64,000 bases of DNA from Lepidurus packardi. Taxonomy: Eukaryota; Arthropoda; Branchiopoda; Notostraca; Triopsidae. Every line of letters starts with the position of its first letter. Within the stretch, counting starts at the first letter, position 1. Shown here one piece after another: positions 1-64,000 of the stretch. The notes beneath the pieces are model-generated. The model was not told the DNA's origin and did not search any database. It saw only the letters and a program-made list of their open reading frames with translations. Location of the stretch: assembly GCA_023053545.1 (NCBI GenBank), contig JAKZAN010000006.1, positions 2,547,001 to 2,611,000 on the forward strand, given 5' to 3'. Made by a program: the position numbers and the translations under genes.

Positions 1-1
1 A

Positions 2-63
2 TTTTCGCAACAAGTTTGGGATCCTTTTATAGAACAAAACGAATTTGCAGTAAGAATTATGAA
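2..63 (+). CDS. Possible coding exon fragment at left edge
   Basis: The first 63 bases are open in two frames and end in a good donor (AAG followed by GTAAGT). The frame starting at base 2 reads FSQQVWDPFIEQNEFAVRIM and then K, ending in phase 0, which looks like ordinary protein sequence; the other open frame is lysine- and arginine-rich and less convincing. The exon must begin left of the window. I do not recognise the protein. Either the next exon is far away, since I see no convincing partner within 3 kb, or the resemblance to an exon is chance. Confidence 0.3.
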
Positions 64-3000
64 GGTAAGTTTTTGCTACGAAGATTTATGCATTCAACAG
101 GCAAAAAGCTTGTACAATTTTTAAATGAGGTCTTCTATTTTACTTATGTCAAATAAAATGCATTAATGCATACACTAAAACATCGTACTGTTGTACTAAT
201 TTCCGCTCTTATAAATGAAACCCAGATGTATCTCTAAAAATCTGTGAAATGCATCACAAATGCCACGCTTTCCTCCGACATTAAAAAATGCAAAGAATAA
301 AAGCCCCCTTGTGCAATGACGGCAGCGTCAAGCATAATTCATTACATTCCAAATATTTCTTTCAGATTTTTAATCTTTAAAGTCCCACTATTCTTTCATA
401 CTCTTGAAGTTTGCATACTCACTTGGACAATGACGACAATGCCATCGATTTTTTTCTCTCTTACATTTCAAACATATTTTTTGAAGCTCTAGTCTTTTCA
501 GGAGCTGCACTTGAAAAGTAAAAAGGCCCTCTCGTTTATTGTGCTCTAGTAATCAGTTCTTTTCCCATCTAAGAAAAATTAAAAAAACGACCCAACTTTC
601 CCTCAAACAGGCTTCTTAGAGTTCTCAGCTTCATTAAAAGAATTCTAGGATGCAGAGGCAGGTGCAAAACATTCTGTCGGTGGCCTTGGTGTAACCCGTC
701 CCCCCAATCAAGACAGGTGAAAGACAAAAGCCTGACAAGAAAAGGGCTCTGGGGGCCTCTATTCATGCTACTCATACGAGCCGTTTCAAAACCTCGCTTT
801 TCCATAGAACGTACCCCGCTAAGCAAAGCTTCGAATGATGCCCTTCAGCTTCATGCAGTGTCGTGCGCGGTTCCTTAAACTCTCGCGTACTCTCTAAGTT
901 GCACGCAAAGCGTTAAACAAGTTTGGGAAGCTGCTGGCAGTTTATTCTACATAATTCCATCGGATACAAATAAGGAAACCTTCGTTCCAGTGCAGGCTGC
1001 CTCCTGTTTTTTGTTCATTGCTTACTTAGATTCGAGACAGCGTAGGCCAAGGTTAAAAGCCAAGTGGCGAAAATATGATACTATAATTTGTACGCGTCTT
1101 TAACGCTGCTACAACGAAGATCCATGATGAAAGCATTGGAAGTATTGCAAAACGCAAAAGCAAGGAAGATGGCGAGGTTCTGAGTTTATAAATCATAGAT
1201 TTCTTGTGGTTAAATGTAAGACGACGAAATAACGAGGTCAAGCAAATAACGAATAAAATAAAAATACAAAAATTTTTTACTAAAAACGACAAAAAGTTGG
1301 GACAGGCCATTACAGATGCTGGTAAAAACGCGTCCAAGTCTTCGCCTCAGCAACTGAAAATTCACCTTCGCTGTCCAGGGAAAACGTGAAAGTCTTTGCT
1401 ATGTCAAGACCTTGTCAATAATTCTCTCGGTCGATCTTGTACGGACATATACCCACCGATCAAAAAAGTCGAGAGACAGAAAAGCCGTCACAGAACTCTG
1501 GCAAAGTTTCTGATCAAGATTGAAAGAAGAGGATGCGGTATAACATGAGGAAGCCTCCCATTTCCCGATTATTGATCCAGATTGGCAGCCAGAACAGGAA
1601 GACATGGTGTTAAGAAAAAATAAAACATAAGTAGGCTCCCGGTCAGTTTTGCGTTTTGCACAATCACAAATTGGATTCTTACTCCCAGTTTAACCTAGTT
1701 GTCACGTTGCGCACCGGGATTTCCTCCCATATGTCACGTTCACCATACCTCAAAAAAGTAGCGCTAATAATATTGAATAAATAAAAGTGAATTCTACAAC
1801 CCTTAAATTTTCTCACCGAGGAAGGAATTTTGCCCGAACGTCTCGACTGACAACAACCATTCCTTTTACTCGAGGTTCATAGCTTTTTACGAGCAACGCA
1901 TTCCAAATATGCCAGGAACTACCCAAGACCGGAAATTGAGACACCAAGCTAGAATTAAGAACACTGCAGAAGATACACTCTGGCTTTATAAGCAATTTGG
2001 AAGCAATCTAACAAATGAAACCTTCTCTGACTTTGCGGAGTGCTAAAAGCCTCTTTTCGTGTGTTGGACGGGACTCCGCCGACTCGATAAGAAGAGCTGA
2101 AAGCAAGCGTCAAGTATTGCGCCCCCAAGGCTCTGAAAACAAATGGCAATTTGCACCACCTCGGCCCGTTTAGATCGCGGAGTATAGTGGCTATATAGGA
2201 TTCGGGAATTTGCGCTGACTAATCACTATAAATCGTTCAGCAGCCAATTGGAGTTTTAACCTTTGTACTTTTTCCTCTCCCCACAAGCCAAAAAAAGCAA
2301 ATAACATTAGGGTCAATAATTCTTCCGTTTATTGCCACTCGGGCTCCTCGTCTCCCTTAATTGCCCGCGATCGAGCGGGACACTCCATTTTCTTTTCGTT
2401 TTTAGCTCCAAGGCGTGCAATGTTAAAACGGCTATAGAATCATCGTGGTTGAAGTGTGGAAACAAAGGTTTCAAAAACAACGAATGCAATGATGAAATAA
2501 AAGTTCAGAAAAATATTGGAAAACGCGGAAGACTAATTATCATGGTCTCCAGCCCAAAAAAATATTAAAAAAAAATGAGAAACTACAACCATGACCCCGA
2601 GTCTCGGAATGCTGCGCAGAAATACAAGCTTAACCCATTCAGTGTGGCTCCAAGAAGGTACAATTACGCCAGATAAGGCAGCAAATACTTACTAGGTACA
2701 GTATTACCATATTAGTCTGCTGTTAGAAGACCTGCAATTTTCTACGCGGCAAATGAAATCATTAGACAGTAAGTCTTTCATGTGTTTCTTTCTTCACCAG
2801 CATTTTGACGTTGACGAATCAAAAAAAGTACTTGCTGGGAGCGTTCCATACCGAAACAGAAACCGCTTGTTCCATTCCGAGGTTTGGTGTTGCCACCCAT
2901 ACGCCTGAATTCATTACATAAGAGCTCCCCTTAATAGATTGTTATCATAACCATATCATACAAGCGTGTCACAACAAGTGCCCCAACAGACCCTTATGCA

Positions 3001-6000
3001 CCTGGGATTTGTTTTTTACAACGAAATTTTTTCCTTCTTTTAAAACATGCTCTATTGGCTCGAAAACGACCAGCAATGTGTCTATGCAAACTGAGCTGCC
3101 GTCACGAATAGTCTAAAAAGTCTGACGTCTATTCACGGCTCTTTTCTTTTGCAGTTAAAAGGTTTGCAGAGGTCTGGAACGAATGGTTCCACCTCGTATT
3201 TCACGCTTTATGGAGACGTGCGTGAATTGGTATTCAGAGCGGTCGTCGACGAAAGCCACTCCATACCTCCCACCTTCCCCTATTTCTATACAGCATCTTT
3301 TTTAATGCATTCATATACCATCGCCATGGTACGCACCGAAAAGATGACCCGACCCTGACTATTATTCCTATATCTCCCGGCGTGTTGAATGAGCTCTCTT
3401 TGGTTTTTGTCTTGGAAATGAATTCTTCCTTCTTTTGTTGCTTAAGAATAATAAACAGCTTTTAAAAGAGAAAATAAAAGAGCCCATATTGAAAACTCGA
3501 GAGAGCTCAGAAAAATTTTCCCGCACTTATACACGTAAAGTTCTCCCTTCCATTCCTTTATTTCCGACCCATTATAGTTTACTTTCACAATCAAGTGTTG
3601 TTTGGATAACATTGGGTCCGAGTTGGGTATTGCTAGGAGCTCGTTTCACTACTTGCACTCGCATTTAATGCACGCGAGTGTGTCAACAGCAAAGTTTCGA
3701 TGCTTTGCAAAGACATCCAGGCCAAGCTGAACGCGTAAAATGGCACATATATAGGGAGTATCTTGGGACGACAAGCTCCAATTCAGTAATTTTGGCTGCC
3801 CATAATCTGGGCTGCGAAAAGAGGCAGCTGCTCTCGCTACGCTTGCTCCGTTTTCAAATTTAACTGTTCTCTTGTCAATGCCTTCAGACCCTTTTCCCTT
3901 ATAAATCTAGCCCCATTTAATATTACAATTCAACAACTGGCCCTCCCTGTCCCTTCCTTCTGGCTTACACTTCGTACGAGGCGTAATACAATGGACAAAT
4001 CCGAGGCTGCTATTTATAAAAATGAGAGCGTAAAAAGGCAAGAGCACCATTATTTCTTGGTTTTGCGCTGTATTGCAAGGGGCAAAATGCGTTTCGACAC
4101 AAACCGAGGGAGGCTGTTACCTTCTTTCTAAAGATAGCAATCAACCTTCTGTCTGCAGTTATCAACACGGCAGTAGGTTCATTGTTAATCGTCCAATACC
4201 TGGATAGCCGCTCGCTTTTCATGGATTGTTCAGTGCAGCCAAAGACCTAACAACCTTCAATGCAGCATCGCTGGAATAGAAAAAAAAATCCTTTTTACTA
4301 CTGCCCCCCCCCTTACCTCGGAGCACGCAAGAAGCGTGGCACTGGCAAGGTGACAGCAATATTAACAAATTGTTGATACCAATTGTGTCTAGGGTTTGGC
4401 TATGACATACTTGCTGCCAGACAATATAAAATTCAAAAGCGTTGGCTAGCATGTTTCTTCAGTCTTGTCAAAAGCATCGGAGTCAAACTTGGGTGACGTA
4501 CGAGTAAATAAAAAAAAACGTACAAAATGCATTTGCTTTCTTTTGAAGTTTAATTCCTTTGGGATGAAAAGGGAGAGAAAATAGAAAGATTAAAATATCT
4601 CCTAGGTTGTATGACAGCTCCTCACCGTTGGGTGTCCATACCAACCCCTAAGTATGTTCACCCATAAAATCATGGGCATATGGGACTAACAGAACGAAAA
4701 CATCATATCTACCGTGGAGTGTCGGCGTTTTATGGAGACTCGAATGGGCAAGATATCAAAAGAGAAGATGCTATCTTCTATAAGCTGGACACGGCATCAG
4801 ATGGAATTCCATATAAAAGTTGCGATGTACAACAATTCTTACTTTGCTATAACGTCAAATTCTACCGCCATACCTGACACGAAATTACGTTATGCCTACG
4901 CTGTACACTGCAAGTGACTTAAAACACGTTTTCTTAAGGCTTCTTAATAATGAAATATAGCAGCTTTTACATTCGGACATGTACACAAATTGAAAGGACA
5001 TCTTCCTAGTGGGCTTTTTTTTATTTATGTATATATTCTATTCATTTTTATTAAACGGAAAGACGAGCCTTTTGATATATAGTTAAGCTCGCCAGAAAAA
5101 TTTAATTACGAGTTTATCCTTGAAATGACACGAAACCATTCCAGTAACTTTTCTCTTCATTTCGACGAAGAACGAAATTTTTTGTTTGGGAAATCCTGGG
5201 GCTCTTAGATTCTAGACAAGCTCTCACGTCTGCCTCCTCCTCCTTCGATTTCATATTCCATTCCATGACGCCTTACAACACAGAAGAAGCTGTACGTCAG
5301 AGCAATAAAATGCAGAGATATTGAAAACCCCTTTTGGCTCCGGCAGCAGCAGCAGTCGTATAGATTCTTCCTGATGTCTTGTTGGAATGCTATTGTTAAA
5401 GCAAGGGGGGTGGGGGGTCACGAGAAGGATAGACAGGGGTCAGCTTCTTAGACATCCAGAATTTCACACATTCGCGGGGCTGTGTAGTTTCCGCCGGCTA
5501 TAGCTGCAAATAGTATGTACTTAGCCAGTGCCTTTCGGGGCTGAATTGTTCCCTTATGGGTCCTTTTCAATACCCCGCGCGTACTTGATGCCGCACAGGC
5601 CCTCGTTTGATACACATATGAAACAAATTCTTGGCTCTCCACTAAATCAAAGCCACCTTGTCAAGAAAATACCCAGTTCGGTGTTCAACGTCGGTCCCCC
5701 TTCAAAGGAGATCACGTCAACGATGATGGAGCATCTTTCCCAAAGAAACTCCAGTGGATTCCACCGGAGGTGTCTGACAAACAAGCCAGCTAGGGAGTCC
5801 ACCAACAACAATACAGCGTCTTCAATAAACTGGCAAAAAAAGGGTTTTTGTCTCGCTCTATCCTTTTCGACTGGAACAAAAATTTTCGTGCTGTTATCTC
5901 GCTTTCTCATGCGTTTCCCCAAAACTTCTCCCTGCATAAGCCTGCACATGCAGGGTTTCCGACTTAATCTTCAATTCCAAAACTTCCAATGACCGCAGCT

Positions 6001-9000
6001 GCCTTCCGGATAGAAAGCCGCACATATATAACTACGTTGAGTCGCTTTTTCTGACAGTATTTAGGGTTAAAACGCCAAGTTCCTGACCAGCACAGGAATT
6101 CAAGCATCCGTGGCTCCGCAGGTTTGGAACAGATTATATATGTTTGAAAAATATTTCGAAAAGAGACGACACCATAAGCTAATCGTCCTAACAAGTCTCC
6201 AGACTTCGCCATGTCGACATTGCAAACGGGAGCCAATCATTGAGCACAACCTTGGGGACCTTTTATAACGAGCTAAAGTTTTCCAAGCGCCGTTCTACTA
6301 CCTCGCTCTCCTTAGCAATTAGATTTCTCCTAGGAAAAGAGAGCATAAATCAGCTCCAACGCTTAACAAGGCGTGTTAACTTGACTTATGAGTCATTTTG
6401 CCGCAAATTTAGTAACGAGTTTCGACCAAATAACGAGCCGTCTTGAAAGGGCTTCTCGATGAGTGTATTCTTTGAGATCGCCCCAACAAATAATGCTAGC
6501 TAAAGTTCCCAGTCTCTTTCTCTCTCACTCACTCGCACTTTAGAAGTTACATTTAGCCGGGCTTCTTGAAAAGACTTCTGAGTTGGGAGTGGGGGGCACC
6601 AAGGGTGTTGGAGGATCAATAAAAACTGACGTTGCTCTCCAAGCTAAATGGTTACTTTCTAAAATATACGCCATCATCCAACCCCGCCACGATCCCGGCG
6701 TGTGCCTTGGTCTTTTTTTGCTTTCAAGTGCTCTGTTTCTTGAATATACCCTATCCTCTCCGGCACCTTCCTTTGCCCCATCTACGGCAACTTTATGTGA
6801 AGCAGTTCGCAACTATAACGCTTGGATGATGGACAGAGTAAGAGACCCTAAGAACGTAATCTAGTTTTGAAGGTTTCTTAGGATAAGATGCTTTGCAAAA
6901 AGATTCCTGACTTGCTCCTCAAGAGATCCATCAAGAAAGATGTTTGCATTACAGGAAGACCAAATTGCTTTAAAGGAATTACTGTTTTCGCGTCATACGA
7001 TCGTAAAATGCACTACTGGGACTCGTCCTGCGAGCCGCAGGGCTGAACAATGAATGTTGGAATAAAGCCGCCACTCACCAATGCAGTTGCACAAGCGTCA
7101 GTTGCAAGCGCGTCCACAGCGATAGCAAACAATCCTATTACGTATAAGCGATTATGACAAGAGATTTGTTCCCACAAAAGACTGCCAAGTGAATAGCAGG
7201 GTGCTTCTTTTATGCCCAATGAATAAGCGAACATCCTCTGCTGCGTCGCTTTTCACATTGTGTCTGCTTTGCTGCATCTTGTTGACATCTTATCTTTGTA
7301 ATGAGGTTTGATAGATAATCAAGTTAAGAGCTCACCGGAAATCCGGGGGTGCCTCTCTTTGTAAGGCTTTACGCACTTTTTTCTTTTCAAAAAAACAAAC
7401 AAAATCTTTTACTAAACGACTTGGGTCGAAGGATAATATCCACACAAAAAACACAGACACACTCGCCGAAAAGAAAGAGATAAGGACTAAGAGGGAAACG
7501 GGCTCTGTTGGAGTCTATCTCCCTTCTTATTTGAAAAAGTCCTTCTGACTAACCATTGATTGCTTTTTCTCGTGTTGATGGAAACCGCCTTCTCATTTCG
7601 CACTAAAAGGTCCCTCAGGTGTGCTCGACATCTCCACTACGGCTCACCTTGGCCTTTTATTTGCTTTTGCTACCTTAAAGATAAAAAAAATACGTTCTGC
7701 TTTGTTATAAGAAACAAAAAGGCCAGGTTAGCAATAGGCATACATGAAGGAGACTTCAACATCGGACGTGAGAGTTTAAATTTGTAAATCCGTCTAAAGG
7801 TATTAGTATCTCCATAGCTTCTTTCTTTTGCTTTTGACACAAAGTTACGTAGGAGATGACGCTTTTGAAAAGCGCAAGTCAGGCAGCCTGAGAAGAGAGA
7901 ACCTTAGAAGCAGGAAGCGTCACATTGGTGAGTATTTGTGTTGTGGGAAGCTGTTCTAAGCACGGTCCAACTTAGCGATGTAAATATGATGTTAAAACTA
8001 CGTTACACGCTGCTTGGCGCCCCGATGTGCTTCGCCCGCGCTAGTATTACAAGAAAAGCCTATGAAACCCCTCTTGTATTGGTCTTTTTCAAAGCCTCCT
8101 AGCATGAGAACGAGTCTGCAAGGGATATTATGGCCGAGACATTGCACCCCGATGAACCTTCATAGATCAACGCAAGACTTGAGCCCTTTGTCTTGCCTAT
8201 AGTATCACTTTGGAATACATTTAAAAAGACTGCTGCTCATCACTGACAATAGAAGCGCTAGCTAGATGCACAAAAAGGGACAAAAAGCCCTTCAATCAAT
8301 CGAATCTTGGAGTGAACTCTTCGGATTCAAAAATAACATGGAATTAACCTAGCCATGCGTCTTCCTTATTTTTTCCCGGAAATCTTGCATTTTTGCCCCC
8401 GTAGAACCGCAGACGAAAAATGCTCGGACGACTTGAACAGACAGAAAAGACAGTCCATTATGAAGATGAGTGATAGTGATGAAATCCGGGTTTTATGCTG
8501 GTGGACATGAGGAGGAAGAGCAAGAGTAAAAGCTAGATGACGGAAAATAGGGAGAAAAGAACATGAGATGTTGAGCGTACACTGATATGGTTCGTGTGTG
8601 TGCGCGACAAAAGGGGACACGAATCTAAGAGGATTTGCGCGGTAGGTTATACAAGATAACATCTACACCAAAAAGCCTCTGCCTCATCCACATTTACATA
8701 TGATAGTGCTATAGATGTGTCATTCTTGGTTTCATCAAAGCACGCTCATTTGTCAGGCAAATATACTCCTTGCCCTTCAAGAAAGATCTGTATACAGTTG
8801 CCCCATTCTTCGGCTATCTTCTAAGTACTTCTAGTAACAGTGCTGTTCAGGGACCTGTAAAATATACGTGTCACTCGCTCACACTTCCCACAAAGCCCAG
8901 CGGACAAATAATCAGTGGTGTAATGAAGAACCAAGCTATTTTCTCTTTTCGTTTTTTTTTAGCTCGTAATCTGTTTCTTACTCCCACCTATGTTCAACTT

Positions 9001-9560
9001 TTCCCAGAAAGCAATCTTCCTTTTTTTCATTGAAGGCAAAAAGACAAACCAATACAAACGTTTTCCTTTTTTAGAAAACATAAAAAGTTGTGCGTTTTCG
9101 TTGCAGTTGTCAGCAGCGACGGGCCCAAGAGGCCTCATATTAGATGCGTTTTTGTACACCGTACGACGTATCAGGGTACATACGGGATCGGCACATATCA
9201 CTCGCTATATAGTCGAATTAGAATCGAGGACGTTGCTTGGCAGCTTGTCTGCTATTAGGGAAGATGCGTCTCTAGATAGCTTGTCGTGATTGCAAAACGT
9301 CTTTTCTCCCGGGGGGAAAAGAAATGGGGTTGTCAGCTAGCGGCGCCTACGATGGGCGCCAGAAGCCGAGAGCCATTCTCTGACTTCAAATTCAAAAATT
9401 CAATTTTGCTCTTCTGTAACCAACATACCCAGCTTTCCGCAAAGACTGTCAAAACTTCCATCTTCGTTGGGCATAATCCATCACTGACAGCGCACTTTGC
9501 CCCCTCCACCCCCACCAAAGCATGTGACGCAAACTAGGGTGACAAAGACAGACTCCTTAC
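64..9560. other. No recognisable gene; intronic or intergenic DNA
   Basis: All open frames here are short, lack family resemblance and mostly lack paired splice sites. A minus-strand segment near 4310-4420 ends in a strong donor (GAG followed by GTAAGG) and is cysteine-rich (SPCQCHASCVLRG), and a plus segment at about 7845-7926 ends in ATTG followed by GTGAGT. Both could be exons but cannot be tied to a gene. Homopolymer and purine/pyrimidine runs are common. The simplest reading is a long intron or an intergenic desert. Confidence 0.5.
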
Positions 9561-9669
9561 CTGCTTGCTCCGGCTGAATCTTCCCCAAAGCTACGTCCAA
9601 CGTTGTCCACACGACGTAATTTGCAACCATCAGCGATGTGAAAAACAAGCTTCTCTTGAGCTTGGCCAT
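9561..9669 (-). CDS. Probable first coding exon with signal peptide
   Basis: An ATG at 9669 opens a 36-codon segment beginning MAKLKRSLFFTSLMVANYVV. It has a short basic stretch, a hydrophobic core and then WTTLDVALGKIQPEQA, the shape of a secretory signal peptide followed by the mature start. It ends in phase 1 at a near-consensus donor (CAG followed by GTAAGG at 9555-9560). About 40 bases upstream on the same strand lies a TTCTAG acceptor, so a non-coding 5' exon is likely. I cannot identify the following exons, which would be at lower coordinates, nor the family. A secreted or membrane protein gene with long introns is the inference; chance cannot be excluded. Confidence 0.42.
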
Positions 9670-12600
9670 TTTTCAACCATGCATTGACTGATGCTCATCG
9701 AACGCCTAGAACACAAACCGGAAATAAAACATAAATTTTTTTGGTCTATGATTTGAGATGTGGGATGCTTTCAACAGCCTTACATATGCAAAACTTTAAC
9801 TTGTAATTTCCATTTATCCCGTTTAGCCTCTCCCCTCCCAGAATCTTGGAGAGTTTTACTTCGTAGCGAAACTTTCGGGCTTTCGCAGACAGGTAGCGAA
9901 AGGTCTGCTAGTTCGTTGGCGCCTCGAGGATGATGGAAACGCTCTGATAATTATGATACTTCCCTGTAATGGGGTACCAGACGAGCCGATGAAAAGGCAA
10001 AATACCTCACAAAATTGCAACTGAAAAAAACCTGTTTCATGCATCAACCAATTTCCTGAATTATAACAAATAGTTTGGGATTTGTTAGCAGAATATAAAC
10101 TAAACGCCATAGCCTCTATTTAGTATTGAAATTACCCCACCCAAAAGCAAAACATGCCGAGAGAACTAATACACCAGTACAGAGATTTTCTCCATCCCTT
10201 CTTTCCTAATATTCGTCTTTGTTAGTTACATTGCATCGCATGCTATAATGCTCTTTAACAAGGTTATCCACCTGTGTCGGGATTCCTTAGCTTTCGTCTC
10301 ATCACTTCCAGCGTATAGTCTTATTAGACCTATATCATTATACCTCAGTGATTTTCCCTTCAAAATAAAGTGGGTAAGCCAAACAGCATATCATAACGAG
10401 CTCTTTTTTTTTGGTAACTTAACAAGTCCAATTCCAACTCCAACTCCAATTTCCAATTATATGCTTGAAAAATACGACCAAAACAACAAATGATTGTAGA
10501 AACTTACTTGCAAAAGGCGCGTTCCCGGTCTAATACGAACAGAGTTTAATTGTTGTTCGCCAAATCCCGTTCGCTTTTCCCAAAGCTTTAGAGGCGAACC
10601 AGAATCGATATGCCGGGAAGTTTAGTAACACCGCTTTGCTACTTAGCTGTTGTTTTACTGGAATGGAAGGATGTTCCAGTACTGATCAATGTAAATTAGT
10701 CACGCTGTCACGGTTATCAGCAGTAAAGTCTAAAAAGACGTTTCTCATGGGACTTGGGAGAGAAGGACCAAACAACAGTAAACCTTGGCTCGAAGGTAAA
10801 CTTTCTTGTAAACCAATAAGTTAGCAGAGGGCTACATACGAAATGGAGCCATAAGACTTCACTTTTTACATGCACACAAATTCCGATAGCACTGTAGAGC
10901 GTTTTTTTTCGAATTTTTTCTTTGCTTTCTATGACTTTCCCCCGCCTTTTTTTTTTAGCAATTGGATGACTTGATGCTCATTGACAACCAGTTTAAGGTC
11001 TCTTAATGATATTCATTATTCCTGTGTGGGGTAGGATGAAGCTATAATGTCGAACTTGCTTAACGACTTGGCATGAAATCTTTCATGGCTCATAAGCAAG
11101 TCTATACCGAGCCCAGCGTGAGCATTTCAGTACGTTTCTTTTGCACCCGAAAAAGCAAAACGCACCCAAAACAGGGAATCGAGAAAATCAACTTTTTTGG
11201 CGCTTCTTGCCTTGATTAGTACAAGCTTGAAGTCCTCAATTCCCAGCGCATTAAAAAGTAAGCAGTACACGGTAGCTTAAAGCACGTTTGGCACCAGGAA
11301 CACACTCCACGACAAAACTACTGCAGAGCAGTGCAGAGTGGGGTGCGGATGGAGCACACTCACGATACCAACGGTGCAAAATGCAAAATCAATCTGTAGT
11401 CCATACAAGAGAGTTTGCTTGGGTTCTTGTTTGTCTCCACTGCAAATCGTATTTGCGCCCACATGTACCACCGCGTCGCAACGTTTCTACAAGGCTGGCT
11501 CTCCTTCCCCTTTTTATTTTATTTGAGAAAAAAAGAGAGCAACACTGATGTCCGAGTTGTAATCTTATTTGTAATGTTTCGTCGACTCATGCGCACAGCG
11601 ACAGTTTTGCGGTTTGGCAAACGCGAGTTTTCCACCACTTCACTTTTGGCGGTGCCTGAACCCCAAATCTCTAATAGAATCTTTGACAAGGCAGGCTCGG
11701 CAAGTGTCCAGACATCGCAAGCGGCAGAAAGCAACTGAAGCCTGAAGGTAACATGCAGCCAGGGTAAAGCATGGGCACGAAGCACATAGCCACGCCAGAG
11801 GGAGAGCAAGATCGGCAGGTTTCGCACGTATCCGCCCTTTTCTCTCTCGCCATATTCACCTCCTCAATTAAGTCGTTGAATTAATGTTGTCCACTGAAAC
11901 ATACACTAGCCTAATATGGGAAGAGACTGTGCACGTTGACTTGATCAACTACGTACTGACTTGAGTCATTAACTTAGTCCGTGACGGCTCAGCAAAAATG
12001 ATCGAGCTCGTTCCATAGAATTTCATTACAGATTTCCAAAGACCAGGGCGACGTGCTATATAAACTACTTAGCACAAATAAAATAATCATAATAATAGAA
12101 GAAATAAAACGATAAAACAACTAAACAAACAATAATCTAATGAATAAACTAATAACTTATTCATTAACGAACAAAATCAGGACTAAAATAAAGCAACTTG
12201 AAAATTTTTTAAGTTATAATATGCTATTCCAAGTTCCTAATAACTAACCCACTGCAAAACTTCTTTAAAAATTGGTGCCTGGTACCTTCTAAGCTCATGA
12301 AATATTCAAACAGTTACAATAAAAACTTCAATTTATAATATAAAAATGTAGCTTAGGGATAATTCATTATTGAGATTTGTTACACTACAAATCCAATATT
12401 ACAAACGGTGGACCAATTACGGAATTGAACCCTAAAAACAACGTATATTTATGGTAAAATTAGAATGACTTTTTATAGTGAATTATTAATTGAAATGTGA
12501 TCCCTGAAGGAATAGACGTACGTGCAATATATCATTAACGTTCTTCAGACACGTGCAAAAAAAATCATAAATACAGCGTTTCCAACTTCGTACAATCTCC

Positions 12601-13968
12601 TCGGGCTATAACGTCGGGCGATATTTACCTCTTTGTGCCCAACTGGTATTACTAATTCAGAAACTTTGGGTATAGCAGGGGGTTATACTCTAAAGTTTTC
12701 GCCAACTTGAGACGTGCTGGCATTAGGCTAGTCGAATTTTCTCCTCCTGGGATATCACTCATCATGGAGCACGTGAATATATACCTCAGGAAAATGTTAG
12801 TCAAAAAGGAAAAAATTTCTTCACCACCCATTGCTTTCTTTCCCTTTTCTTTCAAGAAGGCTCTTGTGGTTATAAGTCAAATAAACAAGAGAAAAAGAAA
12901 AGAAAAAAACACGTCAATCAAAAGTAGCAGACCGAAGTTAATAACAGAGCAGTTGGTTTTCATACTCCTTAACCAAATTGCCCAAGTAAAAGGACTGTTT
13001 ACTTTTTATCTGTGGTAGATTAGTTTTCACGATTCAGCAAGTGTGTCTGGTTGGCTAATTGCAACACGGTGTGGAGACATTTCTTTTTATATAGAAAATT
13101 TTTACAAGACGCAAATATTGATCTTGCCATGTAATGCACTGGACGCCGAGTTCGCAGTAACGGGTCATCTTGTCAGTTGCAGGTCATTAGAGATGGGAGG
13201 CAACTTTCGATGACTGTTTTCTTTGATTTCATTTCTTTTAAAGGTTTGGCGGATGTTCTTCCAATATATATAGCCAAAGAAGTTGAGCATAAGTTCAGCC
13301 CCAGACTTTCGCGTCGCATCCTACAACCATGGGACGGACGCCCACACCTTTCGCAAACGGAAACGTTGTCAAGCGGCAAAGGAACCTGCCCCCCAAGATA
13401 GAAAAAGAGAAAAAATTTTCCAGCTATAATTCTGGGACGGTGAGTTGACATCTCCTTCGGGACACGCCACGCGAAGAACATGTATCCTAGGTCCTGCTGC
13501 TGACTGTGCAATATAACTTGGGCCTAACAATTAAGTAATTAGCAACCCTTCAGAATACAAATGAGCAATTCAGGAAAGTTAAATACATACCGTCATAAAA
13601 AAAACTTTCAAGTATGTTCGGTGGTTCTAGCAACGGTTTTAGCACGAGAAGATCGCCAAGTGGGACATGGACCTGTAAACACAATACTTCCCATGTAACC
13701 CCGACATTATTCTTGACTGACAGAAGCAATTACGCAAAGGTCCCAAAATTGACACGATCTTCTAAGTAAGTTTCTTTATTTCTTAAAAGGCAAGCTCGGG
13801 GCTAATGCGAGTAACGAATCTAAAAGCAACCGGTTATAGGGCAAATTCTCCCACACAAATTTGGCTAGGCCTTGTGGCTTTTGTCTTTCCCACTTTGGCC
13901 AAAAGGGTTTACTCTTGCAAGTTTTTCTCGCTATCTTACTAACAGCTTTACCCTCTTTCTTCCTCTCG

Positions 13969-14391
13969 TCAACCACATACTACAAACAGCTTTGTAGCGT
14001 AAGATAAAAAAAGCACACTTAAAAACACTTAAAGAAAGGGGATGGAAAGTCCTATACGAAAAGGCGGCTATAACTACTAAAAATCCAAATAAGTGTTTCG
14101 GGTGAACTCCTTTTTTCCTAGAGCGACAGAAAATATGGCATCGTTTTCTTTTAGCCCTTCGCATTTGCCCCCCTAACCGTCTTTAAAGCTATTCTTTAAA
14201 AGTGACTTTTAGCAGCGAGGTAAAAAAACTCATGGTCACTGACAGATTCATCGTAGCAAAAAAATTATTTTTAAATTGCGGATTCTTACCTAAAAAGTTT
14301 GGTAACCTTGCAAATAAATGTAATACTAACAGCATCCTTCGTATCACATCAACTACATACTACAAACAGCTTTATAGCGTACGATAAAAAA
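13969..14391 (+). repeat. Direct repeat pair of about 43 bp, 380 bp apart
   Basis: Copies at about 13969-14011 and 14349-14391 share the core CATACTACAAACAGCTTT, then TAGCGTA and GATAAAAAAA, with only a few substitutions. The segment between them is not repeated. This could be the remains of element ends or a short segmental duplication; no terminal inverted repeats are evident. Confidence 0.6.
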
Positions 14392-17300
14392 AATAATTCA
14401 AAAATGTTTTCTAAAATATTGAGTTTTCTAAAATATTAAGTTCAGGAAAGCAATTACCGTACAATCTAAGTATAACTATCACTGCGTGTCTCTTTTGCTT
14501 AATTTATTGTAACTTAAAACATCAATGAAATCCCTAGGATAGACTTTCTTTAATTGCAATTGAGAAAGGGAAAAAATGACGAAAAATCTAACGATGCGAC
14601 AAGTAATTTGTTTACATTTTTTTAATGTTCCTTTGCCACTCGGCTATCCGTTTGTGAAAGCTGTGGGCGTCGTTCGCACGGATGTACGGAAGTGACGCGA
14701 GGCTGAACTTGTGTTCAAATTTAGGGTTCTGAGTCGTAAATTACCCAGAATTTTCTTGCGTGGATTTATTAATATGGTCAACCCCGTTTACGATAAACTA
14801 AAGGAAGCCATAAAGTCAATCACAATGATGCTTTGCGGTTGATATACAGGAATATCAGTTTGTGTTCTTTGTTTACATCACAAGAAAAAACAGGACAAAA
14901 CGACATCAATACCACACCCGTGTTTATGCACCAGAAAAGACAAAGTCTTCGACAGCAACCATAAATCTCTTCGCTAAAGAGGGCGCGTTCCCTGTACACT
15001 TAAGACTTAGGCCATCTTTCCCATATGGAAGGGGGAAAAAATTAGATTTTATACAGTCCGGGGCCAAGCTAACACATTAGAGTGTTAAGTAAGTAATGTA
15101 AGCCGAAGCCAAGTCTATCTGTTAAAACAAATTTATATCCGAATTATGTATCTGACCTCGCGACACTGAAAAGCTTATGTCGAAGGGGGCGGCCGTTTGA
15201 TTATATACCTTTCACAATATTTGTATACAAGACCCGCAGGCTCTGTCAAGCCTGTGACAGATAGCACTTGATAGATACTAAGCTCTCCATTTCCAAGGCT
15301 TTTCAAATTTTCTAAACGCGACAAGAGTCGGCGGACCTTTTCCCCGGCGAGAAAAGCCCGCAGAAAGGGCAACGGGCCGTGCAGAAGCCATACTCGTTGA
15401 AAATGATCGATTACAAATACGGTATTTCACTGCTACGAACCAACTATTCTGAGGGGGTTTTCGCACTGGACTGTGTTATTGAAGTGCTTTCTGCTGTCGC
15501 CGCTTAAATCCAAGACCAACATACTGGTAAAAGGGGGACGAATCAGTTAAAAAGACAAGTTAAACTTAGTATGTTTTAAAAGGAAAAAATAGAACTGTTA
15601 GAGAGGAAAAGCCTGTCCGCGACCTCAAGTATACTCTGGAAAAAGGTCCCCAAGTCTCACGTATAATTTTCTAATCGTCTCAGGCGTCGATGCTTGAGCA
15701 GCTTAATCAGGTTTATGCAGCGAAGATCCAATGGAAAATCTTCCGGGTAAAGAAAGAATCAAGGAGTCCAATTCCTCCAGCAGGAATAAAGGAGCTAAGA
15801 AACCTAACTTCTGGACTCTTTTTTTTTTTTGCTTTCTTATTTTTTTTCTTGGCTCCAGAGAAGCAGCAGCGTCAATCGAATGGCAAATTCATAGGCTGAC
15901 GTGCCACAGCGACTTAACTTATTTCTTTTTGGGGTATGAACTTTCCCGTCTTGCTTCTACTTAGGATATATCCCTCCCCGCATATAACACCGAAGAGAAA
16001 ACTAAAGAAAAATCGATGCTTCTAAAGGCTTAAGTGAGCTGAGTGTGACAAAAACGAACCAAGTGCAAAAAAAAGAATAATGGGGGGCCCAGCAGTCGAA
16101 AACCTGCTTCCATGTGTCATAGCGTCATCTTTCTCCGTTCTTCTCGTTTCTCGATGTACACGAAACTCAGCATCTGCGGAGAAGACAGACTTCCGTTCGA
16201 AGAAGGGGGAACTGGAAATTCTCGTGGGCCGTAAACCGCACATAATTTGTAGTTTCCCCACAACGTCGACAGGTCGCGTGCTTACAACCTGGGCCAGTTT
16301 ACCCGCCAAAATTTTTGGCGGAAACTTAGATTCCCTTGCAAGTAAAAAAAAAGTTTTAATACACACGACAGACAGAGATGATGTAATACACGATTCGGAG
16401 GGCGTCTACGGAGTAACTAACTCTGGGTGACGGTCGTTGGGAACGCTAGATATCTTTAACAAGGACGAAGCCGCGTACAATTCAAGCGGAACGCGACGCC
16501 AACCTCCTCGTTTGTCATCCCACAGTACACGAACGGGACTGTCTTAAACTTTACCCCTTCCAACTTGCAACTTACAACACAAGACTCTTTCGCATGACGG
16601 CATACAGCGTTTAAGATACGACAACTCCTAGCGATTCGCTCGAACCGATCACACAAGCCAACTTCCACTCAACTCCTACGCTGGTAGAGACTTTCTAATT
16701 AGTAAAGAAAGACACCCACTGCTTTTAGAAACTTAATTATCATAGCACAGATACTGATAGGTTAACAGAGCATTGATTGCTGGGCAGAAGCTATAATAAG
16801 ATTACAGGGTCTGCCTAATGGGATACAAATTTTCATTACTGTAACTTTTGTCTTGCATCCAGTGGGTCCAGTCACACAACCACGCCTACACCGTCGTAAT
16901 TCGACAAATGGTCTAAGCAGCGCGACCTTTTCCTTCCGGAGTTGCCATGATGCCAGGGCCTCAATTGAGTTCACGCCTTAAATCCATCATAATTCAGTTT
17001 TGGCCATCAACCTTGCATGGGGTGGAAGTCATACGCAAGTTGACTGTCAAGAGGTATACGTATCAGCAAAATCCCAAAGAATATTCCCTTGGCCTAGAAA
17101 AGGTAATTCCGAAGTTCTTGGGCTTCTATTTCTTTGCAGCAATTCTCTATCCACTATGTATATCCCTTTGCCGAAATTGCGTCGAAACAGAAAACCCTAG
17201 ACGGATGAGATGATCTAAACAAACTTGACAGCATTCAGACTAGAAAAATCCCTGTACATCCCTTCATTGGTTTCCTCTGGAAACCAACATCTATGTGTTG

Positions 17301-19767
17301 TAGAGTTACGCCTATTTCGGATCTACAGTTTCAAGCTCATCAAGGAACGCGTAATAAATTGACGCTGTCAGAATAGTGACATCCTCCCTTTTAACATATG
17401 CATAAGAAAAGCGAAGTTGTAAGAAGATAAATATGTCTACACGGAAGCTGATTGATCGGAAACGTCCATCTTTACTTCGGACAGGCAATTTTACGGCAGA
17501 GCGCGAAACAGTACAAACCTTCCACAACCTAAATGAGGATATCCTGTCTGTTTCCCCGTTCCCGAAAGGCATACTGCTGGCAACACACATATAAGCAAAT
17601 TTCCACGTCCTCCAAATCTTCCAGGCACCGACTTTTGGCGTCCCCCTCCCGCAAGACAGGACAATATCGCGTCTAGATATCATATAGGCCTATGCTGGCA
17701 CCGCAACTAATTCTTCAAACCCCAGAAGAGCTGTCGAGAAGCCCTTCAGAGCTGATGGCTAAAACGCACACGCGATAGGTCTTAATTATGAACGTTAATT
17801 GGCAAACTTAGTGAACGCTGTTCACTAAGAAACTTGTCACGCTGAAAGGAACCGACAAAGGTCCCAGCTCTAACTTTTATGGCGTTTTCTACTGTGCATA
17901 TAGCGATATCCAGCACTCTCCTTCACATCACGACTTTCCCTCGCCAGCACAGTAATGCAGCATTCTTACGCAGCAGCAAGCCAAGCATAAGCCCAATATG
18001 AAGGCTTGACAATACAAATGTGGGCGCTTTTATCTTCTAAGGGTAGAAAATTGGATGTTTTGGAGCAGTCCAAAATTGTGGCAAATATAATAGACGTGGT
18101 CTTCCTTTCTTTCTTTTGGGTGGGGACTCACTAGGGCGAGTAATGTTTCAGGAAAAAAAAGGAAAAGAAGGAAAACAGGGGAAATGTGCAGAATTTCCAT
18201 GTGTCGAGCTCTGTCCCTTAAGTCCTAGGCTGCTCCATGCTTTTTTTTTTAAGGTCCTGCTTATTTCTTGGGTCTTCTCCCGGTCTGAAAAGCCTATTTG
18301 AAAGGCAAATGGCTCTTTGGCACGGACCGAGAGGAGCAGAACATTGAAGATTTAAGTCATGTTACACAGCAGAATCACAGTAGCATCGCCTACTACCACC
18401 CTATATTACCGAGTTTTATACTATATCTAGCTTCTGCGAAGTATTTTTCAACCACAAAGACCCATTATACCAGAGCCTTTCTGTAGCGGGGGAATGACTT
18501 CCATATAAAAGAAATCATCCTTTCCAATCCGTTTCTGTACGGTGGTATGTGGAAAGACTAAATAAGGAAGCTCACTCTTCAATTGAATCCAAAGTGCATT
18601 TGCAAAACCGCATCAACTCATTCCCGCCAACGCATAGCCCCCCACCCTCGTAATGTGACTATGCACAGTTTTCTTCCCCCAAGCCCTTTTCATCCACAAA
18701 CTTTTTACTTCTTACGCTTCTTGCTTGAGAAGACTATATACAAAGACACTTCAGGAATCAGGGGATCAATATATGATTTTTCCCCCCCAAGAGCTCAAGA
18801 AAATTCCTACATTTTCTCAAGCTCTCTTTTTGCAGGAGTCATTGTTGGAGGTATTACGTGTCTTAAATCTTTTCTCGGTGCTAACTCAAACCGCTAAAAA
18901 AAAGTCCTATTTGATGTAGAGATAGATCAGCGCAGAGTGACGCGTCAACTAGTTAATGGTTCCAACTTAAAGGATAGAGTCATAGTGAGGGTAGAAAACA
19001 GGCTACCAAAAAACATTTCCTAAAAAAAGGAATAGAAAGCTTTGTCTTAATTCAATCTAATGGAGGACAAGCTCGTTAAATGTGTTGGGACACTGGCAGA
19101 AGCAGCATTCACGAATGGTTTTTCTCGTAAAGACTAGAAAACGAGAAACAGGATTCCCGACTGATATCTTTTTCGCATTCTGTGTCAGATTTAAAAGGGT
19201 TTATTTTACAAATTTATTTCTTCAACTTTCTTCTCGCCTTCCCTAGCTGCCCCCCTACCCCGGAAGCAAATTAAGTTAGGTTCGACTTACGCCACAAAGT
19301 TAGGGGGGAAAGGAGCTGGTGAAGCAAAATGACAAGGCCAAACGAGACAAAAAATAGCTCGGCCGACTCTTTATATATAAAACGTGGAAGAGATAAAAAG
19401 ATACGGGTTTACGGCTAGATATCAAGTGCTAAGCATTTTGCTATGGAACTCTCGTTCGCGTCTCTCTTTTCAAGCGGTTGTCTCTTCTTACGCTGACGAA
19501 GCCTTTACCGCCCCGAATCCCCAAATCCCGGCGACAGCCGATCCATCATGCATATGCTCTGTCCATGACAAGTAGACATGGGGGATATGCAAACCCACTC
19601 TTCTTTTGCGTTTTTACGTACACACCCCAGAGACACTGCAAACCATAACAATGGGCCCCCCCAACGCTCCCCGATAACAGCACCGGGACACGATAGCTGT
19701 ACTGGAGGGACTGCAAAAAAAGGGTGTAACAGGCAACTATACCGTGTTTTTTCACGCGATTGCTCAC

Positions 19768-19904
19768 TCTAATCGGGATACAAACAGGAGTCCAACATAG
19801 ACGTTAAGGTGAGACACACTTCCCTTTTTAGCCCGTCTAATCGGAATACAAACAGGGGTCAAACAAAGACATTTAAGATGATACGCACTTGTCTTTTTAG
19901 CCCG
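19768..19904 (+). repeat. Tandem duplication, two ~68-bp units
   Basis: Two adjacent units, 19768-19835 and 19836 to about 19904, both begin TCTAATCGG and end CTTTTTAGCCCG, with matching ATACAAACAGG segments inside. They differ at scattered positions and by about one base in length. Neither unit has a consistent open frame shared with the other. Confidence 0.7.
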
Positions 19905-20147
19905 TATGGAGCATTACGGAGATCTCAGGTAAAAGGCAACAGCACTAAAATCACATGTTGGGAATTTTTGTGGACGCTGAACATTACTCTAAACACGAAG
20001 AATTTTGTTTCACATTTCTGTGACTAGCCGTTCGTGAGGTATTGGGATGTAAACTTTTGGCCATGATGTCACATGGCGTGGCTTAGGGCGCTTGTTTTGT
20101 TATACAAACTTCCAACTTCACTCAAGAAGGATTCTCCCTACTATAAC

Positions 20148-20352
20148 TACAGAAAACAAACCTTAGTAACATCCAAAGACGATAAGGACCGTTTTCCTAT
20201 GTTTTAGCTGCTGAAAACTCGGCTTTAGTGACACCAAAATGCAATAAGGTCGAATTTCTTATCTTTAAATAGAGAAATGTAGACCTTAGTAACATCAGGG
20301 TACCATTAGGGAGAAACTTGTGTTTTTAACACTAGAAATTGATCTTAATGAT
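20148..20352 (+). repeat. Diverged ~61-bp tandem repeat, about 3.5 copies
   Basis: The anchor CCTTAGTAACATC or a close variant recurs at about 20161, 20222, 20283 and 20343, a period of 60-62 bases. Each anchor is followed by an A-rich part, then ATAAGG or ATTAGGG, then a T-rich part. Units are diverged from each other, suggesting an old array. No conserved frame is seen. Confidence 0.6.
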
Positions 20353-22140
20353 CCACGTGTATCCTACGTTTTTATATTTCTTAGCTTCACCCATAAAGAA
20401 AAGAAACACAGAACTCGAAACTATAGGTTTCTGTCTCTATTTTAGAACACGGAAGGTTTCTTTGGTGGCTATTGCTCTTAAAGGTTTGATGCGCTGATGG
20501 GAGACAAATTCTTAAGCAAACCATCAAAGCTTTCATATCTTTTTGCGGGGGAACAACAAAAAAACGCAGGAAAGGGAACAGGAAAAGAGGCAAATAATAG
20601 CAACAACAATGTTAACAATAGGCTTCATCGCTTTCGCTGACGTAGCCCTACCAACCACCCCTGCATGTCTCCTTCCAGTCTGTTGTCCATTAATCCCGTT
20701 AATGAACGTCAAGATACCCACCCTTGTTTATAATCAAACAGGCAAATAAGCTGAACAACACAAATAAAAAAGGCGAGGTAGGCGCGAAGCTGCACGCTAC
20801 AACACGCAAGGCCAAACAGGTCCGCACTAAATCCATCTGTTTCGATCGAAACAGAGCTATACTCTTTGTAGCTCAGGAAAAATTCCCTTAAACGCTGCTT
20901 ATTCTGGCTAATAACGTTCGAAGGGTCTTCTGCCGATATTCAATGATCACTTCCTGCGTCTTCCACACGCACTCATTAAAAGTAAAGATTAATGATCTCG
21001 GTGACTGTTTTCAGCAAACGTCCTGGCAATTACAAGGTCTTCGTGGTTTGGGGTTTGTACCCGTCAGGTCATCAGACCATGGCCCCAGGGGTGCAAAGTG
21101 GCTCAAGTTTTCTTGTAGAAGCTCTTTTTGCCATGTTAAGGCTTTTCGAAAAGCATGCCCGGTTTATGTAAAGCTTTTCCAAAGAGAACAAGTGACAGAA
21201 CTAGCACACGTTTTTTTCTTGGGTCCGAAGTTTTTTTTTCCCTTAGAACATCTTGCAAACTTGCAACCTATAGGTTCACCTTTCTTTGGAAATCGCACAA
21301 GAAACATGTCTTCACACGGCAAGGTGCCATAGGCCATACCGGCGCCGATCATTAGTCATACGCTTTAGCAGGCCAGATCCCATTAAGGAAGTAAAGACCT
21401 TTGGTAACGTTTTAAAAAGACTTAAAACATTTTTTCCCAATCTCTAACATGAACCTTGCAGGAAGGTGAAGGGTTAAACGAGGATGCTTCTTACCCCGTC
21501 GCATTTCTAATCTAGAACTTGGCCGATGCACATCTTCATGCGTTACGACCTAGAAAAAACTACGTACTATATACACGAGATAAAGTAAGCTGAAAATATT
21601 CAACGATTTCCAATACATGCACTCTGCTCCCACGTCGGAGTTTGCCAAGATATAAAACATCGTGGGTAAAAAAAAATGACCCCTTTACGCTAAAAAGGAC
21701 AAACAAACTCATGTAGGCTATTCGAGCTTTTTTTCGCCAACAAATTTGATAACGCTGAACCTTCGATGGGTGTTCCTTCTCACTTTTCTTTTCATTTTTC
21801 TCTTGAAAAATAACGATAAAAATAATAATTTCAGTAAATGCCATTTTTACAAACAATCCAAAGCCATTACCAACTTAAAGCCTATAGTATGCTACACAGT
21901 AGCTCCAAAAAGGTGTCCTATACACTCCAATGCACCCTTTTGTCTCACACAGAAAGTTATAATTATCCAGCACTCTCATTAACAAGCGGTCTGAATGAGT
22001 GTCAAGTTTATTGTGTGGGGTAAAAAACCCGAAAATGTGAAGCTTCTTCTGCTACATACCCACATCGTTTTTCTTTTTCATTTTCTTCTTTTACATTTTT
22101 AAGTTGGTGCCATCACTCTCCATTCTTTTGGTGTTGTGCA

Positions 22141-22207
22141 GGGAAAAGTGACGGATTCATGGGAGGACGAGATTACGCCACTGCCATTTACGTCTTTAGA
22201 AGTTTTG
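22141..22207 (+). CDS. Possible terminal coding exon
   Basis: A long pyrimidine-rich tract (22070-22130) leads to TTGTGCAG, a strong acceptor. In phase 0 the next bases read GKVTDSWEDEITPLPFTSLE, then VL and a TGA stop: a compact acidic C-terminus. The phase matches the open segment at 2-63, which would require an intron of about 22 kb. Another frame is also open for about 42 codons, so the assignment is uncertain and no family is recognised. Confidence 0.22.
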
Positions 22208-25200
22208 TGAGAAGTCGTTGCGTTGTACGGAGGAAGAAATTCTCCCCACGAAAACTTCGCAAGACGTAGAGTGGAAAGAGGGTCCTATTGTTGCAAATGT
22301 CTCCATAGAAATTTCGTGTGTGGTGGGGCGGAGGGGGGAAATAAGAACAACGAACAAGGGAACCTGCAGACGCTATCTTCTTTTCTTCTCCACCTCTTAA
22401 AAATGTGGTTTTGTTTTAATGAGACGCAAGTGTTTGAAGAGGTGAAAAGGGGTATCAGATAACGAAGCCGACGAACATGTCAACCAGAGTATCACGTGTC
22501 GTATAAACCCCTGTTTAGTAGGGTAACTAAAGCGAGAATCAGCTGACAACCTTAAACACCTTTATGCGTGCATGACTGACTGTTCACTTTAAAAAAACAA
22601 CACTGATAGCAAACGCACAATCTACGAATTTCCTTAAAAAAACAAACAAACGAACAATGTGAAGAAAAATATGTTATTTATAATTTGGAATCTGTATTCA
22701 GTCCCTTATTTGGAGTTCGCATCTTCACCATCTCTTCTTATCTGAAGTTATCTTACTAAGCTTATTTATTCGAAGTATACTTCTGGGGCTTCTTGCCCCA
22801 GGAGGCGTGGTCATACATTATTTTACGATTTCTTTTGGCGTATTCCTTTTTTCTCATTTTATTTTGGGTTACGAAGTACGACTTAAAAATCTCGCTTCAT
22901 AAAACGGAGACAATTGCGTGCCGGATTGGGTTTTCTCTCCGGAAGTTGTCGAGACATTCGGGCAAAAGCAGTTAGACACATATAGTCTTATGGCCCGTGG
23001 TTCTAGTTCTAGTCACACACAAAGCAAAAAAAAATCGTAATTATGACCAAAAAGTCCTTAGCGATTACAGGTAACGTGGTCTTCGACAATAAAGCGATAG
23101 CCATGCCAAGTTTTGCGGTTGACTGCAATTTCCCTATTTAGAAACCGCAAGATCACGCACTCAACGACGCACTTGTGTTCAGACTTCTTGTACAATCACG
23201 GTATTCTTTATTTTTTTTTACTTATCTCCAAACAATCAATCGCATGTAAATCAAACCATAAAGCGGCGAGAAAGAGCTGTAACCATATTAAAGTTCTGTT
23301 GTGTGCAATTTGTGACGAAACGTCGTGTAACAATGCACGCTGCCGAGAGCAAAAACTTGTGATCCGCGGCAATAAGATTATTTTCTATGGCGGCTGTTAT
23401 TTTGCTGGCATCAGCAAAGGGCTTCGATAGAGCCCACAAGCCTTTATATGGTTTTCTAGCTCATAAACTTTTGGAATACAATATATTGACTACTCGAGTC
23501 TATCGTGAACCTTTGCAAGAAAACTGCTTTCCGAGTGCGAATCACCAAGTTCCTGCTCAAGCTTTCACCTTCTAAGCTTATGGCATTGTTAGAGCTTTCC
23601 TGGATAGATCATAGACATTATGCAAATTGTACCAGTACTTTTCGATAAAACTGCGAGTTGCAAAAGGAAAAGGGAAGAAACAGCAGCCGGTACAGCTGTG
23701 GGAATAGCAACTGGAATCAAATTAGCCAATCTGACCCTAAATGCTCCAAAGGGAGCGTTCCCGCTCCAAGCTTTGCAGACGACACAGCTAAGCAACGTGC
23801 GAGGCGGGACGGGGAAATAATAAAAAAGCTTTAAAAGAGAGAAAAACCGGTCGTACAAAAGAATTTAATCAAATTCAGAAAAAATTGCCATTGTCAACCA
23901 CGTGTGCGAGACTTTTTAAAAGCTAAAAGTAGTGAGACCGCTTCTGAAAATGCCAACTTTCAGATCCCCATCGAGAAGAATTAATAGAGAATGTATACAC
24001 ACGGGAGCAGCCCCGTCTCCAAGATTCTTTGATTAAGCCGCTTAATTATAGGATTACTATAGATCTCAGCTAACTTTTCCTCCACCCAAAAGTGCCAATT
24101 AGGTGGGCTAGAACGGGTAGGAAAAGCGTCTCACACCGAGGGAAAGATCTGGATGAAGAACTTGTCCCTAGTTTGCGAACTGGAAGTAAAAGACATTCCC
24201 CCAGTCAAGAGAATAAGCCCGAAGCTAAGGGTGCCCAAAGCAGAACCATGCTAACCCCAGAAAAAGAAATCGCTGCCGCGTTGGAGATCTCCACGAAAAC
24301 TTCCCAGAGATTATAGGAATGGTCGTGGTATAGTGGCTTCAGGTTGTGAATTGATTTCTCTGTCCTATCGGACTTAGTCCTCCATCGCTCTTTTTCGTTC
24401 GGGCGCGTAGAGAGCATCAAGCCTAGGCGTCGAGGGCACACAGCCAACACAGAACAACACATAAATTAACACCGACCGTAAAGCGAGTTACTTGCTGGGC
24501 ACCGAAAGCGAAAGGAAAAGAAAAAAATTGTAACGCTCAACTTGAAACGTTAATTACACCATGCTAGTCTGAATGTAGGGCAGGACGCCTAAACCTAATT
24601 ATGTTCAATCATACAAATGTATGGTGTTCCAAAATGTCCTGCCTTAAAGGACAACAGACACCAAGAAACAACACCGTCTTTAAAATAGAGCACTACGTCT
24701 AGTTTCTATGTATGTTTGTCCATCACGAACGACGTAACATTAATCTACTACAGGCAAAAATAAATAAAAATAGGGTCACGTGGCCTTTCTGGCGTCACAG
24801 ACGTAGTACTATACATGGTACGCGAGGTCTTTGTTTACCAGTTTTCGCATGGAATAAACCAGTAACCATGTCAACAAGCACTGAAGCCACGCCATGTTAC
24901 ATTTATGACGTCAAAGACCCGGAACTTTGCGTTCCCATGCCACAACTCCTGAACGGGTTTTAATAAAGATCTGTGGCCAAAGTTATTTTTTTAACAACAG
25001 ACTACAAGAATCTTTTAGCTTTACTTCCAACTTGAGATAAATAAAATAATAACTTATGTACGATTGTAACATGCATAGCAACCAGGACAGGATATCTTAA
25101 AGTTCACGAAATCTTGAATCGATGAAATCAGTGCATGTTAAAGAAGTCCCTCGCTCTCAAAGTACAGCACATGTGTTTAAGACGGTTGTAAATAAGGGTA

Positions 25201-27140
25201 CCCCCAGCAAGACGTCCATCCCTCCCTCCCCCGGCCTTTACTCTTTATTTTTAACAGGGACATGTGCGTTGTTAATTAATTGTACATCTCTCGTAAGAAC
25301 AAAAGAGAGAACTCGAATACGTAACTTGCAAAAGCTGCAGGGCGTTTAATTACACATATTTTCTGAAGACTTCCAGGCGTTCCTTGCATCGTATATAGCT
25401 ACGGAATACACTGCAACTCCGTGCTTGAGTTTTCCCCTAAAATAAACCGCGCGTGGAGGATCCGCAGGTATGACTCAAAGGAATGAATGTTCTGCCCGCC
25501 GGATCGTGTAATTTCCTTAGCCCCAGCTAGGAAAGGAATTGGTTCTCTTTTGTCATCTGCCAACGCAAGGAATTTTTTCCATCCAGCATATAACTAAGAG
25601 GCAAAAAAAAAGAACGGGATAAAAAAAAGATTGGAAAGGAGGAAACTTGGTTAACTATGAGGAAGCCTCATTTGCATAAAGCTACCGGACTCCTTTTCCA
25701 ATCTTGCCTTTTTCTTACAAAACAATAGTTCTTTCCCGTCCATATAACACTACGCCAAAGATAAGATCTTCAGTAGTTTTCTTTCCCTCACCAGAAATGG
25801 ACCCTCAGAAAGATTCCGCAAAGGCCTTTTTATTTTTACAAGTCCTCTTTCAAAAAAGATTCGTACGGAAAGGATTTATGTAGTAGATTACATTTTAGCC
25901 GCCGTCCGACAGTTTCCCCGCGCTTCTGCCTTTCAATTAAGTACTAAGATTATATGTTTGCCTAATACCTGTTCCAGTCGGAGTAAGAGGGTAACATTTT
26001 TACGCAAGTCTTTTGTCTGGGAAAAGGGAGAGAACCCAGCAGGGCTGAAAAGCAACGAAGGTAATACGCTAATAGCAAAGGGGAAAAAAGAGAGTCTGCA
26101 TAGGTTTTCGGGCGTTTGCATACGTTTCTGCATTCAATATTGTGTTCTCACGTGACGACCAAATTCTAGGTAACATACAAAGGCACTTTCCGGGCGATCA
26201 ATAAACTGGACTTCCCCACAACTTTATAAATAATGACAAACCATGTCAGCTATGCAACTTTCCAAGAGGGAAACACATTTTTTTAAAAAAGGAAAAAAAT
26301 TATACTAAAAAGGCGGGAGCAAAGTTATTTTTCCTTGTAAAAGCCTCCATTCTCATCCCGTGACAGCAGCAACTCCATGTGCCGTTTCCCCTTTTGCCTT
26401 TAACGAGTTATTGCCACACAGAGACGGTTTATAATGGCAGATGTGGTCTGACATTTGTATGTTTTTTTCTCATCCCGAAAATAGCGCAAGAATTACGACA
26501 AAACACCTCATTCTATCGCACCTGATAATACCTTGACCCCACGAGAAAAGCAAGTTAAATAGATTATTTGTTTTTTGGAAAACAATGCCCCATGTTGTAA
26601 GATAAGCCTTTTCTTGATAGGAGTCGTAAACCACTGAGAATCATAAGAAGCCGTGTCGCATTCTCCCTTAAAAGGAGAAAAAAGTCAGTTGATGAATGGA
26701 AAAGTACGCTCACGGAATATCAAATTTTCCCATAAAATTTAGAAAAACCTAGAACTTAATGTACGGAGAAATTTGAAAAAACGCTGCTCTTACGGACGCG
26801 TCCTAACCAAATATCATGCACTAAAGCAAAAGTAAGTGTTTAAACTTCCCAAAGTGGCACCCTAGTCCATGATAACCTTTGGCATTTCAAGTCATAATGC
26901 CTATATCAAAGGCTGTAAACAACCCGCGTAGGTTTGGCTTCATGGGGTGTCTGAGCCCACGGCTGCCTCCCCGTTACTCACCAGACATATCCATATTTAC
27001 TAGCATTACTAATCTTTACCATTACTCTTCCTTCACCATTTAAGTTCCATCCTTGCTTCCAGGAATTAACAATCTTTAAACAAATCTCAGCAATTTTTTG
27101 AAACTGTTTGTTATTATTATTTTTCTTCTCACTTTCAAGT
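22208..27140. other. No recognisable gene; contains one hairpin
   Basis: Open frames here are short and unconserved. The 3' end of UTP15 lies at the right border, so its 3' UTR occupies the last bases. Apart from the nested inverted repeat at 25628-25705 I see no structured feature. Confidence 0.5.
25628..25705. repeat. Imperfect inverted repeat with nested hairpin
   Basis: The left arm AAGATTGGAAAGGAG (25628-25642) pairs with CTCCTTTTCCAATCTT (25690-25705), with a single unpaired base. The loop contains a second small palindrome, ATGAGG-AAG-CCTCAT (25658-25672), followed directly by an octamer-like ATTTGCAT. At about 78 nt it is similar in size to a pre-miRNA hairpin, but the middle of the stem is not clearly paired. 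Confidence 0.5.
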
Positions 27141-29958
27141 TCACTCCAGGTTATACACAGGATTGGCGAGCGCCACTGCGGATTCAGAGGGAACCATACC
27201 TTCGACACCACTGTTTCGGTTTTGACCTGTAACTTGACCTTGCTCTTTATTGTAATCCCTAGCTTGCGCTGCCGATAACAATATATGTAAAGCGCCTTGC
27301 AGCCGTAGTAAGTGATCTGCATAATCCAGCTCTCTTGCAATACGCTCTTTCAGCTTAAGGAAAAGTTTGTCAACCTCAGCAGATAGAGTCGTACTCTCGT
27401 AGACATCTGAACGAAGAGAACATTTTCCAATGGTTAAGTAACGGTACAGGCTCTGAAATTTTAAGAAATAAATGTTGGGAAACGGGAAAGTCGTACCTAA
27501 TAATGTGTCTGTCACATCGGCCAGGATGGGAGTGAAGGCGGGTTCATCAATATAGCGGACTAGGAAATTAAGGATGGAAGCCAACGATTTCCCATCACGG
27601 CCCGCTACGGCTGCTCGTAGGGCACCTCGACTGAAGGAGAAATACACAGAACAGACGGGAATTCAGTAATAATGAATTGGGTGAGAAAAGCAGACAATGC
27701 GTGTGAATATACTTTTGAGACATCGCCCCTGCGAACCCACTGCTATGCAAAAGAGCAAAAAGGGGGGGGGAACTTGCATGTATAACGTGCAATTTGCATG
27801 CAGGACCCCAACGCTTTTGAAAACACAGTATTGCCCAAACAAGCATGGAACAATCTCTTGGTTTTACCGCCTTTGGGGAATTAGCCCTCTTATTAGACGT
27901 GCTGCTTTCTCTGGGGAAGACACATTAAACTCCGAGAGATGGGATGTCACCGGCATATTTTTTATGTTTCTTTCAAACTAAGAACACCCAAAACTGCTAC
28001 TGAATACGTTAATACCTTTCCGAATCTTTACCGAGAAAGAGAGTGAAGGAAACAGGACATACAAAAGTCGTTTCCAACAATCATTTCTTTAATGACTTGG
28101 TAAAAAGAGGGGGAAAAAAGAAAACGAGAGAATAAAGTGAGGACTTACCGAAGAAGTTCTTGCATGACGGCCACAGTGGTCCCTGGTTGCCTTTTGGTCA
28201 CGTAAGGGAGGAGCACAGCATCCAAAGCCTTGCTATGCTGAAATTGACGCAGAAGATGGTCGTGGCGAGACTTCTTTTCTTCTGCTTCCTGCTTAACTTG
28301 CACATCTCCCGGTGCAAGATGGTACCCTGCACGCACTTGCAATCTATACGAATAGCGCGGACGAGGAGCAGGAGCTGATGTCTCAGCATTTGAAACAGTA
28401 TCTGCTCTGTGCTGCATGGAAATGAGCCCATCCGACATCCCCACCACGAGCGTGTCATCTTCGGACTAATAAAAACAGCAATAAGAAACGCTGTTGCGCT
28501 ACAACTACACAGAAACTGCGAAAATAAACTGAAGAGGCGTCATAAATAATACTCAACTATATTGTAAAAATATCATGCCTTAGGATCGCGTGTCTTCGAC
28601 TACGCAGTCTGTTTTTCTAACAATAAAAGTCTACTGATTTGATAGTTTATAAGCGAAAACATCCACTGGCTGAAAATATCCAAGTAACGCTGCTCCACAA
28701 TACTTGACACATTCTTTATCTCCTGAGTTCTTAAGAACGGGACTGTAAATAGGAACTTACTGTTATTCCAAGGCTCAAAATAGGTGATGGGTATGTTAAT
28801 GAATGGACGACTTTATAAGATTGGACGTCGTAAATATTCACGTGACGATCTAAGCCACCGGTCAACAATCTTCGTCCACCACTAGCCAATCGGACAGATG
28901 TAATCGTTTTGTGATGCCTTGATATGCAGGCTAGGAGTTTACCACCAGATAAAGCGTCCCAGACCCTCATTTCCGTTCCACCTAAACGAATGCAAGAATG
29001 ATACCAAAATTGTGGATCGGAACAATAAAGTCCATTTCAAATGTGTTTTGTTACAACTAAATAGGAATTTTTACCAACTGAGATGAAAACGCCATCTCCT
29101 GGAAACATAAGGACATCTTCTACAGGCGCGCCATGGTCCATTTTAAAAGAAGGGCCATCGCTAAATGAGCGTGTATCAAACAAACGAACACAGTGATCGT
29201 ATGACCCCGATAGTATTAAGCTTGGGTTCGAGCTGGAAACAAAGCCAGCCCGTACATAATCCTGATGGCCACCGAAGACTTGTAGTTTCGTTTCGCTAGG
29301 AATGTCCCAATAGGCAACCGTTTTGTCGTCAGAGAAACTGGCCAAATGAGTATTATCAGCTAAAAACTTAGCCCTGTGGGCTGGTCTGCAAGAAAGATAA
29401 TCGTTTTATAGGGTACACCATTGCAAAAATTAGCTTACCTATCATGGCCTTTAAATATTCGCAACAAAGATTTTGTTGCTACATTATACAGCTTGACCTG
29501 CCCTTCTTCAGTTCCTGCACAAATCAACTTCCCATCGGATCTGAATGACCCACCGTAAGCAGCTTCCTTGAATCTTGTCAGACTCTTTTGAACAATATGT
29601 GTAATCGGGTTATAAATTTGGACCTGCAGAACGTGAAATATATTTAACCATTAATCTTACTTTTAGTTTAAGGTTTTCAAACTTACTCTTGAAGAACAAG
29701 ACACAGCAATGAAGTGAGGTTCCTTTGGCATAACATCTACATAGTCTATTGGACCGAACTCTTTTACTGTTGTTGGAAACTAGTCGGAAAGAAAAACAAG
29801 TTAAATTGTCGATTTGGCAAGAAACTTAACGAAGATCATAATAATAATAGACGTAAGTCAAAACGCACAGAAAACTTCCTCCAGTAAACATTGTCGGCTG
29901 TTGCTTTTTGGTTTAGTCGAGGCAACTTTTTTGTTTGTGTCTTCTTGAACGAAGCCAT
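27141..29958 (-). CDS. UTP15: U3 snoRNA-associated protein 15 (UTP15)
   Basis: UTP15 is a nucleolar WD40 protein of the t-UTP/UTPA part of the small-subunit processome, needed for pre-rRNA transcription and 18S processing. I assemble seven exons: 29958-29869, 29779-29687, 29623-29439, 29385-29075, 28981-28761, 28465-28149 and 27630-27141, giving about 568 residues; human UTP15, from family knowledge, is about 518. The N-terminus (DNVYWRKFS then PTTVKEFG) fits the family. WD40 blades follow, with typical ends such as VAYWDI, VRLFD, MRVWDA and VNIYD, and ILSGSYDHCV and RLLTGGLDRHV are diagnostic. The C-terminal UTP15 domain carries ALRAAVAGRDGKSLASILNF and later ERIARELDYADHLL. The start is the only ATG that fits the family N-terminus. 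The last exon holds a GT..AG segment of 44 nt whose removal would break the frame, so I keep it. The gene is divergent from dUTPase. Confidence 0.93.
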
Positions 29959-30108
29959 CTTTCAATTTCACTTGTAATTATAGTATGGTCTAAACACTTA
30001 TTTTACCAAGTGGATTTGCACAACGGATTAAAAGCCGACAAACACAGATCACTGAAAACACAACGTGGTCTATCATGCAGATACCGGGACAAACATGGAG
30101 GTGGCTGT

Positions 30109-30421
30109 GGGGTATAACGCGAAACGCGAAGTAAGACACGAAATGGGCTGCGAAACAGCTCTCTCATTGGTTGACTAATTATGATCGTCGTTTAACAAAA
30201 TACTATCAATGTTATTGGATTAGTTAAGATATATTACTTGCTTAATTAACATTAATTTTAAATTATATGTCCAAATTTTAGTTTGGTTACGATAGATTGA
30301 AGTTCTATTTCATACATTAGCATTTGATTGCCCAAGTTATAGTTTCGCATTTTACCAAGTTTCGCGGGATTTCAGTCACGAGGTTTAGCAGGAATTTCTT
30401 GGGTTATGACGTTTAGCGTTT
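30109..30421 (+). mobile_element. Non-autonomous element A, upstream of UTP15
   Basis: About 310 bp with no coding capacity. It begins GGGGTATAACGCGAAACGCG and ends near GGGTTATGACGTTTAGCG, so the ends resemble degenerate inverted repeats of a GGGTAAAACGCGAAA type. Two internal blocks are shared with element B at about 46971-47430 in the same orientation. The left block (30151-30175) contains CGAAACAGCTC and ATTGGTTGAC and matches at 23 of 25 positions. The right block (30337-30374) starts TTATAGTTTCG and matches at 32 of 38. The middle is AT-rich and not conserved. It lies 150-460 bp upstream of the UTP15 start. The transposon class and exact ends are uncertain. Confidence 0.55.
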
Positions 30422-30740
30422 ATTCCATACCTCCATGGAGGTCGGAAGGTTATTTGAACAAAAGAACCCGTCCCTAACCTAACCCACAGAACATGAATAC
30501 TGCTATAATAAAGACTTCCATGTAAGCAAAATATAACATAAATAAATTTGACCATTCTGTTACTCATGACTTTTCATTTCCGAAGCATAATCGAATACAC
30601 AGTATTATGCATTTGTGCCTCATGCGTATTCATTGCTCTTGTTTACATTCGTTGTATATAAGTATTACCTCATTGTATATACGTGTGGTATACTTGTTCG
30701 CTGTATATTTTTGTTCATTTCTTCATCAGATAAAAGAAGC

Positions 30741-31791
30741 ATGTCAGGTATGTATTACTCTGGCTAATTGGATATGAGTCTGGGGCTAATAGTCTGTTGA
30801 ATGTTTATACTTTTAAGCTTCTTTTTACATTCATTTCATCCACATTCAAATAAAACGCACTATATAAATTCATTATGGATGTCAAATTTCTTTCAAACTT
30901 CTTACGTTGAACAATTATTTAAATAAAACAAAGCCCACTTGGCGCCAAACGGACGCCGTCTGTGGTGCCAATTTTTCCCAGAGGTTTGAATAATTTGTGC
31001 TGCCACCTATGATTGACAAGGCTGTGTAGCATATACTGTATAGCACACCACATACTGTGTAGCACTGTGTTACCCATGCTTACCGTTGAGTTTCATTAAT
31101 CCAGTAAATATGAATCCAGTATTACGATTTGTGAAGTTAACTCAAAATGCGTACAACCCGTCGAAGGGTTCGACACATTCTGCCGGTTATGACCTACACA
31201 GGTAAAGTTGGAATTTTTGGTATGGTATAATGTTATATTTTTATTATTTTTATTTTGTCTCGACAGTGCTTACGACTACGAAATCCCACCACGAGGAAAA
31301 GTGGTTGCTTTAACGGACATTCAAATTCAGTTACCCAGTGGTTGTTATGGCCGAGTTGCTCCAAGGTCTGGTCTTGCTGCCAAGCATCATATTGACGTGG
31401 GAGGTAAAGTTCCCTTGTTTATATAATATAATTTAGTAACGGATTATCTTGTATTGTATATTTAGCTGGCGTCATCGACTTGGATTACCGAGGAAATGTT
31501 GGCGTTGTTCTGTTTAACTTAGGAGAAGAGCACTTTCAAGTTAAAAAAGGTGACCGCATTGCCCAGCTAATATGTGAGAAGATCTTATACCCTGAAATAG
31601 AAGAAGTTCAGGTAGTTCCATTAATACGTGATTACTTAAAGTTACATCTGAAGCCACTCAGAGTCTCTTAGCATATATTTCCTATGTTAATAAGCAGTTG
31701 TCGCATATATTAAATATCTAATTTGCAATTCCAGAAACTTGACGACACGGAGCGCGGTGCGGGTGGCTTTGGATCCACTGGCTCTTCCTAG
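30741..31791 (+). CDS. DUT: Deoxyuridine triphosphatase (dUTPase)
   Basis: dUTPase hydrolyses dUTP to dUMP and pyrophosphate, keeping uracil out of DNA and supplying dUMP for thymidylate synthesis. The coding exons 31110-31201, 31267-31403, 31466-31611 and 31735-31791 encode 143 residues, normal for the trimeric family. All five motifs are present: [18 protein letters not shown] (I), PRSGLA (II), [17 protein letters not shown] with the catalytic Asp and base-pocket residues (III), GDRIAQLI (IV) and the glycine-rich [10 protein letters not shown] (V). A 7-nt coding micro-exon at 30741-30747 (ATGTCAG before GTATGT) splices in frame to an acceptor at 31104, adding MSVN; I take this as the likelier start, with 31110 as the alternative. 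An E2F-type palindrome lies at 30939. The gene is divergent from UTP15. Confidence 0.94.
30939..30949 (+). promoter_or_regulatory. E2F-type site TTGGCGCCAAA by dUTPase
   Basis: TTGGCGCCAA is a perfect 10-bp palindrome matching the classic E2F/DP half-site in both directions. It lies 161 bp upstream of the 31110 ATG, within the putative first intron if the 30741 start is used. In other animals dUTPase is expressed at G1/S under E2F control, so the location fits; binding is inferred. Confidence 0.5.
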
Positions 31792-34700
31792 TATATGGTG
31801 AATATTTTCAATTGCTATGCCAATGTGCCCATCGACGCACCGTGTTCTTTATTTAACTTTTGTAAGCCAGTATCGAGAACTATTTTCAGTGCTCATTAGA
31901 ACTGAGGTGTTATGTGAAGGCATTCAGAATACTTGGAATAATCACGTTTTGAATATCAGTTGAAATCTGACTGTCTTTTGGTCCAATCCTTACTTCGTTC
32001 ATTCATTTAACAGTTCATGCGTTCTTTTCATTGTTTCTTGCAGTTGGGTCAGTTCTTTTGCAGCGGCGATTTACCACTTTCATTTAAACTAGTTAACTCT
32101 TGGGTTATGTAATAGGTTGGAATGTAGATTTTTGTCGAATTTTTTTTTCCACTTCCTAAAAAGTATTTTATGGGTGATTATTCAGACAAGCGGAGATCAA
32201 AACAGGCATGACACAGACTTAGATGTTGAGATTTATACCAGGCTGTGGAAATGACGTAGATAAATATGAAGTTTTAAAAAAATGTCTGGAAATTTTCTTT
32301 TATTTTGTATGCGATATTTCTTTATGGGAGTAAAACTGTTTCTCATTGCTACATGTGCTTGCAGTTTTGTGTTACTTCGCTGAATGGCTGATCTAAACTT
32401 GGAATGTAACTGCACCGAATTAGTGCACATGCCAATAGACACTGTAATTCACCGAAGTGTCACAACGATAAACTCAGCATGCGCATCGCTTCAAAACTTG
32501 TAACTTATAACTGCATGGGAAGCAAAACCTTTAATGCCTTTCCCAGGGAAAAGAGAGACGGTGTTTGCCATTTCAACGACCAATTTAGCCTAATAATTTT
32601 GATTTGCATGAAACCTTCCTTTTTTGTTTTTTATAATTGATGGCGTGAGCCTCCAACATGTTTTTTTTTATAAAGGTCATCGGTGGCGTACACATAAGTT
32701 ACTTTATGTGCTTATAGTTTAAAAAGTGCAATAAAAACGTTGATCTGCACTATTCCGCTGTGCTTGAACTATAATGTCCCTGTAATTACTTCGCTTTCCT
32801 AGTCAGCCTCTTCATTAACATTGCAAGTCTTCGCTGTCAGTTATACAAGGTTATACCTGTTTATCTAACTAAAAGTTCCAGATTCCTTGACCTGAAGCTA
32901 TTTTCGCGTGTCTTTTTTTCACCGGTGTCTTGTCGTGTTTAGGCTCTGTAAACTTTTGTTATTGATCTTACGTCTAGTGTATCTCTTTTCCTGGTATTAC
33001 TAATGTCTTTAAGCGTGCTCTGCGGACGAGAGATTGAGCTTGTTTTTGTTTTGGTAAAAAAAAAGCGAGTCGGTATTATGAGCTTCTTGCAGCTCTAGCC
33101 AGTCTCCATACCAAATTGGTTTGACTTGGTAGTTTTCAGAAGGGTCGTAATTCTTTTTATTTTCTCGATAACCGTCGTAAGTGTATGCTTTCGTTTTTAA
33201 AAGTAGAGGTATTTGGCAGCAATGCCAAGCACTTCATTTTGCTTCCCCACGGGGGGCCGGAAACTATTTTTGAAACACACAGAAAGAAAATAGTATGTCC
33301 ATAGTATTTTTGTAGAGTTCTTTCTGAAGTTAACCGTATCGACCGTAGAATAATGTCCACACTGCTGGGGATTTGCTGTGGAATAACATTTGGCTTTGTC
33401 ACTTCGTTATTAATCAAGTAGCGGGTATTCCTGCTTAGAATAGAATCTCTGTGGAATGAAATTAAGCACGCTAAATTAATCGCAGCAAGTGGCAAATGGT
33501 CGAGATGGCGAAGGAACTAATAGCAGTGACTTTTTGTTGAGAAAACCTCAGACTACCGCCACGTGGTGGCTTTGTGAAACGCTGAAATTACGTCACCGTT
33601 ATAATTACGATGTTATGATTCTGACTGGAGTTTTGTTTTGGGAGTAATGAACTATATTAAAGACACTTTTCAACTAATTATGAACCGGAATGGGAAGCTG
33701 GAACCCCTTTTCTGTCAGGGAGTAAAAACCAATATATGTCAATTCGCTTTTGTTGTTTTTTCTTATCGTTTTATCTAAGTAAAAAGTTTATGTGAGTTAT
33801 GGACCACACAAAAAAAATATAATTTGGTAGCCTGGTTGAAAGGATTCCAAAAATAGGCTAGTCGCAAGCCAAGATATGTACTTTTGTGACTTTTTCAGGT
33901 CAAGAGGTGTAGCTTATCTAAAGGCTGACGGAACGAATGATGTTTGGCGTAAATCCAACGCTATTGATGTAAACTAAAAGGTATCTAAGCGGTCTGCCCC
34001 CGTGTTATTGCAATAGGAGGGCCTACCATTATGTTATACCACTAATGAAGCTCGAGACAAGAGCACTCGGGAAATTTAGCGAGCTTTCCGAACGGGAATT
34101 AAAAAAAAATAACTAAAAAGTCAAGAAAGAAGTGTCTCTCTCCTACACGTGATAATGAGACGGGACGTCCTAGCGTTGAAAGTTTATATATCGTACTGTG
34201 CGACGTGAAAACAATTTACGTATCCAAACGTGCCAACTCCAAATCTGTGGTCCAGTATTAACAGGAAAACCGCATCTTTTCTCCGAAATGAAAGAGAACA
34301 AGGTTTAGAGCTCGGGTTTTTTTATTGCCTTAAGACATGAGAAGGCGAAATTTATTAGGGGTATGAAGTTTAACTGCAGATTCAATTGCGTGTTTCAAAG
34401 CCTTAGTTGACAGAAACTTTAGGCTTGGGAGTTTCCTTGTTAGTCTTCATTTTTGATAACTTAACTGTTAATGGTGGGGTACATAAATCTCTTGGACAAA
34501 TAAGACCCTGACCTCCATGATTAAATATTTTTATCCCCGAGATGCGCATGTCCTGAATGTGGAGTCAAAGTTGGTGGCTCCGTCACGGATCGTATAACGT
34601 TATAGCTGCGGCTCCGTAGCTTTTCTCGCGTTGTAGTCCCGAACTCCAAACGATGGTTACCGTAGCAGTTTCGTGGAAGATGGCTTCAGAGCTAGCACGT

Positions 34701-35670
34701 TTTGCCTGGCCGTGCCCGGAGAATTTCTTCTGTGAGTCTTATCAAGAGTGGTGCCGCAGTCACTAAATTACTTCGTAAATACTCTTGGCAACTTGTAATA
34801 CTTCTCGAGCGTTAACTCGAGTGGGTTTTGCGTCAAAGTTACAGGACAAACGAAGTTGTTTCGGGAACTTGAAGCAAACATTTCTTCAGGTCAAAAAAAA
34901 AAAACCAACAGAATACTGGTGCAAAACACACTGACCTTTTAAGATTTCGGAAACAAAGGCGTGAGTATAGTGAATATTTTATGATAATGCGATTTATCTG
35001 TGCGAGGTCAACAGAAGAAAATTTAGTGGAGCTTTTCTGCTTAAAATCTCGGTTTTCCAAAGTTGGTGTTATCAAAGATACACAGTAGCCGACCAGGCTT
35101 GGGTTGCCTTTAGGGGAAAAGCTGGTTAATTACAAGGGCAAAGGATGTAGCCGCTTTTGGCAAGTATTAGCGAGTCAAAATTCAATATTGTTCCTTGCTT
35201 AGCACCGATAGCCGGCGTATGTCGATAATTAAGTCTCAAAGTAACGAAATTGTCCGATTGCTGTCTTCGTACTCGCTGGCTGAGCCTCTTTAAGTTCCAG
35301 CATAATCTTTAGTCTGGTGAAGCCAGCCGTAACTGAATTCCTTGCATATTGTAAGGAAGTCGTACTGAATACATCGAGTTGCTTTTCATTTCTTGGAAAT
35401 ATCTTATATTCTCAGAAAAGAGAATAGAAAAGGAAGAAATTAGCTCCGCTACAAATATGCCTTGGAATTGACGTCACGTGTGTCTCATCTCTCATTCCCG
35501 TGTTAAATGCAAAATGCAGAAAAAAACAAAATAGCTTCCACGTTAAAACTCGCTCTAAATTTTTTTCACTAGGCGAAATACTCCCTTCCTGTAGATTAAT
35601 TCAAAAGCGGTAGTTGAGGTTTAGTTAAAATTGCATAGATATTAGGTCTGGTGCAACCTCAAGATTTTTT

Positions 35671-35705
35671 TCTTCTCTCTCTCTCTCTCCCTCTCTCTTC
35701 CTCTC
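35671..35705 (+). repeat. CT-rich microsatellite
   Basis: A pyrimidine run, mainly (TC)n with a few interruptions, of about 35 bases. It is simple-sequence DNA and could act as a GAGA-factor-type site on the other strand, but nothing else supports that. Confidence 0.7.
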
Positions 35706-37186
35706 ATCCGGAATGTAATATTTGTCTTGCTGTTTGCGACAAATCTACAGTTGAGCTAAACTAAAGAGCCACAGGGTACTAACTTTCGTGAATAAAGAAA
35801 CTGAAACTATTTCCTTATTTTTCAATACAAATTCTGGGAAGTAGATTCACTATGGCGTGCTTGTTCATCTTTGTTTTTAATTAACGATTGAAACGGTAAA
35901 AACGTACCTATCGGTCGCCCTTTTATTTTTTTTTATTTTCTTACGGTCTGTTGTCAAGCTCTTCGGTTGGGTTATCTCGGGTGGGCTTGTTGAGCATAAG
36001 TAATTCATATCTTAATTACTTATACATTATTTGTTGCTAGTGTTGGAGCTTCTCTGACGTTGCTGAGCTCGAGTATTTTTTTCCCTATCAATATGCCAGG
36101 CTTTTTGAAGGTCGCAAGGCCAGATGAAATGGGAAATTTCCTCATTTTCTTATGGATGGGCCCGCTGCTGATCAGACACGTTTGGGCAGAGGTAGGAATA
36201 TATGGCAATATAACTCTCGTTGGGTGCTCATACGAAGCTTGAGTGGCGGAGGCAGACGGAACATGTATTGTTAGAGATTCTTGGCTTTCTAGAATTTTCT
36301 TTGAAAATGTCTGACTTTGGGCTGCCCAATTTTCGTGGGAGATTATATCATGTGAAAGTAATGCATAGCCGCCATAATTTTTTTTCGTTTTTTCAGAAGA
36401 CCTTTGTGTAACCTGAGTGTTGGCTACGATACGACAAGCTTTTTTACTCCCGCTTTTCAAGTTGATACGGATGACGCTTTGAATAACCTATAGAAAAAAA
36501 TGCCAGAAAGCGCCACGAAGAGGGTTTCAAGTCTATAGCAGCTTTAAAAAGTGGCTTACGCAAAGTTTGGAGAGAAATATGAATGACAAATTAGAGCTTA
36601 GAAAGACGATAGCAGTGTTCTTACCAATAAGAATGCACGCGTGATGTAATGCGTTGCTTACACGTTAGTTTCTGTGTATAAAGTATTTCGTATTTTTCAC
36701 AGTCTATGCAGCTTAAACACGGTCGATTCGTCTGCCAAATATATTATTTCACTAGCATCGCGTTGCCTGAAAGCCACCACGGAGTAATATTACATATTTT
36801 GGAGAAAAGACGGAAAACAGCAAGGAAATAATTTGTTTCCACCAATTAGGTGTAGGGTCACCGGAGACGGTGGAGAATGTTGAGCTTCTTTAGTAGGGTA
36901 ATCCCTGTCAAAACGATGGTTTTATAAGAAGATCGGTAAGATTACGGGATCGGTACCGAATAGTTATGGATATTTTCTCTCTAATAATTCTGCGGCTCAG
37001 CAATAACCGGAAGGTTTAGTGTGACTTGCTTTTTTAAACCCACGTATCGTCGTTATGAGTATTGCACAGCTTTACACAGAATTTACCATGTTTGATATAG
37101 GCAAAGGTCAAAGGGCTTGTTTGGCGGTCGTGCTTTCGGCTCATCTTTCCGACAAAGATAAGCGTTCAGGGTCCTATGTGTGCGAA

Positions 37187-37207
37187 CATGGAAGTGACAC
37201 TTCCATG
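37187..37207. repeat. Perfect 21-bp palindrome with ETS-like cores
   Basis: CATGGAAGTG and CACTTCCATG flank a single central A, forming perfect 10-base arms. Each arm carries a GGAAGT ETS-like core. It is isolated in a gene-free stretch. Confidence 0.5.
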
Positions 37208-39638
37208 CTTCGCCGAGAGGATTCCATACCCTTTAATTTCCTTGAGCTCAAAATCTTAGCCTTTTGGTTGTGGTTTCGTTTCGAGCTACATATATATTTG
37301 ACGTTAGTATAAAATATCCTCTCCCACTTGCATAACTCCTCAGCTTGGTGAAGATTTCAAATAAATGGCGCTGTTGATCTGGTCTCCTCCTCCTCCGCGT
37401 CCATGTCAATACGTCACAGTCTGATTTGCCCCGTCTTTCATTGTTGATAACATAAAAAGCTTGAGGTCTTGAGATTACGTTATTCGACCAAACGTGAGTG
37501 GGTTGGGGAACTTAAGTGAATTGTTGTGCTTCATTAATCAAAAAGGAAGACTGTATACCGACTTCATACGTTAAGACACTGGCCAGTAAGTGCACTGGCA
37601 CCTAGCTTTCCCGTCTAATTTATCGACTTCATAAGGAAAAGTCGGCCTTTGGAGATGGAGATGGAGGAGAGGGCGAGTAAGTAATACATAAGTAGGTAGT
37701 TTTTCACTTGATAGTCCTTCATTATCAGTGGATGAGATTCTTTCCATGAAAATTCTCGAATGTATTGTGATATTGCCAGGTCCGTAAAGCTGATCTTCAG
37801 AACCTCATTGAGATTAGTTATTGTTTTGGAGACCTGAAGAAAGTTATTTGAGGTAGGATTAGTAAAAGCTGCCAGAACAAAATTCTCGATGTGAGAGGTA
37901 TTGTCAGAGCTCGTTGCAGACAGCGTTTCATAGTTATTCTCTCTGCATCAACCCGAAGCCCTCCATTTCTCAGATGACAAGCTACAAACAGACACACGAA
38001 ACAACTTCCTTCTAAGCACGTTAGGCGATCAGCGGCAGGGCGAAATCTGCTTCGTGTTCTGCTTTGTAGCTGGAATTCCTTTGAAGGAATCATTATTAGG
38101 TTCGTTTCTTCTAGCTGAAGTCTACTGGAAGATATTGGAATCTTAAAATTAGGTACTGGGAGGCCTGGAAAACTATCGACTTGATTATTTCGGAAATATC
38201 GCAGGGATTTACGTTTCCCTGGTGAATTACTACCGAAGACTATAGAATAGAAATTGGCTTGTGACTTCACGGCCTCTTCGAATATAAAACCTCATTGAGA
38301 ATCCCCACTATAGTCATAGCTTTCGATAATCTTGTGGACCCAGGTGTTGTAATCAATATTTAATAGTTCATGATAGGTCAACTAGCCAAACAAGTTATTC
38401 TTCCGTAGGTCTTCCGTGGCATAGGCGGAAGGCCTGTAATCCGTGTAACTTGTAAAGGGTCTAATTGGGTTCGTTGCGTTGCGATGGTTGTATAGTATAA
38501 TGCCCGTACTGCCAATCTTTAATTATTTTTCCAGTACTTGACCCGGAATCCAATTAATTTAGGAGACTGCTGGAAAACTCATTCCTTAACATAATGTTGT
38601 TTATAAAGGAAAAACAAGCTCTACCAATCCTCGTAATGATATTTCTGTGCACACATGTTTAACTATGGTATTTAATCTTTATTTCTCTAAGATAGTTGTT
38701 CCAACTGTGCCTGTGATGGGGGTGAAAAATTCACTTCCTTTATGTAAGTTTTATGACCTGGACGACTCTTTGCGTTTCCCTTTTCTTACTGTGTGTACTC
38801 TGTCCATCGATTTTCTGCAACAATAAGCCATAGCAATTTCTCGACTCTTTTTCTGCGCACTGCAGTGCAGGAGAAAATTTCTTCTATTTGCCTGCGTTCC
38901 AAAACTTATGAATTGGAGCCAAGGAAAAACATTTTCAGTCTATAGCTTGTTAGATGTGATGCGAAGTATAAACGAGTCGATTGCGTCTGCAGGAAAGGCA
39001 TGTCGACTGTAACTTACATTTTTATTTGACGTATCGTACGTAACATACATGCCGAATTCATTTAAAGATCCAGATACGGAGGATTTAGACGTAGAAGTTC
39101 TCTTCAATACCTTTATACACTTCGTAATAAATAGTCTATCAAACGGGAAAGGCGAAGAAAATATTGCGTTTACAAGAATTATTGAATCCCTTCCCCCTCA
39201 GTATTAGCTGTGGTAAAATAAGCATGAACATTTCTATTTGCTCGTGGCTAAAAGGGCTGCACTGTGTATCTTGCTCCTTTAATCTATCATATTGAGTTGA
39301 TCGTACTTTTTTTAGACCTGGAAAACTCCCTACTGACAAGCTGTTTAATATACGAAGCAGGAAAAGGATATTTTTTTTTTCGTTTCCGTTCACAAGTCAA
39401 ACACGTATTTATAGTTCTCACGCGGTTTACTTTTATATGTTAAAAGGTCTGACAAAGAGAAGATCTGGTGGAAAACAAATGTTACACAGTAGATCCGGCG
39501 AAAGGTCAAACTCACAAAATTGTATTGCATTTCTTTTAGAGCATTAAACACAATCCTCGTAACATGCAGAATGGTCTTTTCACTACACGTGTCATTTGGT
39601 AATTACGTTATATACATATAGTTATATCCTGACAACTG

Positions 39639-39847
<209 letters not shown>

Positions 39848-41108
39848 CTTGGGCGGTACACCACCAGAGTTGGCCTTTTCTTATTGTGTTGCCTTTGTGT
39901 AGCTGTGTAATTGCAAGAAGTATAGCAAGAAGGGTTGGCTTTCTATTGCCAATTTTGGCTTTGTAAAGAATAAGTGCACTTTATCTTAATGTTACATAAA
40001 TCTCTGCCTCAGAGTAAAAACGGTAGTTGTCTTGACAACTTGGAGAGGATCAATTGTGAATAAGGTGACTATGGTTCTCCTTACACAGCAATAAGGGCAA
40101 CTGCAGCACCGACAGTTAGCTTCTATTTTTCGAAAAGCGACAGCAGAGCGGTAACTATCTCTATTAACTTAGGTTTTCTTTTAAATCTCTAGTGACCAAT
40201 TTGTTGCAGCACGTGCCGGGTCACATGCAAGCCACATTTATCTTGGTCACGTAATCTTATATTCGTAAGCTTTAATTGCACCGTTTTTTTATAACTTCCA
40301 CGGAAAGACGCACACACCCAAAGCTGCGTGAGGCTAACTTTCGGAACATACAAACATCCCTTGCTTACTTATTCTCCTGACACGGCTGCAGGATAGATTC
40401 GGTATGGTCGCTAATTTAAAAAAGGTGAGGAGCTGCAAGGCCAGCGGGATTGTAGCTTGTGAGCGGTTGTGCGCTCAAGGAGAACCACCTCAGGATTAAA
40501 GGGTTTAGACAATATACAAGGCTGCTTTGCTTGACAGTCACAACAACGCTGTGTTAAATCACGGTAAAGGATTGTTTACGATAGTTAATGATGGCGAAGA
40601 AAGTAGTGATTATTTTAGGTTAACACACAGCGCTCGAAATTTGTTCTATATTGTATCCTTTCTATTTTGTAGACTGTTACATCTGCTCTAGTCATTATGC
40701 TTTCGACAAGCCCATTTTATTGATTTTCAAGTGTTCAATTGGCTCTGTCAATAGGCTGGCTGGTAGCATCAGCGTGTATTCCCATCGGCAGTCCGCAAAA
40801 GCGATTTATCAAGAATTGCGACGGGTAAAGACAGCATCTGTCATCAACGTCGTTGCAGACACAAAAGGAAAGGAGCGTTCAAACACGCAAGTTGGTCGGT
40901 CGTGTCGTGACAATTGTTCCATTGAAAGGATCTGATTGTCTCGCCTCGCCCCCAAGAAAAGGTGCCAATTTTGGGGAAAATAAGTAAGTTGACCTTTTCG
41001 TCGTTCCCATATATGTATATATAGGTATAAAAAGGAAATTACGTTTGCTTAATGTGCATTTGTTCCGGTCTTTTAGGGATTGGAAACCCTTCTAGCTGTT
41101 CCTCGGAG

Positions 41109-43856
41109 ATGGAGAATTTAACAGATTACGAGTATTTTACGGGCACTACAATAGACCCTCGAGAGTTGGTTACGGGATTGCTGCTAAACATCTCTGCTGA
41201 GAATGCTGTTAAAGGGTCGTCTCTGAACCCTCGTATAGGTCCAGATCCTGCTTTCGCATTGTTTCGCGACGAATCCCGTTTCTGGGTGCAAAAAGTCCTT
41301 CTCATTATTGTCGGCGTGGTTGGCCTTTTTGGAAATGCAGCCACCATAGTTGTCCTCACCAGACGCGTTATGAGAAGTTCCACCAACGCTTATTTGACAG
41401 CTCTAGCCACCTCGGATTTTTTGTATTTGGTCTGTATGCTCTGGCTCTCTGTCATGCACTATTCCTCAGTGCACGAGCCCAACTTTTCCTTCTACTGGTA
41501 CGTCTGGCCTTACGCCGTATGGCTCACGGATGCTTCCAGTGAGTTCGATGTCATTTCACTTCCATTCATGACTTTTTAGATGCCTCAATGCATTTTCTCC
41601 TAACTCGAAGGTTTTCACGCTGATTAGGGTCACTTATGTCAGTGGCATGATCTTCAAACGGCAAGAGAAGAAGCTCGACCACGCCCGGTCGCTTTTTTTT
41701 CAGCTCTCAGGAATTCTCAGCTCGCTTCACCCAGTGTTGCATAAATCATCTTTAGTGAGTGACTAATTTATAAACAGTCATCAACTGTGAGTTAGATTGA
41801 GATTCAAAATCTGAAACTTAAAGAAATGGGCGAGATTTTAAGCCGAAAGTAAAACGGAAGGTTGTCTTTTCTATATCCTCCTAGGAGAAAAGCCAGGAAT
41901 GTACGTCGCGAATTCCACTACAGTATTACGCTCTCGAAACTCCGTGTATACTAGTTAATACTAGCAAATTGAGAAATCAAAGCTCTTAGCCATTATCCAA
42001 CTTATGACGATTCGCAGATGATCTATTTAATCTTTCAATATAAACTATCGACACTCAATTAAACGTTATAAGTAATAAATTGGGGAGCTTGGTATATAAT
42101 GGAGATATAATCGAATTTTATTTCCATGATAAAGATTTACCCAACACTAGAAAAAAACATTAAAACCGCGTGTTGCATGAGTCAGATCATAAAGAAGATA
42201 AAAGTCGTAACAGTGTTATGTTCTTTGAGCCATTTTTTGTTTGTCAAAGCGGGCAATTGCACTTTTTCGTCTTTTTGCCGCAGAGCTTTTTTCGCATCGA
42301 CTTCGCGTGGTCTGCAAGAATTAACCCCAGCGCAACGCCGCGCCGCTTGTCAATGACAGGGGATGTAAGAGCTGTAGCATGACTTTAATGACAGCTTTTA
42401 GAGTTTTTTCTTATTTTTTTCCCGTCTCGACTAAAATAGGACAATCTTTCAAAATCCAGAACAATGTAGGGAGCAGGCTAGGAAATTGCTTGAGTATGTG
42501 TTAGCTATTAGCGCTTGCAGCTTAGCAAAAATGTTGAACAACGTTATTAAACTTTTTTCTCTCTTGTCTGGTTTTTCTTTGTTTCTATGTGGGACCTTGG
42601 TAAAAACAGGCAATACTTCAGTGTGGTTGATTCTTTCCTTTACTGTCGAGCGCTACATTGCTGTCTGTCACCCAATGCGAAGAAGCTCAATGTGCACGGA
42701 ATCCAGGGCGCGTCGAGTCATTATGATCGTCTACGCTTGTTGCTTCTGTGCAACGCTCACGACACCGTTCGAGTGGTCCATTGAGGAGAAATTCGACCCC
42801 ACCATTAATGGCACCCGGTTACGCATAGCGTTCAGCGAATTGGGCGAGAATGAGACTTACAAATCCATTTACTACTGGTTCACTTCCATGACCTTTATGC
42901 TCTTACCGTTGACGCTCCTGATTTTTTTCAATTCGTTTCTAATCATGTCCGTGAAACGCAGCCGGTCTCTGCGGACAAAAATGACCCAAAACGTAGAAGG
43001 CGCCGATGGAAGCTCCCACCAGGAAGTCAAGATTACTATTACGCTAATTGCTGTGGTAATGATGTTCTTACTCTGTCAATTACCCACCGCATTCACGCTG
43101 ATCTACACGTCCTTTTACCAACCCGAGTATCACTCCAATGAAGAAGCCCTGCTCAGGGGACTCGGCAACATCTTCAACTTACTTGTGTGCATCAATGCGG
43201 CTTGTAACTTCATCCTCTATTGTGCACTCAGCGACAAGTACCGCCGTACCTTTGGCCAAACCTTTTTACCTTGCTTTTTCAAGGCTCAGTCTCCGATCCA
43301 CTCCATGTTCTACAGTCATACTTCACCTCCGGACGATCGCATGGCGAGCGGATACCGACGCTCTGCCTCTGTCCGAAATTCCATGGGACAATCTACCGTC
43401 ATCAGTCCCTCGGCCTCTGGACTTCATCGACAAAATACCCTCTACCTGGCCATCCCTACACATGAAAATAAGCAGCGAAATCTTTCAACAAATGACACCC
43501 GGACCAAGACTCAGCCAAACCGAGGTTTCTCCCCGACAGCTGCGTCTCGTTCCCGGAGTTCAAGTCTCACCAGTGAACCGAAATACAATTACATTGACAA
43601 CAAACAGATCCAGTCAACGAACGAGTCCAAAACGACGACTGCGTTGCTCCCCGAGGACCAGCATTCGACGGATGTTGCTGCGAAAAAGCAAAGTTTACTG
43701 TGTGTCAACTGGGGTAGTGGCAAAGAGCTTCATTTGAATGGTTTACGAAGAAACCCACGACCCACACAGCCGAATATACAGATTACCATTTCCAATGATG
43801 AGACGTGCATGCTAAATGCTAGCGACGGCGGAGGAAGTGGTACGACGAGCTTATGA
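41109..43856 (+). CDS. Orphan neuropeptide-type class A GPCR
   Basis: A rhodopsin-family receptor at the plasma membrane, most like arthropod FMRFamide/AH9.1-type peptide receptors. Two exons, 41109-41538 and 42610-43856, joined in phase 1, give 558 residues. The ectodomain of about 60 residues has N-glycosylation sites (NLT, NIS). TM1 carries GLFGNAATIVVL, TM2 LATSDFLYL, and TM3 ends in ERYIAVCHP (an ERY variant of DRY). TM5 has MLLPLTLLIFFNSFLI, TM6 MFLLCQLPTAFTL, and TM7 NAACNFILYCALSDKYRRTF. I see no cysteine at the top of TM3 or in the second extracellular loop, so the usual disulfide may be absent. The Ser/Thr-rich C-tail of roughly 200 residues suits phosphorylation and arrestin binding. 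The ligand is unknown. It is convergent with RIOK3. Confidence 0.86.
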
Positions 43857-44338
43857 TAACCTTGTTATGCTCAACGTTTGCTAAATTTGTCTTTTGTTCC
43901 CAATATGCCCCCAAGTAATCAATGCGGATAGGGCGATGGCATGTTAATCTCTCTACATATTAACCCTTCCCTAAACCCTCCCTAATTGGCACAAGGTTGA
44001 ATATAGCATCTTGTATTCGTATACGTTACGTGTGCTGACACGAACACACACACAGCGCGAGCACATTGCTTAGCGGTCTTCAACCTTCCTCCAAACCCAC
44101 CACGTACCAAATGTTGCGAAGAAAAGTACACATATTTTCAAGCCAATCTCTGACACAGTTGCCCCCAAACACTCAGCAATATTAACAAAAAGTAAGTGTT
44201 TCTGACTCGTAATACAGAGTCCGAAAGCAAAAAAAAGTCATTTGTTGTATGGCTACAAATGATCTGTAGCACCATATAACTAAGCACTTTTTTTACAGCG
44301 ACCTATCATCATAGAAACTGCTACAATCCTGCACTCCT
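43857..44338. other. Spacer between convergent GPCR and RIOK3
   Basis: This 482-bp spacer holds the 3' UTRs of two convergent genes. No open frame, repeat or structured RNA is evident. Confidence 0.6.
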
Positions 44339-46742
44339 CTACGTATGCTGACGAGGGGATTGAATGGACTTCTTTCCTGCCGAGCTTTTGTTCCGACTGC
44401 CGTCTTTATCTAACTGGCTTTGGGCCCAGCAAAAATCAAAAGGATAGGTCTTTTCCGATGCAGCAAAGGTCAGCACTTCTTCGCTGCTCTCGAAATTCTG
44501 GATCTAAGACGATAAATACAAGATAAAAAAGTAAGTTCTGGCACTCTAAGACAACCACTCCGGAGTTAAGGAAAAATAATACCTCGGACAAAATATCAGC
44601 ATCGGTGCCATGCAACTCCAACCCCGAAACGCTTGTAAATAGCTGCTTTGCTGTGGGTACCTTTTTGATTCCTTTCTTGTCGAAAAACTAGCCAGAGAAA
44701 AATTCGTAATTAGCGGACCTGACTTTAGGACTGACTGAGGTTTACATTAGTGATGTTCTGACAGTCTCGATATAAAAATTCAAGTGCATGTGGGTGGGAT
44801 GGTTCCACCGATTGGCTGACGTCAATAAACCAGCATTTGTCCTCGTGCCACAGGATGTTATACTCGGATAAATCCGCGTGCACCAAGTGGCAATCTTTAT
44901 AAAGCCGATGCATCATCTAAGAGAAGAAAATCATTTTTTTCCCATACGCTCGGCTTCAAAGTCCCAACCTCCTTGGTTTCCCGGAAAGCTTCTTGCCACT
45001 GAGCATCTGAAAGCGTAACATTTTTCAACTGAGGAGCTGCTTTTCCACTCTGACCCAAGAAGGACATGACCAGGACATGTTTCTTGAGTTGAACAACTTC
45101 GGGTACGTTTATTCCTAAGGAGTCCAAGAAAATTGTTTAAGACGACGAGTGATGATTAAAGACCACAATGGGCAGCAGAAGGTAAGGTGGAAAAATAACT
45201 TAACTAACCGGATTGTCTCATTCGCATAAGGTTATGCATTTCCTTCTCGGCCCACATATGGACAATTTTTCGTGGATTCTATGAACCGTACAGTTTCCCG
45301 AAGAGCAAAGAGAAGGGGGAACAAATTACAAAACATGATTTCCAAGTCAATGTTACCTAATCAAATTTACCTGTTTCGAGAACCTGTCACGGAAACGGTA
45401 ATCGTCCTTTATATATTTGTCCCTCGTCTTGAACTTATTCAACGTAGTTTTGAATACTTTGACGGCGCACTCCTTGGGAACAACTCCTCCTTCAATACTG
45501 CAATAGGTGAATGATAGTTATTTTTTTTTTTTAACCAAGAGAGAGGGAGTGAAAAATTCTTACACTCCGCCTTCAGCATGTAATATAATTGCTTCTTTCC
45601 CGCTGCTAATTGTGCCATTGATGCGTTCCAGCATCTGATTATCGACCATTTTGTGAAGCATTAGACGTGTCTTTTGATCCAGAGCCATGACCGAGGTGGA
45701 TTTTTCCTCTTTGTCATGCAAACGAGCCAATCGACGTCGTTCGCTCATCGAGTAGACCTTCAAATTGTTGTACACCTACCCATTGACAAGCACAGAAAAT
45801 GGACAATGAAAAGTTTGCGTAAGCTAATTAAAGTAAGGATGTTAACGCGGTTCCAAGAACGAGATAACACACTTTGTTAGACAGTTGCATGTCAAAGCCT
45901 CCTCCGTCTCCTGTTTCTATTCCTGGCGGAAATTCCATAACTTTGCAAGCATTCTTCCTCCCAGTAATCACGCTATCATGCTTGGTTATAATCGCGTCTC
46001 CTTGTTTTTTATAGCCACACTTGGGCAAGACTGGTGCCTCCTTTTCGGTTTCCTACATCCCACAAAGTTAGGAAATGGGCAAAAAGACAAACGGCTTAAG
46101 ATAACAGCTTTGTAGACGGTAAAAGTACTTCGAATGCATCCCAGCTCTTATTTTTGTCATCTTCATAAAGTGCTGCATCTTCCTCGGAATCGCTCCCATA
46201 AACATTACCTTCCGGAATCATGCGATAGTTGGAGTAGGATACAGAAACTAATTACATATCACAGAAATATAAAGAAACAGATTAAAGTAACAGTGATTTC
46301 ATGATCCTAAGCTTACCCTTAGAGTGACCATTGTACTTCGCTTCCACTTTGTCAAGATCACGATCGTATTCACGATCAAACTGCATCTGTAGCATTTGAG
46401 CGATTACTGCATCACTGGTAACATCCAGTTGATCCTCGAAGTCAAGGAAATCATGAACCAGGTCTACTTCAGGAACACTGGCTTCTTCACGAAGAAAACC
46501 AGTCATCTCCTCCCTAGAAACAAAATAAGAAATTGGTTTAATTATTCTAATAAAAATTTAAGCATTGTGTGTAAAGCAATACCGCAATCTTTATCTTGAA
46601 AAAAAAAGACAACACTTTACCTTGACTGAAGATCTTGAGCTAGATCTTCCGACATTAAATCGGCAAAGGACGTTGGCTGCTCCACTACGGAATTTGTTTT
46701 CATCCCCCAAGGATTCGCTTTTACTTCTCCGGATGTGGACAT
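44339..46742 (-). CDS. RIOK3: RIO kinase 3 (RIOK3)
   Basis: RIOK3 is an atypical RIO-family kinase of late pre-40S ribosomes, also reported in innate immune signalling. Eleven coding exons (46742-46621, 46513-46317, 46247-46129, 46052-45873, 45775-45564, 45497-45371, 45278-45209, 45114-44969, 44916-44746, 44687-44583, 44503-44339) give 537 residues. The RIOK3-specific N-terminus is clear: [29 protein letters not shown] and TKHDSV followed by GRKNACKV. The kinase has a RIO P-loop (GTISSGKEA, about 260-268), K290 in CAVKVFK, D406 in [10 protein letters not shown] and the metal-binding D423 in [14 protein letters not shown]. An upstream exon (46907-46833) is open and in frame, splicing at 46769, so a start at 46907 with 34 extra residues is possible. 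The gene is divergent from FTSJ3. Confidence 0.96.
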
Positions 46743-46832
46743 GATTATGGTCGTTAAAGCTTTAAAATCCTGAAAATTGCCACACATAAGAAAAATAAAC
46801 GACAACGATAAGTCAACTTAGCGATTACACAC

Positions 46833-46907
46833 CTGGAAGTAAAGTGACAAGAAGCAGGCAGATTTTCTAGGTTCCTGAATGTATTGACGAAATCTAGATT
46901 GCACCAT
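46833..46907 (-). CDS. RIOK3: Possible alternative first exon of RIOK3
   Basis: An ATG at 46907 opens 25 codons (MVQSRFRQYIQEPRKSACFL, then SLYFQ) ending CAG at a GTGTGT donor. The acceptor at 46770 (TTTTCAG) continues in frame for DFKALTTII and into the MSTSGEV start. It is either a 5' UTR exon open by chance or a real N-terminal extension. The extension has four Arg, one Lys and only one acidic residue, with hydroxylated residues, loosely like a mitochondrial targeting sequence. Confidence 0.4.
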
Positions 46908-46970
46908 GAACAACGTTTGCCAGAAATCGAACCATAACAAAACTTGCAATAGATTTAGGTGTAGCTAACA

Positions 46971-47430
46971 TGTGAAATGAGAAGTGTGAAATGGTCAAAG
47001 GCCAAACGGACCACGAAACAGCTCCCTTATTGGTTGACCGTTGGACTCATTTCGCGTTTCACTGACAGCAAAAATTCAGTCTTTTAACTCAATTTGAAGA
47101 TGCCAGATACAAAAACAATGCTATTTTATCTCTAAGTGTATTTATATAAATATTTTATTACTTTAAAATACTTAAATATAGTAAGCTAAATTTTGAATTG
47201 TATGTATCCTATATTCGACTAGGTTAGGTAAGGTTCGGGTAGGTTGGGGCAGGTTAAGTCAGGTTTGGTTAGATTCTTTTTTCCTATTTCTTGTGCTTTT
47301 CAATTACTATTTTTATAATGTTGCATAGAATTTCTCTCAAATTATAGTTTCGTATGTTATCACGTTTCGCTGGAATTCACTTAGCGGTGTCGCAGGATCT
47401 TTTCGCGTTTTACCATTTCGCGTTTTACCC
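46971..47430 (+). mobile_element. Non-autonomous element B, between RIOK3 and FTSJ3
   Basis: About 460 bp without coding capacity. It shares two end blocks with element A: 47014-47038 (CGAAACAGCTC then ATTGGTTGAC after four bases) and 47342-47379 (starting TTATAGTTTCG). The right end repeats TTTCGCGTTTTACC twice (about 47400-47430), the reverse complement of the start type seen in element A. The middle is AT-rich and contains a degenerate AGGTT/TTAGG-like run at about 47219-47272. Boundaries are approximate; no target-site duplication was confirmed. Confidence 0.55.
47219..47272 (+). repeat. Degenerate TTAGG/AGGTT-like run
   Basis: Successive units such as AGGTTAGGTAAGGTT, GGGTAGGTTGGGGCAGGTT and AAGTCAGGTTTGGTTAG resemble decayed arthropod telomere repeat. 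It lies inside element B and may be part of that element rather than an interstitial telomere. Confidence 0.45.
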
Positions 47431-47544
47431 ACACCCAAATAGATACTGAATGGCAATGGGCTAATATGTAACGAATCCCGTTGTCTTGCAGTCTGCCTCT
47501 CAGTAGTTAGTGTGCTGTCCATTGCAGCCGGGGTTTTTGCGTCG

Positions 47545-47550
47545 CACGTG
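47545..47550. promoter_or_regulatory. E-box CACGTG upstream of FTSJ3
   Basis: CACGTG lies 45 bp before the FTSJ3 start codon, probably in or next to its 5' UTR. Myc/Max and Mondo/Mlx bind this core, and Myc drives ribosome-biogenesis genes in animals. A 6-bp match occurs often by chance, so this is only suggestive. Confidence 0.3.
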
Positions 47551-47594
47551 GTGGCTGTAGTGTTGAAACCGATAAATTTTCAACATCAGCAAAG

Positions 47595-50500
47595 ATGGGA
47601 AAGAAAGGAAAGGCGCGTCAGGATAAGTTTTACCATCTGGCCAAAGAAACAGGTACGTTTTCCCCAAATGTTAAAATGCTACGCATCGTTAATGCGACAC
47701 GTACAGTTACGGTATACAATACAAAAGCATGGGGTTGTTATGTTGTTTATACATTCATTTATTCCTCTCAGGTTACAGGTCAAGAGCTTCCTTCAAGTTG
47801 CTTCAGTTAAACAGGCGGTATGAGTTTCTTCAAAAAGGTCGAGTCTTGATTGACTTATGCGCTGCACCAGGATCATGGATGCAAGTAGCAAGACAGCACA
47901 TGCCAGTATCAAGCCTAATTGTGGGCATTGATCTGTTTCCAATCAAACCCATACCTGGCTGCATAGCGTTACAAGAAGACATTACTACAGATCAGTGTCG
48001 CCAAGCCTTAAAACGCGAATTGAAAACATGGAAGGCTGACATCGTTCTTCATGACGGTGCTCCTAATGTGGGTCAGAATTGGATTCACGATGCATTTATG
48101 CAATCCCAACTAGTACTTTCAGCCTTGAAACTAGCGACCGAATTTTTGGCCCCCAATGGCTGGTTTATCACCAAGATTTTCCGGTCCAAAGACTACCAGC
48201 CTTTATTGTGGGTACTACAGCAGCTTTTTAACAAGGTAGAATTGACTTTTGTTGACGCTTGTTATGTAAACTTAAGTATAAATTAATATTTAGATTCATT
48301 CCACCAAACCTCAAGCATCTCGTCTTGAGTCTGCCGAGATTTTCGTTGTTTGTCAAGGATATAAAGCTCCAGACAAGCTAGATTCAAAGTTTTTGGACCC
48401 GAAATATGTCTTTAAGGTATATAAAACCATGAACAAAATTTAAATTTGGCAATACTGACAGTTTTTAAATAGGAAATTGAAGCCAGTATTTCCAAGTCCC
48501 TTGCACTTCAGACAAACTTGACCAAGAAGAAAGCAGAAGGGTATGAAGATGGCATCAACAGTTTGCACAAATCAGTATCCGTGAAAGATTTTTTCTTCGA
48601 GGAAGACAGATTCTTAGAATTACTGAGCTCCGCCACAGAGGTATATTTAGCTCGTGAAAAGATGCATCACTCATACAAATTACGTTTTACAGTTGATCCT
48701 GGATGATGATAGGATTCTCAAGCATCGTCTTACCACTGCGGAAATTGCCGAGTGCTGTAAAGATGTAAAGGTTTTGGGGAGAAAAGAGCTCAAGTCCCTG
48801 CTCAATTGGAGGAAAGCCATTAAAGCAGAATTTGACAAGGAGAAGGAAGAAACAAAGGAGCCCAAAGCAACTGAAGAATCTGTAGTGCAGGAATCAGAGG
48901 ATGAGGACGACAAAGAACTTGATGCGATTGACAGACAAGTTGAAGAACTACAGGTAATGTTTTTGCATCACTTAAAACTATTGCTAATTTATTGGAACTT
49001 GTATCAAGGCGGACCATCAACAAGAGTTAAAACGAAAGAAGAAGAAAGTTCTGAAAGAAAGACGGAAGCTTCAAGCAAAAATGGCCTTAAAAATGCTGAT
49101 TGCAGGAGATTCAGGACCGTCTCTGCAGGATGGACCCATGTTTAATCTCAATCAGATAAAAACAGCAGAAGTAATTGGTATCAACTTAGATTTGCGGCCG
49201 TTTTCATACATTATTCATCACCGTCTAGGACCTAGCTACGGTAGCAGGAGACGGTTTGGATTTGTTTTTGCCTTCCGATGAAGAAGATGAAGAGAAAGAA
49301 CCATTGCCGAAATATGCCAAATACGACAAAGGAGAAAACCATCTTGACAAGTCGGGACGCTTTTACCGCAATGAAGAAGATTCCGATGAAAGTGATGCCC
49401 CTCGAGATGATGAGTACGAGTCAGATGTCCCTCAAGATCAATTAGGTTAATATAGACATTGAGAGGTAAACTTCAACTTCTACGTATTCAAAAATTTTCT
49501 ACTAGGCTTGGCTAGCGAAAGTGATAGAGAAGACACCGACTCGGACGATGACGTGGCTGACAGTCCCTCGAAAGCCAAAAGATCCGTTCGTTTTGCCGAC
49601 GAAGAAACTGTTGTAGTGCAGAGCAAGAAAAGCAACAAAAAAGACAACTCGACAGAAGATGACACAGAAGTTTTGAATCCGTTGATAACTGACTTACAAG
49701 GTGGGGATGCGGAACAACGAAGAAGGCGCAGAGCACAGTTATGGTTTGATAAAGTAAGATAAATGGTTACAGTTGCAAAAACTGTTCGTTTAGCATAGCG
49801 ATTTTTTCTGTTGTGACTTTGATGGTGGTAGCTTTTGCCTGGCTTCCTTCTGTGCGGTCATGCATCGAGGCTTTCAGACTGTTTTCCTCTTCCTGGTAAA
49901 GTCTTATCTCGCTATTGATTATTTTTTTTTACGGTAGGATGTTTTCGAGAACTTGGAAAATGAGGAAGATGAAGATGCGGAGCTGGATCTAGTGTTGAAA
50001 CAGCAACGTCAAGCAACATTTAAACTTGCCGCTTCTCTTTCAAAATTTGAAAAACCACAAGTCAAAAGTCGTAAAGTAGCTGATAAAGTTGTGAACGGAA
50101 AACAAAGCGAGGTTTCCAAGTCAGATGACAATGAGAAAATCGACGACGATTCCAGTTCAGATGAGGACTCAGACAGCGATAGTGACTCCGGGTTGGAGAA
50201 AGACTTACCAAACAAGACGGACGGAGACACGTTTGAAGTCGTCCCCCAACAGCCAGCAGGTATGCGTTTGAGTTAGAAATTACATGCATTGCCGCTCGAG
50301 AAAAAGAAATATTTATTTGGCTTGTTTAATTGGTTTTCTAGGAAAAGGTCGGAAGAAATCGCTACCACCTGAGGCTTTGGCCCTGGGCCAGAAGTTAATT
50401 AAATCCAAGAAAGCACGCCGAGACATTCTGGATGACGGCTGGAATCGCTATGCCTTTGGAGACGAGAACTTGCCAGAATGGTTTGTTGAAGATGAACGCA

Positions 50501-51106
50501 GGCACAACCAGAAAGATCTACCAGTTACTCGGGTACCTTTTTTTGCCAGTCTCCCTTTGAAGTTCTAAATTCTATCCATGTTCTTTCTTCTTGTTCTGCT
50601 CCCGGATTTTTTCACTACTAAATGTGTTACCTTTTCTTCTAGGCGGAAATAGACGCGTATAGACAGCGTCAGAAAGATATAAATGTGCGCCCCATCAAGA
50701 AAGTGGTAGAAGCTAAAGCCCGCAAGAAGCGCCGCGTTTTGAGAACAATGGAAAAGGCCAAGAAAAAAGTTCAGAATATTGCAGAAACCATGGGCAATAC
50801 AGACTACGATAAGGCTCAACAAATTCGACAGTAATCATCTCGTTTACTTATAGCGACAAGGAGTATATATTGACGGCTTCACTTGTGTCCTGTTTCAGAA
50901 TTTATCGAAAAGCTGCAACCGCCGCCAACAAAAAGCCAGAAACGAAATACGTTGTAGCGAAGAAAGGCTCAGTAACTGGCAAAAGAGCTCGTAGGCCGGC
51001 TGGAGTGGAAGGGCGTTATAAGCTCGTAGATCTTCGTATGAAAAAGGATAACAAAACAGCTAAAAAGGCGCAAAGACGAGGAAAGCACGGGAAAAAGAAG
51101 CGTTGA
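47595..51106 (+). CDS. FTSJ3: Pre-rRNA 2'-O-methyltransferase FTSJ3/Spb1
   Basis: FTSJ3 (yeast Spb1) is a nucleolar SAM-dependent 2'-O-ribose methyltransferase acting on pre-60S particles. Twelve exons (47595-47652, 47772-48235, 48294-48416, 48473-48640, 48693-48953, 49009-49177, 49248-49445, 49506-49753, 49938-50259, 50342-50532, 50643-50830, 50899-51106) give about 865 residues; family members are near 840-850. The FtsJ domain (about 20-200) holds the SAM loop DLCAAPGSW (47-55) and a K-D-K-E tetrad: K28, D114 in DGAPNVG, K154 in FITK, E189 in SAEIF. A long Glu/Asp/Ser-rich middle follows, then the Spb1 C-terminal domain ([64 protein letters not shown]). The start gives the conserved [18 protein letters not shown]. 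The acceptor of exon 7 is ambiguous by three bases. Confidence 0.96.
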
Positions 51107-53273
51107 CAAGTGTAAACTTACATTTTTGTAAGATAAGAATACAATCTTTCGATCCGCTATTTCCTCGCGAGGCTACTAATTTTGAACCAAACATTCCTGT
51201 ATCATGTTCGCCTTAAGCTGTTTTATAGCTAATGTGCTACCTTTTTGCCGTTCGGAAAGATTCGTTACAGCTGATGAGCGAAGTTACTCTCGCGTCAGAA
51301 CCACGTTATTTTTGTGTTGCTAATTTACGCTTGCCACTTGGGAATACGCGCAAACCTTTTTTTTCTTTTCTTTCTCTTTAGGAAAAGAAATAGCTTATTC
51401 TTTATCAATGGCAATCGCCTACGTTCCCTTGTGACTTAAAAGCTCGTCCATAACATGAATGGATCATTGCTGTGAAGTGGAGGAAATTGACAAGACAATC
51501 CTTTTCTGGTGTGTGTAATTAGCCGATTTGTGCCCACATGGGGGGTTATATTGGGAAGCAATCTCAGTTTAGTATGGAATCTTCTGCCTCACGATAAAGG
51601 CAAACAAAGGCTTACAACGTAAGCTTAAGAATAAAACAAAACAAAAAATGGCTTATGCAGCCGAGTGCCTACACTTCAAATAGAACGTGAAGTTAGTGGA
51701 CAGCAGCTTCCTCAATCAATGCAAATACGTGACCGTGAGCTGTCTATGGGTCGTGTTGGACAGAGCCAGAACGCAGACACGGACGCATCGATTTACTTGC
51801 AATGAAACAAAGGTCTCCACGAAGAAGTGTTCACGAGATGAGACTACGAATGTCCAGAGTCCTAATCCACACTTAGATCTTCTGTAGATTTGAGGAAGGG
51901 TTCGTAGAAGACGTTTGAGTACGATTAGTCCTGATTATTGAGACAGAATCAATTGTTAGAATATCTCGAGAGGACATCAGATGAATACCACTGTAATATT
52001 GCTTTTACGAAAATCACGTATTTTTCACATTTTTGCATATTCGAGTGAAGCATGCAGTCTTTGGAGAGAAAATGTTCTTTGACAAATGAATCGATTTTGC
52101 CTAACTAATTATTAAAACCAATAAACATACTATGAAAGTGCTTCATATACTTTATATCTCGATCATTAAAACTCCCTTGGTACAAGCCAGAGTCCTTCAA
52201 ATCGAGGACTTTTATCCAGTTAAAATTCGAGGGAACAGCAAGACTGAGGCTCAGAGACGTTCTCCAAAAGCCCAATTAGAAGATATTTTTAAATGATATG
52301 TTTAGAACCTCTCTGGTGACATGTGTTTGAAATGAGGACTACTTCAAAACGAATATAAAAAGCCTTTACAGCAAATTTGTACCTAACGGACGCTAAATCG
52401 TCAGACTAGTTGGGTCCGGACAAAGCTAAACAGTAGATACATGTTAACGGTTATAATACAAAGCATGCATATCCTGAAGCAATCAAAGAAAATAAGTTGC
52501 TTAAGAGATATAATATATGAGCCCAAAGTGAGTAACGAACAATGGTCTATATAGTCACAGTCCGCGTAGCGTATATACTGAGCTGAACGGAAGGAACTCT
52601 CCACGCCCTTTGGGAGTTTCTTTTTTTCGCATTATTTTCCTCTGGAAGTTTCCTTTTTTTCTCCCTTTTTTGCTGAACGAAAAAGAAGCAAGAAAGGCAG
52701 GGCGCGGGTTTCTAGTTCATGAGCGTGCTTGCTTCGTAGCCCGCATGAGCACAGGCGTACATTCCTTCATAGGTCGCACGAGAAACATAGCGTTATATTG
52801 GTTTCGCAGCAGGAAGCAAGCTTAGTTGCATCCCAGTTATCTCTTCGGCTCCTTTAGCTAGAAGACACGCCCATGGTGACTCTGGGATTCACCGGTGTAA
52901 CTGCTCTTCTTCTGCCCACTTCGTTGGCATCTCCAAGACTTGGGTTTCCAGCGCCAAGAAAACAAAGACAAGCTATTTTTTCTTTACTTTGGAAGGGCAG
53001 ATAGTGGAAGATTTAAAAGAAAACGAGTCGTAGTCCGCTAGACCTGCACAAGAGCAAGCCGAGTGTCGGACACTGTGTGATTAAAGTGTCGAGTGCAATT
53101 AAGAGAATCCTTGCGGACGTAATTGCGGTGGCTGGTAGAAAAGTCGCGCGGGAAACCTGACAAATCTTATTGATTGAAAGAGAGACTCTGGTAGCAGGCT
53201 CAGAGAGGACACCCGCTTTCAACGTCGCTGCTTTGCGGCCTTTGCCTTGGCTGCTTTAGGGAGTTCTCTTAAA
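51107..53273. other. Intergenic stretch before second GPCR
   Basis: About 2.2 kb with the FTSJ3 3' end (a variant AATACA lies near 51130) and the likely promoter and 5' UTR of the downstream GPCR. No conserved exon, RNA gene or clear repeat was found. Confidence 0.5.
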
Positions 53274-56200
53274 ATGCAAGATATTGACCGGCTCGAAAGC
53301 CACGCCTATAACGTCTCCAAAGATGCCGCCGTCAACGAGCTTCAGTTTTCTGCTTTATATGTTCAATGGGCGTGTCTCTTCCTACTGGCGGGACTGGGGG
53401 GCGTGGCAAACGCCGTGGTTATTGTCGTTCTCTATCGAAGACCTGCTCTTCGAACTTTATCTAACAGGTTGAACAATTGCGGAGTTTGCAACTTTGAACT
53501 TTTTCTAGAGTCCATCAACTTTCGGAATTATACGTAACTTCCATGTCTTTTTACTTTTTCCTTTATTTTATTTTTGGTCTGAGAGCGAGAAGAACCATTT
53601 AAAAGTAATCTATCCGTCGTCTTCCAAGTTCAATGAGTTCGAGCTCCTGAACTTCAACCGATAGGCTTTTGTAATAAGCCGTAAAATCGTCTATAAGAGA
53701 GCATTTCGTTTTCTCATTTCCCTTCGTAAGTTGCTTTATTGACTTTTGAGACAATGGTCCTGAAGGGGGTAAGACGAGCGGGAGCGCATCTGGAATACGG
53801 CAGAATGGTGTTTTTAATGTGTTTGATGCTATAGGTATATCATTTTCGCCCCTTCTGCAAGGGAGCACCTTCTGGGTATATACAGTTCCATAGAAATGTA
53901 CTCAGCTTTCGGGAGCGAGAGAAAATGAGACATTAAACCGGGCTGGATCAATAACAAAGAATTACGGCTTGCTATTTGTTTAGGCCATAACTTAGGGCTT
54001 TCCTAAGTAGCTCGATATAGGTTATATACCTTAGAAAAGCTATAAGGGCCATATTAAGCTCAAAAATAATTCTCATATAACAAATCTTCACTGCACTGTT
54101 TTTTGGCGCTTTTTATACCTTTCCATTTTGCTCTTCGTTTACTCACGTTTGACATCGACCCAACATACTTCAGTGTAGTAAAACTTACGAAATATTTCTT
54201 AGGTCATATTGAATATACGTTCCTATGTACTATAGTATCGGGTATTGGTAAACCTGAGTGGTCTAATCCTTACCCGCGAGGTTAACTAAGTTGGCTCATT
54301 GCGAACCTGCTCCTCTCTGAAACCGAACCGAAACTAAGAACAATAGAATCTGTCTTTACTTTGCATTCTCTGAATCCTCCAGCTCAGAGAAAAAACGGAA
54401 TTTACTTCGTAAAAGTTTGGGTTTGGTTTTAGACAGAAGTCCTACGGACCGGTTCGAAATAAGTAGCCATTAATTAATCCAACTGGTAAGGGTTAGGCCA
54501 CTGGGATTTCCGTATACCCGTTTGTTTTTCGACAGTATAGTACGCAACATTGCACGAGGAAATTAAGCAATAATAGCTGATTATGTGCATAAGGAAACAG
54601 CGCCAGTAAGTAGACAACATAATATTTATGACCATATTGACTTACCGCTTTTTACGTGAAGCTTATATAACATACGAATGTTCCAATTGACAAAATTAGC
54701 ACAAACACATTCCTTTTATGGGGAAAAAATGTCCATCATTCTTTTGGAGACAAACTTGTACCTTTTGACCAAAGAGGCACTTGTTAGCTTTTAGCTAATT
54801 GGCTCTAAACGAAGAAAAGCGATGTTACGCCCCAAAGCGATGCTGATCCAATTCTTTTGCTTGCAAACGAAATAAAGGGGCGGAGCAAAGCTTGTCGCCA
54901 AGCTATACATAACATCCATCAGGGTTAAAAGATGTTCCGGCTCCGTTTTCTTCTTAACTTACTTAGTGTACATACGTATTACTAATTCTAACTATAGACA
55001 GTCGCTCAATCTTTTTTTTTGCTTCTTTTGTACTCTTTCGATTAGATACATCCTGAGTCTGGTCATTGCCAACCTTTTCACATGCCTACTAGTATTGCCT
55101 GATCAGTTTTTGCGCCAAAGTTTTCCATACGTCCACTGGTGCCACGCTTTGAGATTGATCATGTTTGGAGCTTCCGTGTATTCCGTGCTTTTAATATCAC
55201 TGGACCGATTTCTTGCCGTTGAAAACCCTCTTCATTACAATCATGCGATTACGCGAAGAAAAGGCGTGTTCCTGATTCTTTGTGGGTGGATATTTGCTGC
55301 TGCATTGGCACTGCCCGGTGTAGTTCCTATCGAAGTAGACGTAAGTAGCAAGTTGGGCTAACATTTATTACTTCAGTAACCATATATTAGAAAAACCCTT
55401 TGTAGCTGGTCGGCTAAACTGTGTTAATTCAGCTCACAAATCCTGAACTTTCTACTTTTTCTTACTTTTTTTTTGTTTTCTCTCGGACTTCTTTAATTAC
55501 TTCTATTTTTAGGTAGAAAATAATTTCTTTTTTTACTTTTTCTGTATCCAGGACGTGGGCTGGCTGAAGTTGGCTCATTCGTGCGTGCTGCTATTATCCT
55601 GCTTTGTTTTCCCTCTAATCTCATTGATTTATATTTATGTAAGGCTGTATAAAGCCGCTCGGCTCAGTGTGATGCGGACTCGCAAACATTCCATTTCCTC
55701 GGCTCACTACGAGCTGACCACGCCTACGCACAGTTCCGCCCATTCAGACGTCATTGCGGCTATTTTGGCCACAGCCGAAGTCAATCAACCGGCACCTGCT
55801 GTTCCGCTCAACTTGGTCGTGAAAAAGAGCGCCTTACGACGAAAGTTCACATGTGGGGATGAAAAACGTGCCGTGTATACATCGCTTCTGGTCATCCTTT
55901 CTTTTACATTATGCTGGGCTCCATTTTATATCGAACTCGTGGTCGGTTACATGACGTTTGGTACTTTGCTCATGGCTTACTCGCACAGTCTCATAAGTGC
56001 TTGCATCTACGTGTACCGCAACCCAATAGCGCGCTCGGAGGCTGCCAAATTGCTATGCAGACATGAAACCATGCCGTCTTCGCCACCCATAGTATTACCC
56101 AAACGGGATGCCCCTAAAAGTGAAACTGTCTTCGATTTCCCCATCAGAAGTAATGTCACCCTGGAATTCCCGTGCAAAACCACCTCGGTTCCAGAGCCAG

Positions 56201-56538
56201 AAGTAGACGTGTCTAAGCATGCCAAGAAATGGCTTATGCGAACGCGAGCTTCGACAATGTCAGCAATACCGTCTGAATCGCCCCCTCGATTAAAACGACC
56301 CTCGGAACAACTGATCTTGAGCCCCTTTAAAGACCCTGCTACAGAAGTGAAATTGGAGGAAGAAGTGGATTTTTTTGTTGTAGGCGTCGGGGATCGTCGC
56401 GCTGTTTCCTTTTCGCGATTTCAGTCGCTGAACATCCCTGACGAGGAGGAACGGAGACGACGGCGAACATCGTCTTTCTCTAAAGTTATGTCGAAATCTC
56501 GCAGAGTGTGGCGAGCACCAACTGTCTGTGAAGTGTAG
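53274..56538 (+). CDS. Orphan class A GPCR, possibly GPR161-like
   Basis: Exons 53274-53467, 55046-55340 and 55552-56538 join in frame to 491 residues. TM1 has GLGGVANAVVIVVLYRR, followed by RTLSNRYILSLVIANLFTCL into TM2, the junction most like GPR161. TM3 ends with LDRFLAVENPLHY (DRF variant of DRY) and carries the upper cysteine (HWCHAL). TM4 is LILCGWIFAAALALPG, TM5 has CFVFPLISLIYIYVRLYKAARL, ICL3 is about 90 residues and Ser/Thr/Ala-rich, and TM6 has LCWAPFYIEL. TM7 reads SACIYVYRNPIARSEA, so the usual NPxxY is replaced by SACIY. The second extracellular loop is unusually short. The cytoplasmic tail is long. The ligand is unknown and the GPR161 relation is tentative. The 1.6-kb intron 1 holds no other exon I can see. 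Convergent with PBK. Confidence 0.85.
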
Positions 56539-56778
56539 CCCGCAAAATGTCGCTGCGGGCAAACTTGGTCATGGACAACTTAAAGTTGCGATCTTTGGTC
56601 AACATCCCTCGCTTTCGCAACTATATGTAAGCCTAATTGGTAAAACGCCTCTTTTTAAATGTTAACGAAAATTTTAAAATATGTATATAAGATGTACACA
56701 GTCCTAGACACGAAATATCAACATAACTGTATTTGCTAACAAACTACACATGTTGGTTTCGGAAAAAGTAACTACTAA

Positions 56779-57778
56779 CTACTGCCACATGTCAACAAGC
56801 TCTCTGGCTGAAGGCCGCTGAATAGGCAGCGGTTCGGTACAAGCAACAAAGATCTGCATAACTTGTCGGTAGCCATTATTAGAGCTCAGATCCAACCCTG
56901 AAGGCAAAGGAGGCCTTGTACCGACAGAGGCAAGATATACTTCTTCGTCCCATTCCTCCGGGGAATCAAAGATAGAACCATGTGGTGTGGTCAGAGCCAA
57001 CATTTCCCATAGCGTACACCCGTAAGGGTATATATCGGCTTTTTCCGTTAAAGGAAGCTCATCTTCATCAAATATTTCCGGACCTGACCAAACCTCTGTG
57101 CCTGTATAAGATCCATGTGGGCACTGTCCATTAATCAAAGATACAGAAACTCCGAAGTCGCACAGCTTAGCGACTTGAAAATCGCCGAAGATAAGGACAT
57201 TCCCGCTTTTCACGTCCCCATGTAACAACCCCAGCTCATGGAGATAGGACAAGGCCTTTGCTATATCGCGCCCTACCAACGATATTCCTAGAGCACTAAA
57301 CGGCTCATGAGTGTCCTCCAGCCGCTCCTCGATTAAATCCGTCAAAGAACATTCACCCTTTTCCATGGCCAAACAGTGAGTGCCATCTTGAGACTTCCCA
57401 ACGGCCCGAAAGCCTACGATGTTCGGGTGTGTAAGTTTCTTGAGAATATTAGCTTCATGCAACAGTCTGGAAGTGAAATCTTGTTTGCTATTCGCAAGGC
57501 GAGCGGAAACTTTTTTGACAGCCCATGGTGATTTGTAGTCTCCTTTCGCAGCATGTCTTTCCATAAGGAAGACACTTACACCTAAGAAGACAGTAGGCCA
57601 AAATGGCTTAGGATTTTATCAAGGAATTTACTGTGTTTGGCATATACTCACCAGTCCCATATCCAATTCTTTCCAGATATGGTGAGGCTGGAATGGTTAT
57701 GCTAGGAGTGGAAGGAGGTGGCACTTTTGATGAAAGCGCCAAAACTCGTTTTTGCGGAGTCTTGTATAAGTCATTCAT
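56779..57778 (-). CDS. PBK: PDZ-binding kinase (PBK/TOPK)
   Basis: PBK/TOPK is a mitotic Ser/Thr MAPKK-like kinase linked to proliferating cells. Exons 57778-57652 and 57581-56779, joined in phase 1, give 309 residues (human about 322). The start MNDLYKTPQKRV carries an N-terminal TP site as in human PBK, where Cdk1 phosphorylates it. The family-specific ITIPASPYLERIGYGTG precedes the glycine-loop region. Conserved residues: K65 in WAVKK, HPNIVGFRA, DLIEER, the catalytic loop HGDVKSGN (D165; HGD instead of HRD is typical of PBK) and CDFGVS (D184). TEVWSGPEIF and DIYPYGCTLWEML follow. I see no clear C-terminal PDZ ligand at the end (VDMWQ). The next upstream ATG would add unconserved sequence. 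Divergent from FN3K. Confidence 0.96.
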
Positions 57779-58693
57779 TGTACGTATCTTGATCAACAAA
57801 AAGAGCTGCTCCAATCTAAAAACGAGTAATAATATGAATGCTATATCGAAAAGAGATGCATGCAAGTTACCTGTACGCTATCAATATATGTTAAATATTT
57901 CAAATGTAAGATATATTGATTTCAAGAATTGAATGTGTCCCTTCGGCTTTGTGTTCTAGTTGTTTTTTTGTACGTCTTTATCTAGTCGCGGTGAACTTTG
58001 CATCAAATCCAACTCACAAAGACACTACAAACATTGTCGTGTGCCGGACTCAAGCCCTTTAAATTCAAATTTCAAGGTTGGTCTGCCATAATTTTTGGAG
58101 GCGGGCCAGGTTTGACGCGTTCTAGTAGAAGCCAGCGTCATCTATGGGTAATGAACAACCAGACACACAACACCTTTTAATATGAATATAATCTACATAC
58201 CATGCTAAATGGTTTTTATTAAGACCCTTTTATCATTTGGAATTTGGTGGATAATAATTCGAGATATCTCCTAGGCATACATAATTTTAAGGAGATGGGC
58301 GCGCTAAATGGATCATAGACCGAAAGAGTGCGCTATGGTTTGCTTTGTTTATCTTGTGCAAGCAAGGATTGTGTTATGGTTGTTGGGATACAGGGTTTGA
58401 CGTACAGTACGTTTTTTAAAAAAAAAAGACCCAAACAAAACGTACTGTCCTAATGGTCCGCAACTTGCGCGACTGGAAGCAAGTGCTGCGAATAGCCGTC
58501 CATTCGGAACGGCTATTGGTGTTCCCAGACGCACAGTTGCGGGTCGTTAGGACAGTACGCTTTGTTTTGGTCTTTTTTTTAAACGTATTGTACACGTAGT
58601 AAAAATTATGCTGATTATTCGAGGGTAAGGTAATAAAGATTTATTGCTTGTATTAATCAGGTCCACGTGAAAGCTAAAGCAAATAAATTCAAA
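57779..58693. other. Shared PBK/FN3K upstream region
   Basis: This 915-bp divergent spacer must hold both promoters. It contains the hairpin MITE at 58405-58590 and a GGAGGCGGGCC stretch near 58098 that is only a weak E2F or Sp1 candidate. An AG acceptor at about 58660 may start the first coding exon of FN3K. No other gene is apparent. Confidence 0.5.
58405..58590. mobile_element. Hairpin MITE with Tc1/mariner-like ends
   Basis: The whole 186-bp unit is an imperfect palindrome. The left end CAGTACGTTTTTTAAA pairs with the right end TTTAAACGTATTG. Inner parts ACGTACTGTCCTAA and TTAGGACAGTACGC, and GAATAGCCGTCC and GGAACGGCTATT, also pair, leaving a loop of a few bases around 58503. It is flanked by TA on both sides (58403-58404 and 58591-58592), the target duplication expected of Tc1/mariner-type elements. 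It has no coding capacity and would form a very stable hairpin if transcribed. Confidence 0.8.
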
Positions 58694-59894
58694 ATGGAAA
58701 AATTGGACGACTTGATTAAGAAGGAACTCAACCTGTCTCTCTTGAAGCCAAAAATAAAGCGATTAACTGGGGGCTGCATAAGCGAAGCTATGAGTTATGA
58801 GAGCAGTATGGGAGATTTATTCGTCAAATTTAATGATAAGGCTGGGGTAAGAACCTATCGGATATACTTTTGTGGACGTAGGGTGCTTCTATTGTGTTAT
58901 AAATCAGGCGGCCGCAATGTTCGAAGGGGAATATCTGGCTTTACAAGAGATAAATAAGACAAGAACAATCAAAGTTCCAAAGCCTATTATAGCTCTTAAA
59001 GGAGCTACGAATGTTGCTTGTCTTGTTACGGAATACTTGCCCTTAAAGAGCCTTAAGGTCTTCCATGGCGAGCTTGGAACCAAGCTAGCGGAGTAGGCTT
59101 TCTACTATGGAAAATAGAGTAAAAATTAATGATTTTTGCAAGGTTGCATTTGAATAACAAGCAAAAAATAGGATCGCATAATTATGTTTCCGAGTTTGGC
59201 TTCAATGGTACGACTTGCTGTGGCTACATTCCCTTAGCCAACACATGGGACAAGGACTGGATTGTGCGTAACCGTAATTTAGACTAATAGTGCTGAATGA
59301 CAGGATTTTTTTAGACTTTTTTCTGTAAGCAGAGGCTAGAACCGCAAGTCCTACTTACCAAAAATGATGTAAGCTAGAATCAGCTAATTAGTGAGATGAA
59401 CGATACTTAATCGTCATGGTATATTAGGATTTGCAGCTTCTATTTGGAGAACTCGAAGCAAAAATCGCGTCTTTCTTTATTGATATTGAAATTATTCCTG
59501 CCTTGTTGCATGGCGATTTGTGGTACGGAAATGCTGGCGAAACTGAAACAGAACCTGGTATTCCTTGTATTGTTTTGTCACATTTTCACTGACAATTTTT
59601 CATAGTAATATTTGACCCCGCCTCCTTTTATGGTCATTCTGAATTCGACTTGGCTATTAGTGCTTTGTTTGGCGGCTTTGAGGAATCATTCTTTGCGCAT
59701 TATCACGCGCTAATTCCGAAAGAAACAGGTTTTGACAAACGTCGATTGCTATACCAACTTTTTCATTACCTTAATCACTGGTAAGTTTAATAATTCGTAC
59801 ACTTCGTTGCCGTTATGAATTAATTTTCAGGAACCACTTCGGAGGTCACTATAAACAGCAAAGCTTCACTTGCCTCAGTAAGCTTCTGGCTTAA
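58694..59894 (+). CDS. FN3K: Fructosamine-3-kinase (FN3K)
   Basis: FN3K phosphorylates sugar adducts (fructosamine, ribulosamine) on protein amines so they detach, repairing glycated proteins. Exons 58694-58846, 58908-59092, 59143-59263, 59315-59368, 59428-59557, 59606-59780 and 59831-59894 give 293 residues (human about 309). Family landmarks: [57 protein letters not shown], the kinase motif [11 protein letters not shown] (D201), [16 protein letters not shown] (D218) and LNHWNHFGGHY. Exon 4 looks broken if read from the first AG but is intact from the acceptor at 59314. The first ATG in the family frame is 58694. An AATAAA overlaps the stop codon, implying a very short 3' UTR. Confidence 0.95.
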
Positions 59895-59898
59895 TAAA
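59893..59898 (+). terminator. AATAAA poly(A) signal overlapping FN3K stop
   Basis: The stop codon (59892-59894) runs straight into AATAAA. If used, cleavage would fall about 15-30 nt after the stop. The convergent membrane-protein gene ends only 166 bp away, which favours compact ends. Confidence 0.5.
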
Positions 59899-60060
59899 TT
59901 TTCCTCGTATGTAATGTATTAATTGAGATTCATGTATACAAAAAAGTATCAAAAGTGAAAACAATTGTTATAGTATATATTGGAAGGCATTATTTGGAAT
60001 GTCCGTTTCGATGTCAAGGAAAAAACTTTGAAAGAAACTACGATAGTTTGAAAGAAAAAC

Positions 60061-61149
60061 TTAAAGCGTATTAAGTTCTACATGATTTTCTCGAGATTTG
60101 TCCTTATGGAATGTGAACAGGCGGTATATGTTAAATTGATAATAAAGAATGACAAGATCAGGAAACATGTCGGCCAGGTGCATAATAATCCCTAGGATAT
60201 TTTTTACCACAAAAATAGATATATCTTTTCCGTAGCCAGACCAGAGGTACATCCGAATTACAAGATAGGGCACGTTCACGAAAAGTAGATGAAGAAGGCG
60301 ATATAAGCTGGCTAAAGGCATTGAGCGTTCCTGACCAAAATCGCACAAACTCAGCTTATATAACACTACTGTTGGCAAAAAGAAGTTCAAAAGGGCGAAC
60401 CCCAAAATCGAACGTTCTAACTCGAACGGAAGAATGATTCCTGACTCGCGTACGTTAATAATTCCAAGAAATGCAATCGAATCCAAGAGTTCAAAAGCTG
60501 TGTTTGAGCACAAAGACTGGATATACTGGGCTCTTGGGGACCTTCTGTGGGCATCGTGGTGTCCGGCGACCAATAACATAAATATCAAACAAACGCTAGC
60601 CACTGCGACGTTTAGCATTTGTAGTCCCCACTGGGATGAAGGTTGTATATTGTTAGGAATCTCACTATGATATAGTACTGCAAGGCGGGCTACAAAAAGT
60701 GTCGCGTACGCTATCCAAGTCAAGTACAAAAATGGGAACCTTCCTTTTACAAATATAAACTGGTTTGGCGTCAAGTCCTATGATGAATAAGTTTCTCGTT
60801 AAGACTAATTAGTTAATGTAAAGAATGTGTTAATAACCTGGGCGAGTGTGGAACTGGAAGAAGAGACAGGCAGACCATCTACTACATTATCTTTTTTTCT
60901 GGCAGGATCCTTTTTGTTCTTTCTGAGATCCCCATATGCGGTGAATAGTGAACAAATGGCTAAACCCAACACGCCGAAATCTCCCAAGAACCAAAAGTAC
61001 GGTGCGTAGGAATTATTAGAGTTGGATATAATAAAATAATTCAATATGCTTCCTTGGAAGGATACAACAATGAAAAGGGCAAAGCCGGTCAAAATCTGAA
61101 GAGCTTTATTTGTATTACACGCATACCAATTTGGCTTATGCCTTGCCAT
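60061..61149 (-). CDS. Multi-pass membrane protein, TMEM26/TMEM121-like
   Basis: Exons 61149-60838 and 60777-60061 join in phase 0 to 342 residues. About eight hydrophobic segments are visible: ALQILTGFALFIVVSFQGS, FLGDFGVLGLAICSLF, then in exon 2 YLTWIAYATLFVARLAVLY, LNVAVASVCLIFMLLVAG, LLDSIAFLGIINV, LGFALLNFFLPTVVLY, LHLLFVNVPYLVIRMYLW and FVVKNILGIIMHLADMF. A lysine-rich cytoplasmic-type loop with a Ser run lies between segments 2 and 3. The pattern of a LLD segment followed by a VPYLVIR and VVKN segment recalls TMEM26 and TMEM121 proteins, but the match is weak and the function is unknown. No signal peptide cleavage site is obvious. Divergent from RpL23A by 326 bp. Confidence 0.75.
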
Positions 61150-61475
61150 GATCGTTGATATTTCGTATTCTGTTCACTACTAATTATTTCCTAGGTAGTG
61201 TGAAGGGGGTTTTGTTCATGTGTGACGAAAGAAAAATAATAATAACAGAACAGGTTGCGGTTTGAACGCCCATCCCAACTCAAACGAGTTCCGTCAAAGT
61301 AAGATTGTTACATTAACATTTTACTTACCTAATTTTCATGAAATAATATTTTGATGCAAATTTATTTAATTAGAAACACGAAGCAATCCAGTAAAATTTT
61401 ATCTGAAAATGTAACCGCAGCTGGCCAAGTACGGAAGTTTCACATTTGACATCAGTCGTTCTGTTTCTTTCCAAC
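61150..61475. other. Compact divergent promoter region
   Basis: This 326-bp spacer separates the membrane-protein start from the RpL23A start and must serve both. It is AT-rich with no open frame or repeat. Its right end carries the pyrimidine tract described for RpL23A. Confidence 0.5.
61465..61472 (+). promoter_or_regulatory. TCT-type initiator (TTCTTTCC) of RpL23A
   Basis: TTCTTTCC fits the polypyrimidine initiator YYCTTTYY used by animal ribosomal-protein genes and translation-control TOP mRNAs. If transcription starts at its C (61467) the 5' UTR is only 9 nt. The preceding TTCTGTTTC is a second possible start. Confidence 0.45.
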
Positions 61476-62422
61476 ATGGCTCCCAAAGCAAAGCCAGCGG
61501 GTAAGCCCTAAAAGTTAAAATATATCTTCTAATTAAAGCACAATTGCCGTGAAGTTCTAAGTTTCAGAACATTTTGAAAGATGTTCGATCAGTTGGTTAT
61601 TCATTTTTAGGAGGGTTCATCCTTAATGCTTGTTATCTGAACATGACGTGTGTAGAAAGGGCTGTTGCCCACGTGCATCGTGTTCAGTGACATGTTTAAA
61701 TAGTGGTTAACCTTATGTTTTCTTTTTCTTTATAGCTAAAGAAGAAAAGAAGGCTGCAGCTCCTGCTGCCGGAGCAGCCAAAGGAGATGCAAAGAAAAAG
61801 GCAGAAAAGCCTGCAGCCACCGTAGCCAAGACACCTGCAAAGATTGTTCCAAAGGAAAAGAAAGCACTTAAGGGACCAAGGGCTAAGATCCCAACAAGCA
61901 AGGCTTTGGCTGCACAGAAGAAGGTAGCTGTTAAAAGAGTTTACATAGTACAATTTCTTATGCCAATTCTTTTGCTAGGTGTACAAAGGTACTCATGGCA
62001 CCCGAGTTCGTAAAGTCCGCACTTCAGTGCATTTCCACCGACCGAAGACTTTGCGCTTACCTCGTAAGCCCAAATACCCCAGGAAGGCTGTTCCCCGTCG
62101 CAGCAAGTATGACTAACTTTTAGCTATATTTGGGCGGTTCTAACACGATATGTTATGTAGGATGGATGCTTACAACATCATCAAGCACCCATTGACTACT
62201 GAATCTGCCATGAAGAAGATTGAAGATAACAACACCTTGGTATTCATCGTCCACCCTCGGTCTAACAAGCACCACATCAAGACCTCTGTCAAGAAGTTGT
62301 ACGACATTGATGTTGCTAAAGTGAACACCTTGTTGAGGCCAGATGGTAAAAAGAAGGCTTACGTTCGTTTGGCACCAGATTACGATGCATTAGATGTTGC
62401 TAACAAAATCGGCATCATATAA
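61476..62422 (+). CDS. RpL23A: 60S ribosomal protein L23a (uL23)
   Basis: uL23 binds 23S/28S rRNA domain III beside the peptide exit tunnel and forms the docking site for SRP and NAC. Exons 61476-61500, 61736-61923, 61979-62106 and 62161-62422 give 200 residues. The uL23 core is almost canonical: [60 protein letters not shown]. The N-terminal part is an Ala/Lys-rich tail ([20 protein letters not shown]), longer than in human L23a (156 residues) and like the histone-H1-like tails of insect L23a. MAPKAKPA at the start matches the family. The short first exon followed by an intron is typical of ribosomal-protein genes. Confidence 0.98.
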
Positions 62423-63019
62423 GCGTGTTTTCTAAGATCCTCTGCGTTGAATACATCCTTTCAGGGGAAATTCATTGTTTTATTATAACTTGCTGGCTTT
62501 ATTCCCTTTTATATTTAGCCACCTAGACAGAAGTAGCGTAGGTCTTTTCAAATTTTATCGTTATCTTCAGCATTGCTAATGTCACAAAAGAGTTGAATAT
62601 AGATTTGAAAGGTAAGACAAGCCAAAGGTTTGTTCAACGGTCTGTTTACAATTAATTATCGTCACAAGGATCGTTGATAAGGCGCCTAGTTGGGTATAAT
62701 TCAGAGCTTGACCGTTTATTCATAGTAGCGCTGCTAGTAGCTAGGTGAGATTGTCAAGTAAACGTAGGTGAAGTGGTTGTGATTTCTGGGGTATTTAGGT
62801 CTCTTTTTGGATGTTTCAAAGAAGTAAGTAATTCATATCGTTTATAGGAAAAAAAAGTTTCTCTTGAAAAAAAGTAAATTTCGTGATTTTTGTTTCAGTT
62901 GGACGTCTGTTATGAGTTTGTAGCCGAAGGCCGTTGCTCCGGCCATATTGCCAGCCAACGCATGTATAGAGCTTTGTCTACAAGAGGAGCTGTGTAACCT
63001 CCCCGTTACAGAGGTTGTT
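62423..63019 (+). other. RpL23A 3' end and Mondo 5' UTR with uORFs
   Basis: A donor at 62824 (GAA before GTAAGT) and an acceptor at 62898 (TTTGTTTCAG) define a 75-nt 5' UTR intron of Mondo. Three short upstream open frames precede the main ATG: one from 62811 crossing the intron (10 codons), ATGAGTTTGTAG at 62912, and an 11-codon frame at 62962-62997. The transcription start is not visible. Confidence 0.5.
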
Positions 63020-64000
63020 ATGACCAAAGGAATATCTTTTGGAGGCACTATGTTGTCCCCTTCACCGAGATCTACCACGTTTGGAGCAACTACAGTAGCA
63101 CGACCGAGCTCTAGCCATGCGAATCAGCGTTCCAAAGAAACCATCCATTCGGGGCATTTTATGGTCTCAGATTTTGAAGCTGAGGCCCAAGATGATGAAG
63201 ATGAAGTAGCTATTCCGGTTCCAGAAAGTGACGAAGCTAAAGTTGTAATACAGGCTACTAACGACAATGCCCCTGCACCTGGAGGAGCCAACGAATTGGC
63301 TCCAACAGCGAGCATTGTATTAGACGAGCCCAAAATTTTCGAATCCGGGTTTGGGATGACGATCAGCATCATGCCTGAATTAGCTCTGCCGTACGGAGAC
63401 ATCCCCACCAGAGAACGAAAAAACTCCCAGCCCTCCTTAGCCATTGACCAGTCCCTGACAAAACTTTTTCAATGTATGTCGCTGGCTTACAGGTAAGCCC
63501 TTAAGTTTATATAATTAGTATGTAAGCGATTTTAGGATAGATTCTGCGCAAGCGATACGCAACTAACCACGATAAGCATGCTCAGATACCTTTAAAATTC
63601 TTTTTTTTGGGGGGGAGGCTTATTTTTCTTTGTTAGGAGCATGCTAAGACCGGCACTAAAATTTTACATACTTTGTCGCATTGCTTGCCATAATTCTTGC
63701 TCTAATATACTAACGCACGCGTGTAGCAATGAGTGCAAGATAGGACAGAATGAAAAGACTACAGAAGGCGTATGGCCCTGCCGGGGAGCTTTACTCCCCT
63801 TCGTGTGGTCGATTATTTGAAATTAACACCTCTAACCAAGAAACAAAGATGCTCACTATTACGTTTTTGGGAGGGAGGTTGCTCCCAGCACAGTTTTCAT
63901 TTTGATCTTTTTCTTTCTTGTGACTTGTATCAGTCACAAGCTGACATCTCCTCGCTGGAAAAACTTCAAAGGTCTCCGACTCTCTTGGAAGGATAAAATT
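63020..64000 (+). CDS. Mondo: Mondo/MLXIP glucose-sensing factor, N-terminal part
   Basis: Mondo (MondoA/ChREBP; Mio in Drosophila) is a bHLH-ZIP factor that pairs with Mlx and activates genes at carbohydrate-response elements when glucose-6-phosphate rises. Only the N-terminal exons are present: 63020-63492 and 63934 past the right edge; the bHLH-ZIP lies outside. Exon 1 encodes Mondo conserved region I, IHSGHFMVS (residues 42-50), then an acidic stretch (EAEAQDDEDEVA), and later QSLTKLFQCMSLAY, the start of the DNA-independent regulatory block. The next exon completes it with SHKLTSPRWKNFKGLRLSWK, matching the family's GKLVSPKWKNFKGL. The conserved regions I and following bind 14-3-3 and CRM1 in mammals. 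The start at 63020 is the first ATG in frame. Confidence 0.93.

Follow-up and report, generated by a model that had tools for sequence, protein, structure and literature searches.

Passages of one published article (PMC7337890) report that old Pack-MULEs in maize and rice peak just upstream of transcription starts and that de novo insertions of Mu and P target the 5' ends of genes, a location that Drosophila P elements share with the family described below. Similarly, part of the text of a second article (PMC12595863, citing Henaff 2014) credits MITEs with having spread E2F motifs in Brassicaceae, although most of those sites, as that text gives them, lie far from genes, whereas the copies of the present family adjoin genes and carry putative E2F-like sites.

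In this article, I discuss two related sequences, elements A and B, that lie in a 64-kb window of Lepidurus packardi DNA (the window being the whole stretch analysed, in whose numbering A, B and their genes are given) and that lead from there to a family spread through the genome. I consider it probable that A and B are independent insertions of an old, non-autonomous, MITE-like family with terminal inverted repeats (TIRs) and a target-site duplication of about 8-10 bp, which either inserts into promoter regions or survives there. Like MITEs, the family is short, has TIRs and a flanking duplication, and is dispersed and found near genes; unlike MITEs, its ends run inward as GTAAAACGCGAAA-like repeats plus an AGGTT-rich stretch, and it is old and strongly diverged. 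It also resembles Mutator/MULE transposons, in a duplication near 9 bp and in the presence of MULE transposases in this genome, but no MULE gene with the family's ends was found among 63 matches.

Elements A and B and their neighbours

Element A (30103-30433, plus strand) is an internally deleted copy of a TIR element, 331 bp long and lying upstream of UTP15 at a distance of 144 bp from the ATG, and element B (46957-47437, plus strand) is a near-complete copy of 481 bp; the outer limits of both were set by eye against the family ends and replace those first proposed for them (30109-30421 and about 46971-47430). When the window was searched by nhmmer with a profile drawn from 13 copies elsewhere in this genome, A and B being left out, B was matched from 46958 to 47435 (E 1.2e-83); A came out as two pieces, 30216-30431 (E 1.8e-17) and 30112-30176 (E 3.9e-12), the remaining match in the 64 kb being to the terminal repeat of B alone (E 4.3e-5). 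Run against ten Markov shuffles of the window and against its reversed sequence, the same profile found nothing below E 1, and the likeness of A to B is therefore not a product of chance.

Queried with the A region, BLASTN finds two stretches of B in the window at E below 0.1 and, apart from A itself, nothing else at that level; the longer has 89 columns (74%, E 3e-9), the shorter 25 columns (92%, E 2e-4). The two ungapped blocks reported in the first-pass annotation are real: the left one, which contains ATTGG (read as CCAAT on the minus strand), pairs 30151-30175 of A with 47014-47038 of B, both on the plus strand, at 23 of 25 positions, and the second, identical by eye at 32 of 38, is contained in the 89-column match. 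The accompanying description of the centres as unrelated has to be given up, as alignment and profile alike show homology. B aligns to the family model from end to end; A corresponds from 30216 onward to model positions 295-489 and lacks about positions 84-294 (some 200 middle bases), with 39 bases between its two pieces unaligned. Since B is full-length on the model and A is missing only the middle, the two centres are homologous. The right TIR of B (47416-47436, minus strand) reads GGGTGTGGGTAAAACGCGAAA on the minus strand, with one mismatch to the family end pattern, and no open reading frame (ORF) of 90 aa or more lies inside A or B. Within B, positions 47215-47271 are AGGTT-rich and hold TTAGG-like, telomere-like repeats; this is family sequence and is found in other copies too.

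Three ribosome-assembly genes flank the two elements. UTP15 (27144-29958, minus strand, coding limits approximate) has its ATG at 29958, a UTP15_C domain in two exons and a PDB match to UTP15, and RIOK3 (44339-46742, minus strand, the 3' limit being approximate and drawn by eye from ORFs) has its ATG at 46742, a RIO domain and a PDB match to RIO3. Both had been recognised earlier as lying downstream of the elements, and this stands, but B is also upstream of a gene then omitted, FTSJ3/SPB1 (47595-51106, plus strand, 3' limit approximate), which has its ATG at 47595 and FtsJ, Spb1_C and DUF3381 domains. RIOK3 and FTSJ3 are arranged head to head, an interval of 852 bp separating the two ATGs; B fills 481 bp of this interval (56%), and FTSJ3/SPB1 begins 157 bp past the far end of B. 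Measured to the minus-strand ATG, ATTGG lies 208 bp upstream in A and 287 bp upstream in B, rather than the 107-270 bp first given. The company of three ribosome-assembly genes is striking locally and did not recur at any other copy examined. Between the two elements, at about 39622-39850, there is a long TA microsatellite that appears as Tyr-Ile repeats in several frames.

Flanking duplications

Element A is bordered by an exact 9-bp direct repeat, CATGGAGGT, at its left (30094-30102) and right (30434-30442) edges, and B by a possible decayed duplication, AATAGAT, a 7-bp match between 46948-46954 and 47438-47444 (all plus strand). Scored as edge repeats, these amount to 9/9 for A and 7/8 for B, with 7/8 and 8/10 at two further copies (L028 and L050, respectively). 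Among the ten copies with hand-set ends, five show little edge repeat and only A has an unbroken one of 9 bp; none of 20,000 permuted left-right edge pairings of these ten scored as well as the true ones. A coarser test on 25 copies, in which a shared stretch of at least 7 occurred in 3 of 25 true pairs versus 46 of 600 mismatched pairs (one 10 long), is uninformative, so that the support for a target-site duplication comes from A and from the hand-set ends. Taken together, the flanking repeats, the inverted ends and the dispersal described below identify the family as a DNA transposon with terminal inverted repeats.

An old and dispersed family

The genome searched comprised 108.6 Mb in 344 contigs, and the queries were A, B, the left block and one further copy, L013. 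At up to three mismatches, the left-block pattern has 15 matches in the genome (A and B included) and the right-block pattern seven, the reversed pattern giving none in either case, and the recruited copies, 15 of which were aligned, align mutually beyond the blocks. Complete copies measure about 455-490 bp, and two others are longer through insertions. The inverted ends of the family are GGGTGTGGATAAAACGCGAAA, continued inward by repeats of the GTAAAACGCGAAA-like unit, and three copies (L013, L004 and L059) carry both ends with two mismatches each. Searched for by itself at up to three mismatches, GGGTGTGGATAAAACGCGAAA has 67 matches in the genome, falling into 63 groups, versus two for the reversed control, and about two of the end matches among those counted may be chance.

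In the loci examined there are at least 53 profile clusters, outside which lie 34 further end-only groups, and after removal of six doubtful or duplicate clusters at least 81 places (about 80) are counted, the true number probably being higher, as each search scored its best candidates alone. The longer pairwise matches between copies run at about 65-80%, and the family is old and strongly diverged. The second of the two earlier suggestions, that A and B are a common MITE found twice, is right as to the nature of the element, given the TIRs, the exact flanking repeat at A and the dispersal of diverged copies over about 80 places.

Four of the six clusters dropped from the 53 (L016, L017 and L018, on contig C5 at 11.25, 11.34 and 12.33 Mb, and L020, on C16 at 48 kb) belong to repeat copies about 98-99% alike that contain 37-38 nt of the left block with a CGGTGTGTATAAAACGCG end, and here a piece of the left block has apparently been captured by a younger, unclassified repeat. 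The other two are a cluster on C39, at position 2559, that is a near-duplicate of the one at C2:7225458, and a weak second match beside C4:1605320. A second near-duplicate pair, L026 and L029, is identical over 540 bp at loci on C32 and C2, and such stretches point to haplotypes that the assembly left unmerged or to recent duplication.

Position relative to genes

To call coding flanks, a small codon model rather than annotation was used; it was trained on the exons of the window (2851 codons) and applied to flanks of about 1.5 kb; the best segment per flank was taken, a segment being away when the element lies 5' of it, and 47 copies were covered, or 45 without A and B. At a score of at least 6, the flanks of these 45 copies give 46 segments away and 11 toward (p 1.7e-6 against an expectation of 0.5 and 0.0074 against a conservative 0.65), becoming 44 and 11 without two transposon ORFs and 44 and 8 with flanks of 1300 bp. 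Positions taken every 100 bp along the window give 246 away and 230 toward, a null that, besides symmetry, consists of overlapping positions in one 64-kb window with A and B inside, and that is weak as a genome-wide control. Six end-only loci outside the main count add eight away and one toward at a score of at least 5. Counted by copy, and again at score 5, all 47 divide into 20 with genes pointing away on both sides, 15 with genes pointing away on one side only, seven mixed, four toward only and one with none; with A and B set aside, the away-only copies number 33 and the toward-only copies four (p 5e-7 against 0.5). Copies of the family often lie in the gaps between divergent genes. The direction of this 5' bias is well supported, and its size is approximate.

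A Pfam scan of the 60 flanking ORFs, all with a score of at least 6, names 26 host neighbours away and six toward without A and B (p 0.0003 against 0.5 and 0.036 against 0.65), the other ORFs being three at A and B, two from transposons (right of L034 and left of L005), two below the cut-off and left uncounted (UFC1 at L074 and CG-1 at L038) and 21 without a family. EIF3I, at L033, was counted though under the 200-bit cut-off (126 bits, E 1.7e-36, one exon). The neighbours pointing away are an ALG9-like protein, FERM, HBS1, an iron-hydrogenase-like protein, PP2C, a FAM69-type kinase, mL44, a NIF phosphatase, an MFS transporter, ankyrin, DUF1731, MBD, ARF, DUS3L, UBA, porin, two RRM proteins, an M14 peptidase, WDR35/TULP4, EIF3I, phosphomevalonate kinase, an E1 dehydrogenase, hyccin, a nucleoside transporter and an RL10P insertion domain, read as RPLP0; those pointing toward are CSE1, fibrillar collagen, a hydrolase, NHL, BBS5 and TsaD. 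As a set they have the look of housekeeping genes of a general kind. The 26 include translation genes (RPLP0, mL44, EIF3I, HBS1 and DUS3L), from which no enrichment for translation is claimed; among the 32 Pfam-named neighbours outside A and B no ribosome-assembly factor was recognised, with 21 of the 60 scanned ORFs familyless and no formal background.

The pair seen by eye is then a sample of a genome-wide pattern, in which the recognisable copies of a worn-out transposon mark the 5' ends of genes and the promoters that divergent genes share. If insertion preference is the true cause, this would be another case of targeting of the Mu or P kind; if retention is, a transposon would have supplied a promoter part.

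Insertion preference or selection

The transposase of another element would have moved the family by cut and paste, and the copies would either have preferred the open chromatin of promoters or have survived only there. Preferential insertion into promoters combined with loss of copies elsewhere would be the simplest account, as in Mu and P, and the CCAAT and TTTCGCG motifs would then be family sequence carried along rather than a control module for ribosome assembly.

Selection offers the best surviving alternative, though an unlikely one: copies in promoters would have been kept because CCAAT and the repeated TTTCGCG serve as a candidate promoter part for housekeeping genes, UTP15, RIOK3 and FTSJ3 included. 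The strong 5' bias of the family agrees with this, as does the share of the divergent RIOK3-FTSJ3 gap that B occupies (56%), and TTTCGCG, which belongs to the terminal repeats and which I take to resemble an E2F half-site, reaches 5.09 per kb across 47 copies versus 0.20 in their flanks, a 25-fold difference. The spread of E2F sites by plant MITEs, as described in part of PMC12595863, lends a precedent. However, the full E2F-like 8-mer is uncommon (0.52 per kb in copies versus 0.20 in flanks), ATTGG is about as dense in copies as in flanks (2.42 and 2.11 per kb), and the CCAAT block is intact in only two of seven aligned copies that were recruited outside the block (L025 and L028, as against L002, L004, L022, L024 and L030). 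Copies beside genes pointing away show no clear advantage in preservation over the others (36 and 9 copies, median profile scores per base of 0.52 and 0.44, p 0.70), and insertion preference alone accounts for the place of the copies. Nor is orientation constrained, since 25 left and 24 right ends (A and B included) face the genes that point away. The common orientation of A and B relative to their genes, to which the first-pass annotation drew attention, is therefore correct as an observation and uninformative as a clue.

It is slightly less likely again that the old family was recruited genome-wide into the promoters of divergent housekeeping genes, with the TTTCGCG arrays and CCAAT forming a symmetrical, orientation-free candidate part shared by translation and growth genes. 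As for the shared promoter module proposed in the first-pass annotation, the bias toward 5' ends (46 to 11) upholds one half of the idea, while the lack of an orientation preference, and of any other recognised ribosome-assembly gene among the Pfam-named neighbours, speaks against the other half; co-option as such a module is unlikely and unsupported.

An ordinary MITE without promoter preference, with A and B beside genes by chance, would also be dispersed and diverged and have inverted ends, but I find this quite improbable given 46 flanking segments away versus 11 toward without A and B, and 8 versus 1 at the six other loci. Hundreds of copies with no bias towards promoters had been named as the mark of such an element, and the bias is there. 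That A and B arose from duplication of a single promoter or of a local segment, as their spacing of 17 kb and like orientation might suggest and as absence of other copies and of TIRs was to have indicated, can be dismissed, since other copies occupy about 80 places genome-wide, the ends are inverted, A has an exact flanking repeat, and about 0.4 close pairs are expected by chance from 53 places in 108.6 Mb (a hand estimate).

Superfamily and autonomous partner

An autonomous partner would carry GGGTGTGGATAAAACGCG on either side of a transposase gene. No two of the 67 end matches form an inverted pair 1-30 kb apart. MULE transposases have 63 matches in the genome, one of which is less than 12 kb from an end match, at 8.9 kb; hAT transposases are common (the best 150 of 306 candidates were scored), and of the 117 checked among the 150 listed, one lies near an end match, at 6.1 kb. 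No autonomous partner with these ends was found among the MULE and hAT matches listed, and the partner may be diverged or extinct.

The duplication is 9 bp at A and 8-10 bp elsewhere, where it is weaker. Mutator/MULE elements make a duplication of 8-11 bp, usually 9; hAT elements have ends that start with CAG and make an 8-bp duplication, and here CA precedes GGG in three of 43 printed ends. P elements also make an 8-bp duplication, and their end sequence presumably differs from that of the family. Because the duplication is 8-10 bp, Mutator would be my first guess, with hAT and P as alternatives. The TIR and duplication lengths given for arthropod MULEs in the available part of PMC13359780 do not settle the superfamily.

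One copy, L034, has a DDE_Tnp_4 transposase ORF beside it (L034:2114-3040), which I take to be Harbinger-type.
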